A DNA stretch of 64,000 nt from NCBI GenBank assembly GCA_024404025.1, contig JAKSQP010000002.1:62001-126000 (forward strand). Reading direction: 5' to 3'. The DNA comes from Clostridia bacterium (GTDB lineage Bacteria > Bacillota > Clostridia > Oscillospirales > Acutalibacteraceae). The notes beneath the pieces were generated by a model that was given only the letters and a program-made list of their open reading frames with translations, had not been told where the DNA came from and ran no database searches. Below, piece by piece: positions 1 to 64,000 of the stretch. Position numbers and translations under genes: made by a program. Each line of letters opens with the position of its first letter. Positions within the stretch are counted from its first letter, which is position 1.

Positions 1-932
1 GCAGCGCCGCTCTGAAAGCTCACATGAACGGTCTGATGATCAACAACATTGTTATCGCTTTTGAACGCACAAACGCCGTAAGGGCTTGTCTTCAGCAATT
101 CAAGCTTATCTTCGATCGTAGGATTTTCTTTGTTTTCAAGCCTATCCCAAACATAGAATGACCATCTATCCGGATGATCGAGATAAATTCTTTTTGCCGA
201 ATAAAGGCATGAATCAACAAGAGGGCAGTCAACAACGCATCTTGTACCTGAGTTTTCCGGTGCATTTTCGGGAACAAATTGTTTGTTGCATCCGAAGCTT
301 GAAACGAAAACCGGCTTATCGCTGCCCATAAGCCATGTCATAATGTCAATATCGTGGCAGCATTTTGCAAGAAGCATTGAGCTGTGGCATCGGTCAGAAT
401 TATTCCATTTGCCCCTTACATGGCTTGTTGACATGTGATGATAACTAACATATTCATTTGTCTGAATTGTCAGAATGTCTCCGATTTCGCCGCCGGAAAT
501 CAGCGATTTGATTTTCTGATAAAACGGTGCATAACGGAGAACGAAGCAAACCATAATCTTTCTGCCGTATCTGTTTGCTGTTTCGGTAAGAAGTCTTGCT
601 TCTTCCTCCGTAACCGCAAATGGTTTTTCAAGGAGTATATCATAACCGGCTTTAAGAAGGGGGAGAGTTGTTGAAACATGGATATGGTCAAGCGTACCGT
701 TTATCACCGCATCCGCAAATTTCGGAGCCTTTGCAAGTTCTTCGGCGTTTTCAAAACAATTTTCCGGGGAAATTGAAAATCTTTCTGCAATCGATTTTCT
801 CCTATTTTCATCGGGATCTGCAACTCCGACAATTTTAAGCATATCGGGGTTTGTTTCCGAAAGGCGTGAATATGTTATGCTTCTGTGTCCGCCGCCGACT
901 ATAACAGCAGTAACGGGATTATTTGCATTCAT
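1..932 (-). CDS. Gfo/Idh/MocA family oxidoreductase (3' end outside window)
   Basis: NAD(P)-dependent oxidoreductase of the Gfo/Idh/MocA family, which oxidises or reduces sugars, inositols and related polyols; the substrate cannot be read from sequence. The reading frame is open from the ATG at 932 to the window edge, giving about 310 residues of an expected 340-430. The N-terminus has the Rossmann dinucleotide motif VIVGGGH (residues 10-16), an acidic VADPDE at the end of the second strand, and the family EKP motif at residues 102-104. A later CCHDID segment is typical of the sugar-binding half. No start-site ambiguity is visible, though the ribosome binding site is weak. Family assignment is secure; the role is not. 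Confidence 0.85.
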   Translation of the reverse strand, partial: MNANNPVTAVIVGGGHRSITYSRLSETNPDMLKIVGVADPDENRRKSIAERFSISPENCFENAEELAKAPKFADAVINGTLDHIHVSTTLPLLKAGYDILLEKPFAVTEEEARLLTETANRYGRKIMVCFVLRYAPFYQKIKSLISGGEIGDILTIQTNEYVSYHHMSTSHVRGKWNNSDRCHSSMLLAKCCHDIDIMTWLMGSDKPVFVSSFGCNKQFVPENAPENSGTRCVVDCPLVDSCLYSAKRIYLDHPDRWSFYVWDRLENKENPTIEDKLELLKTSPYGVCAFKSDNNVVDHQTVHVSFQSGA

Positions 933-1090
933 AATAATTTTCTCGATTCTTTAAGCAAAAGTGAGCCGAACTAAATATGATTTGACGACACCTTTTTGCC
1001 GATATTTCGTTAAAAATGCTCGGAATACACAAAGTGTTCCTGCGCTTTTCGCCGAATGAGGGCGATGAAGCGGATAACCGCTTTAAAGTG

Positions 1091-1119
1091 AAAGAAAAAG
1101 CGCCGCAGAAATGCAGCGC
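1091..1119 (-). terminator. Intrinsic terminator of the PC4-like gene
   Basis: On the minus strand, an 8-bp GC-rich stem with one G-U pair (1100-1107 with 1112-1119) and a TTTC loop is followed by a T-rich tract (1091-1099). It sits 20 nt past the stop of the gene ending at 1139. Confidence 0.75.
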
Positions 1120-1138
1120 AGAGAAAGCGAATGAATAA

Positions 1139-1357
1139 TTATTTGAGAGCTTTAACAGCTTCTTTAAGAGCAGCCATTTCTTCCTGGCTGAGGGTAACGC
1201 CCTTACCCATCTTCTCATGCTCGGGAGCCCATTCTCTGATATCAAACTTGGGCTCTCTGCCGTTCCAGCTGATGAGATTGAGTTCTTTTGTCCAACCCTT
1301 GGGATTTTCTGAAAGAACTGCAACGGACTCAACGATTTCATAAGTAAACTCAGGCAT
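1139..1357 (-). CDS. YdbC-family PC4-like single-stranded DNA-binding protein
   Basis: Small protein (72 residues) of the YdbC/PC4 type, a fold related to the eukaryotic coactivator PC4 that binds single-stranded DNA. It carries the family pattern of a short beta-sheet region (WTKELNLISWNGREPKFDIREW) followed by a C-terminal helix (LSQEEMAALKEAVKAL). The longest ORF starts at 1387, but a good ribosome binding site (GAAAGGAG) lies 7 nt before the ATG at 1357, so the shorter form is chosen. It has its own sigma-A promoter and terminator, so it is probably monocistronic. In vivo role in Clostridia is not established. Confidence 0.8.
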   Translation of the reverse strand: MPEFTYEIVESVAVLSENPKGWTKELNLISWNGREPKFDIREWAPEHEKMGKGVTLSQEEMAALKEAVKALK

Positions 1358-1391
1358 AACGGTTCTCCTTTCATCAGTATTTTTCAAGGAT

Positions 1392-1420
1392 ATTATATAA
1401 TATTATTTTATAAATGTAAA
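1392..1420 (-). promoter_or_regulatory. Sigma-A-like promoter for the PC4-like gene
   Basis: On the minus strand TTTACA (1420-1415) and TATAAT (1397-1392) are separated by 17 nt, about 35 nt upstream of the ATG at 1357. Confidence 0.7.
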
Positions 1421-1533
1421 TAGGATAATAAAAATATTTTTAAAAATATTTTAAAATTAATACATTTTTTCATCATAAATCGGACAGGTGGTGAATATTA
1501 TTTACAAAAAGAACATTTCTGAAAGGAGAAACC

Positions 1534-3069
1534 ATGGATTATAAAAAAGAAATCAAGAATATAGGGCTTTTTGAAAGAGTGTGCGAAGCAAGCGCTGATC
1601 ACGCTCTTGATGCTGAACTGAATCTGCCGGATTATTGCCCCGCAATTCAGAGAATAATAAAATGCAGCATCATTCCGAACGTCATTTCAAGCCGCATTCA
1701 GTCCGGAAAAATAACTGCCGAAATAAATGCCGTTATCAGATTGGTATATGCCGATGAAAGCGGAAATATCGCTTCCTTTGAGCAGAGCGATTCATTTGAA
1801 AAATCCGTTGAACATTCATCAATAACTCAGGACTGCATTTCGGATATAAGAATCAAAACCGATTATGTCAATTGCAGAGCAACAAGCCCGAGAAAAGCCG
1901 ATATAAGGTCTATGATCAGAATAATATGCAGCGTTTCAAAAAAGAGAAGCGAAGATATTCTCGTTGATGTAAACGGCTGCGGAATCCAGACAATGAAGGA
2001 TTCCGTTCAGGCGGCATCCGTAACGGCTCTCAATCAGAAAATTTTCAGCGTCAGCGAAATCAAAGAAATTTCGGATGATAAGCCTGTTGTTGTTTCGATT
2101 CTGAATTCGCAGGCAAATGCTGTTTGCAGCGAAATAAAAGTAATCAATAACAAAGCATTGATTAAAGGTGAATGTAATGTAAAAGTATATTATATATATA
2201 ATGAAAAAGGGGATGTCGAATGCGCAGAGCATAATATGCCCATAAGCCAGATAATTGAAGCCGAAGGGCTCGCTGAAGATAACAATGTCAATGTTTCTCT
2301 TTCGGTTTATTTCTGCGAAGTTTATTCAAAGGTAAATTCAAACGGCGAAATGCGTCAGCTCGATATAAATGTCGGAATAGGCTCATATCTTGTTTCGTTT
2401 GAAGAAAATCCCGTTTCGTTCATTACAGATGCTTATTCAACCTCGTACGACCTCGTAAACACAACAAAAAGCATAGAAGTTATGTCTTTCAACAAAAAAA
2501 TAGACAACAGCTTCACAAATAAAACCGTTCTTGAAAGCATCGGAGTCAGCGTTGAAAGAATAATATGTTCTTCATGCAGCGATATGTCATATACATACGC
2601 TCTCAAGGATTCAAACTGCCAGATAAGCGGCAGTTATGAAATAACCGTTCTTTATGTTGATTCTGAAAAGCAGATAGGAATAATCAAAAAGCCGATAACA
2701 TTTGACTATTCGGTTGCTTTGAATATGCCTGCGGAATCAATAAGGTGCCTCGGAGGAGTTTCGTTAATCGGCTGCAGCTGCGCCGCAACGGGAGAAAGCA
2801 GGCTCGAAATCAAGGCCGAAATGTTTGCAAGCTTCTGCGTTTTCAATTGCAGAATCAAAAAATATATTTCCGCAATCGAAACAGGGGAAATATCATCGAA
2901 TAAAAATGACAAAAGCAGCCTGACGATTTATTTTGCGGATAAAGGCGAAGCCGTATGGAATATTGCAAGAAAATATTGCACAACGGTTGAAGCAATAACG
3001 GAAGAAAACGAACTCAATGAAAGAATTCTCGATTCATCCAGAATGCTTCTGATTCCGCTTGCGGAATGA
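1534..3069 (+). CDS. sipL: SipL-like spore protein with SPOCS (DUF3794) domains and C-terminal LysM
   Basis: Spore morphogenesis protein of the SipL family. In clostridia SipL binds the SpoIVA ATPase through its LysM domain and helps localise the coat around the forespore. The 511-residue protein has SPOCS/DUF3794-type repeats over roughly residues 30-450 and a LysM module at about 465-510 (FADKGEAVWNIARKY onward). The ATG follows a strong ribosome binding site (GAAAGGAG). Length and domain order match clostridial SipL. The upstream region has a poor sigma-E-like candidate (CATAAAT, then AATATTAT), not strong enough to annotate. Mother-cell expression is inferred from the family. Confidence 0.85.
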   Translation: MDYKKEIKNIGLFERVCEASADHALDAELNLPDYCPAIQRIIKCSIIPNVISSRIQSGKITAEINAVIRLVYADESGNIASFEQSDSFEKSVEHSSITQDCISDIRIKTDYVNCRATSPRKADIRSMIRIICSVSKKRSEDILVDVNGCGIQTMKDSVQAASVTALNQKIFSVSEIKEISDDKPVVVSILNSQANAVCSEIKVINNKALIKGECNVKVYYIYNEKGDVECAEHNMPISQIIEAEGLAEDNNVNVSLSVYFCEVYSKVNSNGEMRQLDINVGIGSYLVSFEENPVSFITDAYSTSYDLVNTTKSIEVMSFNKKIDNSFTNKTVLESIGVSVERIICSSCSDMSYTYALKDSNCQISGSYEITVLYVDSEKQIGIIKKPITFDYSVALNMPAESIRCLGGVSLIGCSCAATGESRLEIKAEMFASFCVFNCRIKKYISAIETGEISSNKNDKSSLTIYFADKGEAVWNIARKYCTTVEAITEENELNERILDSSRMLLIPLAE

Positions 3070-3077
3070 ATGTATAT

Positions 3078-3121
3078 TTCATAATGATTTGAAAAAAATA
3101 TATCTGATAAATCATTATGAA
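3078..3121. promoter_or_regulatory. 13-bp inverted repeat between sipL and the thioredoxin gene
   Basis: TTCATAATGATTT (3078-3090) is repeated exactly in inverted form at 3109-3121, with an 18-nt spacer. The right arm abuts the ribosome binding site of the thioredoxin gene. It has no T tract, so it is a poor intrinsic terminator; it could be an operator or a translational-control hairpin. Confidence 0.45.
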
Positions 3122-3132
3122 AGGAAACAGAT

Positions 3133-3453
3133 ATGAAAATATATGATGTGACTTCAGATACATTTCAGAAAGAAGTTAAAGAATATGACGGCACAGTCCT
3201 GCTCGATTTCTTTTCGGAGGGATGCAGCCCCTGCAAAAAACTTTCTCCGATTATCGAAGAGGTTGCAGACGAAGCAAAGTCCGAAACAAAAATATGTAAA
3301 ATCAATGTTGATAAGGAAAAAATACTGACCGAAAAATTCGGAATAATGAGCATTCCAACGCTCATCGTTATGAAAAACGGCGAAATCATCAACAGAAGCA
3401 TCGGTATAACTAAAAAAAGCGCAATAATTGATATGCTTGAAGAAAGCAACTGA
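3133..3453 (+). CDS. Thioredoxin family protein with CSPC active site
   Basis: Cytoplasmic dithiol-disulfide oxidoreductase of the thioredoxin fold, 106 residues, the usual length for a single-domain thioredoxin. The redox pair is C31-S-P-C34, preceded by LLDFFSEG where classical thioredoxins have LVDFWAEW; the cis-proline motif is in MSIPTL. The active site CSPC replaces the canonical CGPC, which shifts redox potential in studied variants, so its partner may not be the standard thioredoxin reductase. Ribosome binding site AAAGGAAAC is well placed. It follows sipL by 63 nt and could be co-transcribed with it, but an inverted repeat intervenes and a terminator follows. Confidence 0.85.
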   Translation: MKIYDVTSDTFQKEVKEYDGTVLLDFFSEGCSPCKKLSPIIEEVADEAKSETKICKINVDKEKILTEKFGIMSIPTLIVMKNGEIINRSIGITKKSAIIDMLEESN

Positions 3454-3464
3454 AAACATTAAAA

Positions 3465-3517
3465 ACGGTGCAGCTTGCGGCATTCCTCCGTCGGCTGCGC
3501 CGTATTTAAATATTTTT
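3465..3517 (+). terminator. Intrinsic terminator after thioredoxin
   Basis: A 10-bp stem (3465-3474 with 3494-3503, one G-U) with further pairing inside the loop is followed by a T-rich segment ending at 3517. Confidence 0.65.
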
Positions 3518-3527
3518 AAATTAGGTA

Positions 3528-3556
3528 TTGATTTTTCGGATAATATGTGTTAATAT
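3528..3556 (+). promoter_or_regulatory. Promoter of tRNA-Ala
   Basis: TTGATT (3528-3533), 17-nt spacer, TAATAT (3551-3556), 15 nt before the mature tRNA 5' end. Confidence 0.6.
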
Positions 3557-3571
3557 ATGTCGTAATCACTT

Positions 3572-3647
<76 letters not shown>

Positions 3648-3648
3648 T

Positions 3649-3693
3649 AAGAACAGCAGATATTGATAGAAATATCTGCTGTTCTTTATTTAT
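3649..3693 (+). terminator. Terminator of tRNA-Ala
   Basis: A perfect 16-bp stem (3649-3664 with 3671-3686) with a 6-nt loop and trailing T-rich tract starts 2 nt after the tRNA CCA. Confidence 0.85.
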
Positions 3694-3737
3694 GCGGCTC
3701 CCTTAAAGCGAAAATCAAATTTAATTTTATATATTGT

Positions 3738-3756
3738 ACGCAACAACTGGTTGCGT
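3738..3756. promoter_or_regulatory. Inverted repeat, candidate operator of the XRE regulator
   Basis: ACGCAAC and GTTGCGT form a perfect 7-bp inverted repeat around AACTG. Its right arm contains the -35 hexamer of the promoter in front of the XRE gene, the classic position for an autorepressor site. Confidence 0.5.
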
Positions 3757-3778
3757 GTAATTTATAAAACATTATGAT
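3751..3778 (+). promoter_or_regulatory. Promoter of the XRE regulator
   Basis: TTGCGT (3751-3756), 16-nt spacer, TATGAT (3773-3778), about 34 nt before the ATG at 3812. Confidence 0.55.
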
Positions 3779-3811
3779 ATGATGTAATAAAACATTGTAG
3801 GAGGGATTCCC

Positions 3812-4576
3812 ATGGAGACTAAAGATATTTTATATGAACTTCGTACAAAGCACAAAATGACTCAGGATGAGTTGGCAGAAAAAACGTTTGTGACCCGACA
3901 GGCAGTATCCCGCTGGGAAAAGGGGGAAACGGTACCAAATTCTGAAACATTAAAACTGCTGTCAAAAATCTTCAATGTGTCCATCAATACATTGCTTGGA
4001 TCTCCGCATCAGCTGATTTGCCAATGCTGTGGTATGCCTTTGGAGGACTCGATCATCAGCCATAACGCAGATGGGTCACTCAACGAGGATTACTGCAAAT
4101 GGTGTTATGCTGATGGCACATATACCTATGATAATATGGATGACCTTGTAGAAGTGTGCGTAAAAAATATGATAAATCATAATTTCACCGAGGAACAGGC
4201 ACGTTCCTATATGAAAGAGACACTGCCGAAACTTGATTATTGGAAACGATATCAAGAGCTTAGTGACAACGGCGAATTTGAAAAATTTAAGAAACAGCTG
4301 ATTCGTGAAATCAATGCGCTGCATATCGACGGGATGCCGAAGGTAGAAAAGCTGAATGCGCTTGTCGGTCAATATGTGAATCTTGAATACCAGCTTCCAA
4401 GCGGAGCTTACGTCAAGTTTCTAAACGATCAGACAACATATCTTGGAAACCAACTTGAATGTGAATTCAGCGGAGATCGATGTTTCGGCGTGCTTGCAAA
4501 CATGGATTTTATTATGGTCTGCACATATGAATGCGATGGAAAAAATCCAGAACTGATTCTGTATAAAAAAAGATAA
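3812..4576 (+). CDS. XRE-family regulator fused to a zinc-ribbon domain
   Basis: DNA-binding transcriptional regulator, 254 residues. Residues 1-65 are a helix-turn-helix of the XRE/HTH_3 type (TQDELAEKTFVTRQAVSRWEKGE). Residues about 68-150 are the putative zinc-ribbon domain found in bacterial regulators: CQCCGMP, then CKWCYADG, with a helical tail (FTEEQARSYMKETLPKLDYW). The last 80 residues form a separate small domain I do not recognise. The ribosome binding site (TAGGAGGG) is strong. Codon choice differs from the neighbours (many TTG, CTG and TTA leucines rather than CTT/CTC) and the gene sits directly downstream of tRNA-Ala, both of which suggest acquisition. Target genes are unknown; an inverted repeat overlapping its promoter suggests autoregulation. 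Confidence 0.85.
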   Translation: METKDILYELRTKHKMTQDELAEKTFVTRQAVSRWEKGETVPNSETLKLLSKIFNVSINTLLGSPHQLICQCCGMPLEDSIISHNADGSLNEDYCKWCYADGTYTYDNMDDLVEVCVKNMINHNFTEEQARSYMKETLPKLDYWKRYQELSDNGEFEKFKKQLIREINALHIDGMPKVEKLNALVGQYVNLEYQLPSGAYVKFLNDQTTYLGNQLECEFSGDRCFGVLANMDFIMVCTYECDGKNPELILYKKR

Positions 4577-4714
4577 AATCAGGTCGGTAGATTTATGACG
4601 GATTTTTTGAGGTAAAAACTGCCCTGAAACCGTACCCCTTGATTTGAAACCATAGTAGAAAATTCTATCAATATATGATTTCTTTTCAACAAATTGAATT
4701 TTTATAAAGCAAAC

Positions 4715-4736
4715 GGCGGTGGAATTTTCCACCGCC
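4715..4736 (-). terminator. Hairpin downstream of the GH99-like gene
   Basis: GGCGGTGGAA and TTCCACCGCC form a 10-bp stem with almost no loop, 8 nt past the stop of the minus-strand gene. The T tract on the minus strand is short and interrupted, so termination may be weak. Confidence 0.5.
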
Positions 4737-4744
4737 TAAATGTT

Positions 4745-6574
4745 TTAATATACGAAAGTGAATCTTGAGCCGGGCGCAACATCGCCGTTAAGATAGAAAT
4801 CCATAATGTCGCCGTCGGTCTGCATATTGTCTGAAAGCTTGAAATTGAAATGAACATTTCCGGAATCAAGCCCGAGAGCGGAAAGGGGAACGGCAACGGT
4901 CATGCAATTTCCGCTGACGGAATATGTTGCTGTTCCGGTTTTGCTGAAATTCCAGCCGCCGTTTGATTTTTCAATTTCAACCGAATTTTCATCGGCGTTT
5001 TCTCTGTTGATGATATATTCAAAGCCTTCCCAATTTTCGGAAACACCGCTTGTGTCGGTATCAATGAGAATTCTCATCCACGCATCGTCCGTATACGGAG
5101 AAATATTATCCTTGCAATAGATTTTAAAGTAAACATTTCGGTTATCATTATTTACTTCCGCCTTAACGAAATCGTTTCTCATTGTATCGTTGGTATAATG
5201 AAGACCAACCCAGCCGTCGCAGTTTCGGTTATAAGTGCTGTTTTCGTAATGGTAATATGTTTTAATGCCGTCAATCGCTTCCTGGCGGCTCTCAACACCT
5301 TTGAATCGTCTGATGTTGGCAGCAAGCTGGCTGTAATAATAATCCTTCAAACGGCCCGTTGAAGGCTCTATATCACGGCTGTGTTCATCGCTGAACTGAT
5401 CGGGGAACGCATTCTTTGTGCCCTCCCATTCTTTCCATCTGCCCGCAATCCACTCGTTCCAACCGTCAATGAAAATGAAGTCGGGATCGCATTCAATCGC
5501 ATAATCCCACTGCTGCTGAAAATTCAGACCATAAAAATCGGAATTTTCAATGTTTTTATCAACCGTAATCGTTTTGCCGCCGTAGTTATATGTATAACTG
5601 AAATCGCCGTGAGTGAAGCTTCTTCCCTGAACATTTCCCTCGGCGTTCTGAGCGGAAAGTTTGCCGTCTTTTGCGTTCTGCGCAACGGAAACGCACATCT
5701 GCTCAACTCTTCCGTTAAGCGAATAACCGTATTTTGCCTGCGGATAATCGCTGCACCATCCCCACGTTTTTGAGGAAAACGGTTTATCTGAAGTGAAATA
5801 TGACGGATCGTTCGTTCTGAATGTGAAGAAATTGAGAATTTCTTTTTCGAGCGGATCAAATTTTTTCAGTCCGCTTGAATGAGCCATAATCATCGGCTTT
5901 CCGTCCCACATAAACCAAAGGTCTTTATATTTTCCCTGCGAATAGATTTCGTTATACAGATGCTTAAGCGAAACCGTTGTTGTGTTTACATCGTTTGAAA
6001 ACGGAAGCATGTATGCCATTTTCGGAACATTGACGCCGTCTTTTTTTGCTTTTTCAAATACCTCAAAAAGCTTCAGGCAGGTGTTATCCCATGTTGCGGT
6101 GTCGTTTGTGCAGTCAAAAAAGATAACGTCAACGCCTGCGTCGGCAAGAAGCTCGGCATTCTTTCTGATAACATATTCATCAAGGTCCGAATAATATCCC
6201 CAAATAGGCTCATTCCAGAAAAACGGTCTGCCGTCGGGATAAAAGCTTTCGCTTTCCCATATCGGAGAATCAAAATCATAAAGGATTCCGGGATGCTCGG
6301 CAAGAATTTCGGTAACATTTTTCGCTTTAAGCGATGAGCCGAAATTAGTATGCCAGGTCCAATAGAACATACCTACAAATTTTGTGTTGTCTTTTTCTCC
6401 GGCTTCCGATTCAAGAGGAAGATTTCTTCCGAGGCCATCCGTCATTGCCCATGTTTCGGGCTTGACAAGGCCGTCAAATGATTCATTGAAATTATTGTTG
6501 TTGCCGACTATTCCGGGAAAAGCGGAAAAAAGCGACAATATAAATGCGACTATTGAAGCGATTATTCTTTTCAT
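4745..6574 (-). CDS. Secreted GH99/GH71-like glycoside hydrolase with C-terminal carbohydrate-binding-like domain
   Basis: Exported 609-residue protein, probably a carbohydrate-active enzyme. Residues 1-24 are a signal peptide (MKRII then a hydrophobic core ending SAFPG). The catalytic-like part, about residues 60-430, resembles the GH99/GH71 type of TIM barrel: GMFYWTWHTNFG near 68, DAGVDVIFFD near 145, and DGWNEWIAGRW near 375, the last similar to the NEW motif of that clade. The C-terminal 150 residues look like a CBM9-type beta-sandwich (YFKIYCKDN, DDAWMRILIDTD). No cell-wall anchor is seen, so it is likely released. It follows the GH4 gene by 9 nt in the same operon. Substrate is unknown; family placement is by motif only. 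Confidence 0.6.
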   Translation of the reverse strand: MKRIIASIVAFILSLFSAFPGIVGNNNNFNESFDGLVKPETWAMTDGLGRNLPLESEAGEKDNTKFVGMFYWTWHTNFGSSLKAKNVTEILAEHPGILYDFDSPIWESESFYPDGRPFFWNEPIWGYYSDLDEYVIRKNAELLADAGVDVIFFDCTNDTATWDNTCLKLFEVFEKAKKDGVNVPKMAYMLPFSNDVNTTTVSLKHLYNEIYSQGKYKDLWFMWDGKPMIMAHSSGLKKFDPLEKEILNFFTFRTNDPSYFTSDKPFSSKTWGWCSDYPQAKYGYSLNGRVEQMCVSVAQNAKDGKLSAQNAEGNVQGRSFTHGDFSYTYNYGGKTITVDKNIENSDFYGLNFQQQWDYAIECDPDFIFIDGWNEWIAGRWKEWEGTKNAFPDQFSDEHSRDIEPSTGRLKDYYYSQLAANIRRFKGVESRQEAIDGIKTYYHYENSTYNRNCDGWVGLHYTNDTMRNDFVKAEVNNDNRNVYFKIYCKDNISPYTDDAWMRILIDTDTSGVSENWEGFEYIINRENADENSVEIEKSNGGWNFSKTGTATYSVSGNCMTVAVPLSALGLDSGNVHFNFKLSDNMQTDGDIMDFYLNGDVAPGSRFTFVY

Positions 6575-6583
6575 AAATACCTC

Positions 6584-7912
6584 TTATTTATATTCCGGCA
6601 TAAAATCACCGTGAGCGGCAATAAGCTCATCAACCATTTTCTTGATCGTGTCAATATCAAGCTCGCTGCCGGTATGAGGATCAAGCATTGCGGCCTGATA
6701 GATATGCTCTTTCTTTCTTGTCTTTGCGGCTTCGATCGTAAGAAGCTGAACATTGATATTTGTCATATTCATCGCAGCGCATTGAACGGGAAGAGCGCCG
6801 ACATGGCAGGGATTTATTCCGTATCCGTTAACAAGGCAGGGAACTTCAACGCAGGCTTCTTCGGGAAGATTCGTGATAAGATGATCGGTGTTGAGAACAT
6901 TTCCGCCTATCTGATAAGGAGTTGAAGTGACGATTGATTCCATGATATGAGAAGCATATTCCTTTGAACGATTGTGAGTTTTAACTCCGTTCTGAACAAG
7001 TTCTTCATATTCTTTCTTCCAGCCTGCGATCTGATTTACGCAGCGGCGGGGATATTCATCAAGAGGAATATTATATTTTTCGATGAGTTCGGGATATTTG
7101 CTTTTGATATAGAACATATTGTATTCTGCATTATGTTCGCTTGATTCGGTGCAGTAATATCCGAAATTTTTGATGTATTCAAGGCGCACCTTGTTGCCGC
7201 ATTTGTCATCATCAAGCTTATAATTGATTTTTTCAAGGCGTGATTTGATTTCGGGATAAAGGTCGTTTCCGTCTTTATCCTGAATTTTAAGAAGCCATGC
7301 CATGTGGTTGATGCCGGCAATGAGTTCTTTTCTGCCTTCAAGTTTATCCTGCATATCAATCTCATTAAGAAGCGATTCGCTGCATACCTGAACGGAATGG
7401 CAAAGACCGACTGTTTTAACTCCCGTATATCTCTGCATATAACCCGAAAGCATTGCCATGGGATTTGTATAGTTAAGGAAAAGAGCATCAGGGCAAACCT
7501 CTTCCATATCACGGGCAAAATCTTCAAGAACGGGTATGGTACGAAGCGCACGCATAATTCCGCCGATTCCGAGAGTGTCTGCGATTGTCTGACGAAGGCC
7601 GTATTTCTTGGGAACTTCAAAGTCAATGATCGTGCAGGGGTCATAAAGTCCGACCTGAATCGCATTAACAACGAATGTTGCACCACGGAGAGCTTCCTTG
7701 CGGTTTTCAACTCCGAGATAGCATTCGATTTTTCCGTAGCCGCCCATTGTTTTGCGCATTGCTTCAAGAATGACTCTGCTTTCTTCAAGTCTTGTGCCGT
7801 CAATATCATACAGAGCAAAAACCGAATCACGAAGAGCCTCCGTGCACATACAGTCGCCGATAACATTTCTTGCAAATACTGTGCTTCCCGCACCCATAAA
7901 TGTAATTTTCAT
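6584..7912 (-). CDS. GH4 family glycosidase (alpha-galactosidase/alpha-glucosidase type)
   Basis: Cytoplasmic NAD- and metal-dependent glycosidase of family GH4, 442 residues, the usual size. GH4 enzymes cleave by oxidation-elimination at C3/C2 rather than by two carboxylates. Visible features: dinucleotide motif FMGAGS (residues 5-10), NYTNPMAM, the metal-site motif CHSVQ, and NHMAW. CHSVQ is common in the alpha-galactosidase (MelA) branch. The longest ORF begins at a TTG two codons upstream, but the ATG at 7912 has the better spacing from AGAAAGGA. It lies 30 nt after ddh and 9 nt before the secreted GH99-like gene, so sugar released outside may be split inside by this enzyme; that link is inference. 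Confidence 0.85.
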   Translation of the reverse strand: MKITFMGAGSTVFARNVIGDCMCTEALRDSVFALYDIDGTRLEESRVILEAMRKTMGGYGKIECYLGVENRKEALRGATFVVNAIQVGLYDPCTIIDFEVPKKYGLRQTIADTLGIGGIMRALRTIPVLEDFARDMEEVCPDALFLNYTNPMAMLSGYMQRYTGVKTVGLCHSVQVCSESLLNEIDMQDKLEGRKELIAGINHMAWLLKIQDKDGNDLYPEIKSRLEKINYKLDDDKCGNKVRLEYIKNFGYYCTESSEHNAEYNMFYIKSKYPELIEKYNIPLDEYPRRCVNQIAGWKKEYEELVQNGVKTHNRSKEYASHIMESIVTSTPYQIGGNVLNTDHLITNLPEEACVEVPCLVNGYGINPCHVGALPVQCAAMNMTNINVQLLTIEAAKTRKKEHIYQAAMLDPHTGSELDIDTIKKMVDELIAAHGDFMPEYK

Positions 7913-7942
7913 AATCAAAATCCTTTCTATATTATAAATTAA

Positions 7943-8926
7943 TTATAATAAATGTGCTCTGATATAATCGTCATCCGCATCAATAAGCATTGACGGGGGA
8001 ATGTCAAAAACTGTTTTGCAGCCGTAAATTCCGGCTTTATTCAGCTTATATGCAGCTCTTGCGTATGCGGCGATAACGCTTCCGGTAAATTCGGGGTTTG
8101 ATTCAAGCTTAAGGCTGAATTCAACGGTGTGCTTTGTTTTGTTCTCAAGGCCGGTGAAACCGTTTCTGATAACATTTCCTCCGTGAGGAATTCCCGAATG
8201 ATTAGCCTTGAATTCTTCCATCGTGATAAAATTGACCGTTGTGTCATAATCGGCAAAATAATTCGGCATTGTTTTTATTTGGTTTTCAATTCTTGCCTTG
8301 TCTGCGCCGTCTTCAACAACAACATAGCATTCACGGGTGTGCTTTTCTCTTGTTGAAAGTTCGGGATTTTCTCCGCTGCGAACTTTTTGAACGGCCTCTT
8401 CAACCGGAACGGTATACTGTTTCGCATCAATAACTCCGTCAATTCTGCGAATGGCATCGGAATGACCCTGGCTGACACCCTTGCCCCAGAATGTATAATC
8501 CTTTCCGTTCGGAAGGATCGCATTCATATAAAGACGGCTTACCGAAAACATTCCCGGATCCCAACCGACAGAAATTATTGCGGTTTTTTCAGCCTGCTTT
8601 GCTTTTGTATCAACATTTGCAAAATGCTCCGGGATTCTTGCGTGAGTATCAAAGCTGTCGATCACATTAAAAAAGCGGGATATATAAGGAGTTGTTTCGG
8701 GAAGATCTGTTGCACTTCCTCCGCAGTTGATAATTACATCAATTTTATCCTTATATTTTTCAATATCTCCGAACGAAACAACTTCAGCACCGGGAGAAGC
8801 AATTTCCATTGACGAAGGATCACGCCTTGTAAATACTGCCGCAAGCTTCATATCGGCGTTATTTGCTACCGCAGCCTCAACGCCTTTTCCGAGATTGCCG
8901 TATCCGACAATTCCAATTCTTATCAT
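7943..8926 (-). CDS. ddh: meso-Diaminopimelate D-dehydrogenase
   Basis: NADPH-dependent enzyme that aminates L-2-amino-6-oxopimelate (tetrahydrodipicolinate) directly to meso-diaminopimelate, giving a one-step route to the peptidoglycan and lysine precursor. The 327-residue length matches the family. N-terminal Rossmann motif GIVGYGNLGKG (residues 5-15), then the characteristic VGWDPGMFS, FWGKGVSQGHSDAIRRI and HGGNVI segments. The start ATG follows a GGAGTG ribosome binding site. It is first in a minus-strand run with two glycosidase genes, unusual company for a biosynthetic enzyme. A 28-bp imperfect palindrome lies just upstream. Confidence 0.95.
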   Translation of the reverse strand: MIRIGIVGYGNLGKGVEAAVANNADMKLAAVFTRRDPSSMEIASPGAEVVSFGDIEKYKDKIDVIINCGGSATDLPETTPYISRFFNVIDSFDTHARIPEHFANVDTKAKQAEKTAIISVGWDPGMFSVSRLYMNAILPNGKDYTFWGKGVSQGHSDAIRRIDGVIDAKQYTVPVEEAVQKVRSGENPELSTREKHTRECYVVVEDGADKARIENQIKTMPNYFADYDTTVNFITMEEFKANHSGIPHGGNVIRNGFTGLENKTKHTVEFSLKLESNPEFTGSVIAAYARAAYKLNKAGIYGCKTVFDIPPSMLIDADDDYIRAHLL

Positions 8927-8950
8927 TATATCACTCCAATAAAAAAAATA

Positions 8951-8978
8951 AGATAAATAAATATATACTTGTTTATCT
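8951..8978. promoter_or_regulatory. 28-bp imperfect palindrome upstream of ddh
   Basis: AGATAAATAAATAT at 8951-8964 matches the inverse of 8965-8978 at 12 of 14 positions. It sits 25 nt before the ddh start where a promoter is expected, so it is a candidate operator. No clear sigma-A hexamers are visible around it. Confidence 0.4.
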
Positions 8979-9057
8979 GACTTGAATCATATCATACAAT
9001 ATTTATTTTTACAAGCATTTTAAATGTTAATTTTTACATAATTTTTTAAATATAAGA

Positions 9058-9086
9058 TTGATATATCTTTCTTTTTGTGGTAAAAT
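9058..9086 (+). promoter_or_regulatory. Promoter of the frameshifted secreted-protein gene
   Basis: TTGATA (9058-9063), 17-nt spacer, TAAAAT (9081-9086). The expected transcript start is about 20 nt before the ATG at 9114, which supports that ATG rather than the TTG at 9148 as the original start. Confidence 0.65.
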
Positions 9087-9125
9087 TGATGCAATTCAAA
9101 AAATGAGATTATTATGACATCTTTT

Positions 9126-9133
9126 AAAAAAAA
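9126..9133 (+). repeat. A8 homopolymer where the signal peptide changes frame
   Basis: Eight consecutive A residues lie 10 nt after the ATG at 9114. With eight, that ATG runs into a stop after 28 codons; with seven, it joins in frame to the long ORF and completes a signal peptide. Confidence 0.8.
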
Positions 9134-9147
9134 TCATTTCAGTTTTA

Positions 9148-10260
9148 TTGATATCGGTTATCCTTCTTTCCGGAACCGCTCTCAATTCATCGGCAATTGA
9201 AGCTTACGATAATCCTGACGGTTTCCTTACAGAAGATAACATTGTTTCCGCTTCAAAGATAATAAAATTTCTTGAACCGGCGCTTAAGATTTATGAAATC
9301 GTTTTCGGAAACAAATTCATAGATATTGATATAAACGATACCAGGACTCTGGAATTATGCGGTTATATCAGCGAAAATTCCGATCTTAATATTGTAAATG
9401 TTCTGAAGAAGATTCCCGTTAAAGCAAGCGGTCTTGAAGCTTTTTATAAGCTGACAAACACCGACACAACTGAAATCAGAAATTCGATATATGATTTAAG
9501 AGATAAGGCTTATGCCGAAAAAAACGATACTCTCGGGCTTGCTCTCTTTATTTTCGGCGCTTACCTTTCCGTTATTGAATCGGCAGAAGTTTATACCGTT
9601 CCTTTCGGAAATGACGGCACAACACGTGTTGCTTTTGATGCAAGCTTTATGGACGGAACATCCGAGACCGTTTATACAGACATCTATTTCAGCAAAGACG
9701 GCTATGTTTACGGCCCAAACGGAAGCGGAATGCAGCTTCTCGGCTTTGAATGCTCCGTTTATGACCTTATGATTTATGCTTCAGTCAATTGCTGGATGCG
9801 TGATTTCGGTTTCTGTTTTTTATATGATTTGTTCTGCTACACAACGCCGTTCTTTAATTATGAAACACGCAGATTCAAATTTGATTATGCCGATAAAGAA
9901 TGGATGATCCAGGTATGGAAAGGCAATTATATCATAACAAACGGCGCAGAGGTCGGAATTTATAACAGAGAGCCCGGCAGCATCGGAACATTTTATAATT
10001 GCTACGATGACGAAATGAATATGACATTGAAGCTTTCATGCGGCGATGATGTCATCTATGATATTAAGAAAGAACATTGGTGGATAAACGGCTTCAAGCT
10101 GACGGAAGGTCTTTATAATCCCGAAAAAATGATTGTTGAATTTTCAATCGAATTCCCCGAAGAAGCTATGGCTCAGGCATTTGCCGATTCAGTTGAAAAT
10201 CATTATAAAAAAGATGCTTCTTGTGTGCTGAATCAAAATATTGTTGCTGTTATATGGTGA
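9148..10260 (+). CDS. Putative secreted protein of unknown function, 5' end frameshifted
   Basis: I do not recognise this 370-residue protein. The frame is open from 9118 to 10260 but has no good start: the first usable codon is the TTG at 9148, which leaves half a signal sequence and no ribosome binding site. An ATG at 9114, correctly placed behind a promoter, is one base out of frame across an A8 run. Removing one A gives MTSFKKIISVLLISVILLSG followed by TALNSSA, a textbook Sec signal peptide. The rest has no obvious catalytic motif or membrane anchor and is rich in aromatic residues and acidic loops. The mature protein would be exported. It may be a fresh pseudogene, a sequence error, or a slippage-controlled gene. 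Confidence 0.65.
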   Translation: MISVILLSGTALNSSAIEAYDNPDGFLTEDNIVSASKIIKFLEPALKIYEIVFGNKFIDIDINDTRTLELCGYISENSDLNIVNVLKKIPVKASGLEAFYKLTNTDTTEIRNSIYDLRDKAYAEKNDTLGLALFIFGAYLSVIESAEVYTVPFGNDGTTRVAFDASFMDGTSETVYTDIYFSKDGYVYGPNGSGMQLLGFECSVYDLMIYASVNCWMRDFGFCFLYDLFCYTTPFFNYETRRFKFDYADKEWMIQVWKGNYIITNGAEVGIYNREPGSIGTFYNCYDDEMNMTLKLSCGDDVIYDIKKEHWWINGFKLTEGLYNPEKMIVEFSIEFPEEAMAQAFADSVENHYKKDASCVLNQNIVAVIW

Positions 10261-10302
10261 TAAAAGTATCATTTTCATTATATATATTATTGGGGTGATT
10301 GG

Positions 10303-10995
10303 GTGAAAGAAATACTTTCAATTGTAACCGAAGATTTTTCCGAAAACTCATTTTATTTAATTAGAATGATTATTTCCGCTCTTTGCGGAGCGATGATCGG
10401 CCTTGAAAGAAGCAGAAGACAAAAGGATGCCGGAATAAGAACGCACATGATAGTTGCTCTCGGCGCTGCTCTTTCTATGCTCGTTTCAAAATACGGCTTC
10501 TTTGATGTTGTCGGTTTTGACGGAATAAGCGCAGATGCATCACGAATTGCCGCAAACGTAACCACGGGAGTAAGCTTTCTCGGAGCCGGAGTAATTTTTG
10601 TTAAAGATTTATCTATCAAAGGCCTCACAACCGCAGCCGGTATATGGACAACTGCCGCAGTCGGCCTTGCAATCGGAGCCGGAATGTATACAGTCGGAAT
10701 CGGCTCAACCGTTCTGATGATCATATTGCAGGTTATTCTTCATAAATTTTTCTCGGGACTTGAAAACACATTAAACGAATTTACGATTGTCATTAAAGAA
10801 AATCCGAGTACAATAGAATCATTCAAAAAAGCTCTTGCGGATATTAACATTACACTTGAATCCTGCAAGATGAAGAGAAATTCCGACGGAACGGTAAAGC
10901 TTGATGTAACGATCAAAAAAGCAAGATCCATTTCAATGTATGAAATTATTGAGCTTGCTCAAAGCAATCCCGATATAATCGAGGTTAAAATTTAA
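10303..10995 (+). CDS. MgtC/SapB family membrane protein
   Basis: Integral membrane protein of the MgtC/SapB family, 230 residues. MgtC proteins modulate magnesium and phosphate homeostasis and F-ATPase activity in studied bacteria; the function of clostridial members is not settled. N-terminal membrane segments contain the family signatures GAMIGLERSRRQKDAGIRTH, ALGAALSMLVS and GVSFLGAGVIF, then a C-terminal cytoplasmic ACT-like domain (about 155-230). The start is a GTG at 10303 behind TGGGGTGAT. It follows the secreted-protein gene by 42 nt on the same strand and ends at a bidirectional terminator. Confidence 0.9.
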   Translation: MKEILSIVTEDFSENSFYLIRMIISALCGAMIGLERSRRQKDAGIRTHMIVALGAALSMLVSKYGFFDVVGFDGISADASRIAANVTTGVSFLGAGVIFVKDLSIKGLTTAAGIWTTAAVGLAIGAGMYTVGIGSTVLMIILQVILHKFFSGLENTLNEFTIVIKENPSTIESFKKALADINITLESCKMKRNSDGTVKLDVTIKKARSISMYEIIELAQSNPDIIEVKI

Positions 10996-11002
10996 TAAAC
11001 AA

Positions 11003-11040
11003 AAAAGGATTTTCAGATCGGATGAACTGAAAATCCTTTT
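11003..11040. terminator. Bidirectional terminator between convergent genes
   Basis: A perfect 14-bp stem (11003-11016 with 11027-11040) with A- and T-rich flanks lies between the stops of the MgtC gene and the minus-strand gene ending at 11045. Confidence 0.8.
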
Positions 11041-11044
11041 CGTT

Positions 11045-11887
11045 TTAATTAATATGTTTGATTTTTCTTATTCCTTTTAATTTGGAAATCTTGTTTTCAA
11101 GAAGTACAAGAATTATGCAACAAAGAACCGCAACAAGAACAAATAATATGCAAACGAGAATTGCGTAACGCATTGCAAAATTGATCGCTTTTCCGACGGC
11201 GGGAACATATTTTTTTACCAATCCGTAACATTGAGAATGCTGAACGGAATTTTTGATCGCATAACCGTTATCAATGGAAATTGTGTTAATGAACTGATTC
11301 GGACCGTTCTGATAGGTGTTCTTAACTATCTGAATTTCGCAGCCGTTTCCGCTTGATGAGGGAACGCACACAACATCGTTTGAATTATATCCGTTTATAT
11401 CAACCTTTTTAGAAATGATCAGATCGCCCTGTTTAACGCCGAGCTGCTCTGTGCTTACGCTTTGCGTATTGAAGCAATATCCTCCGATATCAAGGCCGTC
11501 GTTATCAAGGAATATCGAAACAAAGCATCCCAGAACAAAAGCAAGAACAGTTAAAGCAAGAAAAACAATCATAACAATTTTTACGGCAGCAAGACCTTTG
11601 ATGCTCTTGGGCTCATCATTATTTTCTTTTGTTTTATCTGTATTTTTTTCGTCTTTTTCGTATTCGCTGTTGTCTTCAATAACTTTTTTGAAAATCTCTT
11701 GTCTCTCTTTTTCAATAAGCGGAGTATCTTCTTCCTGCTTGTTCGGAGAAACAGCATTGCTCTGCTCCGCATTATTTAATTTCGGAATAAGATTATCTTT
11801 TGAAATTGATTTTGCTTCCTTTTCTTCAATAAATTTTCTGAAAGCATTATCAAACTCTTCTATATCTCTCAGTTTGAACTGTTCCAT
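11045..11887 (-). CDS. Bitopic membrane protein with degenerate signal-peptidase-I-like domain
   Basis: 280-residue membrane protein. Residues 1-100 are highly charged and probably cytoplasmic coiled coil; 101-127 is a first membrane helix; 130-235 is an extracytoplasmic domain; 240-263 a second helix with a basic tail. The external domain resembles SipW/Sec11-type signal peptidases: a GDLIISKKVD box, a following NSNDVV, and YGLVKKYVPAVGK before the last helix, as in their C-termini. Where SipW has SGSMEP it has SVSTEQ (S143-Q148), so a serine is kept, but the segment that should hold the catalytic histidine reads CEIQIVK. It is therefore probably not an active peptidase. It follows a DivIVA-like gene by 18 nt. 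Confidence 0.6.
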   Translation of the reverse strand: MEQFKLRDIEEFDNAFRKFIEEKEAKSISKDNLIPKLNNAEQSNAVSPNKQEEDTPLIEKERQEIFKKVIEDNSEYEKDEKNTDKTKENNDEPKSIKGLAAVKIVMIVFLALTVLAFVLGCFVSIFLDNDGLDIGGYCFNTQSVSTEQLGVKQGDLIISKKVDINGYNSNDVVCVPSSSGNGCEIQIVKNTYQNGPNQFINTISIDNGYAIKNSVQHSQCYGLVKKYVPAVGKAINFAMRYAILVCILFVLVAVLCCIILVLLENKISKLKGIRKIKHIN

Positions 11888-11905
11888 ATCACAAACTGCC
11901 TTTCA

Positions 11906-12211
11906 TTATTTTGAAATCTTGGCTTTTAAAGCTGCCGATTCTGTTGAGAGCTTCTCGGAAAGGGAAGCAATGTTTTCAACATCCGAAATTAAATCGGATT
12001 CTACCGGTGAGCCTTCAATTGATGATTTGAGATTTTTATTTTCGTTTGAAAGAGCAAGGCAGATTTTTTTCAGCTTTTCATTATTTGAACCGACCGTTTT
12101 GGCATATTCGTAAATTTTTTTATATTCCTTTTTAAGGGCTGAAATATACTGTTCAACATCCTCACAATTATATCCATCCTGTGCAATGCGAAATAAATTC
12201 TTTGTTTCCAT
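11906..12211 (-). CDS. Small DivIVA-like coiled-coil protein
   Basis: 101-residue cytoplasmic protein. The N-terminus FRIAQDGYNCEDVEQYISALKK (split over residues 6-28) fits the DivIVA N-terminal lipid-binding signature, a GYN..EV..Y motif followed by a coiled coil; the remainder is helical and rich in Lys, Glu and Ser. DivIVA-type proteins sit at curved or septal membrane and recruit partners. The ORF could start six bases earlier, but that ATG is only 3 nt from AAGGAG, so the second ATG (12211) is chosen. It is first in a two-gene unit with the degenerate signal-peptidase-like membrane protein. Exact role unknown. Confidence 0.65.
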   Translation of the reverse strand: METKNLFRIAQDGYNCEDVEQYISALKKEYKKIYEYAKTVGSNNEKLKKICLALSNENKNLKSSIEGSPVESDLISDVENIASLSEKLSTESAALKAKISK

Positions 12212-12246
12212 CTGCATTTTCTCCTTATTGAAAATTTACAAAAATA

Positions 12247-12275
12247 AATATAACACAGAGGAAAATAAAATACAA
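12247..12275 (-). promoter_or_regulatory. Promoter of the DivIVA-like/membrane-protein pair
   Basis: On the minus strand TTGTAT (12275-12270), 17-nt spacer, TATATT (12252-12247), 36 nt before the start codon. Confidence 0.55.
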
Positions 12276-12333
12276 TAAAAAACAGAAAATTGTCGAATAA
12301 ATTTTAATAAATTTTAAATTTAAATAAAATTTA

Positions 12334-12362
12334 TTGATTTTCCGAAAGTAAAATAATATAAT
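12334..12362 (+). promoter_or_regulatory. Promoter of the NfeD-SPFH operon
   Basis: TTGATT (12334-12339), 17-nt spacer, TATAAT (12357-12362), 24 nt before the ATG. Confidence 0.7.
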
Positions 12363-12385
12363 CAATTTGAAAGGAGTTAATAATA

Positions 12386-12811
12386 ATGAATACAGAGTTT
12401 ATTCTATGGATTGTTTCTCTGATTGCATTCATTGTTGTTGAAGCGGTCACGGCTCAGCTTGTAACGATATGGTTTGCCGCCGGAGCGCTTTGTGCATTGG
12501 TTGCCGAAGTTCTTGATGCTCCTTTGTGGCTTCAATTAACGATATTCGTTGTTGTTTCAGCTATCACACTTGCAGCAACAAGACCTCTTGTAAAAAAGAT
12601 GAAAAGCAATCCTTCGGTTTCAACGAATGCCGACAGTATCATCGGTCAGAAAGCTCTCGTAACGGAAGATATTGATAATCTTGCCGCAAAGGGCAGGGCA
12701 GATATAAACGGTATGAGCTGGTCAGCTCGCTCGGAGGATAACACCAAAATTCCTGCCGGAACAGAGGTCGTTGTCCGGAGAATCGAGGGCGTAAAGCTTA
12801 TTGTAAAATAA
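12386..12811 (+). CDS. NfeD family membrane protein
   Basis: 141-residue NfeD-like protein: two or three N-terminal membrane helices (residues 5-75) with the family AAGALCALVAE-type packing, then a soluble OB-fold domain (about 80-141) with GQKALVTEDI and GTEVVVRRIEGVKLIV. NfeD proteins are the dedicated partners of SPFH/stomatin-type scaffolds at the membrane. Ribosome binding site GAAAGGAG precedes the ATG. The SPFH gene follows 18 nt later, the standard arrangement, and both share one promoter and one terminator. Confidence 0.9.
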   Translation: MNTEFILWIVSLIAFIVVEAVTAQLVTIWFAAGALCALVAEVLDAPLWLQLTIFVVVSAITLAATRPLVKKMKSNPSVSTNADSIIGQKALVTEDIDNLAAKGRADINGMSWSARSEDNTKIPAGTEVVVRRIEGVKLIVK

Positions 12812-12829
12812 TTCAAAAGGAGAATTTTT

Positions 12830-13756
12830 ATGGGACCTTTAGCAACAACATTCATTGTTATCGCAGTTATCGCAATAATTGTTATCATCGCAAATGTCAA
12901 AGTCGTTCCGCAGACAAAGGCTTATGTTATTGAAAGACTCGGTACTTATAGCGACACATGGAAAGCAGGCATCCATGTAAAAATACCCTTTATTGACAGA
13001 ATCGCAAAGCAGGTTTCTCTTAAGGAGCAGGTTGCCGACTTCCCGCCGCAGCCGGTTATCACAAAAGATAATGTAACAATGCAGATAGACACGGTTGTTT
13101 TCTTCCAGATAACAGATGCAAAGCTCTTTGCCTACGGCGTTGAAAGACCCATCGCCGCAATCGAAAATCTTACCGCAACAACATTAAGAAACATCATCGG
13201 CGATCTTGAACTTGACCATACTCTCACATCAAGAGACACAATCAACGCCAAAATCAGAGGCATTCTTGACGAAGCAACCGATCCCTGGGGAATCAAGGTC
13301 AACCGTGTTGAGCTTAAAAATATTCTTCCTCCCAGAGAGATTCAGGATGCAATGGAAAAACAGATGAAGGCAGAACGCCAGCGCCGAGAAGCCATTCTTA
13401 CCGCAGAAGGCGAAAAGGCAAGTAAGGTTCTTGTTGCCGAGGGTCAGAAAGAAAGCAAGATCCTCGCCGCAGAAGCCGATAAGCAGAGCGCTATTCTTGC
13501 CGCCGAAGCAATCAAGGAAGCCAAAATCCGTGAAGCAGAGGGCGAAGCCGAAGCGATATTCAAGGTCGGCGAAGCAAGAGCAAAGGCAATCGAGCTCATT
13601 AATAATGCGAATCCCGGCGAAGGCTATCTCACAATGAAGAAGCTTGAAGCATTTGAAGCCGCATCAAACGGACAGGCAACAAAGATTATCGTTCCGAGCG
13701 AAATCCAGGGCGTTGCAGGTCTTGCATCAGCAGTTAAAGAAACTCTTTCAAAGTAA
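12830..13756 (+). CDS. SPFH/Band 7 family membrane-scaffold protein (stomatin/QmcA-like)
   Basis: 308-residue SPFH/Band 7 protein that would form oligomeric membrane microdomain scaffolds. One N-terminal hydrophobic segment (about 3-24) anchors it; the SPFH core runs from KVVPQTKAYVIERLG to about residue 180 (VNRVELKNILPPREIQDAMEKQ); then a long Ala/Glu/Lys-rich coiled coil (ERQRREAILTAEGEKASK and repeats) to about 260. Family partners include FtsH-type proteases and NfeD; the NfeD gene is immediately upstream. Ribosome binding site AAAAGGAG. Confidence 0.92.
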   Translation: MGPLATTFIVIAVIAIIVIIANVKVVPQTKAYVIERLGTYSDTWKAGIHVKIPFIDRIAKQVSLKEQVADFPPQPVITKDNVTMQIDTVVFFQITDAKLFAYGVERPIAAIENLTATTLRNIIGDLELDHTLTSRDTINAKIRGILDEATDPWGIKVNRVELKNILPPREIQDAMEKQMKAERQRREAILTAEGEKASKVLVAEGQKESKILAAEADKQSAILAAEAIKEAKIREAEGEAEAIFKVGEARAKAIELINNANPGEGYLTMKKLEAFEAASNGQATKIIVPSEIQGVAGLASAVKETLSK

Positions 13757-13769
13757 TTCGTCTCAAACG

Positions 13770-13806
13770 ATTCACGGAGCATTTCGGTGTTCCGTGAATT
13801 TTTTTA
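13770..13806 (+). terminator. Terminator of the NfeD-SPFH operon
   Basis: ATTCACGGA (13770-13778) pairs with TCCGTGAAT (13791-13799), followed by a run of T. Confidence 0.85.
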
Positions 13807-13814
13807 AAAAAGAC

Positions 13815-13843
13815 TTGATTTTTTTCGAATAGTAATATATAAT
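13815..13843 (+). promoter_or_regulatory. Promoter of tRNA-Ser
   Basis: TTGATT (13815-13820), 17-nt spacer, TATAAT (13838-13843), 23 nt before the tRNA. Confidence 0.7.
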
Positions 13844-13866
13844 AATGAGCGTTGTTTGACAGTTAT

Positions 13867-13959
13867 GGAGAGTTGTCCGAGCTGGTCGAAGGAGCACGAT
13901 TGGAAATCGTGTGAACTGCTAAAACGGTTCCGAGGGTTCGAATCCCTTGCTCTCCGCCA
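13867..13959 (+). tRNA. tRNA-Ser (anticodon GGA)
   Basis: 93-nt class II tRNA: acceptor GGAGAGT with GCTCTCC, anticodon stem CACGA/TCGTG around TTGGAAA (anticodon GGA), a long variable arm, T loop TTCGAAT, discriminator G and encoded CCA. It reads UCC and UCU. Its 3' end is partly duplicated downstream. Confidence 0.95.
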
Positions 13960-14024
13960 AATAAAAAACAGTCCACCCATCAAGGTGGGCTGATTTTTTT
14001 TAGTTTTATTGGCAAGGGATTCGA
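13938..14024 (+). repeat. Direct repeat copy 1: tRNA-Ser 3' end, terminator, inverted T-arm
   Basis: An 87-nt unit that starts in the tRNA T loop (TCGAATCCC), runs through CCA and a terminator, and ends with GGCAAGGGATTCGA, the reverse complement of the T arm. Copy 2 lies at 14100-14182. The unit therefore has both direct-repeat and inverted-repeat relations to the tRNA. Confidence 0.75.
13969..14001 (+). terminator. Terminator of tRNA-Ser
   Basis: CAGTCCACC (13969-13977) pairs with GGTGGGCTG (13984-13992, one G-U), followed by eight T. Confidence 0.85.
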
Positions 14025-14099
14025 AGGAGAGGCGGTACAGAGGAGCCTTCCGGTGGATGGCTCCGACCGCCGACGACCAAACGCCCGCAGGCGTGCGAG
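14025..14099. other. GC-rich structured spacer between the two tRNA-end repeats
   Basis: This 75-nt spacer is much richer in G+C than its surroundings. It contains a two-step hairpin, GGCGGT (14031) with ACCGCC (14066) enclosing GGAGCC (14042) with GGCTCC (14059), and a small CGCC/GGCG hairpin at 14082-14093. No ORF is credible. With the repeats it fills the gap between tRNA-Ser and the first glycan gene. Confidence 0.5.
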
Positions 14100-14182
14100 T
14101 CGAATCCCATGCTCTCCGCCATAAAAACAGTTCACCCAATAGGGTGGGCTGATTTTTTTTATTTTATTGGCAAGGAATTCGA
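14100..14182 (+). repeat. Direct repeat copy 2: partial tRNA-Ser 3' end with terminator
   Basis: TCGAATCCC, one changed base, then TGCTCTCCGCCA reproduces the tRNA T loop to CCA without the rest of the tRNA. It is followed by a second copy of the terminator (CAGTTCACCC/GGGTGGGCTG, 14128-14151, then T tract to 14160) and by GGCAAGGAATTCGA. This is a broken tRNA fragment, not a gene. Confidence 0.75.
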
Positions 14183-14240
14183 GCCCCGAGGGGGAGGAGC
14201 GTTAAGATAATTACTTGCAAATTTTCTCCATTTAAAACTA

Positions 14241-14269
14241 TTGATATTTTCTTTTGTATAATGTATAAT
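14241..14269 (+). promoter_or_regulatory. Promoter of the glycan island
   Basis: TTGATA (14241-14246), 17-nt spacer, TATAAT (14264-14269), 17 nt before the first glycosyltransferase ATG. No further promoter is obvious until 21672, so it may drive all seven genes. Confidence 0.65.
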
Positions 14270-14286
14270 TTCTTTGGTGATGGTAT

Positions 14287-15099
14287 ATGCCGATAAGTAA
14301 TATTGATTTTGGTTTTGTCAGCATTATTATGGCTGCATTTAATGCTGAAAAAACTATTGATTTTGCAATCGAATCGGTCCTTTCGCAGACATACGACCAA
14401 TTTGAACTGATTGTTATTAATGACTGCTCACAGGATAATACATTAAAAATTATTGAATCATATTCCGAAAAAGATAAAAGGATCAAAATAATTAATAATG
14501 TTCAAAACTGCGGCGTTTCAATCTCAAGATTAAACGGTCTTAAAGTTGCAAAAGGTGAGTGGATTGCGATTCTTGACAGCGATGATGCCTGGATGCCCGA
14601 AAAACTGGAAAAACAGATAATGTATCAGAAGCAAACAAACGCTGATATAATTTATTCCGGTTTGTCTTTTATGAATTCTGACGGAGAAAAATATCTTTGG
14701 GTTGAACATATTCCACAGGAAGTAGGATACAGAAAACTTCTGAAAAAAAATGTAATTTCAAACTGTGCGGCATTGGTAAGAAAAAATCTGTTTGAAAAAT
14801 ATTTTGCAATCGGTGATGAAATGCACGAGGATTTTGCGGTATGGCTTAAAATTCTGAAAGCCGGATACAAAGCAGCGGGCATTGATGAACCGCTTGTTAT
14901 AATAAGAATATCCCGAAATTCAAAATCCGGAAACAAATTCAAATCTGCAATTATGAACTGGAAAACTTACAGATATGTAAATCTTGATGTGTTTTCTTCA
15001 GCTTACTATATGATTTGGTATACAATTAACGGAATAAAAAAATATAAAAATTTGAAGTGGTTAATATGGAAGAATCAAAAGAAATCAGAGCACGCCTAA
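14287..15099 (+). CDS. Glycosyltransferase family 2
   Basis: 270-residue inverting glycosyltransferase with a GT-A fold that would add a sugar to a lipid-linked surface glycan at the cytoplasmic face. N-terminal FVSIIMAAFNAEKTIDFAIES and FELIVINDCSQDNT are the nucleotide-sugar half; the metal-binding motif is LDSDDAW near residue 100. GGTGA serves as ribosome binding site. First gene of the island; its last 34 nt overlap the LicD gene. The donor sugar is not predictable. Confidence 0.9.
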   Translation: MPISNIDFGFVSIIMAAFNAEKTIDFAIESVLSQTYDQFELIVINDCSQDNTLKIIESYSEKDKRIKIINNVQNCGVSISRLNGLKVAKGEWIAILDSDDAWMPEKLEKQIMYQKQTNADIIYSGLSFMNSDGEKYLWVEHIPQEVGYRKLLKKNVISNCAALVRKNLFEKYFAIGDEMHEDFAVWLKILKAGYKAAGIDEPLVIIRISRNSKSGNKFKSAIMNWKTYRYVNLDVFSSAYYMIWYTINGIKKYKNLKWLIWKNQKKSEHA

Positions 15100-15884
15100 A
15101 AGATATGCTCAAATGGTTCCATAATTTCTGCAAAGAAAACAATATTTGTTATTATGCGCTCGGCGGAACTCTTCTCGGAGCAATGAGACACAAGGGCTTT
15201 ATTCCCTGGGATGATGATGTTGATTTAGGTTTGCCGAGGCCGGATTATAACCGTCTGATTGAACTTATGAAAAACAAAAAGGGGAGATATATACTCGAAA
15301 CCCCTTTGGATGGAGCAAGCGATTTTTTTTACCCGTTTGCAAAATTATATGACACCGAAACAACGACTATTGAAAATAACAAATATAAAACAAAACGGGG
15401 ATTGTACCTTGATATTTTTCCTATAGATGGAATCGGTTGCAGTGAAAAAGAAGCGAAAAAAAATTTTAAAAAATTTGATTTGAAGTTTAATTTTTTTGTT
15501 TCAAGAGTCAATTCAATAAAAAAAGACAGAAGCAAAATTAAAAATATAATTATCCTGATTTCAAATTTGATTCCCGATTTCATAATAGATGACAGAAAAT
15601 TGCTCCTCAATATATGTAAAGAATGCTGCAAATTTGATTATGAAAATTCAGCTTTCTGCGGAAATCTTGTCGGTGCATACCATTTTAAAGAAATTGTTCC
15701 GAAAGAATATTTCGGTAAACCTACGCCAATGCCGTTTGAAGACTTTGAAATTTACTGTGTAGAGAATGCCGATGGCTATCTGACTCATATATACGGCGAT
15801 TGGCATAAGATTCCCGATGAAGCTCACAAAAAAGGCCATCATGATTTTTGGCTGGTTGATATAAATAATAGTTATCTTGAATAG
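15066..15884 (+). CDS. LicD family phosphotransferase
   Basis: 272-residue LicD-type protein. LicD enzymes transfer phosphocholine, or another phospho-substituent, from a CDP-linked donor to sugars of surface polymers. The signature is complete: YYALGGTLLGAMRHKGF then IPWDDDVDLGLPRPDY, which holds the acidic metal ligands. The ORF could start at GTG 15057, but the ATG at 15066 gives the usual LicD N-terminus. It overlaps the preceding glycosyltransferase, so the two are translated together. No choline-uptake or CDP-choline gene (licA, licB, licC) is present in the window, so the donor is not assured. Confidence 0.9.
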   Translation: MEESKEIRARLKDMLKWFHNFCKENNICYYALGGTLLGAMRHKGFIPWDDDVDLGLPRPDYNRLIELMKNKKGRYILETPLDGASDFFYPFAKLYDTETTTIENNKYKTKRGLYLDIFPIDGIGCSEKEAKKNFKKFDLKFNFFVSRVNSIKKDRSKIKNIIILISNLIPDFIIDDRKLLLNICKECCKFDYENSAFCGNLVGAYHFKEIVPKEYFGKPTPMPFEDFEIYCVENADGYLTHIYGDWHKIPDEAHKKGHHDFWLVDINNSYLE

Positions 15885-15892
15885 GTGAAAAA

Positions 15893-16996
15893 ATGAAAAA
15901 TATTTTAGAAATTCATATAGACCCATTTGGCCAAGGCGGAACACAAACATTCATAAAAAATATTGTTCAAAACATGAATCGTTCAGATTTGAATATTGAT
16001 TTGTTTTCTCCTTATTACATTGCTGAATTTAACAGAGATTTTGTTCAAAAAAATTTTAATATAGTCTATACAGATTTATTAAAAAAAAATAATAAAAATG
16101 AAATTGAATATGTTAAAGTATTAAATAAAGTTTTGCATAAACATAAATACGATGTTGTTCATATTCATACTGTTTCTACATTGGTGATGGCACTTTGCTC
16201 TTTTATTTGTAAAATAAGAAGAGTGAAAAAAATTATTGTTCATTCGCATTCAACCGGTGATAAAAATAGTTTAAAGCATAAATCAACAAAGATAATTTGC
16301 ACTCCAATACTCAATGTTTGTCCCACAGATTATTTTGCGTGTTCAAAAGATGCTGCTGAATGGAAATTCAGCAAATCAATTGTTAAAAACAAAGTTAAGA
16401 TTATTAAAAACGGAATAGATTTAAATAAATTTAAAATTGACAACAATGCAAGAAAAGTTTATCGTGAAAAATTAGGATATTCCGAAAATGACAAAGTGCT
16501 TGGCCATGTAGGAAGATTTTCGGATGAAAAAAATCACCGATTCATTATTAATTTATTCTCCGAGTTAAAAAAAGAAAACGATAAATATAAATTGCTTCTT
16601 CTCGGTGACGGCGAATTGAGAAGTGAAATCGAAGAATACGCAAAACAAAAAGGTGTGTTTGAAAATATTATTTTTACCGGAAATGTCAACAATGTTCAGG
16701 ATTATATGCAGGCTATGGATTTATTTGTTTTTCCGTCAAAATTTGAAGGACTTGGAATAGTTGCCATTGAAGCCCAAGCCTGCGGTTTGCCTGTTATAGC
16801 TTCAACAGGAGTACCTTTGGAAATGAAAGTTTCTGAAAACTGCAAATTTATTTCGCTTAATGAAAAAAATCAATGGATTAAATCGATTAACGAAATGATC
16901 AACCTTCCCAAACGCAATAATACCGAGCAAATCCGCCAAAACGGTTACGATATATATGATACCGCTGAAATAATGAGAAAGATATATACAGAATGA
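15893..16996 (+). CDS. Glycosyltransferase family 4 (GT-B)
   Basis: 367-residue retaining glycosyltransferase with a GT-B fold. N-terminal EIHIDPFGQGGTQTFIKNI contains the glycine-rich acceptor loop; the C-terminal half has LGHVGRFSDEKNH, LLLGDGELR and the donor-binding E-x7-E motif in FEGLGIVAIEAQACGLPVIAS. The gene is very AT-rich, more than the flanking core genes. It starts 8 nt after licD and overlaps the next gene by 4 nt (ATGA), so it is part of one operon. Confidence 0.92.
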   Translation: MKNILEIHIDPFGQGGTQTFIKNIVQNMNRSDLNIDLFSPYYIAEFNRDFVQKNFNIVYTDLLKKNNKNEIEYVKVLNKVLHKHKYDVVHIHTVSTLVMALCSFICKIRRVKKIIVHSHSTGDKNSLKHKSTKIICTPILNVCPTDYFACSKDAAEWKFSKSIVKNKVKIIKNGIDLNKFKIDNNARKVYREKLGYSENDKVLGHVGRFSDEKNHRFIINLFSELKKENDKYKLLLLGDGELRSEIEEYAKQKGVFENIIFTGNVNNVQDYMQAMDLFVFPSKFEGLGIVAIEAQACGLPVIASTGVPLEMKVSENCKFISLNEKNQWIKSINEMINLPKRNNTEQIRQNGYDIYDTAEIMRKIYTE

Positions 16997-17976
16997 AAAA
17001 TCCGCTTATTTCAATCATTATCCCGATCTATAAAGTTGAAAAATTCCTGCGCAGGTGCATTGACAGCATTCTTGCACAAACATATACGAATCTGGAAATC
17101 ATCCTTGTTGACGATGGTTCGCCGGACGGATGTCCTGCGATCTGCGATGAATACGCCGAGAAAGATGACCGAATTGTTGTTATACATAAAGAAAACGGCG
17201 GCGTTTCTTCTGCAAGAAATGCTGGATTGGAAATATTTAACGGACAATATGTAACCTTCGTTGACAGCGATGATTTTATTGAAGAAAAATACATAGAATC
17301 TTTGTCGAAAAATATTAATGTAAATGTTGGAATTGTTATATCTTCATTTAAAATATTTACACCTGATTTAAAATTAATTGAAAAAGTTACAGAAGTTAGT
17401 GAAAGCATTATTGTTCCTATAAATAACGAATTTGATTTTACAAGCAGAAGAGTAAATCACGGAATGTGCAGTAAGCTTTTTAAACGAGAAATTGTAATTA
17501 ATCTTAGATTTTCAGAAGAACTTTTTTGGGGCGAAGACACATTATTTTGTGCAAATGCATTTAAAAATTCAAAATATGTTTGCTATATTAATGACTGCTC
17601 ATATAATTATATTCAATATAATCAGTCTTTGTCCCATGGAAAATTAACTTTAAAAAAGACAACCGTATTATCAGCCTGGGAAGAAATAATGAATGTTTTT
17701 CCGGAAAACACAATATCATACAAAAGTTGCGCTCAAGCTTATATTAACACATGTTTTTGGGTATATGGATATTCTGTCGTTTTACAAGGGAATAGTAATA
17801 ATGAAATAATAGATTATTTTTATTCAATTATTAACAGCCCTAAAACACGCTCAATTTATTTAATAGCTCCAAAAACATTAAAAACAAGAATAAAATATAA
17901 TTTTTTGATTCATTTCAGAAAATTATATGATGCATTTTTATTAATAAAGGAACCCATTGTTAAACATTATAAATAA
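16993..17976 (+). CDS. Glycosyltransferase family 2
   Basis: 327-residue GT2 enzyme. SIIIPIYKVEKFLRRCIDS and LEIILVDDGSPDG form the nucleotide-binding half, VSSARNAGLE follows, and VDSDDF near residue 95 is the metal-binding DxD motif. The C-terminal third is typical of capsule-type transferases (GMCSKLFKRE, WGEDTLF). It overlaps the GT4 gene by 4 nt and is followed by the pyruvyl transferase after 19 nt. Confidence 0.92.
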   Translation: MKNPLISIIIPIYKVEKFLRRCIDSILAQTYTNLEIILVDDGSPDGCPAICDEYAEKDDRIVVIHKENGGVSSARNAGLEIFNGQYVTFVDSDDFIEEKYIESLSKNINVNVGIVISSFKIFTPDLKLIEKVTEVSESIIVPINNEFDFTSRRVNHGMCSKLFKREIVINLRFSEELFWGEDTLFCANAFKNSKYVCYINDCSYNYIQYNQSLSHGKLTLKKTTVLSAWEEIMNVFPENTISYKSCAQAYINTCFWVYGYSVVLQGNSNNEIIDYFYSIINSPKTRSIYLIAPKTLKTRIKYNFLIHFRKLYDAFLLIKEPIVKHYK

Positions 17977-17995
17977 AATTTTTTAAGGGTATAAA

Positions 17996-19144
17996 ATGAA
18001 AATTTGTATAATAACACAATATTATAAAAGTTTAAATTTCGGTGGAAATTTGCAGGCATTTGCTCTCCAAAAAAAAATTGAGAAATTAGGATGCCGTTGT
18101 GAACAAATTTGTTATGACAGAAAATACAGAAATAATTTATACTGCCTTTTAAAAGAAGTTAAACATTCTAACCTTAAAGAATTTATTCCTAATATCGTTA
18201 AAGTTATTGAATATCTTTTCACTTGCATTATTTCTTTCAAAGATTTTTTTGCGTTATTGAAAAGAAAATCTATCTTTTCTTTTTTTTCTGATTCAATACC
18301 TCATTCAAATAATGTATATTCCAGTAATGATATTGAGAATATTAGCGATAAATATGATATTTTTATTGTTGGCAGTGATTGTGTTTGGAATATTTATGAA
18401 GATTATATTACTACAAGCTTAACATTTATTCCCATAAAGAAAATAAAAATATCCTATGCCGCAAGTTTGGGATGCGCATCAATACCGGACGGATGGTGCG
18501 AAAAATATCTTGATGCCATAAAAGAATTTGATGGCATTTCTGTACGAGAAAAAAGTATTGCCGAAGAACTCCGAAAACTGATTCCGGAAAAAAAAATTCA
18601 CATAACGGCTGATCCAACTTTGTTATTTAATGCAGATGAATGGAATTCGTTTTTGCCGCCAAACTCTGCAAACAAAAATTACGCTTTGATTTATATTCTG
18701 AGCGAGGACGAAAATCAATGCAAAGCCGCAGAAAAATGGGCTCACGCAATGGGATTACAAGCTCTTGTTTTTCCGCATATACACAATATAATTCATTATT
18801 GGCAAAAAGATTACGGCGATATTCGGGATTTCTCTTCGGGCCCTCTTGAATTTGTTTCTTTGATAAAGAATGCCGAAGTGATAATAACCGATTCTTTTCA
18901 TGCATCTGTTTTTTCAACAATTTTTCACAGACCATTTTATGCCTTAATTCGTGAAACCGAGAAAGATTTTGTCGGCAGAGTTGAGAACTTTCTTGAGGAT
19001 GTAGGTCTTTCATCTCAGCTCACAAATTCTGATGAATTATTGTGCAAAAAAAATCTGCCTGAATTGGATTTTTCATACGCAGACAAAATAATTGAGCAAA
19101 AAAGAGAAGAATCAATAAAATATTTGAAAGATAATCTTGTGTAA
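17996..19144 (+). CDS. Polysaccharide pyruvyl transferase family protein
   Basis: 382-residue member of the polysaccharide pyruvyl transferase (CsaB/WcaK-like) family. Such enzymes attach pyruvate ketals from phosphoenolpyruvate to sugars, giving negatively charged glycans; some members have other transferase roles. Visible: NFGGNLQAFALQKKIE at the N-terminus, YDIFIVGSDCVWN near residue 120, FDGISVREKS, ADPTLLF and a C-terminal ITDSFHASVFS motif. In many anaerobes this family is next to an FrhB-like gene, as it is here two genes later. Confidence 0.85.
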   Translation: MKICIITQYYKSLNFGGNLQAFALQKKIEKLGCRCEQICYDRKYRNNLYCLLKEVKHSNLKEFIPNIVKVIEYLFTCIISFKDFFALLKRKSIFSFFSDSIPHSNNVYSSNDIENISDKYDIFIVGSDCVWNIYEDYITTSLTFIPIKKIKISYAASLGCASIPDGWCEKYLDAIKEFDGISVREKSIAEELRKLIPEKKIHITADPTLLFNADEWNSFLPPNSANKNYALIYILSEDENQCKAAEKWAHAMGLQALVFPHIHNIIHYWQKDYGDIRDFSSGPLEFVSLIKNAEVIITDSFHASVFSTIFHRPFYALIRETEKDFVGRVENFLEDVGLSSQLTNSDELLCKKNLPELDFSYADKIIEQKREESIKYLKDNLV

Positions 19145-19145
19145 T

Positions 19146-20678
19146 ATGGATAATTCAAAAGAACTGAAATCAGGGATAATTCTCTCTTATATTCAAATGG
19201 GTCTGAGTGTTGTTATCGGATTAGTTTATACTCCGATTATGCTGCGATTTCTCGGACAAAACGAATATGGTCTTTATAATGTCGTCGCTTCAACAATTTC
19301 AATGCTATCAATATTAAGCCTTGGCTTTAATTCTGGATATATCCGTTTCTTTTCAGAACGAAAAAAGAATAATGATTATGAAGCCATCAATAGATTAAAC
19401 GGATTATTTTTATGTGTGTTTACTGTTATTGGCTTTATAGCTCTTTGCTGTGGTTTATTTTTAACCAACAATCTCAATCTCGTTTTTGATAAGGGACTTA
19501 CTGAAAACGAATATATCATTGCCAAAAGATTGATGCTATTATTAACGATAAACCTTACTTTATCGTTTCCGTTAAGCGTTTTTGCAGACATTATTTCTGC
19601 GAATGAAAAGTTTGTTTTTATCAAGTTGGTTGGATTAATAAATACTGTTGCAAGTCCATTAACAGGCTTTATTTTATTGATTCTTGGATATAAATCCATC
19701 GCTTTAGCTACAATCAGCTTGGTTCTTCAGATAATAACCGGAACACTGAATTTATATTATGTTTTATTTAAACTTAATTACAGATTTGCTTTCAGGAACT
19801 TTGAAAGAAGAATTTTTAAAGAATTATTCAGTTATACCGCATTTATTGCACTAAATATAATTATTGATCAAATTAATTGGAAAATAGATTGCTTATTACT
19901 TGGCAGGTTTTGTGGAACATCAAGCGTTGCTGTATATTCAATCGGAAGCACAATTCATAATTATTATTTATCTTTTTCAATATCAATCTCCGGTGTTTTT
20001 ACTCCCAGGATTCATAGAATTGCAAGAGAGTATGAAGACCCAACAAAAAAATCAATAAAATTTACCGAAATGTTTGTTAAAGTCGGCAGAATTCAATTTT
20101 TGATTCTTTCATTAATTGCCAGCGGTTTTATATTGTTCGGAAAAGAATTTGTATATTTTTGGGCAGGGGAATCATATTCAAATTCATATTGGGTTGCCTT
20201 GATACTGATAATACCCGTAACTATACCGTTAATTCAAAATTTGGGAATTGAAATTCAACGTTCAATAAATAAACATAAATTCAGATCAATAGTATATTCG
20301 TTTATGGCAATATTCAATTTAATTATTTCAATTATTCTTTGTCCTAAATATGGCGAAATAGGAGTTGCAATAGGGACTTCCGTTTCAATCATTTTAGCAA
20401 ATGGATTTATTATGAATCTATATTATAGTAAGGAATGCGGAATTGATATAATTAAATTTTGGAAAAACATACTAAGAATGTCAATTGGATTAATAATTCC
20501 CGTTTCATTAGCGTATTTAATTAAGAAATTTATTATTTTTGACACATTAAAAATGTTGATTTTAGGAATATTTGGATACACTATCATTTATTGCGGTTCC
20601 GTATGGCTATTTTCTATGAATGATTCAGAAAAACAAATTGTCAGATCGTTTATTTTAAAGCTGAGGAATAAAATATGA
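19146..20678 (+). CDS. Polysaccharide flippase, MOP superfamily (Wzx-like)
   Basis: 510-residue polytopic membrane protein with about 12-14 predicted helices, of the oligosaccharide flippase type that moves lipid-linked glycan units across the membrane. The N-terminus SGIILSYIQMGLSVVIGLVY and RFLGQNEYGLYNVVASTIS are diagnostic for the Polysacc_synt family. The ORF extends three codons upstream to a TTG, but the ATG at 19146, 1 nt past the previous stop, is preferred. It implies block-wise export of the product of this island; no Wzy polymerase or initiating sugar-phosphate transferase is visible here. Confidence 0.92.
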   Translation: MDNSKELKSGIILSYIQMGLSVVIGLVYTPIMLRFLGQNEYGLYNVVASTISMLSILSLGFNSGYIRFFSERKKNNDYEAINRLNGLFLCVFTVIGFIALCCGLFLTNNLNLVFDKGLTENEYIIAKRLMLLLTINLTLSFPLSVFADIISANEKFVFIKLVGLINTVASPLTGFILLILGYKSIALATISLVLQIITGTLNLYYVLFKLNYRFAFRNFERRIFKELFSYTAFIALNIIIDQINWKIDCLLLGRFCGTSSVAVYSIGSTIHNYYLSFSISISGVFTPRIHRIAREYEDPTKKSIKFTEMFVKVGRIQFLILSLIASGFILFGKEFVYFWAGESYSNSYWVALILIIPVTIPLIQNLGIEIQRSINKHKFRSIVYSFMAIFNLIISIILCPKYGEIGVAIGTSVSIILANGFIMNLYYSKECGIDIIKFWKNILRMSIGLIIPVSLAYLIKKFIIFDTLKMLILGIFGYTIIYCGSVWLFSMNDSEKQIVRSFILKLRNKI

Positions 20679-21646
20679 GTTTAATTGCTTATGCTGCGTA
20701 CAGCAAAAACGAAGAAATAAGATATAACAGTTCTTCCGGTGGAATTTTTTCTGAATTGGCAAATTACATTTTGACCATAAACGGTTATGTTGCGGGAGCT
20801 GCTTTTGATGATGATTATAAATCTGTTACTCACATTATAATCAATGATAAAAAAGACCTTTCAAAGCTCACCGCAAGCAAATATTTACAGAGCAAATTTC
20901 ATATACATAAACAAATTGAAAATAAACTAAAAAACAGCGAAACGGTTTTATGCTGCGGTACTCCGTGTCAGATTGCAGGTCTTAAGTCATATCTGAAAGA
21001 AGATTACTCGAATTTATATACAGTTGATTTTATCTGTCATGGCACACCTCTGCAAAAAATCTGGAAAAAATATCTTGATTTTCAAGAAGAAAAAAATCAG
21101 GATAAAGTTTCTTATGTAAATTTTCGATCAAAAGAAAACGGTTGGAATAACTATCATCTTACTTTTTTATTTGAATCCGGCAAAAAATATTCTCAAGTCT
21201 TTGATAAAGACTCGTATATGCAATTATTTCTCAATAATTACAGTTTAAGCAAAGGCTGTTTTGAATGCAAATTCAAAGGCGCAAACAGAAAAAGCGATAT
21301 AACTTTAGGCGACTTTTGGGGAATAGATGAAGAGTTACCCGAAATGAATGATAACAAAGGCGTTTCTATTGTAACGGTCAATACTCAAAAAGGGAAAGAA
21401 TTATTTGATGAGATAAAAAATAATTTAACATATTGTGAAATTGAAGAGAACCAGGCATTTAAGCACAATTTTTGTGCAGAATATTCTGTTGAAAAGCCGA
21501 CTAATTATGAATGCTTTACAGATGATATTGATAAACTGCCTTTCGAAATATTGGCCAAAAAATACATTCCGAAACAAACTTTTAAACAAAAGCTAAAAAA
21601 ATTCAGAGAAATAAAATTATTAATAAAAATAAAAAACAAATTTTAG
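20675..21646 (+). CDS. FrhB-like (coenzyme F420 hydrogenase beta-subunit domain) protein
   Basis: 323-residue protein related to the F420 hydrogenase/dehydrogenase beta subunit. In bacteria that lack F420 this family occurs in glycan clusters next to pyruvyl transferases and is presumed to be a flavin/iron-sulfur reductase acting on a sugar; the reaction is not known. Features: YNSSSGGIFSELANY near residue 18, CCGTPCQIAGLKSYL near 90, DFICHGTP, and a Cys-rich KGCFECKF region near 205 with DITLGDFWGI. Overlaps the flippase by 4 nt and is the last gene of the island, with no terminator before the tRNA-Leu promoter. Confidence 0.85.
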   Translation: MSLIAYAAYSKNEEIRYNSSSGGIFSELANYILTINGYVAGAAFDDDYKSVTHIIINDKKDLSKLTASKYLQSKFHIHKQIENKLKNSETVLCCGTPCQIAGLKSYLKEDYSNLYTVDFICHGTPLQKIWKKYLDFQEEKNQDKVSYVNFRSKENGWNNYHLTFLFESGKKYSQVFDKDSYMQLFLNNYSLSKGCFECKFKGANRKSDITLGDFWGIDEELPEMNDNKGVSIVTVNTQKGKELFDEIKNNLTYCEIEENQAFKHNFCAEYSVEKPTNYECFTDDIDKLPFEILAKKYIPKQTFKQKLKKFREIKLLIKIKNKF

Positions 21647-21671
21647 AAGTTTCTTATTGTATTTGCCTTTA

Positions 21672-21700
21672 TTGACAAGTCAATCCGTTCGTGATAAACT
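21672..21700 (+). promoter_or_regulatory. Promoter of tRNA-Leu
   Basis: TTGACA (21672-21677), 17-nt spacer, TAAACT (21695-21700), 13 nt before the tRNA. Confidence 0.75.
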
Positions 21701-21713
21701 ATCTGATATCTTC

Positions 21714-21798
21714 GCTCCCGTGGTGGAACTGGCAGACACGATGGATTTAGGATCCATTGCCGAAAGGTGTGCAGGTTCAAGCCCTGTCGGGAGCACCA
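21714..21798 (+). tRNA. tRNA-Leu (anticodon UAG)
   Basis: 85-nt class II tRNA: acceptor GCTCCCG/CGGGAGC, anticodon stem ATGGA/TCCAT around TTTAGGA (anticodon TAG), variable arm TTGCCGAAAGGTGT, T loop TTCAAGC, discriminator A and encoded CCA. It decodes CUN leucine codons, mainly CUA. Confidence 0.95.
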
Positions 21799-21824
21799 AA
21801 AAGCATCCGAAAGGATGCTTTTTT
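21798..21824 (+). terminator. Terminator of tRNA-Leu
   Basis: GCATCC and GGATGC (21803-21808 with 21813-21818) around GAAA, extended by A-T pairs, followed by six T. Confidence 0.9.
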
Positions 21825-21957
21825 CAATATAAAAGGAGCGGGGGAATATCCGCAAATCCTGCTTTACATTTCAGACGCTTACATCACACAGCATCGGTGG
21901 AATATTCAGCAGGGGACCAACAAGCAAAAATAATTATATAATAATGAAAATAAAATA

Positions 21958-21985
21958 TTGACATATAAATCTGTTGTGATATAAT
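21958..21985 (+). promoter_or_regulatory. Promoter of the anion-transporter gene
   Basis: TTGACA (21958-21963), 16-nt spacer, TATAAT (21980-21985). The expected transcript start near 21992 rules out the TTG at 21996 as a normal start. Confidence 0.75.
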
Positions 21986-22019
21986 CAATTGGATTTTGAG
22001 CAGCAGAAGGTTGATTCAA

Positions 22020-23165
22020 TTGGAAAACGAAGGAATAATAAAGCACAGATTTACGGGTTTCATCAAGAAAAACGCTGTTATGGTCATAGCGTTTTTTGCA
22101 GCGGTCATAACAAGCTTTCTTGTGCTGCCCGATAAGAAATATCTTGATTATTTTGATTTTAAAACTCTGACCTGTCTTTTCTGCGTTCTTGCAGTCGTTT
22201 GTGCGCTGAAAGATATTAATTTCTTTTATATTCTTGCCAAAAAGATAGTTCATCTTTTCAAAAACACAAGGCTCTGCATTCTTGCGCTTGTGTATATCAC
22301 ATTCATCGGTTCGATGTTTATTGCCAACGATATGGCGCTTCTGACTTTTCTTCCGCTCGGCTTTTTTGTTCTATCTTCAACCCGGAAAGAAAAGTATATG
22401 GCATTCACATTCATCATGCAGAATATTGCCGCAAACCTCGGCGGTATGCTCACTCCATTCGGCAATCCGCAGAATCTTTTTCTTTATACAAAATTTGAAA
22501 TTTCGAACGGCGATTTCATGGCGATCATGGCTCCTCCGTTTGCGTTCTCGGTTGCGCTGATAACTCTCTGCTGCGTTGTTTTCGTTAAATCGGAGCCGCT
22601 CGTTATCGAAGATGAAAAAATTGAACTCGATTCAAAGCGGGTCATACTTTATCTGATCCTTTTTGCATTATCAATTGTTATCGTTTTCAGAATAATCCCG
22701 TTTTGGATAGGTCTGATAATCATTCCGGCAGTGCTTTTCTTTGCGGATAAAAATGCGTTGAAAGAGGTTGATTATCCGCTTCTGCTGACATTCGTTTTCT
22801 TTTTTGTTTTCTCGGGAAATATGGCAAGAATAGAACTTGTGAAAACTTTCTTTTCAGGTCTGCTGAATAAAAGCGCTCTGCTTTTCAGCGCCCTTTCATG
22901 CCAGTTTATCAGCAATGTACCGTCTGCGATCCTTCTCTCGCAGTTTACAAGCAATTACCGTGACCTTCTTGTGGGCGTAAACATAGGCGGCGTAGGTACT
23001 CTGATTGCGTCCCTTGCAAGCCTGATAACCTTCAGAGAATATGTCGGCCATAATCCCGGAAAAGCAGGATATTATATCGGAAAATTTTCTGCTTATAATT
23101 TCGGATTTTTGTTTTTGCTTCTTGCATTTACATTCGGATTGAAATATTTAAGCAAAATTCAATAA
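22020..23165 (+). CDS. SLC13/CitM-like anion transporter
   Basis: About 381-residue polytopic membrane protein of the ion-transporter superfamily (SLC13, CitM, ArsB type). It would carry a dicarboxylate, sulfate or other anion; the substrate is not predictable. The two half-motifs are visible: TPFGNPQNLFL in the first half and FISNVPSAILLSQF in the second, with FIANDMALLTFLPLG before them. The longest ORF starts at TTG 21996, too close to the promoter; the TTG at 22020, 9 nt behind AGAAGG, is preferred. It is somewhat shorter than most family members (430-480). Monocistronic by appearance. Confidence 0.8.
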   Translation: MENEGIIKHRFTGFIKKNAVMVIAFFAAVITSFLVLPDKKYLDYFDFKTLTCLFCVLAVVCALKDINFFYILAKKIVHLFKNTRLCILALVYITFIGSMFIANDMALLTFLPLGFFVLSSTRKEKYMAFTFIMQNIAANLGGMLTPFGNPQNLFLYTKFEISNGDFMAIMAPPFAFSVALITLCCVVFVKSEPLVIEDEKIELDSKRVILYLILFALSIVIVFRIIPFWIGLIIIPAVLFFADKNALKEVDYPLLLTFVFFFVFSGNMARIELVKTFFSGLLNKSALLFSALSCQFISNVPSAILLSQFTSNYRDLLVGVNIGGVGTLIASLASLITFREYVGHNPGKAGYYIGKFSAYNFGFLFLLLAFTFGLKYLSKIQ

Positions 23166-23180
23166 TTTTTAAATTATATA

Positions 23181-23209
23181 TTGCATTTTCTTGTAAATTA
23201 TGTTAAAAT
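23181..23209 (+). promoter_or_regulatory. Promoter of the secreted-protein gene at 23264
   Basis: TTGCAT (23181-23186), 17-nt spacer, TAAAAT (23204-23209). Confidence 0.6.
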
Positions 23210-23263
23210 ACAGACGATGCAAAAATAAGCATCAATAAATAATAAATCGAAAGGAAGATTTAT

Positions 23264-24064
23264 ATGAAAAAACTTTTAGCTGTAATGATGAGCCTTATCA
23301 TGGCGCTTTCATTCTTCAGCCTTGCATTTGCAGGATCTGCTCCGGCGAGCAAAACAGAGGCATTTATCCAGTCGATGGAAAAAGGCGTTGGCGTTAAAGC
23401 CAATATGAATATGCTCAACGGCGAGCTTTATATCAAAAACGATAGGGCGGCCGCAAATGTTGCTATTGGTCCTCTTAAAGCAAAGGCAATCCTTGATAAC
23501 GGCAAGCTTTCCGCTTATCTCGGAATCTTCAGCGTTGACCTTGACCAGATTCCCGGCATTTCAACAAGAGAACTCGAAAACATCGTTAACGAAGTTCCCA
23601 AAGCTTTCTCAAAGTTTGATACCGGCGATTATTTCAAGTATCTCAAAGTAACCGAAGCTAAAACAGTCGGCGGCAAATTCGTTGAAAAATTCGGACCCAA
23701 CTTTAACGAAATCGCAAAGCTCATCATTGAAGAAAACCCCGACCTTTCTCTCAAAGACGGTGAAGACATCGTTGAATTCTGCGAATATTATGCAAACAGC
23801 AACGCAGAAATTTCTTCTCTTCTTAAAGCAAACGCCAAATTTACCTATGAAAATGAAAAAGCAGTTACTCTTTTAGGCGCAACGATTGAATTCCCCAATG
23901 ATAAGGGAGTTCTTGAAGTTATCGATGTTTTCAACATCCTTAAAAACGAAGCAGGCGTTAAGATTGATTTCATTACCGTTGATGTTCCCGACAAGGCTTT
24001 CAACAAGCCCTTCTCAATTCTTAACATCACATGGATCATCAAGCTCATCATCGCTGCAGCATAA
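23264..24064 (+). CDS. Secreted protein of unknown function
   Basis: 266 residues. A clear signal peptide (MKKLLAVMMSLIMALSFFSL then AFAGSA, cleavage likely after AFA) sends it out of the cell; no anchor, lipobox or sorting signal is present. The mature part is a mixed alpha/beta protein with regular hydrophobic strands (GELYIKN, KLSAYLGIFSVDL) and long helices (REIVNEV-like, KLIIEENPDLSL), and ends in a hydrophobic stretch NITWIIKLIIAAA that could be membrane-associated. I recognise no family. Strong ribosome binding site (GAAAGGAAG), own promoter and own terminator; no cysteine pairs beyond one. Confidence 0.75.
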   Translation: MKKLLAVMMSLIMALSFFSLAFAGSAPASKTEAFIQSMEKGVGVKANMNMLNGELYIKNDRAAANVAIGPLKAKAILDNGKLSAYLGIFSVDLDQIPGISTRELENIVNEVPKAFSKFDTGDYFKYLKVTEAKTVGGKFVEKFGPNFNEIAKLIIEENPDLSLKDGEDIVEFCEYYANSNAEISSLLKANAKFTYENEKAVTLLGATIEFPNDKGVLEVIDVFNILKNEAGVKIDFITVDVPDKAFNKPFSILNITWIIKLIIAAA

Positions 24065-24083
24065 TTTTTTGAAAATATTCCCC

Positions 24084-24111
24084 CCCCGACCGCAAGGTCG
24101 GGGATTTTTTT
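24084..24111 (+). terminator. Terminator of the secreted-protein gene
   Basis: CCCCGACC and GGTCGGGG around GCAA, followed by ATTTTTTT. The C tract on the left is eight long. Confidence 0.9.
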
Positions 24112-24121
24112 ATAATTAATA

Positions 24122-24149
24122 TTGCATTCTGAAAATAATAATGTATAAT
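24122..24149 (+). promoter_or_regulatory. Promoter of the transporter-phosphatase-GDPD operon
   Basis: TTGCAT (24122-24127), 16-nt spacer, TATAAT (24144-24149), 24 nt before the GTG at 24173. Confidence 0.65.
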
Positions 24150-24172
24150 AAAATTATCTTTAAAACCAAGAA

Positions 24173-25717
24173 GTGAGCGAATTGTCAAAAAAAGAAAACA
24201 AATACTCTGAGCCTTCAAATTCCGTTTCAAAAACGCGTTATGTTACCCCGATTGAATACATAAGCATCGGTTTATCAAGAATCGGCGGAATGTTTTCAAC
24301 GACCTTAACAGGTACTCTTGCAACGGCTTTCCTTCACGAGCTGTATTTCGGACCTGCGGGCGTTGATTCAAACGCAATAGCCGCAAAAATGGCTGTTCAA
24401 TCAACAATAACAACAATTGCCGGTATTCTTATCGGTCTTCTTTCCGGCGTTCTTGTTCAGAAATGGAAAACAAAGCTCGGTCACTATCGCCAGTGGTATT
24501 TTATCAACCTCATTCCGATGTTTGCTCTGACCGTTCTTTATTTCTGGGTTCCTTCGGATTGGTCAATTGAAAAAATGACCTACTGGAGATACGGAATCGC
24601 TCTTGCTCAAACGATTTTCAATGCGTTCAACACTCTTTCGCAGAATCTCGTTCAGATCATCTCTCCCGATCCGAAAGAAAAGAAAACAATTGCAACTTGC
24701 TGGCAGCTCTTCTATTATATCGGCTACGGCGGAGCATATCTTGCAACAATGATTTACGGCAAAATCAGCGACGACAAAAACGCAATGTATATGCGCCTTG
24801 CAATCGTTGCAGCCGTTGTTGCTGCATTCGGCAACCTTATGTGCGGTATCTTCTGCAAAGAAAGACTCGAAATTCAGCAGGAAGCAAAAAAAGGCGCCGT
24901 TACAAAGGATTTACTCAAGCTTTTCAAATATAGAAATTATCGCTGCTATCAGTATACGACCTTTATCAATGTTTTTGCCAATCTCGGAAAAATGAGCACA
25001 TATCTTGCTGCTATAACAGTCGGATCATCAAACAATCTTCTTTTAACCCTGCCGACTGCAGCAGGTACCGTTGTAGGCAACCTTATCACGACAAAAATTT
25101 CAAAGAAATATGAACCCACAAAGCTTCTCCGTTTTGCCGGCTACTATTCGGTTGTTTCAGCCTGCCTTGTTTTCGGAATCGCATTCGTAGAGGCACAGAT
25201 GAACATTCTTTTCTTTGAGGGATGGACAAAGTGGTTCTTCTATATTTTCTATTTCTTCTTCGGCATCGGTGTCGGCATTCAGGAACTTTCGCTCTCTCAT
25301 TTCAACGTTGAATATTTCGATTATCTTGAATATGAAACAGGCTCCCGTATGGAAGCTGTTCAGGGCATCATTCCCGGATGGATAAACACCGGTATCGGCT
25401 ACATTAAAGAAGTTTCCATTCCGTTTATGATCGCATGGGTAGGCTATGAATCAAGCGAAGTCGGCAACCTCGTTGAAACTATGAAGGCAAAGCCGAATTA
25501 TATGTCAACCTGCCTCTGGATTCTTGCGTTCCTTGTTTTCGGCTATGCAATTGCAACCCTCGGCAGAGGTCTTCTTCTCAAATTCATGTATGACATTGAA
25601 GGCGAAAAGAAGGTTAAAATGTATGAAGAGCTTGCAAAGATGAGAGCCGAAAAAGGCACAACAATCAACATTGAAGATGTTGATTCCGAAAATATTTCCG
25701 TTTCGACAAACGAATAA
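24173..25717 (+). CDS. MFS transporter of the GPH (MelB-like) family
   Basis: 514-residue, 12-helix cation symporter of the glycoside-pentoside-hexuronide branch of the major facilitator superfamily. The branch motif is seen in FDYLEYETGSRMEAVQGI (about residues 382-400), equivalent to the DYxExxTGxRxE of MelB. N- and C-terminal tails are hydrophilic. The start is a GTG at 24173 close behind a promoter; a TTG at 24182 is also possible because AAGTGAG could be its ribosome binding site. It is followed after 31 nt by a phosphatase-like gene and then a GDPD, so its cargo may be a phosphodiester or glycoside rather than a simple sugar. Confidence 0.85.
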   Translation: MSELSKKENKYSEPSNSVSKTRYVTPIEYISIGLSRIGGMFSTTLTGTLATAFLHELYFGPAGVDSNAIAAKMAVQSTITTIAGILIGLLSGVLVQKWKTKLGHYRQWYFINLIPMFALTVLYFWVPSDWSIEKMTYWRYGIALAQTIFNAFNTLSQNLVQIISPDPKEKKTIATCWQLFYYIGYGGAYLATMIYGKISDDKNAMYMRLAIVAAVVAAFGNLMCGIFCKERLEIQQEAKKGAVTKDLLKLFKYRNYRCYQYTTFINVFANLGKMSTYLAAITVGSSNNLLLTLPTAAGTVVGNLITTKISKKYEPTKLLRFAGYYSVVSACLVFGIAFVEAQMNILFFEGWTKWFFYIFYFFFGIGVGIQELSLSHFNVEYFDYLEYETGSRMEAVQGIIPGWINTGIGYIKEVSIPFMIAWVGYESSEVGNLVETMKAKPNYMSTCLWILAFLVFGYAIATLGRGLLLKFMYDIEGEKKVKMYEELAKMRAEKGTTINIEDVDSENISVSTNE

Positions 25718-25748
25718 AAATCTTATTTAAAAAGTTTCGGAGGCATTT

Positions 25749-26561
25749 ATGTCTGATTTATACAGCGGCATCTGCATTTCTTCGGTATGCGCAACAACAA
25801 TGAAAATGTTTGAAATGGATATTCCCGAAGAAATCGCTTCGCCCGATAAAACAATTGTTTCTCTTAAGGAAAAGCTTCTCGGAGATAAGCCCGTTGACAG
25901 AGCGGTGATTTATAATCCCGATGCGGTAGGTCTTTGGCTCTATATGAAATATACCGATATGTTTTCGGGCGTTTCAACAAGGTCTTCGCTCGCTCTTCCG
26001 AGGCTTTCGGTTATGCCGAGCGTTACTCCCGTCTGCTTCGCTTCGATGTATTCAGGAGTTATGCCGGATGTTCACGGAATAAAAAAATATGAAAAACCCG
26101 TTCTGACGGTCAAAACTCTGTTTGACAGATTCATTCAGAACGGAAAAAAATCCGCAATAGTTTCAACTTCAGGTGACAGCATTTCAAAAATTTTCCTTGA
26201 AAGGGAAATGGATTATTTCATCTTTGATTCCGTTGAAGAGGTAAACAGAAAAGCCGATGAACTGATTGATGAAGATTGCTATGACCTTATCGTTATTTAT
26301 AACGGAAATTACGATTCAACAATGCACAAATTCGGCCCCGAATCGCCCGAATCTCTCTCGGCTCTTGAGATGAATAACGCATATTATTCTGCTCTGACAG
26401 ATAAAATCAGAACGCAGTGGAAAAATCACAATGTTTTCTGCGGCTATTGTCCCGACCACGGCTGCCACGAAATTGATGGTGAATGCGGCTCTCACGGACT
26501 TGATATGCAGGAGGATATGAATGTTATCCATTTTTACGGCGTCTATCCCGCAGCCGAATAA
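25749..26561 (+). CDS. Alkaline phosphatase superfamily (type I phosphodiesterase/pyrophosphatase-like) protein
   Basis: 270-residue protein of the nucleotide pyrophosphatase/phosphodiesterase-like branch of the alkaline phosphatase superfamily. The nucleophile motif is MPSVTPVCFASMYSGVMPDVHGI-like (T in SVTP near residue 94), later DLIVIYNGNYDSTMHKFGP supplies a metal-site Asp/His region and CPDHGCHE plus GSHG supply the last ligands. It is shorter than most relatives (about 400) and has no signal peptide, so it acts in the cytoplasm. Between a GPH transporter and a GDPD, it probably removes phosphate from, or splits, an imported organophosphate; the substrate is inferred only from context. 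Confidence 0.8.
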   Translation: MSDLYSGICISSVCATTMKMFEMDIPEEIASPDKTIVSLKEKLLGDKPVDRAVIYNPDAVGLWLYMKYTDMFSGVSTRSSLALPRLSVMPSVTPVCFASMYSGVMPDVHGIKKYEKPVLTVKTLFDRFIQNGKKSAIVSTSGDSISKIFLEREMDYFIFDSVEEVNRKADELIDEDCYDLIVIYNGNYDSTMHKFGPESPESLSALEMNNAYYSALTDKIRTQWKNHNVFCGYCPDHGCHEIDGECGSHGLDMQEDMNVIHFYGVYPAAE

Positions 26562-26575
26562 AGGAGAAAGAGAAA

Positions 26576-27334
26576 ATGACAAACTGCAAAATTATTTCTC
26601 ATAGAGGAGCAAATAAACAGGCTCCGCAAAACACTATGCCGGCATTTGAAAAATCGCTTGAAATCGGCGTTGACGGTTTCGAAAACGATGTTCACCTTAC
26701 AAAAGACGGTATCCCCGTTGTTTGCCACAATTACACAATTGACGAAACCTCAAACGGCATGGGAAAAATAGCCTCAATGACTCTTGAAGAGCTTCGCTCA
26801 TACGATTTCGGCAGCTATTTTCACGACAATTTCAAAGGTACGAAAATTCCTACTCTCGAAGAATTTCTTACCCTCTGCGAAACCGCTGATATCGAAATAA
26901 TGAACATTGAGCTGAAAACACCCGAAAACGGCGAAAAGGATATTGTTAAAAAGACAATTGATGCCGTTAAGGCCCACGGTCTTTTTGACAAACTTCTCAT
27001 TTCAAGCTTCAGCCCTGATCTGCTCGTTGAATGCAAAGCTGTTGACCCCGAATGCAAAACCGGATTTCTTTACAGCCCGAACGAAAAAATCGCTTTTGAA
27101 AAGATGGTTTTCGGATATGTTGATTTTGCGAAGAAAATAGGAGCAGATTATCTTCATCCGCATTATTCAATGGTCAACAAGCGCTATGTAAGCAAGCTTC
27201 ACGAAAACGGCATAAAAGTCAATGTCTGGACCGTTGACAAACCCGAAACGGCGTTAAGAATGCTCAAATGCGGCGTTGACGGCATTATTACCAATGTTCC
27301 CGATGTAATGAATGCCATTGTTGAAAGATTTTAA
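26576..27334 (+). CDS. Glycerophosphodiester phosphodiesterase
   Basis: 252-residue cytoplasmic GDPD (UgpQ-like) that hydrolyses glycerophosphodiesters to glycerol 3-phosphate plus an alcohol. All catalytic landmarks are visible: HRGANKQAPQNTMPAF near residue 7, FENDVHLTKDGIPVVCHN near 38 (E, D and H metal and acid-base residues), and NIELKTPE near 112. No signal peptide. It follows the phosphatase-like gene by 14 nt with its own AAAGGAG-type site and ends the operon at a strong terminator. Confidence 0.92.
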   Translation: MTNCKIISHRGANKQAPQNTMPAFEKSLEIGVDGFENDVHLTKDGIPVVCHNYTIDETSNGMGKIASMTLEELRSYDFGSYFHDNFKGTKIPTLEEFLTLCETADIEIMNIELKTPENGEKDIVKKTIDAVKAHGLFDKLLISSFSPDLLVECKAVDPECKTGFLYSPNEKIAFEKMVFGYVDFAKKIGADYLHPHYSMVNKRYVSKLHENGIKVNVWTVDKPETALRMLKCGVDGIITNVPDVMNAIVERF

Positions 27335-27343
27335 AATTCCTCT

Positions 27344-27372
27344 ATGCAGTCTGTTTTCAGACTGCATTTTTT
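27344..27372 (+). terminator. Terminator after the GDPD gene
   Basis: ATGCAGTCTG and CAGACTGCAT around TTTT, followed by five T. Confidence 0.9.
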
Positions 27373-27383
27373 AAACATTTTTG

Positions 27384-27412
27384 TTGAAAACGGATAACCG
27401 ATGTGGTATAAT
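27384..27412 (+). promoter_or_regulatory. Promoter of the tsaE-tsaB-rpiB-upp operon
   Basis: TTGAAA (27384-27389), 17-nt spacer, TATAAT (27407-27412). It lies inside the longest ORF, so that ORF cannot be the real gene start. Confidence 0.75.
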
Positions 27413-27430
27413 GCCATAAGGTGGTATAGT

Positions 27431-27877
27431 ATGGCAAAATATAAATCCGAAAGCGCATTGCAGACTGAAAAAATCGGAAATATTCTCGCAAAATCCATTC
27501 CTTACGGCTCGGTTGTTGCAATGTTCGGTGACCTCGGAGCGGGCAAAACCGCATTCACAAGAGGCTTCACAAAGGGAATGGGCATAAGCTGCGATGTCAG
27601 CAGCCCGACATTCGCTCTTGTAAATGAATACAGAGGCGATAAAAAAACTCTTTATCATTTTGATATGTATCGCATATCGGGATGGGATGACCTTTATTCA
27701 ACCGGATATTTTGATTATCTTGACGAAGGCGCAAGCCTTATAATCGAATGGAGCGAAAATATCGAAGCGGTGCTTCCGGAGGACTGTGTCAGAGTTACCA
27801 TCGAAAAAACAGAAAATACAGATGAAAGAATCATTGAAATAATCGGAGCTGAATTACTTGAAAATCCTTTCGATTGA
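27431..27877 (+). CDS. tsaE: tRNA threonylcarbamoyladenosine biosynthesis ATPase TsaE
   Basis: 148-residue P-loop ATPase that works with TsaB and TsaD to place the t6A modification at position 37 of ANN-decoding tRNAs. Walker A is GDLGAGKT at residues 33-40; SSPTFALVNEY and YHFDMYRI are family motifs; IIEWSEN near 113 is the C-terminal signature. The ATG at 27431 has AGGTGG 7 nt upstream, and the ten-codon longer ORF overlaps the promoter, so the shorter form is used. It overlaps tsaB by 20 nt. tsaD is not in the window. Confidence 0.95.
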   Translation: MAKYKSESALQTEKIGNILAKSIPYGSVVAMFGDLGAGKTAFTRGFTKGMGISCDVSSPTFALVNEYRGDKKTLYHFDMYRISGWDDLYSTGYFDYLDEGASLIIEWSENIEAVLPEDCVRVTIEKTENTDERIIEIIGAELLENPFD

Positions 27878-28559
27878 TTCATCGGCAAAATCCGCAAGCG
27901 CTGCGCTGACAGACGGAAAGCACCTTATAAGCGAATGTTTCGTCAACACTGCGCTTACTCACAGCAGAACTTTAATGCCGATGATTGATAATATGTTAAA
28001 ACAATCAGATACAGATTTTTCAGAGATAGATGCTTTCTGCGTCAGCGCCGGTCCTGGCTCTTTTACGGGCATAAGAATCGGAGTTGCGGCAATAAAGGGT
28101 CTTGCTCTCTCAAACAACAAACCGTGCGCCGGTGTTTCAACACTTGAAGCCATGGCTTATAATTTTACGGATGAAAATTGCATTGTCTGCTCTGCAATGG
28201 ATGCAAGATGCAGCCAGGTTTATAATGCGATTTTCAGATGCGAAAACGGCGTTGTGTCAAGGCTTTGCGAAGACAGAGCTTTGCCGATAAGCGAGCTGCT
28301 CAAAGAGCTTGAAAGTTATAACGAAACGGTATATTTTGCGGGCGACGGAGCCGAAATATGCTTCAAGGCATACGAAAACAAGCCCGAGAATATAAAGCTT
28401 TCTTCCGAAAACAGAAGATTTCAGAGAGCATACGGAGTTGCTCTCGCCGCAAATGAACACAGCGAATTATTTCAGGATTCGGCATTACTTGCGCCTGTTT
28501 ATTTAAGACTCCCGCAGGCCGAACGAGAATTAAAAATCAGAAAAGGAGAAAAAATATGA
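27858..28559 (+). CDS. tsaB: tRNA threonylcarbamoyladenosine biosynthesis protein TsaB
   Basis: 233-residue ASKHA-fold scaffold that dimerises with TsaD in t6A synthesis. The motif VSAGPGSFTGIRIGVAAIKG near residue 60 and ILSIDSSAKSASAAL at the N-terminus are diagnostic. Start is a TTG at 27858 with GGAG upstream, inside the tsaE coding end. The tsaE-tsaB pairing is standard in Firmicutes. It ends in an ATGA overlap with rpiB. Confidence 0.95.
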   Translation: MKILSIDSSAKSASAALTDGKHLISECFVNTALTHSRTLMPMIDNMLKQSDTDFSEIDAFCVSAGPGSFTGIRIGVAAIKGLALSNNKPCAGVSTLEAMAYNFTDENCIVCSAMDARCSQVYNAIFRCENGVVSRLCEDRALPISELLKELESYNETVYFAGDGAEICFKAYENKPENIKLSSENRRFQRAYGVALAANEHSELFQDSALLAPVYLRLPQAERELKIRKGEKI

Positions 28560-28999
28560 TAGCTATTGGCTGCGATCACGGCGGATTTGAACTTAAAGAA
28601 GCCGTAAAAAAACATCTTGATGAAAGAAAAATCGAATATAAGGATTTCGGAACTTATTCTGCCGATTCCTGCGACTATGCCGTTTTTGCAGAGAAAGCCG
28701 CAAGAGCAGTTGCCGGCGGCGAATGCGAAAGAGGTCTTCTTTTCTGCGGAACCGGTGTCGGCATTTCGATGGCCGCAAACAAAGTCAGAGGCATCCGTGC
28801 CTGCTGCTGCTCGGATAAATTCTCTGCCGAAATGACAAGACTTCACAACGATGCAAATATGCTTTGCCTCGGCGGCAGAGTTGTCAGCGCAGAAAAAGCA
28901 ATTGAGCTTGTTGATATTTTCCTTGATACGGAATTCAGCGGTGAAGAGCGTCACATAAGAAGAATCGCTCAGATCACCGACCTTGAAAACAGATTTTAA
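28556..28999 (+). CDS. rpiB: Ribose-5-phosphate isomerase B
   Basis: 147-residue RpiB/LacAB-type isomerase that interconverts ribose 5-phosphate and ribulose 5-phosphate in the pentose phosphate pathway. GCDHGGFELKE (residues 5-15) carries the D7-H8 pair, C64 in FCGTGVGISM is the catalytic base, and HNDANMLCLGGR binds phosphate. The ribosome binding site AAAAGGAG lies within the end of tsaB. In the clostridial arrangement rpiB is next to upp, as here. Confidence 0.95.
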   Translation: MIAIGCDHGGFELKEAVKKHLDERKIEYKDFGTYSADSCDYAVFAEKAARAVAGGECERGLLFCGTGVGISMAANKVRGIRACCCSDKFSAEMTRLHNDANMLCLGGRVVSAEKAIELVDIFLDTEFSGEERHIRRIAQITDLENRF

Positions 29000-29030
29000 T
29001 TTTTAGGTTTATATATGGAGGTATTTTAAA

Positions 29031-29660
29031 ATGGCAAAAGTTATAGTTATGGATCATCCTCTTATTCAGCACAAGCTTTCGATTCTCAGAAACGAGAAGA
29101 CCGGATCAAAAGAATTCCGTGCTCTCGTCAGCGAAATTGCAACGCTTATCTGCTATGAAGCAACAAGAGATCTTCCGCTCAAAGAAGTTGAAACAAAAAC
29201 ACCGGTTGCCGTAGCAAAAACGAAGGTTATTGCCGGCAAAAAGCTTGCTTTCGTTCCAATTCTCAGAGCAGGTCTCGGAATGGTAGACGGCGTTCTCGCA
29301 CTTGTTCCGTCCGCAAGAGTCGGCCATATCGGTCTTTACAGAGATCCTGAAACTCTCAAGCCTGTTGAATATTACTGCAAGCTCCCCGCAGACATCGAAG
29401 AGCGTGAGGTTATCGTTCTCGATCCCATGCTTGCAACCGGCGGCTCGGCAATTGACGCTATTTCGCAGATCAAGCTCCGTGGACCGAAAACAATTAAATT
29501 TATGGGCATCATTGCCGCTCCCGAAGGACTTGAAGCCCTTAAAAAAGCTCATCCCGATGTTGAAATTTATGTTGCAGCTCTTGACGATCATCTCAATGAG
29601 CACGGCTATATCGTTCCCGGTCTCGGCGACGCAGGCGACAGAATTTTCGGTACAAAATAA
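29031..29660 (+). CDS. upp: Uracil phosphoribosyltransferase
   Basis: 209-residue enzyme that makes UMP from uracil and PRPP (pyrimidine salvage). PRPP loop [14 protein letters not shown] near residue 127, [17 protein letters not shown] at the N-terminus, and a C-terminal uracil-binding [13 protein letters not shown] are all intact. ATG preceded by TGGAGG. Last gene of the operon that starts with tsaE; a strong terminator follows. Confidence 0.97.
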
Positions 29661-29676
29661 TAAAATATTTATATTT

Positions 29677-29706
29677 AAGCTGATGGATTTTTCCGTCAGC
29701 TTTTTT
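29677..29706 (+). terminator. Terminator of upp
   Basis: An 11-bp stem with one G-U pair (29677-29687 with 29692-29702 approximately) and TTTT loop, running into six T. Confidence 0.85.
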
Positions 29707-29710
29707 GCAT

Positions 29711-29749
29711 AAAAACTGCGTTCAACCAGTTAGGCTGAACGCAGTTTTT
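29711..29749. terminator. Bidirectional terminator, downstream of the beta-galactosidase gene
   Basis: A 14-bp stem (29711-29724 with 29736-29749) with an 11-nt loop and A/T tails on both sides lies 43 nt past the stop of the minus-strand lacZ-like gene. Confidence 0.85.
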
Positions 29750-29792
29750 TGTTTTGATAACAATGTTCTGAAACGCAAAGCATTTCAGGTTC

Positions 29793-34194
<4,402 letters not shown>

Positions 34195-34287
34195 GAAAAA
34201 CACCCTTTCTTATTTATTTATCCAATCTAAATTATTATATTACAAATAAACAGAAAAATAAAGTAAATTTTGATATTTTTTCGGGTA

Positions 34288-34314
34288 ACGGCAAAAAAAT
34301 TTAATCATAAAATG
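34288..34314 (+). promoter_or_regulatory. Sigma-K-like promoter of dpaAB
   Basis: AC at 34288-34289, 16-nt spacer, CATAAAATG at 34306-34314. This fits the sigma-K pattern (AC, 16-17 nt, CATANNNTA) except for the last base. The orthologous spoVF operon of Bacillus subtilis is sigma-K dependent. A motif this short can arise by chance. Confidence 0.4.
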
Positions 34315-34336
34315 TTAATGTCAATCGTGAGGAACA

Positions 34337-34365
34337 TTGCTTCATAAACCGGTTTTATGAAGCAA
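34337..34365 (+). promoter_or_regulatory. Leader hairpin before dpaA
   Basis: TTGCTTCATAAA and its exact inverse form a 12-bp stem around CCGGT, ending 5 nt before the AAGGAGG ribosome binding site. It has no T tract, so it is a leader structure or an operator rather than a terminator. Confidence 0.5.
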
Positions 34366-34384
34366 CAGCCAAGGAGGCATTTTT

Positions 34385-35236
34385 TTGAACGGAATAAAAA
34401 ACATTTCCTTTATCGGCGGCGACAAAAGGCAGATTTATATGCAGAGCTTTTTCGAAAATCTCGGATATAAAACCGAAGCCTTTGCCGCAAACGGCAGCGA
34501 ACGAATAAACAAATCAATTATAAGTAATTCTGATGCCGTGATATTTCCGCTGCCTGTAACAGATAAATCCGGAAACATATCTTCAAATTCGGAAATAAAA
34601 TACAAAATAACCGATATTGCCGGATTGATCACCGAAAAAACGATTGTTTTCGGCGGAATGTTAAGCGAAAAAAACAAGCAATTATTTTCTGAAAAAAGAA
34701 TAAAAGTTTATGATTATTTTGCAAGAGAAGATGTTGCGATAAGGAACGCCGTTCCGACTGTTCAGGGTATACTCAAAACAATTTTCAACAATATTGATTA
34801 TACTCTTTTCTCAAGCAAATGTGCGGTTTTCGGCTTTGGAAGAATCGGCAAGGCCATTGCCGATGCGCTGTTTGCTCTCGGCGCAGATGTAACCGTTTTT
34901 GTAAGAAAGGAATCAGACGTTGCACTTATCGGAGCAAAGCGCCTGAACGCTTGCAAAATAAGCGAAAAAAACAATATTATCAGCGCTTTTGATATTATTA
35001 TAAATACCGTTCCGGCGATGATGATAGATAAAAGCACTCTTTTGAAAGTCAGCAAAAATGTTCTGATTATTGATGTTGCATCGGCACCTTACGGAGTTGA
35101 TTTTGCCGAAGCGGAAAAAGAGGGGATAAAAGCAATGCTCTGCCCTTCGCTTCCCGGAAAAACCGCTCCGGTTTCAGCCGGAAAGATTCTTGCCCGTGGA
35201 ATTCTGAATATTATGAAGGAGGAAGGATATGAATAA
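34385..35236 (+). CDS. dpaA: Dipicolinate synthase subunit A
   Basis: 283-residue subunit of the enzyme that oxidises dihydrodipicolinate to dipicolinic acid, the calcium chelator of the spore core; made in the mother cell late in sporulation. Two nucleotide-binding-like halves: FIGGDKRQIYM at the N-terminus and a second Rossmann motif CAVFGFGRIGKAIADAL near residue 150, related to NAD-dependent hydroxyacid dehydrogenases. Start is a TTG 8 nt behind a perfect AAGGAGG. It overlaps dpaB by 8 nt. Confidence 0.93.
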   Translation: MNGIKNISFIGGDKRQIYMQSFFENLGYKTEAFAANGSERINKSIISNSDAVIFPLPVTDKSGNISSNSEIKYKITDIAGLITEKTIVFGGMLSEKNKQLFSEKRIKVYDYFAREDVAIRNAVPTVQGILKTIFNNIDYTLFSSKCAVFGFGRIGKAIADALFALGADVTVFVRKESDVALIGAKRLNACKISEKNNIISAFDIIINTVPAMMIDKSTLLKVSKNVLIIDVASAPYGVDFAEAEKEGIKAMLCPSLPGKTAPVSAGKILARGILNIMKEEGYE

Positions 35237-35801
35237 GAAAAAACTTGTTTTTGCAATGTGCGGTTCATTCTGTACTTTTAAGGATGCCATTGAGCAGATG
35301 GAACAACTTGCAGACGAATATGAGATTTTTCCCGTTATGTCATTCAATGCGGCGATTACAGATACAAGATTCGGAAAAGCAGAGGAATTCATAAACAAAG
35401 TTGAAAACATAAGTCATAAAAAAGTTATAAAACGAATTGAAGATGCCGAGCCGATAGGTCCGTCAATCAAACCGGACATAATGCTGATTGAGCCCTGCAC
35501 GGGCAACACGCTTGCAAAGCTCGCAAACGGCATCGCAGATACTCCCGTGACGCTTGCCGCCAAAGCACATCTGCGCAACGATAAACCACTTCTTATTGCG
35601 GTTTCAACAAACGATGCGCTCGCATCCGCAGCCAAAAATATCGGTTTTCTCTTAAATAATAAAAACATCTTTTTTGTGCCGTTTGCTCAGGATGATTTTG
35701 AAAAAAAACCGAGGTCCGCCATATCGGATTTTACCCTCACGGGAAAAGCTGTTGAAGCTGCAATTGACGGCAAACAGCTTCAGCCTATAATTTTCGGATA
35801 A
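35229..35801 (+). CDS. dpaB: Dipicolinate synthase subunit B
   Basis: 190-residue flavoprotein-family partner of DpaA (SpoVFB). LVFAMCGSFCTFKD at the N-terminus, PCTGNTLAKLANGIADTPVTLA near residue 88, and a C-terminal VPFAQDDFEKKPRS segment are characteristic of the family. The ATG overlaps the end of dpaA and uses GAAGGA as ribosome binding site. Having both subunits means this organism makes DPA by the SpoVF route rather than with the Etf-type substitute used by some clostridia. Confidence 0.95.
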   Translation: MNKKKLVFAMCGSFCTFKDAIEQMEQLADEYEIFPVMSFNAAITDTRFGKAEEFINKVENISHKKVIKRIEDAEPIGPSIKPDIMLIEPCTGNTLAKLANGIADTPVTLAAKAHLRNDKPLLIAVSTNDALASAAKNIGFLLNNKNIFFVPFAQDDFEKKPRSAISDFTLTGKAVEAAIDGKQLQPIIFG

Positions 35802-35923
35802 ATCCGAATCAAGCTTGAATACGGTATTTTTCCGCCTGACTGCGTAATCGTCATTGCAAGGCACCAAGTCTTGCCGCTTCATCTTCATTGTCATACGAAA
35901 AAATATCTCGTGGTCAAAACATT

Positions 35924-35951
35924 AATATCCGCATCGAAAGGTGCGGATATT
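35924..35951. terminator. Hairpin between dpaB and tmk
   Basis: AATATCCGCA and TGCGGATATT pair with an 8-nt loop. Only a weak T tract follows, so termination of dpaAB here is possible but not certain. The rest of 35802-36014 shows no gene. Confidence 0.45.
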
Positions 35952-35975
35952 CTGATATAAATTGGTTAATAATAC

Positions 35976-36004
35976 TTGAAATAGAAACAAATATTTGATA
36001 TACT
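35976..36004 (+). promoter_or_regulatory. Promoter of the tmk operon
   Basis: TTGAAA (35976-35981), 17-nt spacer, TATACT (35999-36004). The expected transcript start near 36011 argues against the ATG at 36015. Confidence 0.65.
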
Positions 36005-36035
36005 GTTAATAATTATGAGTTATTATGGAGGCAGT

Positions 36036-36704
36036 ATGAACGGCAAACTTATTGTTATAGAAGGGCTTGACGGAAGCGGCAAATCCACCCAGGAAGAGCT
36101 TCTGAAAAAAAGACTTGATGAAATCGGCATAAAATTCAATTTTATCAAGCTTCCGAATTATGATGATCCTGCCTGCGGACTTGTTAAAATGTATCTTGCA
36201 GGAAGATTCGGCACCAATCCTTCTGATGTCAACGCCTATGCGGCGTCTTCGTTCTATGCGGTTGACAGATATGTAAGCTATAACTGCTATTGGAAAGAAC
36301 AGTATCTTAACGGAGAGCTTTTCCTTGCAGACAGATATACTACCTCAAACGCCTATCATCAGCTCACAAAAACTCCTCGTGAGGATTGGGATAAATATCT
36401 TGAATGGCTTGAAGATTTTGAATATGTAAAGCTCGGCATCCCGAAGCCCGATGCGGTTATTTATCTCGATATGCCGATTGATATTTCCCAGAAGCTTATG
36501 ACAGGCAGATATAAAGGCGACGAAAGTAAAAAGGATATTCACGAAAAAGATGTTGAATATCTCAACAAGTGCCGCATAGCCGCCGATTATTCCTGCCGAA
36601 AACTCGGCTGGAGCAGAATCGAATGCGGAAAAGACGGACAACCTTATCCCGTTGAAAATATTTCCGAAAAAATATTCAAAGAGGTTATGAAAGTTATAAA
36701 ATAA
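36036..36704 (+). CDS. tmk: Thymidylate kinase (deoxynucleoside kinase-like)
   Basis: 222-residue P-loop kinase that phosphorylates dTMP to dTDP. P-loop EGLDGSGKSTQEE at residues 9-20, DRYTTSNAYHQ near 105 for the nucleobase, and a lid region ESKKDIHEKDVEYL. The upstream ATG at 36015 gives seven more residues but would overlap the transcript start; the ATG at 36036 lies 4 nt behind TGGAGG. Tmk annotation is likely; the family overlaps with deoxynucleoside kinases and another tmk may exist elsewhere. Confidence 0.85.
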   Translation: MNGKLIVIEGLDGSGKSTQEELLKKRLDEIGIKFNFIKLPNYDDPACGLVKMYLAGRFGTNPSDVNAYAASSFYAVDRYVSYNCYWKEQYLNGELFLADRYTTSNAYHQLTKTPREDWDKYLEWLEDFEYVKLGIPKPDAVIYLDMPIDISQKLMTGRYKGDESKKDIHEKDVEYLNKCRIAADYSCRKLGWSRIECGKDGQPYPVENISEKIFKEVMKVIK

Positions 36705-36780
36705 ATCTGTAAAGTTGTTTTGCCTTACACAATTTTTGCGTAAAGCCAGATGCCTTTACACCGTTCAAAAGGAGAAAATT

Positions 36781-37323
36781 ATGTTTTATATGTTTTTTGC
36801 CGAAGGATTTGAAGAGGTTGAAGCAATAGCAACTCTCGATATTATAAGAAGAGCCGGAATTGAAATAAAATCCGTTGCAATCAAAGATAAAATCGTCACC
36901 GGCTCACACGGAGTTCCCGTTGTTTGCGACCTTGTTTCGGACGAAATCACAGCCGATGAAAATCTCGAAGGAATCATCCTTCCCGGCGGTATGCCCGGAT
37001 CTAAAAATCTTGATAAAGATGAAACAGTCAATAAATTCATTGATTATTGCAATACTAATAATAAGTTTCTCTGCGCAATCTGCGCTGCTCCGTTTATTCT
37101 CGGAAAAAGAGGAATTCTTAACGGCAGAAAGGCAACATGCTTCCCCGGATTTGAAAATGAGCTTACGGGCGCAAAAATTTCGGATAAATTCGTTTGCATC
37201 GATAAAAACACCATAACCGGCAGGGGAATGGGCAGCGCCGTTAAATTCGGGCTTGCAATCGTTTCAGCCGTTAAGGGACAATCTGCTGCGGATAAGCTCG
37301 AGGCAACGCTTCAATGCTCATAA
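36781..37323 (+). CDS. DJ-1/PfpI family protein
   Basis: 180-residue cytoplasmic protein of the DJ-1/ThiJ branch (YajL-like), linked in other bacteria to protection against oxidative or carbonyl stress. MFFAEGFEEVEAIATLDIIRR at the N-terminus holds the conserved Glu, and the nucleophile elbow cysteine is in FLCAICAAPFILG near residue 100. The ORF can be extended 22 codons upstream, but AAAGGAG sits just before the ATG at 36781. Overlaps the next gene by 10 nt, so it belongs to the tmk operon. Confidence 0.9.
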   Translation: MFYMFFAEGFEEVEAIATLDIIRRAGIEIKSVAIKDKIVTGSHGVPVVCDLVSDEITADENLEGIILPGGMPGSKNLDKDETVNKFIDYCNTNNKFLCAICAAPFILGKRGILNGRKATCFPGFENELTGAKISDKFVCIDKNTITGRGMGSAVKFGLAIVSAVKGQSAADKLEATLQCS

Positions 37324-37901
37324 ACGATAAAAAATCTCTCCGGATTCTTTATTCATCAATCAGAAAAGGAATTGATGCAAAGACAAAAGAAGAATCCGAC
37401 AGAAGAATTATCACATTTCTTGTTAATACGGATGAATTCGTTAACTGTGAAAAAATATTAGTTTATGTTTCTTTCGGAAGCGAAATCAAAACAGACGGGC
37501 TCATTGATTATTCCCTTAAACTCAACAAAGAGGTTTGTGTTCCCGTTTGGAACAACGGTCAGATGGAATTTTTCAAAATCAATAACAGAAACGAGCTTTC
37601 AAAGAACATTAACGGAATATTGATTCCCGATAACCGTAAATGTGAAAAATCAGACAATTCTGAAAATTGCCTATGTATCGTTCCCGGTCTGTCATTTGAC
37701 AAATTCGGAAACAGACTCGGCTTCGGCGGCGGATATTATGACAGATTCCTTTTCGCAAATCCCGGAATCACATCAATTGCATTATGTTATGACAGATGTT
37801 TTTGCGGCAAAGTTCTTCCGCACGAAGCTCACGATATTCAGATAAAGACCACGATAACAGAAACCTCTCTGATAAGGAGTGAAAATATAAATGGATTATG
37901 A
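37314..37901 (+). CDS. 5-Formyltetrahydrofolate cyclo-ligase
   Basis: 195-residue ATP-dependent enzyme (MTHFS/YgfA) that converts 5-formyl-THF to 5,10-methenyl-THF, returning stored folate to one-carbon metabolism. LRILYSSIRKGID at the N-terminus, and RLGFGGGYYDRFL near residue 140, the nucleotide-binding signature, are clear. It overlaps the DJ-1 gene by 10 nt and mltG by 11 nt, so translation of the three is linked. Confidence 0.93.
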   Translation: MLINDKKSLRILYSSIRKGIDAKTKEESDRRIITFLVNTDEFVNCEKILVYVSFGSEIKTDGLIDYSLKLNKEVCVPVWNNGQMEFFKINNRNELSKNINGILIPDNRKCEKSDNSENCLCIVPGLSFDKFGNRLGFGGGYYDRFLFANPGITSIALCYDRCFCGKVLPHEAHDIQIKTTITETSLIRSENINGL

Positions 37902-39249
37902 GAATCCTCAGAAAAAATTCAAAGTTCATATTTCCGACGAAGATTTTTTCAGCACCGAAGAGATCCCTGCAGAACAGACCTCTTCTAATGTCCGAAAAAA
38001 ATTTGTTGTAAATATTGATGAAAATTCAAACAGCGCTCCTGCACAGGATGAAGCCCCGAAATACAACGGCGAAATATATTTTTCCGGCAGAAAACCCGTT
38101 AAACCTGCCGGAGAAAAGCCGAAACCTGCGCCGGTCAAATCGGAAAAGAAGCCTGCGCCGAAAAAAATTTCCCGGTCTTTCGGAACTATGTGCGTATGCT
38201 TTGTTCTTGCGTTTACGGTTATACTTTCCGCAATTGCCCTGACCTGCATCAACGATATTCTTGCAATCAGCAGAAACGATGATCTTGTTACGGTCAACAT
38301 CCCCGCAGATGCAACAACAAACGATATTATTGATATTCTTTCGGATAACGGACTTGTTAAACAGAAGCTTTTCTGCAAGCTGTTCTACAAAGCATTCGAA
38401 ACAGTAAAAAACATCAATAAAAAGAATGTTAAAGCTCCCGTCTATTTAAGCGGCGTTTATTATGTTGAAAAAAATATGGGTCTTGAAGGCTTCCTGACCG
38501 AATTCAAACAGTCGCAGGCGGCAAATCAAACAGTTACTCTTACTTTCCAGGAAGGCTGGAGCGTATATCAAATGTTTGACCGGCTTGAAAAATTCGGAGT
38601 ATGCAGCAAAGAAAGACTTCTTGCTTCTCTCAATTCCGCTCAATTTGAAAACAGCTTTATCAAAGAAATTTCAAATGATCCGTTGAGAACTTCAAAGCTT
38701 GAAGGCTATTTCTTCCCCGAAACCTACGAATTTTTTGAAGACAGCGATCCCAACAGCGTTATCAGAAAATTCCTTGCAGAATATGAAGAAAGATGGACCG
38801 ATGAATATGAAGCAAGGTCAAAAGAACTCGGAATGACAAGAGATCAGATTATGATTCTCGCTTCCATCATCCAGCGTGAGGCTGCAAATAACGAGCAGAT
38901 GGGTCTTGTTTCATCCGTTCTTTATAACAGATTAAGGCATCCGGTTTCGTGGCCGACTCTCGGCTGCGATTCAACGCAGGATTATATCACAAACTATGTA
39001 ACTCCCAATGTTAACGCAGCCGAAGCGCTGACTTATTCCCAGGCATATAACACATATAATATTCAGGGACTTCCTCCCGGACCCGTATGCAATCCCGGCG
39101 ATGCGGCGATCAAAGCCGCTCTTTATCCGGACGATACCGATTATTATTATTTCCGCCACGATAAATTCGGAAAGATTTATATGGCAAAAACGCAGGCTGA
39201 ACACGACGCAAACGGCAACCTCGTTCTTCGTGCAAACAGCAGCAAATGA
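37891..39249 (+). CDS. mltG: Endolytic murein transglycosylase MltG
   Basis: 452-residue membrane-anchored YceG/MltG enzyme that cuts nascent glycan strands and sets their length. Residues 1-90 are a Lys/Pro-rich cytoplasmic tail, about 95-120 the membrane anchor, then a LysM-like subdomain and the YceG domain. The catalytic Glu is in LASIIQREAANNEQM near residue 330, and SVLYNRL and CDSTQDYI follow as in the family. The long basic N-terminal extension is typical of Firmicute members. Directly followed by a U32 peptidase gene, an order also seen in Bacillus (yrrL to yrrN/O). Confidence 0.93.
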   Translation: MDYENPQKKFKVHISDEDFFSTEEIPAEQTSSNVRKKFVVNIDENSNSAPAQDEAPKYNGEIYFSGRKPVKPAGEKPKPAPVKSEKKPAPKKISRSFGTMCVCFVLAFTVILSAIALTCINDILAISRNDDLVTVNIPADATTNDIIDILSDNGLVKQKLFCKLFYKAFETVKNINKKNVKAPVYLSGVYYVEKNMGLEGFLTEFKQSQAANQTVTLTFQEGWSVYQMFDRLEKFGVCSKERLLASLNSAQFENSFIKEISNDPLRTSKLEGYFFPETYEFFEDSDPNSVIRKFLAEYEERWTDEYEARSKELGMTRDQIMILASIIQREAANNEQMGLVSSVLYNRLRHPVSWPTLGCDSTQDYITNYVTPNVNAAEALTYSQAYNTYNIQGLPPGPVCNPGDAAIKAALYPDDTDYYYFRHDKFGKIYMAKTQAEHDANGNLVLRANSSK

Positions 39250-39282
39250 GAAACCTTGTTTCTGAAATCAAGGAGAAATTAT

Positions 39283-40533
39283 ATGAACTGTTATATCAAG
39301 CCGGAGCTTCTTGCTCCGGCAGGTGATGAAGAAAGATTAATAACGGCAATTCACTACGGAGCCGATGCTGTTTATCTGGGCTCCGATTCTTTCGGAATGC
39401 GCACAGCCGCTGCAAGCTTCGGCGGAGAAGCTCTCAAAAAAGCTTGTGATTATGCCCATTCATTCGGGAAAAAAATATATCTCACCTGCAACACTCTGCC
39501 CAGAAATAATGAATTCAGCCGTCTTCAGGGCTTTCTTGAATATGCCAAAGACAGCGGAATTGATGCCCTTATCATCACCGACCTCGGAGTGCTTGAATTC
39601 GCAAAAAAATATGTTCCCGAAATTGATATACATATTTCAACCCAGGCAGGCATAACAAACTATGCCTCTGCAAATGTTTTATATAATATGGGTGCGAAGA
39701 GAATTGTTACCGCCCGTGAGCTTTCGCTTGAAGAGATTGCGGAAATCCGAGCCAAAACCCCCTCGGAGCTTGAAATCGAATGCTTCGTTCACGGAGCAAT
39801 GTGCGTTTCATTTTCGGGCAGATGCCTGCTTTCAAATTATATGACCGGCAGAGATTCAAACAGGGGCGACTGCGCCCAGCCATGCAGATGGAAATATGCT
39901 CTCACGGAAGAAAAAAGGCCCGGAGAATTCTTCCCGATCGAGCAAGATAATACCGGCACATACATTATGAATTCAAGAGATATGTGCATGATCGAACACA
40001 TTCCCGAAATGATAAAAGCCGGCATAAGCAGCTTTAAAATCGAAGGAAGAGCAAAATCCGCATATTATACCGCAAATGCCGTCAATGCCTACAGATGCGC
40101 CATTGATGAATACGCCGATTCGGGCTTTGATGAAAATTATAAAATCTCTCAATGGATAGTTGACGAGGTCAGAAGAGCAAGCAACAGAGAATACTGCACG
40201 GGGTTTTATTACACAACTCCGCTTGATGATGCCCAGATATTTTACAGAGGCGGATATGTCCGTGAATGGGATGTTGCCGCAATAGCCGAAAAATGGGAAA
40301 ACGGCATTCTCTACGCTTCCCAGAGAAACAGATTCTTTGAAGGCGATGAGCTTGAAATAATGGTCAGAGGCGTTAAACCGCAGAAGGTGACCGTTAAAGA
40401 ACTTCGCAACGAAGAAGGGGAGCTTATCGACAACGCTCCTCATCCGATGATGAAGCTCTCATTCAGATGTGATATCGATGTGCCCGAAGGCGCATATCTT
40501 CGCATGGAACGCAAGGGGGATAAGATACTTTGA
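39283..40533 (+). CDS. U32 family peptidase (TrhP/YrrO-like)
   Basis: 416-residue U32 protein. Members TrhP/YrrN-YrrO use prephenate to hydroxylate U34 of tRNAs; others were described as collagenases. PELLAPAGDEERLITAI at the N-terminus and the Cys cluster CFVHGAMCVSFSGRC, then CAQPCRW near residues 165-205 (iron-sulfur ligands in the tRNA branch) are present, as is SFKIEGRAKSAYY. The longest ORF starts at 39256, but the AAGGAG site places the start at 39283. It overlaps the next small gene by 4 nt. Confidence 0.9.
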   Translation: MNCYIKPELLAPAGDEERLITAIHYGADAVYLGSDSFGMRTAAASFGGEALKKACDYAHSFGKKIYLTCNTLPRNNEFSRLQGFLEYAKDSGIDALIITDLGVLEFAKKYVPEIDIHISTQAGITNYASANVLYNMGAKRIVTARELSLEEIAEIRAKTPSELEIECFVHGAMCVSFSGRCLLSNYMTGRDSNRGDCAQPCRWKYALTEEKRPGEFFPIEQDNTGTYIMNSRDMCMIEHIPEMIKAGISSFKIEGRAKSAYYTANAVNAYRCAIDEYADSGFDENYKISQWIVDEVRRASNREYCTGFYYTTPLDDAQIFYRGGYVREWDVAAIAEKWENGILYASQRNRFFEGDELEIMVRGVKPQKVTVKELRNEEGELIDNAPHPMMKLSFRCDIDVPEGAYLRMERKGDKIL

Positions 40534-40835
40534 ATCCTGCTTATCATTCCTTATTTTTCTTATTTTTTATCCTGCTTATCATCGCAAGTCAAAACAGAAA
40601 AAGAAATACCGTCAGAAAAATTATTCAGAAAAAAAGAACGAAAGGCAGAATCACAATGAACGAAATAATCAATATGTATCTCGGCAAAACCTGCACGGTT
40701 ACCGTTTCGGGTTATTCACAGATAAAAGGAAAAATCACCTCGGCAAAAGACAACTGGATCGTTGTTGAAACCAAATCCGGAAACGATGTTCTCAACCTTG
40801 ATTATGTTGTTTCAATAAGGGAATTCAATAAATAA
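40530..40835 (+). CDS. Small membrane-anchored protein with Sm/SH3-like C-terminus
   Basis: 101 residues. The first 21 form one hydrophobic segment (YHSLFFLFFILLIIAS), followed by a strongly basic linker (NRKRNTVRKIIQKKRTKGR) and a compact 55-residue beta domain (LGKTCTVTVSGYSQIKGKI then DNWIVVETKSGNDVLNLDYV) with the pattern of a small Sm- or SH3-like barrel. The basic linker next to the membrane could hold RNA or phospholipid. Start is a TTG overlapping the U32 stop, with GGGGGATAAG as ribosome binding site. An internal ATG at 40656 could give the barrel alone. Function unknown. Confidence 0.7.
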   Translation: MNPAYHSLFFLFFILLIIASQNRKRNTVRKIIQKKRTKGRITMNEIINMYLGKTCTVTVSGYSQIKGKITSAKDNWIVVETKSGNDVLNLDYVVSIREFNK

Positions 40836-40844
40836 ATCAAATCG

Positions 40845-40877
40845 GGTGTTCCGCAAAAAAGCGGAACACCTTCTTTC
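40845..40877 (+). terminator. Terminator of the tmk-mltG-U32 operon
   Basis: GGTGTTCCGC and GCGGAACACC around AAAAAA, followed by a pyrimidine-rich tract. Confidence 0.85.
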
Positions 40878-40919
40878 TTGTTTATTTTTATTAAAAATTT
40901 CAATGTATTGTGCTTTTTC

Positions 40920-40947
40920 TTGACATTGATTCAATATGTGGTATAAT
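40920..40947 (+). promoter_or_regulatory. Promoter of the topoisomerase operon
   Basis: TTGACA (40920-40925), 16-nt spacer, TATAAT (40942-40947), about 38 nt before the ATG at 40985. A near-consensus promoter. Confidence 0.8.
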
Positions 40948-40984
40948 GTATTTGGTAAAATTTCGACTTTCGGAGGATATACAG

Positions 40985-42973
40985 ATGGCAAAAAAGCCCG
41001 ATTATAATAACGAGAGTATAAAAACGCTTAAGGACGAACAGCGAGTGAGGCAAAAGCCTGCCGTTATTTTCGGCTCCGATGGCATTGACGGATGCGAGCA
41101 CGCTGTTTTTGAGATTGTTTCAAACTCCGTTGACGAAGCAAGAGAAGGTCACGGCGACAAAATAATCGTTACAAGATTTGAAGATAATTCAATTGAAGTT
41201 CAGGATTTCGGACGAGGAATCCCCGTTGATTATAACAATGCCGAGGGCAGATATAACTGGGAGCTTGTTTTCTGTGAGCTTTACGCCAGCGGCAAATATG
41301 ACAACGGCAGCGGCGGAAATTATGAATATTCGCTCGGAACAAACGGCCTCGGTCTTTGTGCAACGCAATATGCTTCGGAATATATGGAAGCTGAAATCCA
41401 CACCGGAGGATTCAGATATACCCTTAATTTCAAAAAGGGCAAACCGTCCGGAGAAATGCATAAAGAACCTTATAACAAAAGGGACACCGGTTCAAGAATC
41501 AAATGGAGACCTGATCTTGAGGTCTTCACCGACATTGCAATTCCGCTTGAATATTTTCAGGATATGATGATGCATCAGTCTGTTGTCAATGCAGGTGTTA
41601 AATTTATCCTGAAAAATCAGACGGGCAAGACTTTTGAAACATTTGAATATTTTTATGAAAAAGGTATAGAAGATTACGCTGCGGAAAAGGTCGGTGAAAA
41701 TTCACTTACGGGCATTCAATGCTGGCATCAGGAAACGGAATGCCGTGACCGAGAGGACCTTGATTCTTACAAACTTAAAACAAATATCGTCTGCGCCTTT
41801 TCAAATAAAGTTCAGTTCAAGGAATATTATCATAACTCAAGCTTTCTTGAAAACGGCGGTTCTCCGGACAAAGCGACGAAGCTCGCTTTTGTTTCGCAGA
41901 TAGATAATTATCTTAAACAAACAAATAAATATCAGAAAAGCGATCCCAAAATAACATTTCAGGACATTGAGGACTGCCTTGTAATCGTCATTTCGTCATT
42001 TTCAACGCAGACCTCATACGAAAATCAGACAAAAAAATCAATCAATAATAAAGGTATTCAAGAGGCGATGACAAGCTTTATCAAGCATCAGCTTGAGGTT
42101 TATTTCATTGAAAATCCGCTTGATGCCGATAAGATAGCGAATCAGGTTCTTATCAATATGCGTTCAAGAGTCAAGGCTGAAAAGACAAGGCTCGGAATGA
42201 AAGAATCGCTGATTCAGAATGTCAGCAACCTCACAAACAGAATTCAGAAATTTGTTGACTGCAGAAGCAAGGATGTCAATATCCGTGAGCTTTTCATCGT
42301 TGAAGGTGATTCGGCTAAAGGCGCCTGCGTTCAGTCCAGAAACGCCGAATTTCAGGCGATAATGCCCGTCAGAGGTAAAATTCTCAACTGCCTCAAGGTT
42401 GATTATGACCGCATATTCAAAAGCGAAATTATAACAGATTTGATCAAGGTTATCGGCTGCGGAGTTGAGGTCAAATCAAAGCCGAAATCGGGCAAGGATC
42501 TCATTTCGTTCAATCTCGATATGCTCCGCTGGAACAAAATCATAATATGCACCGATGCCGATGTTGACGGCTTCCACATCAGGGCTCTTATTCTTACGAT
42601 GATTTACAGGCTTATGCCGACTCTTATTTCGGAGGGCAAGGTATTCATTGCCGAATCTCCGCTTTATGAAATCGCCTGCGGAGACGAAACATGGTTTGCA
42701 TATACCGAAAAAGAAAAAGCTGATGTGCTTGAAAAAATCGGAACTAAAAAATATACGATCCAGCGTTCAAAGGGACTCGGCGAAAACGACCCGGAGATGA
42801 TGAGCCTCACGACAATGAATCCCGCAACAAGAAGACTTATCAAGGTTGAGCCTTCAATGGCGGAGGAAACGGCAGAAAAATTTGAGCTTCTGCTCGGCGA
42901 CAATCTTGCGGACAGAAAAGATTATATCGCCGAAAAAGGTCATCTTTATATTGACCTGACCGATGTTTCTTAA
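40985..42973 (+). CDS. parE: Type IIA topoisomerase subunit B (ParE-like)
   Basis: 662-residue ATPase subunit of a type IIA topoisomerase. GHKL motifs NSVDEAREGHG, DFGRGIPVD and GTNGLGLCATQYAS are in the first 150 residues; the TOPRIM metal site is EGDSAKGACVQS near 430 and DADVDGFHIR near 525. Canonical GyrB/ParE reads EGDSAGG, so this is a divergent member. Upstream start candidates overlap the promoter; the ATG at 40985 lies behind CGGAGG. Its A partner follows after 20 nt. The pair is more like topoisomerase IV than gyrase because the partner lacks a GyrA box, but gyrase genes are not in view for comparison. Confidence 0.88.
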   Translation: MAKKPDYNNESIKTLKDEQRVRQKPAVIFGSDGIDGCEHAVFEIVSNSVDEAREGHGDKIIVTRFEDNSIEVQDFGRGIPVDYNNAEGRYNWELVFCELYASGKYDNGSGGNYEYSLGTNGLGLCATQYASEYMEAEIHTGGFRYTLNFKKGKPSGEMHKEPYNKRDTGSRIKWRPDLEVFTDIAIPLEYFQDMMMHQSVVNAGVKFILKNQTGKTFETFEYFYEKGIEDYAAEKVGENSLTGIQCWHQETECRDREDLDSYKLKTNIVCAFSNKVQFKEYYHNSSFLENGGSPDKATKLAFVSQIDNYLKQTNKYQKSDPKITFQDIEDCLVIVISSFSTQTSYENQTKKSINNKGIQEAMTSFIKHQLEVYFIENPLDADKIANQVLINMRSRVKAEKTRLGMKESLIQNVSNLTNRIQKFVDCRSKDVNIRELFIVEGDSAKGACVQSRNAEFQAIMPVRGKILNCLKVDYDRIFKSEIITDLIKVIGCGVEVKSKPKSGKDLISFNLDMLRWNKIIICTDADVDGFHIRALILTMIYRLMPTLISEGKVFIAESPLYEIACGDETWFAYTEKEKADVLEKIGTKKYTIQRSKGLGENDPEMMSLTTMNPATRRLIKVEPSMAEETAEKFELLLGDNLADRKDYIAEKGHLYIDLTDVS

Positions 42974-42993
42974 GACATAACGGAGTTGAAATT

Positions 42994-45234
42994 ATGGCAA
43001 AGAAAAAGAATTCGGATTTAACATCCGGCATAAAAAAGCTTGATGACAAGACGCATATCTTCGGAGCTGGTGAAACGGTCAACCAGGAAATTGTTGACAC
43101 TCTTGAGCTGAACTATATGCCTTATGCGATGAGCGTTATAATGTCAAGAGCAATTCCCGAAATAGACGGCTTCAAGCCCTCACACAGAAAGATTCTTTAT
43201 ATGATGTATAAAATGGGTCTTCTGACGGGCGCAAGAGCAAAATCCGCCAAAATAGTCGGCCAGGTCATGCAGCTCAATCCTCACGGCGATGCCGCAATTT
43301 ATGACACGATGGTCCGTCTTTCAAAAGGATATGAAGCGCTTCTGCATCCGTATGTTGATTCAAAGGGAAATTTCGGAAAAGCGTTTTCAAGAGATATGAT
43401 GTGGGCGGCATCGAGATATACGGAAGCAAAGCTTGAAAAAATCTGCGCAGAGCTTTTCACTGATATAGACAAAGATACCGTCGATATGGTCGATAACTTC
43501 GACAACACGATGAAGGAACCTGCGCTGCTTCCGGTTACCTATCCGAGCGTTCTGGTCAATGCAAACTCCGGAATGGCAGTCGGTATGGCAAGCTCGATAT
43601 GTTCATTCAATCTTGAAGAAGTCTGCAAAACAACAATTGAAATCCTCAAAAACCCGAAGCACGAAGTTGCCGATACTCTTCTTGCTCCCGATTTTGCGGG
43701 CGGCGGTCAGCTCATCTATGACCGGAACGCTATTGATGAAATATACAGAACCGGCAGGGGAGGCTTCAAGGTAAGAGCAAAATACAGCTTTGATAAATCA
43801 AACAGCTGCATTGAAATAACCGAAATCCCGCCCACAACAACCTCTGAGGCCATCATTGACAAGGTCATCGAAAAGGTAAAGGCAGGCTCGCTCAAGGAAA
43901 TCAGCGACATCAGAGATGAAACCGACATCAACGGTCTTAAAATTACCGTTGATGTCAAAAGAGGAACCGATCCGGATAAGCTTATGAAGAAGCTTTATTC
44001 TTCAACTCCGCTTGAAGACACTTTCTCATGCAACTTCAATGTTCTTATCAAAGGTAAAACAAAGGTCCTCGGCGTTAAAGACCTTCTGCTTGAATGGATT
44101 GATTTCAGAAGCGAATGCGTTCGCAGAAGAACCGCTTTTGATTTAAAAAGATGCAAGGACAGGCTCCACCTTTTAAGAGGACTTGAAAAAATTCTTCTCG
44201 ATATCGACAAAGCAATCAGCATAATCAGAAACACCGAAGAAGAGGCCGAAGTTGTTCCAAACCTTATGATAGGCTTCAAAATAGACAGGATCCAGGCTGA
44301 ATATGTTGCGGAAATCAAGCTCCGCCATCTCAACAAAGAATATATCCTCAAGAGAACGCAGGATATTTCAAAGCTTGAAGAGGCAATTTCCGACCTTGAA
44401 GATATTCTTGCAAATCCGAAGAGAATCAAAAAGATTATCATTACAGAGCTTAATGAGGTCATCAAGAAATATGCTCAGCCCAGAAAAACAGAGATCCTTT
44501 ACGCGGTTGAAATCGAAGAAAAAGACGAGGAAGAAGAAATTCCCGATTATCCCGTAACTCTGTTCTTTACAAAAGAGGGATATTTCAAAAAAATCACCCC
44601 GCAGTCGCTTCGTATGAGCAGCGTTCAAAAGCTGAAAGAAGGCGATGAGCTCGCTGCTACTTATGAAACAACAAATGCCGTTGAGCTTCTCTTCTTCACA
44701 AACAAATGCCAGGTTTATAAAACGAATGCAGATTCGTTTGATGATACAAAGGCGAGCGTACTCGGAGACTATGTAGCCGCAAAGCTTGAAATGGAAGACG
44801 GCGAAACGCCGATCTATATGGCTCTTACAACAGACTACAAAGGTTATATGATGTTCTTCTTTGAAAACGGAAAAGCGGCAAAAATCGACCTTGCTTCTTA
44901 CCGTACGGTAACAAAGAGAAAAAAGCTTATAAAAGCGTTCTCCGATAAATCACCCGTTTCACAGATAATTCAGCTTTCGGAGGATAAAGATCTTGTTGTT
45001 ATCTCAAACGCCGGCAGACACCTTCTCATTAACACCGGCGTAATTCTTCCCAAAACAACAAAAGACACGGTCGGGGTCGGCGTTATGACTCTAAAAAAAG
45101 GTCAGAAGGTCGAAAAGGTCAGAGAATATGTTGAGGGTGAATTTGCAAAAGCTCATAGATATAAGGCAAAAAATCTTCCCGCTGCAGGCGCACTTTTGAG
45201 TGAGGAAGACAGCGGAGAACAGATTACATTTTAA
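42994..45234 (+). CDS. parC: Type IIA topoisomerase subunit A (ParC-like)
   Basis: 746-residue DNA-cleaving subunit. The active-site tyrosine is Y142 in AASRYTEAKL, with R141 preceding it; YAMSVIMSRAIPEIDGFKPSHRKIL is the N-terminal signature. The quinolone region reads HGDAAIYDTM, with Ala100 where GyrA/ParC normally have Ser, and Asp104 conserved. The C-terminal beta-pinwheel is short (about residues 520-730) and I see no GyrA box (QRRGGKG), so decatenation rather than supercoiling is likely. ATG behind CGGAG. Same operon as the B subunit. Confidence 0.88.
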   Translation: MAKKKNSDLTSGIKKLDDKTHIFGAGETVNQEIVDTLELNYMPYAMSVIMSRAIPEIDGFKPSHRKILYMMYKMGLLTGARAKSAKIVGQVMQLNPHGDAAIYDTMVRLSKGYEALLHPYVDSKGNFGKAFSRDMMWAASRYTEAKLEKICAELFTDIDKDTVDMVDNFDNTMKEPALLPVTYPSVLVNANSGMAVGMASSICSFNLEEVCKTTIEILKNPKHEVADTLLAPDFAGGGQLIYDRNAIDEIYRTGRGGFKVRAKYSFDKSNSCIEITEIPPTTTSEAIIDKVIEKVKAGSLKEISDIRDETDINGLKITVDVKRGTDPDKLMKKLYSSTPLEDTFSCNFNVLIKGKTKVLGVKDLLLEWIDFRSECVRRRTAFDLKRCKDRLHLLRGLEKILLDIDKAISIIRNTEEEAEVVPNLMIGFKIDRIQAEYVAEIKLRHLNKEYILKRTQDISKLEEAISDLEDILANPKRIKKIIITELNEVIKKYAQPRKTEILYAVEIEEKDEEEEIPDYPVTLFFTKEGYFKKITPQSLRMSSVQKLKEGDELAATYETTNAVELLFFTNKCQVYKTNADSFDDTKASVLGDYVAAKLEMEDGETPIYMALTTDYKGYMMFFFENGKAAKIDLASYRTVTKRKKLIKAFSDKSPVSQIIQLSEDKDLVVISNAGRHLLINTGVILPKTTKDTVGVGVMTLKKGQKVEKVREYVEGEFAKAHRYKAKNLPAAGALLSEEDSGEQITF

Positions 45235-45243
45235 ATAACAAAC

Positions 45244-45277
45244 GCCGCCGAAAACGGTTTTTTCCGTTCACGGCGGC
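45244..45277. other. GC-rich hairpin after the topoisomerase operon
   Basis: GCCGCCG and CGGCGGC pair, with partial inner pairing AACGG/CCGTT. No T tract follows on the plus strand, so it is a poor intrinsic terminator; the remaining 180 nt to secG hold only the secG promoter. Confidence 0.4.
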
Positions 45278-45395
45278 AAAGCAAAAATGAACTGCAAACG
45301 CTGAAATTTTAAAGTTCTTTTCTGCAACACTATCTTTTGCAATTAATTTTTAACTATTCAAAATAATAAATGGTAAATATTTTTTTAAAAATCTC

Positions 45396-45424
45396 TTGCA
45401 TTTATTGCAAAGATATGATAGAAT
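45396..45424 (+). promoter_or_regulatory. Promoter of secG
   Basis: TTGCAT (45396-45401), 17-nt spacer, TAGAAT (45419-45424), 36 nt before the ATG. Confidence 0.6.
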
Positions 45425-45460
45425 CCCATAAGTAAAATAATAAACGGAGGTTTATAACCT

Positions 45461-45712
45461 ATGAGTGCTTCTCAGATCATATTAGGCATTGTTATGCTTC
45501 TCACATCACTTGCTCTTGTTGCTATCGTTCTTCTTCAGGAAGGCAGACAGGCCGGTCTTTCAGGCGCTATTGCCGGCGGCGCTGATTCTTTTCTCGGAAA
45601 GAACAAAAGTAAAACTGTTGAACAGAAGCTTGTTAAGATCACAAAGGTTCTTGCAGTTCTTTTCTTTATTATTTCAATCGTTGCAACTCTCCTTGTGTTC
45701 TTCCTTAAATAA
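45461..45712 (+). CDS. secG: Preprotein translocase subunit SecG
   Basis: 83-residue non-essential subunit of the SecYEG channel. Two membrane helices (about 5-25 and 60-82) flank a Gly-rich loop with the family motif VLLQEGRQAGLSGAIAGGADSFLGKNK. ATG behind ACGGAGG. Monocistronic, with a strong terminator shared with the convergent sigK gene. In other Firmicutes secG stands before rnr and smpB; that is not so here. Confidence 0.95.
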   Translation: MSASQIILGIVMLLTSLALVAIVLLQEGRQAGLSGAIAGGADSFLGKNKSKTVEQKLVKITKVLAVLFFIISIVATLLVFFLK

Positions 45713-45726
45713 TTCGGCAGAATTTC

Positions 45727-45752
45727 AAACCGCCCTTTGGGCGGTTTTTTCT
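45727..45752. terminator. Terminator between secG and sigK
   Basis: AAACCGCCC and GGGCGGTTT around TTT, followed by T-rich sequence; it ends 2 nt from the stop of the convergent sigK gene and probably serves both. Confidence 0.9.
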
Positions 45753-45753
45753 T

Positions 45754-46437
45754 TTATGCTTTAAACCTTTTTCTTAAATTTTCAATTGCTCTTTTTTCGA
45801 TTCTGCTCACATACGAACGGGAAATATCCATTTTCTTTGCTATCTGCTTCTGTGTCAGCGGAGAAACTCCGTAAAGCCCGTATCTGCGAATCAGAATTTC
45901 TCTTTCTCTGCCGTCTTCGATTTCTTCAACGAATCTGTATAAATCCTTTGTTTTCAGCTTTTTATCAATATCGTCTGCGGCAGTATCGTCAATTGATATT
46001 ATGTCCATCAAAGTCAGCGGATTACCTTCGCTGTCAACATCAATCGGCTCATTTATGGAAACATCCTGCGAAGATTTCTTTCTGCCTCTGAAATACATCA
46101 GAATTTCATTTTCAATACATTTTGAAGCGTATGTAGCAAGCTTGATTCCTTTTTCTTCATCAAATGAATTTATCCCTTTGATAAGACCTATTGTTCCGAT
46201 CGAAATAAGGTCATCCTGTTCATCCGGATCGGAATTGAATTTTTTGACAATGTGCGCAACAAGTCTTAAATTGTGTTCGATAAGAATGCTTTTCGCTTCT
46301 TTATCTCCGTTTTTCATCATATTAAGATATTTCTTTTCATCCTTCGAATTCAGGGCAGGGGGAAATGCACCGATATTTTTCAGATGAAGAACAAAAAAGA
46401 GAAATCCATCGGAAAAAAGTTTTAAAAGAAAATTCAT
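45754..46437 (-). CDS. sigK: RNA polymerase sporulation sigma factor SigK
   Basis: 227-residue late mother-cell sigma factor, which directs coat, cortex-maturation and DPA genes. The N-terminal 20 residues are hydrophobic (FLLKLFSDGFLFFVLHLKN), matching the pro-sequence removed by SpoIVFB, then AFPPALNSKDEKKYL. Region 2 has IEHNLRLVAHIVKKF and DLISIGTIGLIKGI; region 4 ends SRSYVSRIEKRAIENL. The ATG at 46437 lies 7 nt behind GGAGG; a TTG one codon earlier gives the longest ORF. The gene is continuous, with no skin-type insertion. Confidence 0.95.
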   Translation of the reverse strand: MNFLLKLFSDGFLFFVLHLKNIGAFPPALNSKDEKKYLNMMKNGDKEAKSILIEHNLRLVAHIVKKFNSDPDEQDDLISIGTIGLIKGINSFDEEKGIKLATYASKCIENEILMYFRGRKKSSQDVSINEPIDVDSEGNPLTLMDIISIDDTAADDIDKKLKTKDLYRFVEEIEDGREREILIRRYGLYGVSPLTQKQIAKKMDISRSYVSRIEKRAIENLRKRFKA

Positions 46438-46536
46438 CAAATTGCCTCCAAATTGATTTATTTTTAAATATTATTCTTGCATATTTATTTTAAAAGATTT
46501 ATAATATAATAACTAAAATAATGGGGCATAATATTT

Positions 46537-48132
46537 ATGACAAAATCTCCCTTAACTCTGACCGTGATTTCCGATATTCATTATTATTCAAAAGAAATCG
46601 GCACAAGCGGAAAAGCTTACAAATTTGCCAACTCAAAAAGCCAGAAGCTCCTTGCCGAAAGCGGCGAAGTGCTTAAAAGTGCATTTAAACAGATTGCCGG
46701 CGACAGCAGAAGCGATATTATTCTTATCAGCGGCGATATAACCAACAACGGCGAGCTGAATTCGCACCGTGAAATAATCGAAATGCTTCGTGAGCTCAAA
46801 TCACGGGGCAAAAGAGTTTATGCAATAACCGCTACTCACGATTACAGCTCTAAAGGTGTTTCGGAGGCATACAGAGGCGATGAAAAAATCACCACTCCCG
46901 CAGCAACCAGAGAACTGCTGTTTGATATGTATTATGAATTCGGGCCCGATGAAGCAATCAGCATTCATAAAAAGAGTATGTCGTATATTGTCCGGTTATG
47001 TGACGGCTATCTGCTTTTTGCCCTGAATGACGATTCAAACCTCAACGGAAAAAGCGGTTTTTCGGATGAATGCTTTGAATGGATAAAAGAAAACGCAGAA
47101 AAAGCAAGAGAAGACGGTCAGATAATCATTGCAATGACCCATCATCCTCTCATTGCTCCGTCGCCGATATACGAGCTTATAGGCAAGGGAGATATGCTCG
47201 GAGATTATGAAAAAAGAATCGAAGAGCTTGCAGACCTCGGAATCCAGTTTATTTTTACAGGCCATACCCATATTCACAACATCTCATCATATCAGAGTGT
47301 CAAAGGAAATGTACTTTATGATATATGCTGCGCTTCTCCCATAGGTTATCCCGGCGTTATCAGAAGCGTAACTTTCAATCCGGCTGAACTTAAAGTTGAT
47401 GTTTCAACGGATTATGTTAAAAATCCTGTTGAGTTTAAGAAAAAAGGGCTTGAAATAAAATCGGTTTTTGAAAATCAGCTCATCGGAGTGATCAGAAATA
47501 TGATCGAAACTGCCGGAAACGATATTGATAAGCTCGCTCATCTTGTTACCGCAATCAGCATAAAGCCTAAGGTTATCTATAAATTCGGATGGCTTATAAA
47601 ACCCGTTTTCAAAATTCTCAACAGCCTGAAGCTCGGTACGGTTGCTTCATGGGTAAAAAAAGAAACCGGTCTGAAAAAAGAAGAATATAAAGACATCGCC
47701 GGAAGAAAGGTTGTTGACCTCATTGCAGAGCTTGCGATGAATCTCTACGGCGGAGAAAGCCGGTATTCTCCGGAAACACCGACCTACAAAATCACAATCG
47801 GTTTTCTGAAAATAATCGACAGTATCCTTAAAGCTCTTCATATTGATTTTAAAAAGCTCATAAAGGTTTCGCCGTCGGTTTCTGATTTTATCAGACCCCT
47901 TCTTTATAACCCCGGAATAGATTCATATTCCGCAGAGCTGAAAATATACCCGTTCGAATCAAAGGATAAGCTCCCGGATCCCGAATTCAATGAATCGGTG
48001 AAAGACAGCCGAAAGGGTCTGCCGATAGTTATTATTTCACTTATATTAATTATCGCATTTCTCCCGTTATGGCTGATCATTATTTTATTTTCAATTGTAA
48101 AAAACCGGATAAAATTCCGCAAAAAATATTGA
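46537..48132 (+). CDS. Metallophosphoesterase with C-terminal membrane anchor
   Basis: 531-residue calcineurin-like phosphoesterase. Motifs in order: VISDIHYY (D-x-H), ISGDITNNGE, AITATHDYSS where the family has GNHD, IIAMTHHPLI, and FTGHTHIHN. So the metal-ligand Asn of the GNH block is replaced by Thr. Residues about 300-490 form a helical region without a family I know, and 500-525 is a hydrophobic segment (VIISLILIIAFLPLWLIIILF) followed by a basic tail, so the catalytic part is probably cytoplasmic and tethered. No signal peptide. It is the first of three genes ending with PBP1A. Substrate unknown. Confidence 0.8.
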   Translation: MTKSPLTLTVISDIHYYSKEIGTSGKAYKFANSKSQKLLAESGEVLKSAFKQIAGDSRSDIILISGDITNNGELNSHREIIEMLRELKSRGKRVYAITATHDYSSKGVSEAYRGDEKITTPAATRELLFDMYYEFGPDEAISIHKKSMSYIVRLCDGYLLFALNDDSNLNGKSGFSDECFEWIKENAEKAREDGQIIIAMTHHPLIAPSPIYELIGKGDMLGDYEKRIEELADLGIQFIFTGHTHIHNISSYQSVKGNVLYDICCASPIGYPGVIRSVTFNPAELKVDVSTDYVKNPVEFKKKGLEIKSVFENQLIGVIRNMIETAGNDIDKLAHLVTAISIKPKVIYKFGWLIKPVFKILNSLKLGTVASWVKKETGLKKEEYKDIAGRKVVDLIAELAMNLYGGESRYSPETPTYKITIGFLKIIDSILKALHIDFKKLIKVSPSVSDFIRPLLYNPGIDSYSAELKIYPFESKDKLPDPEFNESVKDSRKGLPIVIISLILIIAFLPLWLIIILFSIVKNRIKFRKKY

Positions 48133-48151
48133 TTTTAAGGACGTGAATCAA

Positions 48152-48517
48152 ATGGATACACCTGAATTTGAAATAGTATTAAACGGATATAACACAGAAC
48201 AGGTCGATTCATATATAAAAGAAATACGAAATGAGCTTCTCTGCGCAAATATCAGAAATGAAAAAATTTCAGAAGAAATCAAAGTTCTTCGCTCTGAATT
48301 TCTTTCGGTTGTTGAATCAATGAGCCGAAAACTCGAAATCGTCAACGCCGAAGAAGTTCCCGCAGCAGCCATCGAATCAGAGAAACCGGCTGAATCAAAG
48401 GAAACAAACGAATTCACGCAGGAAAAATCCGATTCCGGAGATTCTTTTGAAGAAGCAAAAAAAGATTTTGAAGCTTTCGGTAAAGAGCTTCAGTCTGTCA
48501 AAGCGATATTTGAATAA
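48152..48517 (+). CDS. Small DivIVA-like protein
   Basis: 121-residue cytoplasmic protein. FEIVLNGYNTEQVDSYIKEIR at the N-terminus matches the DivIVA lipid-binding signature (GYN..QVD.Y), followed by a coiled coil to about 65 and a low-complexity Glu/Ser/Lys tail. A GTG nine bases earlier is possible, but AAGGA spacing favours the ATG at 48152. It lies 19 nt after the phosphoesterase and 76 nt before PBP1A, which suggests a role at a growth or division site. It resembles, in architecture, the protein at 11906-12211. Confidence 0.7.
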   Translation: MDTPEFEIVLNGYNTEQVDSYIKEIRNELLCANIRNEKISEEIKVLRSEFLSVVESMSRKLEIVNAEEVPAAAIESEKPAESKETNEFTQEKSDSGDSFEEAKKDFEAFGKELQSVKAIFE

Positions 48518-48593
48518 TATCCTTCTTTACAATCAGTTAATAATTATTTAAATATTTTATTGTTTAATATTTTTGAAAGGGGGTTTTGCCGCT

Positions 48594-50885
48594 TTGAAAC
48601 AGAATGGAAATTCCGCAAAATTTGTCAAGAAAAAGAAGAAAAAGAAAATGAGCAAGGCAGGAATGATAATTGTCAGCATTATCAGCACCCTGGCACTTAC
48701 CGCTTTTGTTGTTTGCTCTTATGTTCTTATCAGCGCTCTTATATTTATTAACGGTGACATAGCGGTTGACCTTGATGAATACAAAGAAAGTCAGAATCAG
48801 ACTTCTTTCATATATGCAACCGATTCAAACGGAAAAACCGTTGAATTAGCCCGTCTTCACGGCGAGGAAGACCGTGTATGGGTTGACCTTGAGGATATGT
48901 CTCCCTATATGAGCAAGGCAGTTATTGCGCTTGAGGACAACAGATTTGAAACGCACAGCGGCGTTGACTGGATTCGCCTCGGCGGCGTTATTCTTAAGCC
49001 GGATCAGATAGGCCAGGGAGGCTCAACTCTTACCCAGCAGCTTATTAAGAATCTTACAAACAACAAATCCGTTACCATAGTCAGAAAATATTGGGAAATT
49101 CTTTCTGCTCTCAATTTTGAAAAGCATTATGATAAAGACATCATAATTGAAGCTTATCTTAATACGGCATATTTCGGAAGCGGATGCTACGGCGTTAAAA
49201 CCGCTGCGCAGAAATATTTCGGAAAAGACATCAAAGAGCTGAATGCCGTTGAATGTGCGGTCATTGCTTCAATAACGCAGAAGCCGACAACAAACAACCC
49301 GCTTCTCAATCCCGAAAAAAACAGAGAAAGAGCGGAATACTGCCTCAAGGTTATGAACAAGCTCGGCTCAATAAGCAATTCAGAATATCAGGACGCTCTT
49401 AATTATAAACTTATTTTTACAAACAGCGAAGACTATGTTCCCGATGAAAACAGCGAAGCCATAAAAAAAGTCAACGAAAACAGCGTAATAAACAGCTTCT
49501 ATGTTGACTATGTTATCCAATGCGTCAGAGATGATCTGATGGAAGAATACGGCTATTCAAAGCAGCAGGCAACGGATGAAATTTATTATCACGGATTGAA
49601 AATTTATGCTGCCGTTGACCTTGACATTCAGAACACGCTTGAAGATATTTATGTCAACAGAAAATCTCTTCCCACAACCACCCACACCTACAAAAACAAC
49701 AACGGAGAAGAGGTTAAGGAAAAAGTTCAGTCCGCAATGACGATTATGGATTACAGCGGCAGAGTTGTTGCCATAGTCGGTCAGGCAGATGAAAAGACCG
49801 AAAACAGAGGCCTCAACAGAGCTGCAAATTCATACCGTCAGCCCGGTTCAACGATCAAGCCTCTTGCAACCTATGCTCCTGCAATAGAAATGAATATTCA
49901 CAACTATTCAAGCAAGGTCAAGGACTATGCAATCGCCCTTAACGGCGAATTCTGGCCGCATAACGTTGATAAATCGCTCGGTTCGGGCAGCAATGTTACT
50001 GTTCAGTATGCCGTCCAGGAATCGCTTAACACCGTTCCCGCAAGAATCATCAAGGATGACCTCGGAATTGAAAATTCTTTTAATTTCCTTCAGAATAAAT
50101 TCCACCTTTCAAATCTTGATGACACAAACGATAAATCCCTTGCTCCTCTTGCCACCGGCGCTCTTACTCACGGAGCAACAACCGTTGAAATGGCTTCTGC
50201 ATACGCAACCTTCGGCAACGGCGGAATTTATTATAAACCTTATTCGTATTATAAAGTAACAAACAGTAAGGGAACAAAAACCGTTCTTTCAAACGAAGAG
50301 CCCAAATGCGAAAGAGCGATTTCCGAAGAGACCTCATTCATTATGAACAAGATCCTTCAGACGGTCAACACAAGCTACTACGGAACCGCTTCAACGGTCA
50401 GAAAGTTCCCGATTTTCGCAAAAACCGGTACAACAACAAGCGAAAAAGACCGTTGGTTCTGCGCAGGAACGCCTTATTATGTTGCTGCCGTTTGGTGCGG
50501 ATATGACCATCCCGATTCGCTTAATTATGACCTTAACCCGTGCGGAAAGATTTTCTTCAGAGTTTTCGATGAAATCCACGAAGGTCTCGCGCAAAAGGAA
50601 TTCCCGACCTCAACGGGCGTTGTTGAAAAGAGATACTGCACCGTTTCCGGCAAGCTTGCCGGCAGCAAATGCTATTCAACAAGAACGGGTTATTACAAGC
50701 TGACAAATCTGCCGCCCGTCTGCACATCCTGCACCGGAGGTCACAGCGGCACATCAAGCACCAATCCCGCTAATACCGGAGAAATCGTTGACCAGGTTAT
50801 CAGCGGAATAGGCGAAATCGTTGACCAGGTTATAACCGATAACACCGGAGGAACGCCCGTTTCAGGCGGCACCGGTGAAAGATAA
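48594..50885 (+). CDS. Class A penicillin-binding protein 1A
   Basis: 763-residue bifunctional peptidoglycan synthase. A basic cytoplasmic tail (KFVKKKKKKKMSK), one membrane helix (about 25-50), then the GT51 transglycosylase with EDNRFETHSGVDW and GGSTLTQQLIKN, then the transpeptidase with nucleophile motif RQPGSTIKPL, SLNTVPARI and KTGTTTSEKDRW. The C-terminus is a Gly/Thr/Ser-rich tail with a tandem GEIVDQVI repeat. The longest ORF starts at 48573 but contains the AAAGGGGG site; the TTG at 48594 is preferred. The DivIVA-like and phosphoesterase genes precede it. Confidence 0.93.
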   Translation: MKQNGNSAKFVKKKKKKKMSKAGMIIVSIISTLALTAFVVCSYVLISALIFINGDIAVDLDEYKESQNQTSFIYATDSNGKTVELARLHGEEDRVWVDLEDMSPYMSKAVIALEDNRFETHSGVDWIRLGGVILKPDQIGQGGSTLTQQLIKNLTNNKSVTIVRKYWEILSALNFEKHYDKDIIIEAYLNTAYFGSGCYGVKTAAQKYFGKDIKELNAVECAVIASITQKPTTNNPLLNPEKNRERAEYCLKVMNKLGSISNSEYQDALNYKLIFTNSEDYVPDENSEAIKKVNENSVINSFYVDYVIQCVRDDLMEEYGYSKQQATDEIYYHGLKIYAAVDLDIQNTLEDIYVNRKSLPTTTHTYKNNNGEEVKEKVQSAMTIMDYSGRVVAIVGQADEKTENRGLNRAANSYRQPGSTIKPLATYAPAIEMNIHNYSSKVKDYAIALNGEFWPHNVDKSLGSGSNVTVQYAVQESLNTVPARIIKDDLGIENSFNFLQNKFHLSNLDDTNDKSLAPLATGALTHGATTVEMASAYATFGNGGIYYKPYSYYKVTNSKGTKTVLSNEEPKCERAISEETSFIMNKILQTVNTSYYGTASTVRKFPIFAKTGTTTSEKDRWFCAGTPYYVAAVWCGYDHPDSLNYDLNPCGKIFFRVFDEIHEGLAQKEFPTSTGVVEKRYCTVSGKLAGSKCYSTRTGYYKLTNLPPVCTSCTGGHSGTSSTNPANTGEIVDQVISGIGEIVDQVITDNTGGTPVSGGTGER

Positions 50886-50891
50886 AAACAC

Positions 50892-50923
50892 AGCGGAGTT
50901 TGAAGCGCCAAACTCCGCTTTTT
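50892..50923 (+). terminator. Terminator of the PBP1A gene
   Basis: AGCGGAGTTTG and CAAACTCCGCT around AAGCGC, followed by TTTT. It sits only 17 nt before ruvX, so ruvX may depend on read-through. Confidence 0.75.
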
Positions 50924-50939
50924 AAAAAAGAGGAATTAA

Positions 50940-51365
50940 ATGATTATTATGGGAGTTGATTACGGCGACGCCAGAACAGGCATTGCCGTATGCGATAAAT
51001 TCGAAATGCTCGCTTCGCCCGTTTGCTCTGTTTCGCAACGGAACAAAGATGAGCTGATCAAAGAAATATGTTCTCTTGCGAAAAAATACAATGTTGAGCA
51101 ATTTGTTATCGGTCTGCCGAAAAATATGGATTCATCAGAAGGGGAGAGAGCCCGCAAATGCAAGAATTTTGCCGCAGAATTATCCGAAATCAGCGGAATT
51201 GAATGCGTTATGAGGGATGAACGGCTCACCACCGTTACCGCCCACAACGCTTTGAATGTCACCAACACCAAGGGTAAAAAAAGAAAAGCGGTTGTTGATC
51301 AGGTTGCGGCGGTTATGATTCTTCAGGATTATATTGATTTTCGCAGAATAAGCGGCTCAAAATAA
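50940..51365 (+). CDS. ruvX: Putative pre-16S rRNA nuclease / Holliday junction resolvase YqgF
   Basis: 141-residue RNase H-fold nuclease of the YqgF/RuvX family, needed for 16S rRNA 5'-end maturation in studied bacteria. MGVDYGDARTGIAV near the N-terminus holds the first catalytic Asp, FVIGLPKNMDSSEG the second motif, and MRDERLTTVTAHNAL plus VVDQVAAVMILQDY the last. ATG behind AGAGGAATT. It is followed after 52 nt by the amidase gene. Confidence 0.93.
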   Translation: MIIMGVDYGDARTGIAVCDKFEMLASPVCSVSQRNKDELIKEICSLAKKYNVEQFVIGLPKNMDSSEGERARKCKNFAAELSEISGIECVMRDERLTTVTAHNALNVTNTKGKKRKAVVDQVAAVMILQDYIDFRRISGSK

Positions 51366-51417
51366 GTAATTTTTCTTTGTCACACGCATATCATTATAAA
51401 AAATGCGGAGTGATTTT

Positions 51418-52155
51418 ATGAAAATTATAGCCTCAAAAAATTATTTATCAAAAATTTTTCTTTTTTCGGCTCTGTCGGCATTTATAATTGTTCTTGCAAT
51501 CGGAATAAGATTTGCTTCATTGAATAATGTTATAGAAACTGTTTCTGAAAATAATGAAATAACCGTTATTATCGACGCCGGCCACGGCGGAATAGACGGC
51601 GGCACAAGCGCAAAAGACGGAACAGTTGAAAAAGGAATCAATCTTTCAATTGCTTTGAAACTCCGTGATATTCTTGAAGCAATGGAAATAAACACAGTTA
51701 TGACAAGAACGGATGACCGCAGCATTCACGATGAGGGCGTAACGACAATAAAGAAGCAGAAAATTTCGGATATAAAAAACAGGCTGAAAATCATTGAAAC
51801 AACCCCGAATGCGATTTTTGTCAGCATTCATCAGAATTATTTTGATAACCCGAAATATTTCGGAACGCAGGTGTTTTATTCAAAAAACAACCCTGAATCA
51901 AAGATTCTTGCCGATGTTATCAGAACAAACATTATAAGAAATCTTCAGCCGGACAATAAAAGAGAAATCAAACAAAGCGGAAAAGATATTTATCTTCTTT
52001 ATCATTCTCCCGCACCGTCGGTTATGGTTGAATGCGGATTTCTATCCAACGAAGAAGACACAAATCTTCTCAAAGATGAAAAATATCAGCGTGAATTTGC
52101 ATTCTTTACCGCTCTCGGAATTTCGGAATACATAAAATCAACAAAGGAAAGATGA
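51418..52155 (+). CDS. N-acetylmuramoyl-L-alanine amidase, CwlD-like
   Basis: 245-residue zinc amidase (Amidase_3) that removes peptide stems from glycan strands. An N-terminal hydrophobic segment (about 12-32) exports or anchors it; DAGHGGIDGG, then EKGINLSIAL, VSIHQNYF and PSVMVECGFLSNEEDTNLL carry the zinc ligands and catalytic Glu. Single-domain size and sequence resemble CwlD, which with PdaA makes the muramic-delta-lactam of spore cortex needed for germination. The start at 51418 has GCGGAGTG upstream. A CATATCAT element 30 nt upstream resembles a sporulation -10 but I see no matching -35. Confidence 0.85.
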   Translation: MKIIASKNYLSKIFLFSALSAFIIVLAIGIRFASLNNVIETVSENNEITVIIDAGHGGIDGGTSAKDGTVEKGINLSIALKLRDILEAMEINTVMTRTDDRSIHDEGVTTIKKQKISDIKNRLKIIETTPNAIFVSIHQNYFDNPKYFGTQVFYSKNNPESKILADVIRTNIIRNLQPDNKREIKQSGKDIYLLYHSPAPSVMVECGFLSNEEDTNLLKDEKYQREFAFFTALGISEYIKSTKER

Positions 52156-52158
52156 AAA

Positions 52159-53523
52159 ATGGCGCCAAAAATCAAATCAGTATATGTCTGCAATCAATGC
52201 GGCTGTGAATCGCCGAAATGGTACGGCTGCTGCCCGGACTGCGGCGAATGGAACACCATGGAAGAGGCGATCCGAACACCGGCAGATGAAAAAAAAGCCG
52301 GTATTGCCCGCAAATCCGTTGTTGCCGAAAGGATCGATGAAATATCAGCCAATGACGAAATACGCTTTAAAACCGGAATGGGAGAGCTTGACCGTGTTCT
52401 CGGCGGCGGAATTGTTAAAGGCTCTCTCGTTCTTTTAAGCGGCGATCCGGGCATTGGAAAATCAACGATTCTTCTTCAGATTTGTGAATTTCTCGGCAAA
52501 AATCTGCAAATCCTTTATGTTTCGGGCGAAGAATCATCAAGACAGATAAAGCTTCGTGCAAACAGACTCGGCGTTAAAACAGAAAATCTTTATATAATGT
52601 CGCAAACAGATACCGAGGCAATTATTGAATACATAAAATCTGCAAAGCCCGATTTAGTTATTGTTGATTCGATTCAGACAATGGCAATCAGCGAAATCAG
52701 TTCTTCTCCGGGAAGCGTCACTCAGGTCAGAGAATCTACAAATCTTTTTATGCACTGTGCAAAAGGTCTCGGAATTCCCACAATTATAGTCGGCCATGTC
52801 AATAAAGACGGCAACATCGCAGGCCCGAAGGTACTTGAGCATATTGTTGACTGCGTTCTTTATTTTGAGGGCGAAAGACATCTTTCATACAGAATACTAA
52901 GAGCCGTTAAAAACAGATACGGCTCAACAAACGAAATCGGGGTTTTTGAAATGCTCGATAAAGGCCTTGTTGAAGTTCCTAATCCCTCGCTGATGCTTAT
53001 TTCCGGCAAACCGAAAAATACGGCGGGAACCTGCATCGCCTGTGTTATGGAAGGCAGCAGACCGATCCTTGCTGAGGTCCAGGGACTTGTTGCCGTTTCC
53101 GGTTACGGCAATGCAAGAAGAACTGCAACGGGATTTGATTATAACAGAATGTCCATGCTTCTTGCAGTTCTCGAAAAGCGTGCAGGCTTTATTTTCAGCA
53201 ATTGTGATGCTTATATCAACGTTGTTGGAGGATTGAAGCTTGATGAGCCTGCAACCGATCTTTCCGTTGCGCTTGCGCTGATTTCAAGCCTCAAGGATGT
53301 TCCGATAAGAGATGACACGATCGCAATCGGCGAAATCGGTCTCGGCGGCGAGCTTCGCACAGTTTCATACTGCGAGCAGAGAATCAAAGAAGCCGACAGG
53401 CTCGGATTCAAGCGCTGCATAATTCCGAAGCACAACCTGAAAAACATTTCAGACGGATTCAAAGGAGATATCGAAATTGTCGGAGCAGCTGATGTCGGAG
53501 AAGCTTTCAGAGCTTCCGTCTGA
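52159..53523 (+). CDS. radA: DNA repair protein RadA
   Basis: 454-residue RecA-related ATPase that helps process recombination intermediates. A four-Cys zinc finger CNQCG...CCPDCGEW is at the N-terminus (residues 10-30), Walker A is GDPGIGKST near 95, the RadA-specific KNRYG is in VKNRYGSTNEIGVF near 255, and the last 150 residues are the Lon-protease-like domain (GGLKLDEPATDLSVALAL). Starts 3 nt after the amidase stop; its last 47 nt are shared with the next gene in another frame. Confidence 0.96.
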   Translation: MAPKIKSVYVCNQCGCESPKWYGCCPDCGEWNTMEEAIRTPADEKKAGIARKSVVAERIDEISANDEIRFKTGMGELDRVLGGGIVKGSLVLLSGDPGIGKSTILLQICEFLGKNLQILYVSGEESSRQIKLRANRLGVKTENLYIMSQTDTEAIIEYIKSAKPDLVIVDSIQTMAISEISSSPGSVTQVRESTNLFMHCAKGLGIPTIIVGHVNKDGNIAGPKVLEHIVDCVLYFEGERHLSYRILRAVKNRYGSTNEIGVFEMLDKGLVEVPNPSLMLISGKPKNTAGTCIACVMEGSRPILAEVQGLVAVSGYGNARRTATGFDYNRMSMLLAVLEKRAGFIFSNCDAYINVVGGLKLDEPATDLSVALALISSLKDVPIRDDTIAIGEIGLGGELRTVSYCEQRIKEADRLGFKRCIIPKHNLKNISDGFKGDIEIVGAADVGEAFRASV

Positions 53524-54271
53524 CGAAAAAATAATCGAAAAACCGAATCTGCCGGAAAATGATGTCCGGCTTGCCGCAATAAACGAATCAGCAGGGGAGT
53601 CGAAGCTTTTTTTGAGCTCCCTCGGCATCAGAACCGTTGATATACAAGCGAATCCGAAGCTTTCTCAATCGGTTTCCGCCCATGCGGATACAAGAATTCT
53701 ACACTTGCCGAACAAATGTTTATATGTTTATTCGGAAGAAATGAGTACTTTTAAGAATTTACAGTTTTTTACAGTTTCCGGCGTTGATTATAAGATTTCA
53801 GCCGATTATCCAAACGATGTCAGGCTTAACTGCGCCGTAATCGGCAACAAAATAATCTGCAATAAACGCACAATTGCCCGTGAAATCCTTGAATTTGCCG
53901 AAAATAAAGGTTTTCAGATTATAGACACTAAACAAGGCTATTCAAGATGCTCCGTGTGCATTCTTAACGAAAACGCAATTATTACAGATGATCCGTCAAT
54001 TTACAGAGCCACTCAGAATTTTTTCAATGATACATTGTTCATTTCAAAAGGCTCCATCGTCTTAAAAGGAGCCGGTTACGGATTCATCGGCGGCTGCACG
54101 GGAAAACTCGGAAAAAATAAAATTGCATTTAACGGCAGAATAGAGAGCCATGCAGACCATAACAATATAATAGATATATTAGAAAAAAATAATCTGTCCG
54201 CCATAGAACTTACCGATAAACGGCTTGAAGACATAGGCGGCATAATGCCGTTAACCGAAGCAATTCGATGA
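53477..54271 (+). CDS. Conserved protein overlapping radA, possible GME-fold protein
   Basis: 264-residue cytoplasmic protein starting inside radA (TTG 53477, 9 nt behind AAAGGAGAT; an ATG at 53492 is the alternative). It has the look of a DUF6873/amidinotransferase-like GME fold: repeated short beta-alpha units with ADTRILHLPN, GNKIICNKRTIAREIL, QGYSRCSVCILNENAIITDD, FIGGCTGKLGKNKIAFNGRIESHADHNN. These are reminiscent of the catalytic blocks of arginine deiminase relatives (a Cys, His and Asp near each other), but I cannot identify the reaction. Downstream there is no terminator; the following 320 nt hold a decayed gene. Confidence 0.65.
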   Translation: MSEQLMSEKLSELPSDEKIIEKPNLPENDVRLAAINESAGESKLFLSSLGIRTVDIQANPKLSQSVSAHADTRILHLPNKCLYVYSEEMSTFKNLQFFTVSGVDYKISADYPNDVRLNCAVIGNKIICNKRTIAREILEFAENKGFQIIDTKQGYSRCSVCILNENAIITDDPSIYRATQNFFNDTLFISKGSIVLKGAGYGFIGGCTGKLGKNKIAFNGRIESHADHNNIIDILEKNNLSAIELTDKRLEDIGGIMPLTEAIR

Positions 54272-54332
54272 TTCGCTCATTGGATTGCTTTTTCTTCTGT
54301 TTTATATAAATTTTCAACTTTTTCTCTCCCCT

Positions 54333-54364
54333 TAATTACACAAAACATTTATTTTGTGTAATTA
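54333..54364. promoter_or_regulatory. 13-bp palindrome just upstream of a promoter
   Basis: TAATTACACAAAA and its exact inverse (54352-54364) flank CATTTA. The right arm ends 2 nt before the -35 hexamer, so it is a good candidate operator, or a terminator of the preceding gene on the plus strand without a proper T tract. Confidence 0.5.
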
Positions 54365-54366
54365 TA

Positions 54367-54395
54367 TTGACAAATTCATTCCCCTGTGGTTTAAT
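54367..54395 (+). promoter_or_regulatory. Promoter with no intact gene behind it
   Basis: TTGACA (54367-54372), 17-nt spacer, TTTAAT (54390-54395). The next intact start codon is at 54592, almost 190 nt away. Confidence 0.6.
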
Positions 54396-54543
54396 ATAGA
54401 TAGATGGTACTGCTCCGCCGTAACCTCAGGGTATCCGATAAAACGAGAATTATCCGTTTGATAAATAACAAATCACGGAAGAAGAATTTGAACGCACGAG
54501 AGCCGAAATCGAGGACGGCGCCGAGGCTGCAGAACTTGATTGA
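54396..54543 (+). pseudogene. Remnant of a small gene in two frames
   Basis: Frame 54396 onward reads IDRWYCSAVTSGYPIKREL before a stop at 54456; one frame over, from 54442, NENYPFDK, a stop, then QITEEEFERTRAEIEDG and AEAAELD to a TGA at 54541. The two pieces join naturally at KREL/NENYPFDK to give a plausible acidic small protein ending in a helix. A second frame-disrupting change lies at DK-stop-QI. No start codon is found in frame. I know no name for the protein. The region 54272-54591 otherwise holds a promoter and a palindrome. Confidence 0.45.
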
Positions 54544-54591
54544 CATCCGCTAATTGAATACGGAAAAAATTAAAAAAGCCGGTGAATCACA

Positions 54592-55587
54592 TTGCGATAT
54601 GAAGAAATTTATACCCTCCCCCCTCTTGTGACCGATTATCTTAATTATCTTTCGGCAATCAAAAATAAATCAGATCTTACAGTTCTCGAATATGCTTCGG
54701 ATATAAGACTGTTTCTGCGTTTTCTTATGTTGAGCCACAAGCTCGTTGATAAATCAACGGATTTTGATGAAATAAACGTTTCCGAGATACCGGACAATAT
54801 TATTCTGAACGCAACTCTCAACGATGCCTATGCGTTTCTCACTTATTGCAGAACTGTTCGCAAGAATGACACAAATGCAAGAGCGAGGAAAGCCGTTTCA
54901 ATCAAAAGATTTTACAGATACCTTGAAATTAACGGCAAAATTGAAAACAATGTTATGGCGTTCATCGAATCACCTAAAACAAAGAGAGGTCTGCCGAAAT
55001 ATCTTACTCTTGACCAAAGCACAGACCTTCTCCGCTCCGTTGACGGCAAAAACAAAGAGAGAGATTTCTGCATTCTGACACTTTTTCTCAATTGCGGACT
55101 TCGTCTTTCGGAACTTGTAAGCATCAACATATCAGATATAAGAGATAACGGAACACTGGTTGTAACCGGAAAAGGCAACAAAGAAAGGGTCATTTATTTG
55201 AATGACGCCTGCATTTCGGCAATCAGAAGCTATATGTCAGTCAGACCCAAAGACAGAGTTGTTGACCGTGATGCACTTTTTTTGAGCAACAGACTGACGA
55301 GAATCAGCAGAGAAATGGTACAGAAAACCGTTCAGAAATTTCTCGAAAAAGCCGGAATGGCAGACAAAGGCTTTTCAACTCATAAATTGAGGCATACCGC
55401 CGCAACTCTGATGTATCAATACGGCAATGTTGATCCTCTTCAGTTAAAAGAAATTCTCGGTCATGAAAACCTTTCCACAACCGAGATCTATACGCACATC
55501 AATAATGAGCAGCTCAAAAAAGCTGTTGATTCCAATCCCCTGAATGATGTTAAAATCAAACCCGATTCAGAAGGAAAAAAATCTTGA
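54592..55587 (+). CDS. Tyrosine recombinase, XerC/XerD-like
   Basis: 331-residue site-specific recombinase. The N-terminal SAM-like core-binding domain (about 10-115) is followed by the catalytic domain: R in NCGLRLSELVSINI, K in VTGKGNKERVIYL, HKLRHTAATLMYQYG, and LGHENLSTTEIYTHI containing the last His and the nucleophilic Tyr. Size and motifs match chromosomal Xer resolvases, which separate dimer chromosomes at dif, more than phage integrases. Start is a TTG behind GGTGA. The C-terminus overlaps the convergent spoIIM stop by 21 nt. A dif site was not found. Confidence 0.88.
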   Translation: MRYEEIYTLPPLVTDYLNYLSAIKNKSDLTVLEYASDIRLFLRFLMLSHKLVDKSTDFDEINVSEIPDNIILNATLNDAYAFLTYCRTVRKNDTNARARKAVSIKRFYRYLEINGKIENNVMAFIESPKTKRGLPKYLTLDQSTDLLRSVDGKNKERDFCILTLFLNCGLRLSELVSINISDIRDNGTLVVTGKGNKERVIYLNDACISAIRSYMSVRPKDRVVDRDALFLSNRLTRISREMVQKTVQKFLEKAGMADKGFSTHKLRHTAATLMYQYGNVDPLQLKEILGHENLSTTEIYTHINNEQLKKAVDSNPLNDVKIKPDSEGKKS

Positions 55588-56178
55588 AAAAAGCAATACA
55601 AAAAGAGAATCAATAACGGACGAAAAAAAGGCAACTATTATGTATATCAACTGCCTTGTGAGATAAACCCTCGTTTCGCCATTTTCAAAATGTCCCCTGC
55701 CTCTGATTGCTTTTTCATATGCATTCAATGAATAAACGGCACTGTCTTTGCAGCTCATTATTAATGCGTAAAAAGAAATAATGAGCGGCGGAAAAACCGT
55801 CAGAGCAGCATATCCCGCTCCGGCAAAACCGTATTTAAAATAAAGAAAGCCGCAAAGAGCGCCTGTTCCCATACCTTTTATGAAAACGATGCAGTAAATA
55901 AACGGAGAACCAATCAATGAAAATCCGAGAAATGCGCTTGATGCAATAAAAACAAAATTTACTGCAGCGGATTTAAGAAAAACCTCCGAAAAGCCGGTTA
56001 CATTTCTGAATTTCAGATACTGCATCGCTATGTTTATTAAGTAATCGGATTTTCCTGCCGAAAATGCTCCGACAATCATTCCCGAAATCATCATCACAAG
56101 AAAAACCACATTCTCGATTTCGGCAAATTTCCCCTTGATTTTATTCCCGTTATAAACCTTATATTTTAACTTGTTCAT
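55567..56178 (-). CDS. spoIIM: Stage II sporulation protein M
   Basis: 203-residue polytopic membrane protein of the SpoIIM family, part of the SpoIID-SpoIIM-SpoIIP machine that drives engulfment of the forespore. Five or so helices, with FLVMMISGMIVGAFSAG near residue 28, FIKGMGTGALCGFLYFKYG near 100 and a C-terminal IVAFFSSVIDSLFVLLF. ATG behind GGAGGTAAAA. A sigma-E-like element lies upstream. The stop overlaps the convergent recombinase gene. Length is close to Bacillus SpoIIM (214). Confidence 0.88.
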   Translation of the reverse strand: MNKLKYKVYNGNKIKGKFAEIENVVFLVMMISGMIVGAFSAGKSDYLINIAMQYLKFRNVTGFSEVFLKSAAVNFVFIASSAFLGFSLIGSPFIYCIVFIKGMGTGALCGFLYFKYGFAGAGYAALTVFPPLIISFYALIMSCKDSAVYSLNAYEKAIRGRGHFENGETRVYLTRQLIYIIVAFFSSVIDSLFVLLFSRFFSF

Positions 56179-56205
56179 TTTTTACCTCCGCAGTTTCATT
56201 GGTAA

Positions 56206-56234
56206 ATTATATGAGCAAGTCCTTTTTTTATTAC
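56206..56234 (-). promoter_or_regulatory. Sigma-E-like promoter of spoIIM
   Basis: On the minus strand GTAATAAA (56234-56227) and CATATAAT (56213-56206) are 13 nt apart, close to the sigma-E pattern of a -35 ATA block and a CATA-type -10. SpoIIM is sigma-E controlled in Bacillus. CATATAAT can also serve sigma-A. Confidence 0.45.
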
Positions 56235-56310
56235 AAAAAGCGGGCACAGAAATGGCGGCACTTCATAAACCGGTTTGTGGTTTTGAAGTGCCGCCCAAAC
56301 TCTGCACCCG
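56233..56310 (-). terminator. Long two-stage terminator of pcrA
   Basis: An outer stem (56241-56250 with 56301-56310, two G-U) encloses a perfect 12-bp stem (56254-56265 with 56284-56295) and an 18-nt loop. On the minus strand it is followed by CTTTTTG. Confidence 0.8.
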
Positions 56311-56325
56311 TTATTTGTTTTTATG

Positions 56326-58728
56326 TTATTTCTTTTCGATTTTTGCGTAATTAGCCATAATCTTCTTTGTTCCTGCATTTGCAAAAGCGATTTCAAGAAG
56401 ATTATCGTTGCCCATTGGTTTTGCGCTGATAACAACGCCCTCGCCGTATGCCTTATGAATAACGGTATCTCCAATATTGAAAACCGTTGTATTCTTTGAC
56501 GGCGGAGAAAAAGAGGAATTGGAAAAACCTCTTGAAGCCGATGAAGCAGGCTTTGCGGGAGAATCGGTATATGTTCTCGAAGAGAAGCCTTCGTTTCTCG
56601 AAAACGAGGATTGACCCGCAAATCCGAATGAGCCTCTGTTTTCGGAAACTCCCGTTTTGCTTATAAGTTTTTCCGGAATTTCGTTTATAAATCTTGAAGG
56701 CTGATTGAATTTTGTTGAGCCGAAAAGCATTCTCGTTTTGGCTTTGGTAAGATAAAGCTGCTTCTTCGCTCTTGTTATTCCGACATAAGCAAGGCGGCGT
56801 TCCTCTTCAATATCGCCTTCCATTGTTGCCATTTCAGACGGGAATATAGTTTCTTCCATACCCGCAAGGAAAACAACCGGGAATTCAAGCCCCTTTGCGG
56901 AATGGATCGTCATCATAACAACCGTGTCAACATCGGTATTATAGTTATCAATATCCGTCATAAGAGCAACTTCCTGAAGAAAATCGTTGAAGGTTGCATC
57001 CTCATTTTCCTGAGAAAATCTTAAAATATTGTTTGCAAGTTCTTCAAGGTTTGCTTTTCTGTCCTGCATGGTTTCAGGTTCAAGAGCAAGAGATGCGGAA
57101 TATCCGGTGCTGATAAGAAGCTCTTTAAAAAGGACCGGCATATCTGTTGTTTCCGCTCCGTCAATGAAGCCCTGCATCAAATATGCAAAATCCATCATTT
57201 TTTTGGCGCTTCTGCTCAAAGACGGGAACTGATCGGCGGTTTTCAGAACCTCAAAAATGCCTATTCCGAGGCCCTGCGAGATTTCCTTTGCCTTTTCAAA
57301 AGATGTGTCTCCGATTCCCCTCTTCGGCTCATTTATGATTCTCTGAAGCCTCACAACATCATTGGGATTGACTATAACGCTGAGGTATGCAAGCGCATCC
57401 TTGATTTCCTTTCGGTCATAGAACTTGTGACCGCCGATAATTCTATAAGGAATGGCATTGCGGACAAAAGCCTGCTCAACAAGGTTGGACTGCGAATTCA
57501 TACGGTAAAGAACGGCAAAATCGCTGTATTTTCTGCCTTTTCTGATGCCGTCAAGCACCTCGTCGGCAATAAAATATCCTTCGTCACGGTCGCTTTCAGA
57601 GGTATTGAGAATTATCTTCTCCCCCGCTCCGTTGTCAGTCCAGAGCTTTTTGCCCTTTCTGTTTCTGTTATTTGAAATAACATTGTTTGCAGCATCAAGG
57701 ATTGTCTGAGTTGAGCGGTAATTTTGTTCAAGTCTGATGACCCTTGCGTTTGAATACTGCTCTTCAAAGCTCAGAATATTTTCGATTGTTGCGCCTCTGA
57801 ATTTATAAATGCTCTGATCGTCATCGCCGACAACACAGATATTTTTATATCCGCCGGCAAGAAGTGCAGTCAAAAGATACTGGGCATGGTTGGTATCCTG
57901 ATATTCATCAACCATAATGTATTTAAACTTATGCTGATAATAATCACGGATATCATCATTGTTCTGAAGCATTCTGACGGCATTTACGATAATATCATCA
58001 AAATCCATTGCATCAGCCGCCTTGAGCTGATTCTGATAAGAATTATAAACGGTACCAATGTTTCTCTTGAGAACATCGTTCTGATATGTCTGAAGATATT
58101 CGGCAGGAGAAATAAGTTTATCCTTTGCACTGCTGATTTCAAAAAGTACCGTTTTCGGAGCGAGGATCTTATCGCTGAAGCCGTTCTGCTTGATGCAATC
58201 CTTTATAACACGCTTGCTGTCATCGGTATCATAAATGGTAAAATTCGATGAATAACCGATTCTGTCCGCAAACTTGCGAAGCATTCTGACGCAGGCGGAA
58301 TGGAAGGTGCTTGCCCAGATATCTCTTGCTGGATCGCCGAGCATTCTTTCGAGCCTGTCTTTAAGCTCGCCTGCCGCCTTGTTTGTGAAGGTGATTGCAA
58401 GAATTTCCCAGGGCTTTGCGGAATCAACGCTCATAAGATGTTCAATATCAAATAAATCAATTGAATCATCTTTAAGAGCAGCCTTCATAAGCGCAATTTC
58501 GCTTCCCGACGGCTCATATCTGCATTCGTCGCTGAAATAAGCCTTACCGTATTTGACTATATTTGCTATGCGGTTAACAAGCACGGTCGTTTTGCCGCTG
58601 CCTGCCCCCGCAAGCACCAAAAGCGGTCCCTCTGTTGAGAGAACCGCTTCTTTTTGCATATTGTTAAGAGATGAAAAATCTCTTTCTATGAGTTGCTTGC
58701 GAAGTGATAAAAACTCGTTTGAAACCAT
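56326..58728 (-). CDS. pcrA: ATP-dependent DNA helicase PcrA
   Basis: 800-residue superfamily 1A 3'-5' helicase for replication-fork and excision-repair work. Motifs in order: MQKEAVLSTEGPLLVLAG with AGSGKTT, DEYQDTN, GDDDQSIYKFRGA, QNYRST, and IHSAKGLEFPVVFLAGMEE; a final Ser/Phe-rich linker leads to a C-terminal Tudor-like module (FNIGDTVIHKAYGEGVV) that in PcrA contacts RNA polymerase. Starts 9 nt after pfkA on the minus strand, so it reads from the pfkA promoter or an internal one. Confidence 0.96.
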   Translation of the reverse strand: MVSNEFLSLRKQLIERDFSSLNNMQKEAVLSTEGPLLVLAGAGSGKTTVLVNRIANIVKYGKAYFSDECRYEPSGSEIALMKAALKDDSIDLFDIEHLMSVDSAKPWEILAITFTNKAAGELKDRLERMLGDPARDIWASTFHSACVRMLRKFADRIGYSSNFTIYDTDDSKRVIKDCIKQNGFSDKILAPKTVLFEISSAKDKLISPAEYLQTYQNDVLKRNIGTVYNSYQNQLKAADAMDFDDIIVNAVRMLQNNDDIRDYYQHKFKYIMVDEYQDTNHAQYLLTALLAGGYKNICVVGDDDQSIYKFRGATIENILSFEEQYSNARVIRLEQNYRSTQTILDAANNVISNNRNRKGKKLWTDNGAGEKIILNTSESDRDEGYFIADEVLDGIRKGRKYSDFAVLYRMNSQSNLVEQAFVRNAIPYRIIGGHKFYDRKEIKDALAYLSVIVNPNDVVRLQRIINEPKRGIGDTSFEKAKEISQGLGIGIFEVLKTADQFPSLSRSAKKMMDFAYLMQGFIDGAETTDMPVLFKELLISTGYSASLALEPETMQDRKANLEELANNILRFSQENEDATFNDFLQEVALMTDIDNYNTDVDTVVMMTIHSAKGLEFPVVFLAGMEETIFPSEMATMEGDIEEERRLAYVGITRAKKQLYLTKAKTRMLFGSTKFNQPSRFINEIPEKLISKTGVSENRGSFGFAGQSSFSRNEGFSSRTYTDSPAKPASSASRGFSNSSFSPPSKNTTVFNIGDTVIHKAYGEGVVISAKPMGNDNLLEIAFANAGTKKIMANYAKIEKK

Positions 58729-58737
58729 TTCTTATCC

Positions 58738-59700
58738 TCAAATCGAAATTTCGTGAGCAATCTTATAAAGTTCATCGTTAACGGGCTTCTTCATGCTGAG
58801 AGCTTCATAAATATCAAAATCAATTATCTTGTCGTTCTTCATAACAACAACTCTGTTGCCGATGCCCTGCATAAGAAGCTGAACGGCATGATAACCCATC
58901 TGGCTTGCCATAACTCTGTCTCTGACTGTCGGCGAACCGCCTCTCTGAACATGGCCGAGAATAACAGCTCTCGATTCAACGCCGCATTCCTGCTCAATTT
59001 TTCTTGCAAGAGCCTCAACTCCGCCGATTCCTTCTGCAACCATAACGATAAAATGCTTCTTATCGGTCTTCTGAGTTCTGCGGATTCTTTCGATAACATG
59101 CTTTTCGATATCCGACTGAATTTCGGGAATAACGATTGCCGTTGCGCCGACTGCGATGCCTGAATTAAGAGTAAGGTCGCCGCACTTATTGCCCATAACC
59201 TCAACAACTACGCAGCGGCTGTGAGATTCAACGGTATCTCTGACTCTGTCAACCATCTGCATAACCGTGTTAAGGCAGGTATCATAACCGATCGTATAAT
59301 CGGTGCTGACTATGTCATTATCTATTGTTCCGGGAACACCTATGCAGGGAATTCCTCTGAGAGAAAGGTCACGGGCGCCTCTGAATGAGCCGTCGCCGCC
59401 GATAACGACTATACCTTCAATGCCGTATTTTTTGCAGGTTTCAATTGCTTTCTGCATTCCGCTTTCATCCTTAAAAGCGAGGCATCTTGCCGAATGGAGC
59501 ATAGTACCGCCTCTGTGGATTATATCGGAAACACTTCTGATATTAAGTTCACGAAGATCATCATCAATAAGGCCCTGATAACCTCTGTTGATGCCGTATA
59601 CTTTCATTCCGTTTTCACAAGCTGTTCTTACAACGGCACGAACTGCCGCATTCATTCCCGGAGCATCTCCGCCGCTTGTTAATACACCGATTGTTTTCAT
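58738..59700 (-). CDS. pfkA: ATP-dependent 6-phosphofructokinase
   Basis: 320-residue glycolytic kinase making fructose 1,6-bisphosphate. LTSGGDAPGMNAAVR at residues 7-21, GGDGSFRGARDL near 103, whose Gly (not Asp) favours ATP over pyrophosphate, TIDNDI near 127 with the catalytic Asp, and GYDTCLNTV. ATG behind TAGGAG with a near-consensus promoter. The dnaE-pfkA order is conserved in many Firmicutes (there with accDA or pyk), here pcrA follows. Confidence 0.97.
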   Translation of the reverse strand: MKTIGVLTSGGDAPGMNAAVRAVVRTACENGMKVYGINRGYQGLIDDDLRELNIRSVSDIIHRGGTMLHSARCLAFKDESGMQKAIETCKKYGIEGIVVIGGDGSFRGARDLSLRGIPCIGVPGTIDNDIVSTDYTIGYDTCLNTVMQMVDRVRDTVESHSRCVVVEVMGNKCGDLTLNSGIAVGATAIVIPEIQSDIEKHVIERIRRTQKTDKKHFIVMVAEGIGGVEALARKIEQECGVESRAVILGHVQRGGSPTVRDRVMASQMGYHAVQLLMQGIGNRVVVMKNDKIIDFDIYEALSMKKPVNDELYKIAHEISI

Positions 59701-59732
59701 CTTTAATACACTCCTAAAAAAAGTTCCATAAT

Positions 59733-59761
59733 ATAATACTCTTTTTATTTTATAATGTCAA
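59733..59761 (-). promoter_or_regulatory. Promoter of pfkA
   Basis: On the minus strand TTGACA (59761-59756), 17-nt spacer, TATTAT (59738-59733), 33 nt before the ATG. Confidence 0.75.
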
Positions 59762-59791
59762 CAAATTAAGCTTTTTTTGACAAATTTTAAT

Positions 59792-62700
59792 TCACCGTTT
59801 GTTATAAATAACATTTGATTCGCCGAGAATCTTTTTAAGCTCTCTCAAAAGCACATCGTTAACATCAATTCCGGTTCCGATTGGATTTCTTTTGTATTCC
59901 TTTGTTTCATTAAAATAATAATAAAGAGGAACGCTTCCGTCAAAAATCGAAAGCAGCCTTTCGCAATATTTGATTTGCGGAGACGATTCGGTATCAAAGC
60001 GAAGAAAAAGTCCGCTTGCTTTTTTCTTTTCCTGATTTTCAGCCGGTTTTTCTTCTTCGGCAAACGAATTTTCGGGAGGACACGGCGAAATGCTTTCGCA
60101 GACGATTTTCGTATCTTCGTCTTCTCTCATGCTGATCCTGCCGCCGATAAGAACAATATTTCCTTCGCTGAATAACGACGGATGCTCTGCAAGAATCTTC
60201 GGAAAAACAATCATTTCAATGCTTCCCGTGTTATCTTCAACAACCGCAAACGCCATCGTTGTGTCGCTCTTTGTTATTTTCTTTCTGACGGAGCTTATAA
60301 GAACAAGGAGCTTGACTCTGTCATTATCCTTATATCTGCAATTGTCTTCGGATATAATATCGTTGATCAATGCGCATTTGAGATTTCGTGAAAGCTTTTC
60401 ATATTTTCTCATCGGATGGCCGGAAAGATACATTCCCGAAACCTCTTTTTCATATTTCAAAAGCAGCTCATCGGGAAATTCTTCTGTTTCGGGATAAACG
60501 AAAGTTTCGTTAATTTCTTCGTTTTCATCTTCGCTGTCAAGGTCAAAGAATCCGATCTGACCGTCAACATTTCTCTTTCTTTCGTTATCAAGATCATCAA
60601 TGATTGAATCAATAACGGAAAGCATCTGCTTTCTGTTTGCGCCGAGACCGTCAAAAGCGCCGCATTTGATCAGGCTTTCAACCGCCCTTCTGTTAAGCTC
60701 TCTGCCCTGCATCCGCTTGCAAAACTCATAAAATCCGCTGAAATCGCCGTTTTTTTCACGTTCTTCAACAATTTTATTAATAAAGCTTCTGCCGAGATTT
60801 TTAACCGCAAGAAGGCTGTAATGGATGTTGCCGTCCGATGCGCTGAACGAGCCGCTGCTCAGGTTGATATGAGGCGGAAGAAGCTTTATGCCGATTTTTG
60901 AGCATTCGTTGATATACTGAACCACCTTGCCGGTATTATCAAGAAAGCTTGTCATTATTGATGCCATGAATTCGCACGGATAATGGCATTTCAGCCAGGC
61001 GGTACGATAAGCAACAAAGGCATAGGCGGCAGCATGAGCCTTGTTGAACGCATAAGAAGCAAACGACATCATTTCATCGAAAATTTCGTTTGCAATGTCT
61101 TCAGGTACTCCCCTTCTGACTGCACCCTCGCATATAATATTACCGCTTTCATCAACCGTTCCGTGAACAAAGTTTTCTCTTTCTTTAAGCATAACATCAT
61201 GCTTCTTTTTGCTCATTGCACGGCGGACTATATCGGCTCTGCCGTAGGAATATCCGGCAAGCTCACGGCATATCTGCATAACCTGCTCCTGATAAACGAT
61301 GCAGCCGTAAGTAACTTCAAGAATGTTTTTAAGCTCCGGAATTTTATAAGTTATATCCTGCGGATTGTGTCTGTTATGGATATAGGTCGGGATTGAATCC
61401 ATCGGGCCGGGACGATAAAGCGAAATTACAGCTATCATATCCTCGATTGATTCGGGTTTAAGCTGCGTCAGAACGCTTCTCATTCCTGCAGATTCAAACT
61501 GGAACACACCTTCGGTCTGACCCGAACAAAGCATTTCAAAAACCTTTTTATCCTTCATATCAATTTTTTCAATATCAAAATCGGGATGCTTTGCTCTGAT
61601 CATTTTTTCGGCTTCGCTTATAACAGTCAGCGTTCTTAAGCCGAGGAAATCCATTTTGAGAAGTCCAAGCTCCTCAAGAGTTGTCATTGTATACTGCGTG
61701 ACAACAGCTTCATCGTTTCTTGCAAGAGGAACATAGGATTCAACAGTATCGTGAGTAATAACAACTCCTGCGGCGTGGGTTGAAGCGTGGCGGGGCATAC
61801 CCTCAATTTTACGGGCCATGTCAATAAGCTCTCTTGCTTCATCGCCGGATTCATAAAGCTCCCTGAACTCCGCAGAACGCTTTAAAGCCTTGTCAATGGT
61901 AATATTGAGCTCATTCGGAACGAGCTTTGCAATTGTGTCTACGGTATTATAAGAAACAGCATAAACTCTGCCGACATCTCTGATTGCCTGTTTTGCCGCC
62001 ATTGTGCCGAAGGTTACTATCTGAGCAACGTGATCTGCACCGTATTTTCTTATAACATAGTCAATAACTTCGTTTCGCCTTTCAAAGCAAAAATCAACAT
62101 CGAAATCGGGCATACTTACTCTTTCGGGATTCAGGAATCTCTCAAAGAGCAGATTATATTTCATAGGGTCAATGCCGGTTATTCCTATGCAGTAAGCGCA
62201 GATGCTTGCCGCTCCCGATCCTCTTCCGGGCCCGACGGGGATACCCATTTCTTTTGCTTCTCTGATAAAATCGTGAACGATGAGATAATAATCCGTATAA
62301 CCCATTTTCCGGATAACGGAAAGCTCATATTCAAGGCGTTTCACATATTCTTTGGGCGGATTTTCACCATATCTTTCAATAAGGCCTTTGCGGCAGAGCA
62401 TTTCAAACCAGTCATAATGGTCCCAACCTTCGGGAACATCAAAATGAGGAAGCTTCGTTTTGCCGAATTCAAATTCAACACAGCATCTGTCGGCTATGCC
62501 CTGCGTATTTTCAACGGCCTGCGGGCAGAGCGGAAAAGCCGAAAGCATTTCATCCTCACTTTTGAGATAAAACTCCTCCGTGCCGAATTCAAGCCCCGTT
62601 TCTTCGCCTATGGTATGGTTGGTCTGAATGCAGATGAGAACCTGCTGCATTCTGCTGTCATTTTTATTGATATAATGAGCATCGTTTGTTGCGGCAAGCG

Positions 62701-63295
62701 GAATTCCCGTTTCCTTTGAAAGCCTGATTATATCGGGATTGATTCTCATCTGCTCATCAAGATTATGATTCTGAATTTCAAGATAATAATTGTCTTTGCC
62801 GAAAACGCTCTGATACCAAAGAGCGGTATTTTTTGCGCCCTCGTAATCACCTGCCGAAAGATTCCTCGCAACTTCTCCCGCAAGGCAGCCGGAAAGAGCG
62901 ATTATTCCCTCGTGATATTTTTCGAGAATATCCTTGTCAACTCTCGGCTTGGTATAAAAGCCGTTGACCCAGCTTTCGGAAACAAGCTTTATAAGGTTTT
63001 TATATCCCTCGTTATTTTCGCAAAGAAGCACAAGATGGAATCTTTCGCTGTCAATGCCGTGAACCTTGTCAAATCTTGACCTCGGGGCAACATAAACCTC
63101 ACAGCCGATGATCGGCTTGATTCCTCTTGCTTTTGCCGCTTTATAAAAATCAACCGCACCGTACATCACTCCATGGTCTGTTATGGCAACAGAGTTCTGA
63201 CCCATGCTCTTTATTTTATCGAGCATAGGCTCAATTCTGCAGGCGCCGTCAAGCAGACTGTATTCGGTATGTACGTGCAGATGAGTAAATGACAT
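59792..63295 (-). CDS. dnaE: DNA polymerase III subunit alpha, DnaE type
   Basis: 1167-residue C-family replicative polymerase without a 3'-5' exonuclease. N-terminal PHP domain HLHVHTEYSLLDGACR (residues 4-20); palm catalytic acids in MPDFDVDFCFERR near 400; a helix-hairpin-helix region and C-terminal OB fold (LLVLISSVRKK, AFAVVEDNTGSIEMIVFP) near 995. It ends with a short tail lacking the tau-binding region of proteobacterial DnaE1. In organisms with PolC, DnaE extends primers on the lagging strand; whether PolC exists here cannot be seen. ATG is 1 nt after the whiA stop. Confidence 0.96.
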   Translation of the reverse strand: MSFTHLHVHTEYSLLDGACRIEPMLDKIKSMGQNSVAITDHGVMYGAVDFYKAAKARGIKPIIGCEVYVAPRSRFDKVHGIDSERFHLVLLCENNEGYKNLIKLVSESWVNGFYTKPRVDKDILEKYHEGIIALSGCLAGEVARNLSAGDYEGAKNTALWYQSVFGKDNYYLEIQNHNLDEQMRINPDIIRLSKETGIPLAATNDAHYINKNDSRMQQVLICIQTNHTIGEETGLEFGTEEFYLKSEDEMLSAFPLCPQAVENTQGIADRCCVEFEFGKTKLPHFDVPEGWDHYDWFEMLCRKGLIERYGENPPKEYVKRLEYELSVIRKMGYTDYYLIVHDFIREAKEMGIPVGPGRGSGAASICAYCIGITGIDPMKYNLLFERFLNPERVSMPDFDVDFCFERRNEVIDYVIRKYGADHVAQIVTFGTMAAKQAIRDVGRVYAVSYNTVDTIAKLVPNELNITIDKALKRSAEFRELYESGDEARELIDMARKIEGMPRHASTHAAGVVITHDTVESYVPLARNDEAVVTQYTMTTLEELGLLKMDFLGLRTLTVISEAEKMIRAKHPDFDIEKIDMKDKKVFEMLCSGQTEGVFQFESAGMRSVLTQLKPESIEDMIAVISLYRPGPMDSIPTYIHNRHNPQDITYKIPELKNILEVTYGCIVYQEQVMQICRELAGYSYGRADIVRRAMSKKKHDVMLKERENFVHGTVDESGNIICEGAVRRGVPEDIANEIFDEMMSFASYAFNKAHAAAYAFVAYRTAWLKCHYPCEFMASIMTSFLDNTGKVVQYINECSKIGIKLLPPHINLSSGSFSASDGNIHYSLLAVKNLGRSFINKIVEEREKNGDFSGFYEFCKRMQGRELNRRAVESLIKCGAFDGLGANRKQMLSVIDSIIDDLDNERKRNVDGQIGFFDLDSEDENEEINETFVYPETEEFPDELLLKYEKEVSGMYLSGHPMRKYEKLSRNLKCALINDIISEDNCRYKDNDRVKLLVLISSVRKKITKSDTTMAFAVVEDNTGSIEMIVFPKILAEHPSLFSEGNIVLIGGRISMREDEDTKIVCESISPCPPENSFAEEEKPAENQEKKKASGLFLRFDTESSPQIKYCERLLSIFDGSVPLYYYFNETKEYKRNPIGTGIDVNDVLLRELKKILGESNVIYNKR

Positions 63296-63296
63296 A

Positions 63297-64000
63297 TTAA
63301 GCTCCGTCTGATTTTAATTTTTCTGCTATCTTAACTATCCGGTCAAGTCTGTGATTGACTCCGGAGCGGCTGATAGGCTCGTCCAGCATATTCCCCAAAT
63401 CCTTAAGGCTCGCTTCGGGATTTTCGAGGCGCAGCTTCGCAATTGACTGAAGATTATCGGGCAATGCGGATATGCCGATTTTTTTATCGATATAAGCTAT
63501 TGATTCAAGCTGAATATTTGCAGCCTCAACGGTTTTGCTGATATTCGACATTTCAAAATTGATAATGCGATTTACTTTATTTTTAACATCCTTTTCTATC
63601 TTGACATTCATCAGATAGAGTGAAGCATCCTGTGCTCCGATAACCGCAAGAATATCTTCGATGCTTTCGCTGATTTTAAAATAAACAATGTGATTTCCCT
63701 TGCGGACAATATATTTCGGGCTCAATTCAAGTTCATCGAAAAATTTGATGAGATCGCTGCTTAATTTCTTATACGGCACAACAAATTCAAGATGATAGCC
63801 TCTTTCGGGATCCGTAACCATTCCGCACGAAAGAAAAACTCCTCTTAAAAATGATGAAACGCAGCATTCATCCTGGATATTTGCCCTGTTGATTCTCAAT
63901 GAGGTTTCCTTTAAGGAGTGACCGAATTTTTCAAACACCTTTTCCTTATCGGAATCGGATTTGACATAAGCGGTATGTTTTTTTGTTCCGGTTTTGCTTA
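63297..64000 (-). CDS. whiA: DNA-binding protein WhiA (5' end outside window)
   Basis: The frame is open from the window edge, SKTGTKKHTAYVKSDSD... onward, to the stop at 63297: about 233 residues of the usual 310-315. A GTG at 63938 opens a shorter ORF but is not a real start because coding continues upstream. The middle part has the LAGLIDADG-like fold remnants (SFLRGVFLSCGMVTDPERGYHLEF) and the C-terminus is the WhiA helix-turn-helix (LRLENPEASLKDLGNMLDEPISRSGVNHRL). WhiA affects cell division and DNA segregation in Firmicutes and sporulation in actinobacteria. Coupled to dnaE by a 1-nt gap. Confidence 0.93.
   Translation of the reverse strand, partial: SKTGTKKHTAYVKSDSDKEKVFEKFGHSLKETSLRINRANIQDECCVSSFLRGVFLSCGMVTDPERGYHLEFVVPYKKLSSDLIKFFDELELSPKYIVRKGNHIVYFKISESIEDILAVIGAQDASLYLMNVKIEKDVKNKVNRIINFEMSNISKTVEAANIQLESIAYIDKKIGISALPDNLQSIAKLRLENPEASLKDLGNMLDEPISRSGVNHRLDRIVKIAEKLKSDGA

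Follow-up and report, generated by a model that had tools for sequence, protein, structure and literature searches.

Why should a small DivIVA-like protein be encoded directly upstream of a membrane protein that resembles a signal peptidase and appears to have lost its catalytic residues? The question is raised by a minus-strand locus in the 64,000-nucleotide stretch of DNA, from a gut bacterium of the Clostridia, analysed here (the window). Gene A (11906..12217, minus strand) encodes a DivIVA/GpsB-like protein of 103 aa, and gene B (11045..11887, minus strand) encodes a two-helix membrane protein of 280 aa with an apparently inactive external domain of the SipW/Sec11 type; 18 nt separate the stop codon of A from the ATG of B, and the two constitute a two-gene minus-strand unit. 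When the frames were re-read, both genes lay where the earlier note on this DNA had placed them. That note began A at the second ATG (12211, giving 101 aa), the same start as in most relatives. A divergent gene upstream of A begins at 12386. Between B and the convergent gene on its other side lies a perfect 14-bp inverted repeat, identified by eye (AAAAGGATTTTCAG/CTGAAAATCCTTTT, 11003..11040), which is probably a two-way terminator closing the unit; with its loop of 10 it is absent from the repeat scan, which allowed loops of 3-8 bases. The unit had also been credited with its own promoter, a claim not supported by the promoter-site scan: four promoter-like sites were counted on both strands together versus 6.2 expected, and none above chance was found for the unit.

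The DivIVA-like domain of A spans approximately residues 1-65 (12017..12211, minus strand; Pfam DivIVA 7-65), with the pattern LF..GYN..DVEQYI..LK.EY followed by the coiled coil. Window A alone matches Pfam DivIVA weakly (E 0.0012, 19.3 bits, under the cut-off of 28) and the GpsB model at E 4.6e-5, under that model's cut-off. All 22 of the aligned A proteins match Pfam DivIVA at E<=0.1, the best at 2e-8, and the A-protein profile finds GpsB chains as its best PDB sequences (E 0.0017). The earlier assignment of A as a DivIVA-type coiled coil is therefore upheld by the aligned proteins, with window A itself sub-cut-off. In a model of the A-B read-through, which yields helices and no contact information and whose fold search returned the B domain again, the A part forms helices 16-65 and 72-109. 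By its sequence relationships, A is a DivIVA/GpsB-type protein with a GY..(E/D)V(D/E) N-terminal domain and a coiled coil.

As predicted, B would run, in order along the minus strand, from a short N-terminal motif through a long linker (approximately residues 29-96, mostly of low confidence in the model) into a first transmembrane helix (approximately residues 97-127, 11507..11599; a hydrophobic AlphaFold helix at 97-127), an external SipW/Sec11-type domain (approximately residues 131-230, 11198..11497; delimited by hhalign and fold matches) and a second transmembrane helix (approximately residues 236-275, 11063..11182; AlphaFold helices 231-240 and 242-279). The positive tail ISKLKGIRKIKHIN suggests that the C-terminus lies inside. 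The AlphaFold model has a mean pLDDT of 77, with block values of 84-96 across residues 131-230, and the strings previously quoted from B are present: SVSTEQ (143-148), GDLIISKK (154-161) and YVPAVGK (227-233).

The relationship of this external domain to signal peptidases emerges from comparison of profiles. Alignment by hhalign of 29 whole B proteins with 14 S26B-type peptidases gave 99.2% (E 1.4e-19), and external domains stripped of membrane helices still matched the same 14 peptidases with a probability of 98.5 and a score of 83.2, against a maximum of 19.0 among 100 column shuffles. Single-protein family scans of window B returned no signal peptidase, and the B profile found none among PDB sequences up to E 1. 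When the 29 B proteins were run against NCBIfam, TIGR02228 matched four (best 2.5e-7) and the SipW model four (best 7.8e-7); unrelated families were matched too, at weaker E-values, and the unrelated SAG1386/EF1546 family (best 1.5e-4) took in five of the 29, more members than the peptidase models. A Foldseek search of the PDB with the B model ranked chain A of the human signal peptidase complex C first (E 4.4e-3) and the complex A chain third (E 8.4e-3), no match falling below 0.001; we take these chains to be Sec11C and Sec11A. The first six VIA-align matches (Z 8.6 to 7.5) comprise LexA domains (8.6), the inactive homologue SipA (8.4) and the human complex C chain (7.5), with Tudor and chromatin domains close behind at Z 6.3-7.3 and a warning from the tool that Z below 8 can reflect a common arrangement. 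Because this margin is small, the fold agrees with the profiles but is not decisive alone. The resemblance proposed in the earlier note is thus borne out by profile scores above those of shuffles and, less decisively, by a predicted fold that does match signal peptidase. On the profile evidence, the external domain of B is an S26B (SipW/Sec11) signal-peptidase homologue.

The state of the active site was read from a joint alignment of 66 external domains. The catalytic serine position of window B is occupied by Thr146 (11450..11452, minus strand) and the catalytic histidine position by Gln186 (11330..11332, minus strand). The earlier note had put the serine position one residue away, at S145; its observation that histidine is absent where one was expected holds. 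Across the window genus, serine is found in 0, histidine in 4 and aspartate in 0 of 29 B proteins at the catalytic columns. Signal peptidases not adjoining an A gene retain the three residues in 13, 14 and 13 of 14, and paired peptidases called intact in 11, 11 and 11 of 11, a count that checks the alignment and is no separate test, the labels "intact" and "dead" having come from the same motifs. The other paired proteins called dead (n = 7) have serine in 0, histidine in 0 and aspartate in 3, and the fused or coiled-coil-bearing proteins (n = 5) have serine in 1 and neither of the others. As aligned, the catalytic Ser, His and Asp are lost in the window genus, and B is apparently an inactive peptidase. 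Could B still cut by means of other residues, such as the external cysteine C183 of the GC[DE]I box? This cysteine is nearly invariant in one alignment of B (A2) and present in 26 of the 29 rows of another (A1), and the histidine of the four genus members mentioned above might be read in the same sense. The serine and aspartate are, however, gone from every genus protein, the histidine column varies, the cysteine is missing from the three most divergent members of the genus (L029-L031), and no activity was detected for SipA, itself related to signal peptidases and devoid of catalytic residues, in the part of PMC4049620 consulted. We consider a surviving peptidase very improbable.

Further signal-peptidase-like genes lie elsewhere in the same genome. 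Two stand in tandem on another contig (G000:C6; L033 and L034), both with an SMxPT serine box, and an intact-looking SipW gene (G000:C33, L032) adjoins one whose product matches TIGR04088, the SipW-type signal peptide model, over its cut-off. With this intact-looking SipW at hand, B might act as a decoy that restrains this enzyme or its substrates, an idea to which the peptide cleft of SipA, kept though the protein is inactive (PMC4049620, in part), lends some plausibility. However, the SipW and A-B loci are on different contigs (C33 and C12) with nothing linking them, and a decoy would have no need of a DivIVA-like partner; we regard it as unlikely.

An apparently dead enzyme could also be a gene in decay. 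For the external domain, dN/dS was 0.03-0.35 in eight of nine species pairs, the ninth not being computable, and for the N-terminus and linker of B it was 0.08-0.33, about as constrained, with dS near or above 1 in most of the pairs. The values for the external domain rule out B as a decaying pseudogene.

Is the association of A with B a property of this locus or of a lineage? Using a single sequence, B was found in 32 of 45 genomes of the genus, and in 14 of the 15 that are >=90% complete and <=5% contaminated; the B profile added one more genome (G007). Thirty genus loci were read, and in 29 of them A immediately precedes B; in the other (L015) the contig ends at B. The pairing recurs outside the genus, and the neighbourhood on which the earlier proposal depended is confirmed. 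The pair is also present in 21 of 21 loci of named records, assigned to Clostridia, Clostridiales, Clostridiaceae, Ruminococcaceae or Oscillospiraceae; these are mostly the same contigs and hence not independent.

In 250 genomes of the family, the A profile matched 28 genomes at 36 places. Twenty of these adjoin an S26B-like gene or share one frame with it (4 in the genus; 16 outside it, 9 genera), 14 do neither, and 2 lie at contig ends. The informative places outside the genus number 30, and 16 of them are paired or fused. Chance pairing was ruled out as an explanation, the binomial probability of 16/30 being 6e-33 or 1e-24 for an assumed chance of 0.003 or 0.01 per place, with genome kinship ignored. 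The catalytic motifs are intact in eight of these 16 and not in the other eight (by eye; most by alignment). Of the 14 unpaired places, four are canonical DivIVA genes (by eye), one has a class B sortase gene as its neighbour, two have a gene for a small motif protein, and seven are of other kinds. A later sample of the family gave matches in 50 of 398 genomes, with 27 new places, three of them genus loci already read; the remaining 24 comprise six split pairs, one fusion, 15 unpaired places and two at contig ends (L209 and L212). One of the six split pairs (L210) has no peptidase-profile match, its partner being recognised by position, layout and motif only.

Across the order, the A profile matched 91 of 394 genomes at 99 places. 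Forty-two new places were read, a non-random set made up of the 28 best and 14 hand-picked, and three proved to be pairs; L101, from an earlier search, makes a fourth, and the four belong to families f2 and f6. With only three pairs in 42, the idea of a universal partner for DivIVA relatives was rejected. Many A-like matches, in the family and order samples alike, adjoin other genes, and at 28 of the 42 order-sample places the next gene, counted by eye, is one that we take to be ileS- or lspA-like. Pairing or fusion of a DivIVA-like with a SipW-type protein therefore extends to further genera and two further families, in genomes that are largely draft MAGs, including the one holding the L217 neighbourhood; a genome with two pairs (G336) has 7% contamination. 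Since related pairs are often fully catalytic, the pairing is with signal peptidases generally, and the window genus carries a dead version of it.

In some relatives the two proteins have become one. Three genes (L046, L086 and L213) encode, in a single frame, a DivIVA-like N-terminus, a coiled coil, a membrane helix and a degenerate peptidase domain; the L046 product scores 30.1 bits against Pfam DivIVA (cut-off 28) and matches TIGR02228 at E 8.7e-7. A fourth (L053) has the same layout with a weak DivIVA match (E 0.025) and none with Pfam, and two more (L039 and L040) join a coiled coil to the peptidase domain with no DivIVA start. In all five of these fused or coiled-coil genes whose next gene was read (L039, L040, L053, L086 and L213), what follows is the same gene, presumably NAD-dependent epimerase/dehydratase-like.

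How often catalysis was lost can be asked of a tree of the 66 external domains. One cluster (97/94) takes in the genus proteins, the fused group, the g4 proteins and L125, while three long-branched proteins (L126, L149 and L203) are placed among the intact peptidases. Supported branches force at least two changes of the dead label ("pse"); the genus alone needs two, L029-L031 standing apart. The tree has few columns, long branches and unsettled bootstrap values, and the count is therefore only a minimum. Repeated loss of catalysis is likely, its number unsure.

What might hold A and B together is suggested by the N-terminus of B, a feature absent from the earlier note. The proposed docking motif (residues 6-17, LRDIEEFDNAFR; 11837..11872, minus strand) was delimited by motif counts, and the genus consensus starts FKLxSIDEFDxxF. 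In its strict form, [LIVFWM][DEN][EQND][LIFM][DNQ]xx[FY] within the first 40 residues, a pattern written after the discovery sequences had been seen, it is present in 29 of 29 genus B proteins and 12 of 15 paired proteins outside the genus, with 0.02 expected from shuffles, and in one of 14 signal peptidases not adjoining A (L045). A looser form finds 14 of the 15 versus two of the 14. These 15 discovery proteins are not independent, coming from eight genera of two families, with four from one genus and three near-identical ones from another. Among nine pairs read later, six carry the strict motif (two of three from the order sample and four of six from the family sample). A matrix built from the window genus only detects, at p<0.05, 13 of the 15 discovery proteins and again two of three and four of six of those read later, along with one of the 14 signal peptidases (L045) and one of eight hand-picked next-genes of unpaired A-like loci. 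Six proteins with A encoded upstream lack the strict motif (L148, L149, L150, L189, L217 and L226). Among those printed, the next genes of unpaired order-sample places show no strict motif, and a DNA-pattern search of the window's own genome gave B and two further matches only, in frames of 64 and 90 aa, the former lying inside a long gene on the opposite strand. The N-terminal motif is likely to be the tether of B to A.

Some occurrences of the motif lie outside the pairs. L045 carries it with no adjoining A gene; the A-like genes of its genome (G102) lie elsewhere. At two loci (L144, G269:C33, and L145, G058:C166) an A-like gene is followed by a gene for a motif protein of about 100 aa (LKTIDELNESF) with no peptidase domain; the A-like gene itself comes just after one that we take to be RodA/FtsW-like.

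DivIVA-like genes of this kind also precede genes for other envelope enzymes. In the same genus, a second DivIVA-like gene (L228, G002:C66, 454-870) stands directly before a gene for a class A penicillin-binding protein (950-3238); the DivIVA-like product matches Pfam DivIVA at E 0.003, under the cut-off, and its neighbour matches Transgly at 3.8e-56, and the two are perhaps GpsB plus its client. At L146 (G102:C101) such a gene directly precedes one whose product scores 166.9 bits, over the cut-off, against the class B sortase model TIGR03064; an adaptor of this type may here serve a different export enzyme. These neighbours, with the RodA/FtsW-like gene at L144/L145, could be taken to suggest that B is a sensor or receptor, in which an external ligand is signalled through the N-terminal tail to A, and A moves or reorganises wall enzymes; an external fold under selection, a membrane helix, a long linker and a motif would form a suitable layout. 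The data give no hint of a ligand or of an output, and the intact peptidases of related pairs favour the placing of an activity over sensing, leaving the sensor a modest chance of being correct.

The genes downstream of four intact pairs (L150, L148, L151 and L101) were tested with NCBIfam. TIGR04090, the BsaA family of SipW-dependent matrix proteins, is matched over its cut-off next to L150 (E 5.3e-28) and under it next to L148 (1.9e-7) and L151 (8.3e-7); the neighbour of L101 has no NCBIfam match. Export of BsaA from Clostridium perfringens depends on sipW, according to the portion of PMC7395162 used here. The neighbours of the window pair, read by eye, include no matrix gene. The dead peptidase of the L125 pair (G209:C12) has no serine box in the alignment, and the gene after it encodes a small protein, secreted-looking and matrix-protein-like by eye.

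The data presented above have led us to propose a model in which A and B are adaptor and membrane client. A would be a soluble coiled-coil protein that sits against the cytosolic side of the membrane at a particular site, for example the septum or pole, and the short helical N-terminal motif of B (FKLRDIEEFDNAF) would most likely dock on it. The ancestral job was probably the placing of a dedicated signal peptidase, since relatives keep intact peptidases in the same arrangement, some by BsaA-type genes. With the catalytic residues lost, in the window genus and in other lines, and the domain under selection, B is most likely now a placed, non-cutting module, which may bind an exported peptide or a partner enzyme. 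The interpretation of the earlier note is borne out in part: its pseudo-peptidase and its gene pair are supported, and its scaffold or substrate-presenting module tethered to a DivIVA-like organiser stays a conjecture. The roles given to A (adaptor), the motif (dock) and the B domain (binding module) follow the precedents of GpsB and SipA. What the sequences establish is the homology, the missing catalytic residues, the conserved pairs and fusions, the motif and the selection; the binding of A to B, their location, peptide binding and the ancestral job we infer. We hold this adaptor-client model to be the probable one, with considerable reservation. A broader reading, on which we are nearly evenly divided and lean slightly against, is that DivIVA-like adaptors across the order read an acidic motif and place export enzymes of gut Clostridia at one site, namely SipW-type peptidases and perhaps, through contacts of another sort, a sortase and a penicillin-binding protein; in several lines, the window genus included, the peptidase would repeatedly have become a dead but selected binding scaffold, and in others it would have fused with the adaptor.

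Little is understood of how bacteria restrict secretion and processing to one place on the cell. Genetic linkage of an adaptor to a signal peptidase, together with the fusions and the short motif, leads directly to testable predictions on interaction, motif deletion and localisation. If the model is true, a signal peptidase that has repeatedly lost its activity on the same adaptor, with its domain still under selection, would show cleanly how an enzyme can turn into a scaffold.

No described pair of a DivIVA-like protein and a signal peptidase was found among the listed titles and abstract openings of open-licence PubMed Central papers. A paper on the staphylococcal peptidase SpsB cites SecA as needed for the membrane targeting of DivIVA (PMC11898559). 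The external domain of B shares sequence profile and fold with SipW/Sec11 (S26B) peptidases, but the genus proteins are without the catalytic columns and have in addition a long cytosolic tail with a motif and a DivIVA-like gene. The sipW-bsaA operon of C. perfringens resembles L148, L150 and L151 in placing a SipW-type peptidase by BsaA matrix proteins; the word DivIVA is absent from PMC7395162, and near the window pair no matrix gene is visible by eye. SipA of Streptococcus pyogenes is, like B, a signal-peptidase relative without catalytic residues, has an essential job in pilus polymerisation and retains a peptide cleft (PMC4049620, as excerpted). It belongs to the Ser-Lys dyad branch of the fold, whereas the sequence models matching B are S26B-type, and it works in pilus assembly, with a DivIVA-like partner not mentioned in that excerpt; the surroundings of the window pair, read by eye, contain no pilus genes. 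GpsB works as an adaptor in the cytosol, where it binds membrane enzymes through their short helical segments; its Bacillus clients are PBP1, YpbE and YrrS (PMC6335420, in part). Its motif, as given there, is arginine-based, SRxxR(R/K), and by reading is absent from the cytosolic part of B, where the consensus is the acidic and hydrophobic FKLxSIDEFD. The client in our case is a signal-peptidase relative, and the A gene lies directly upstream of it or is fused to it. What the two systems would share, on the published description of GpsB consulted, is a small DivIVA-type cytosolic adaptor whose membrane clients are recognised by a short helical cytoplasmic segment.
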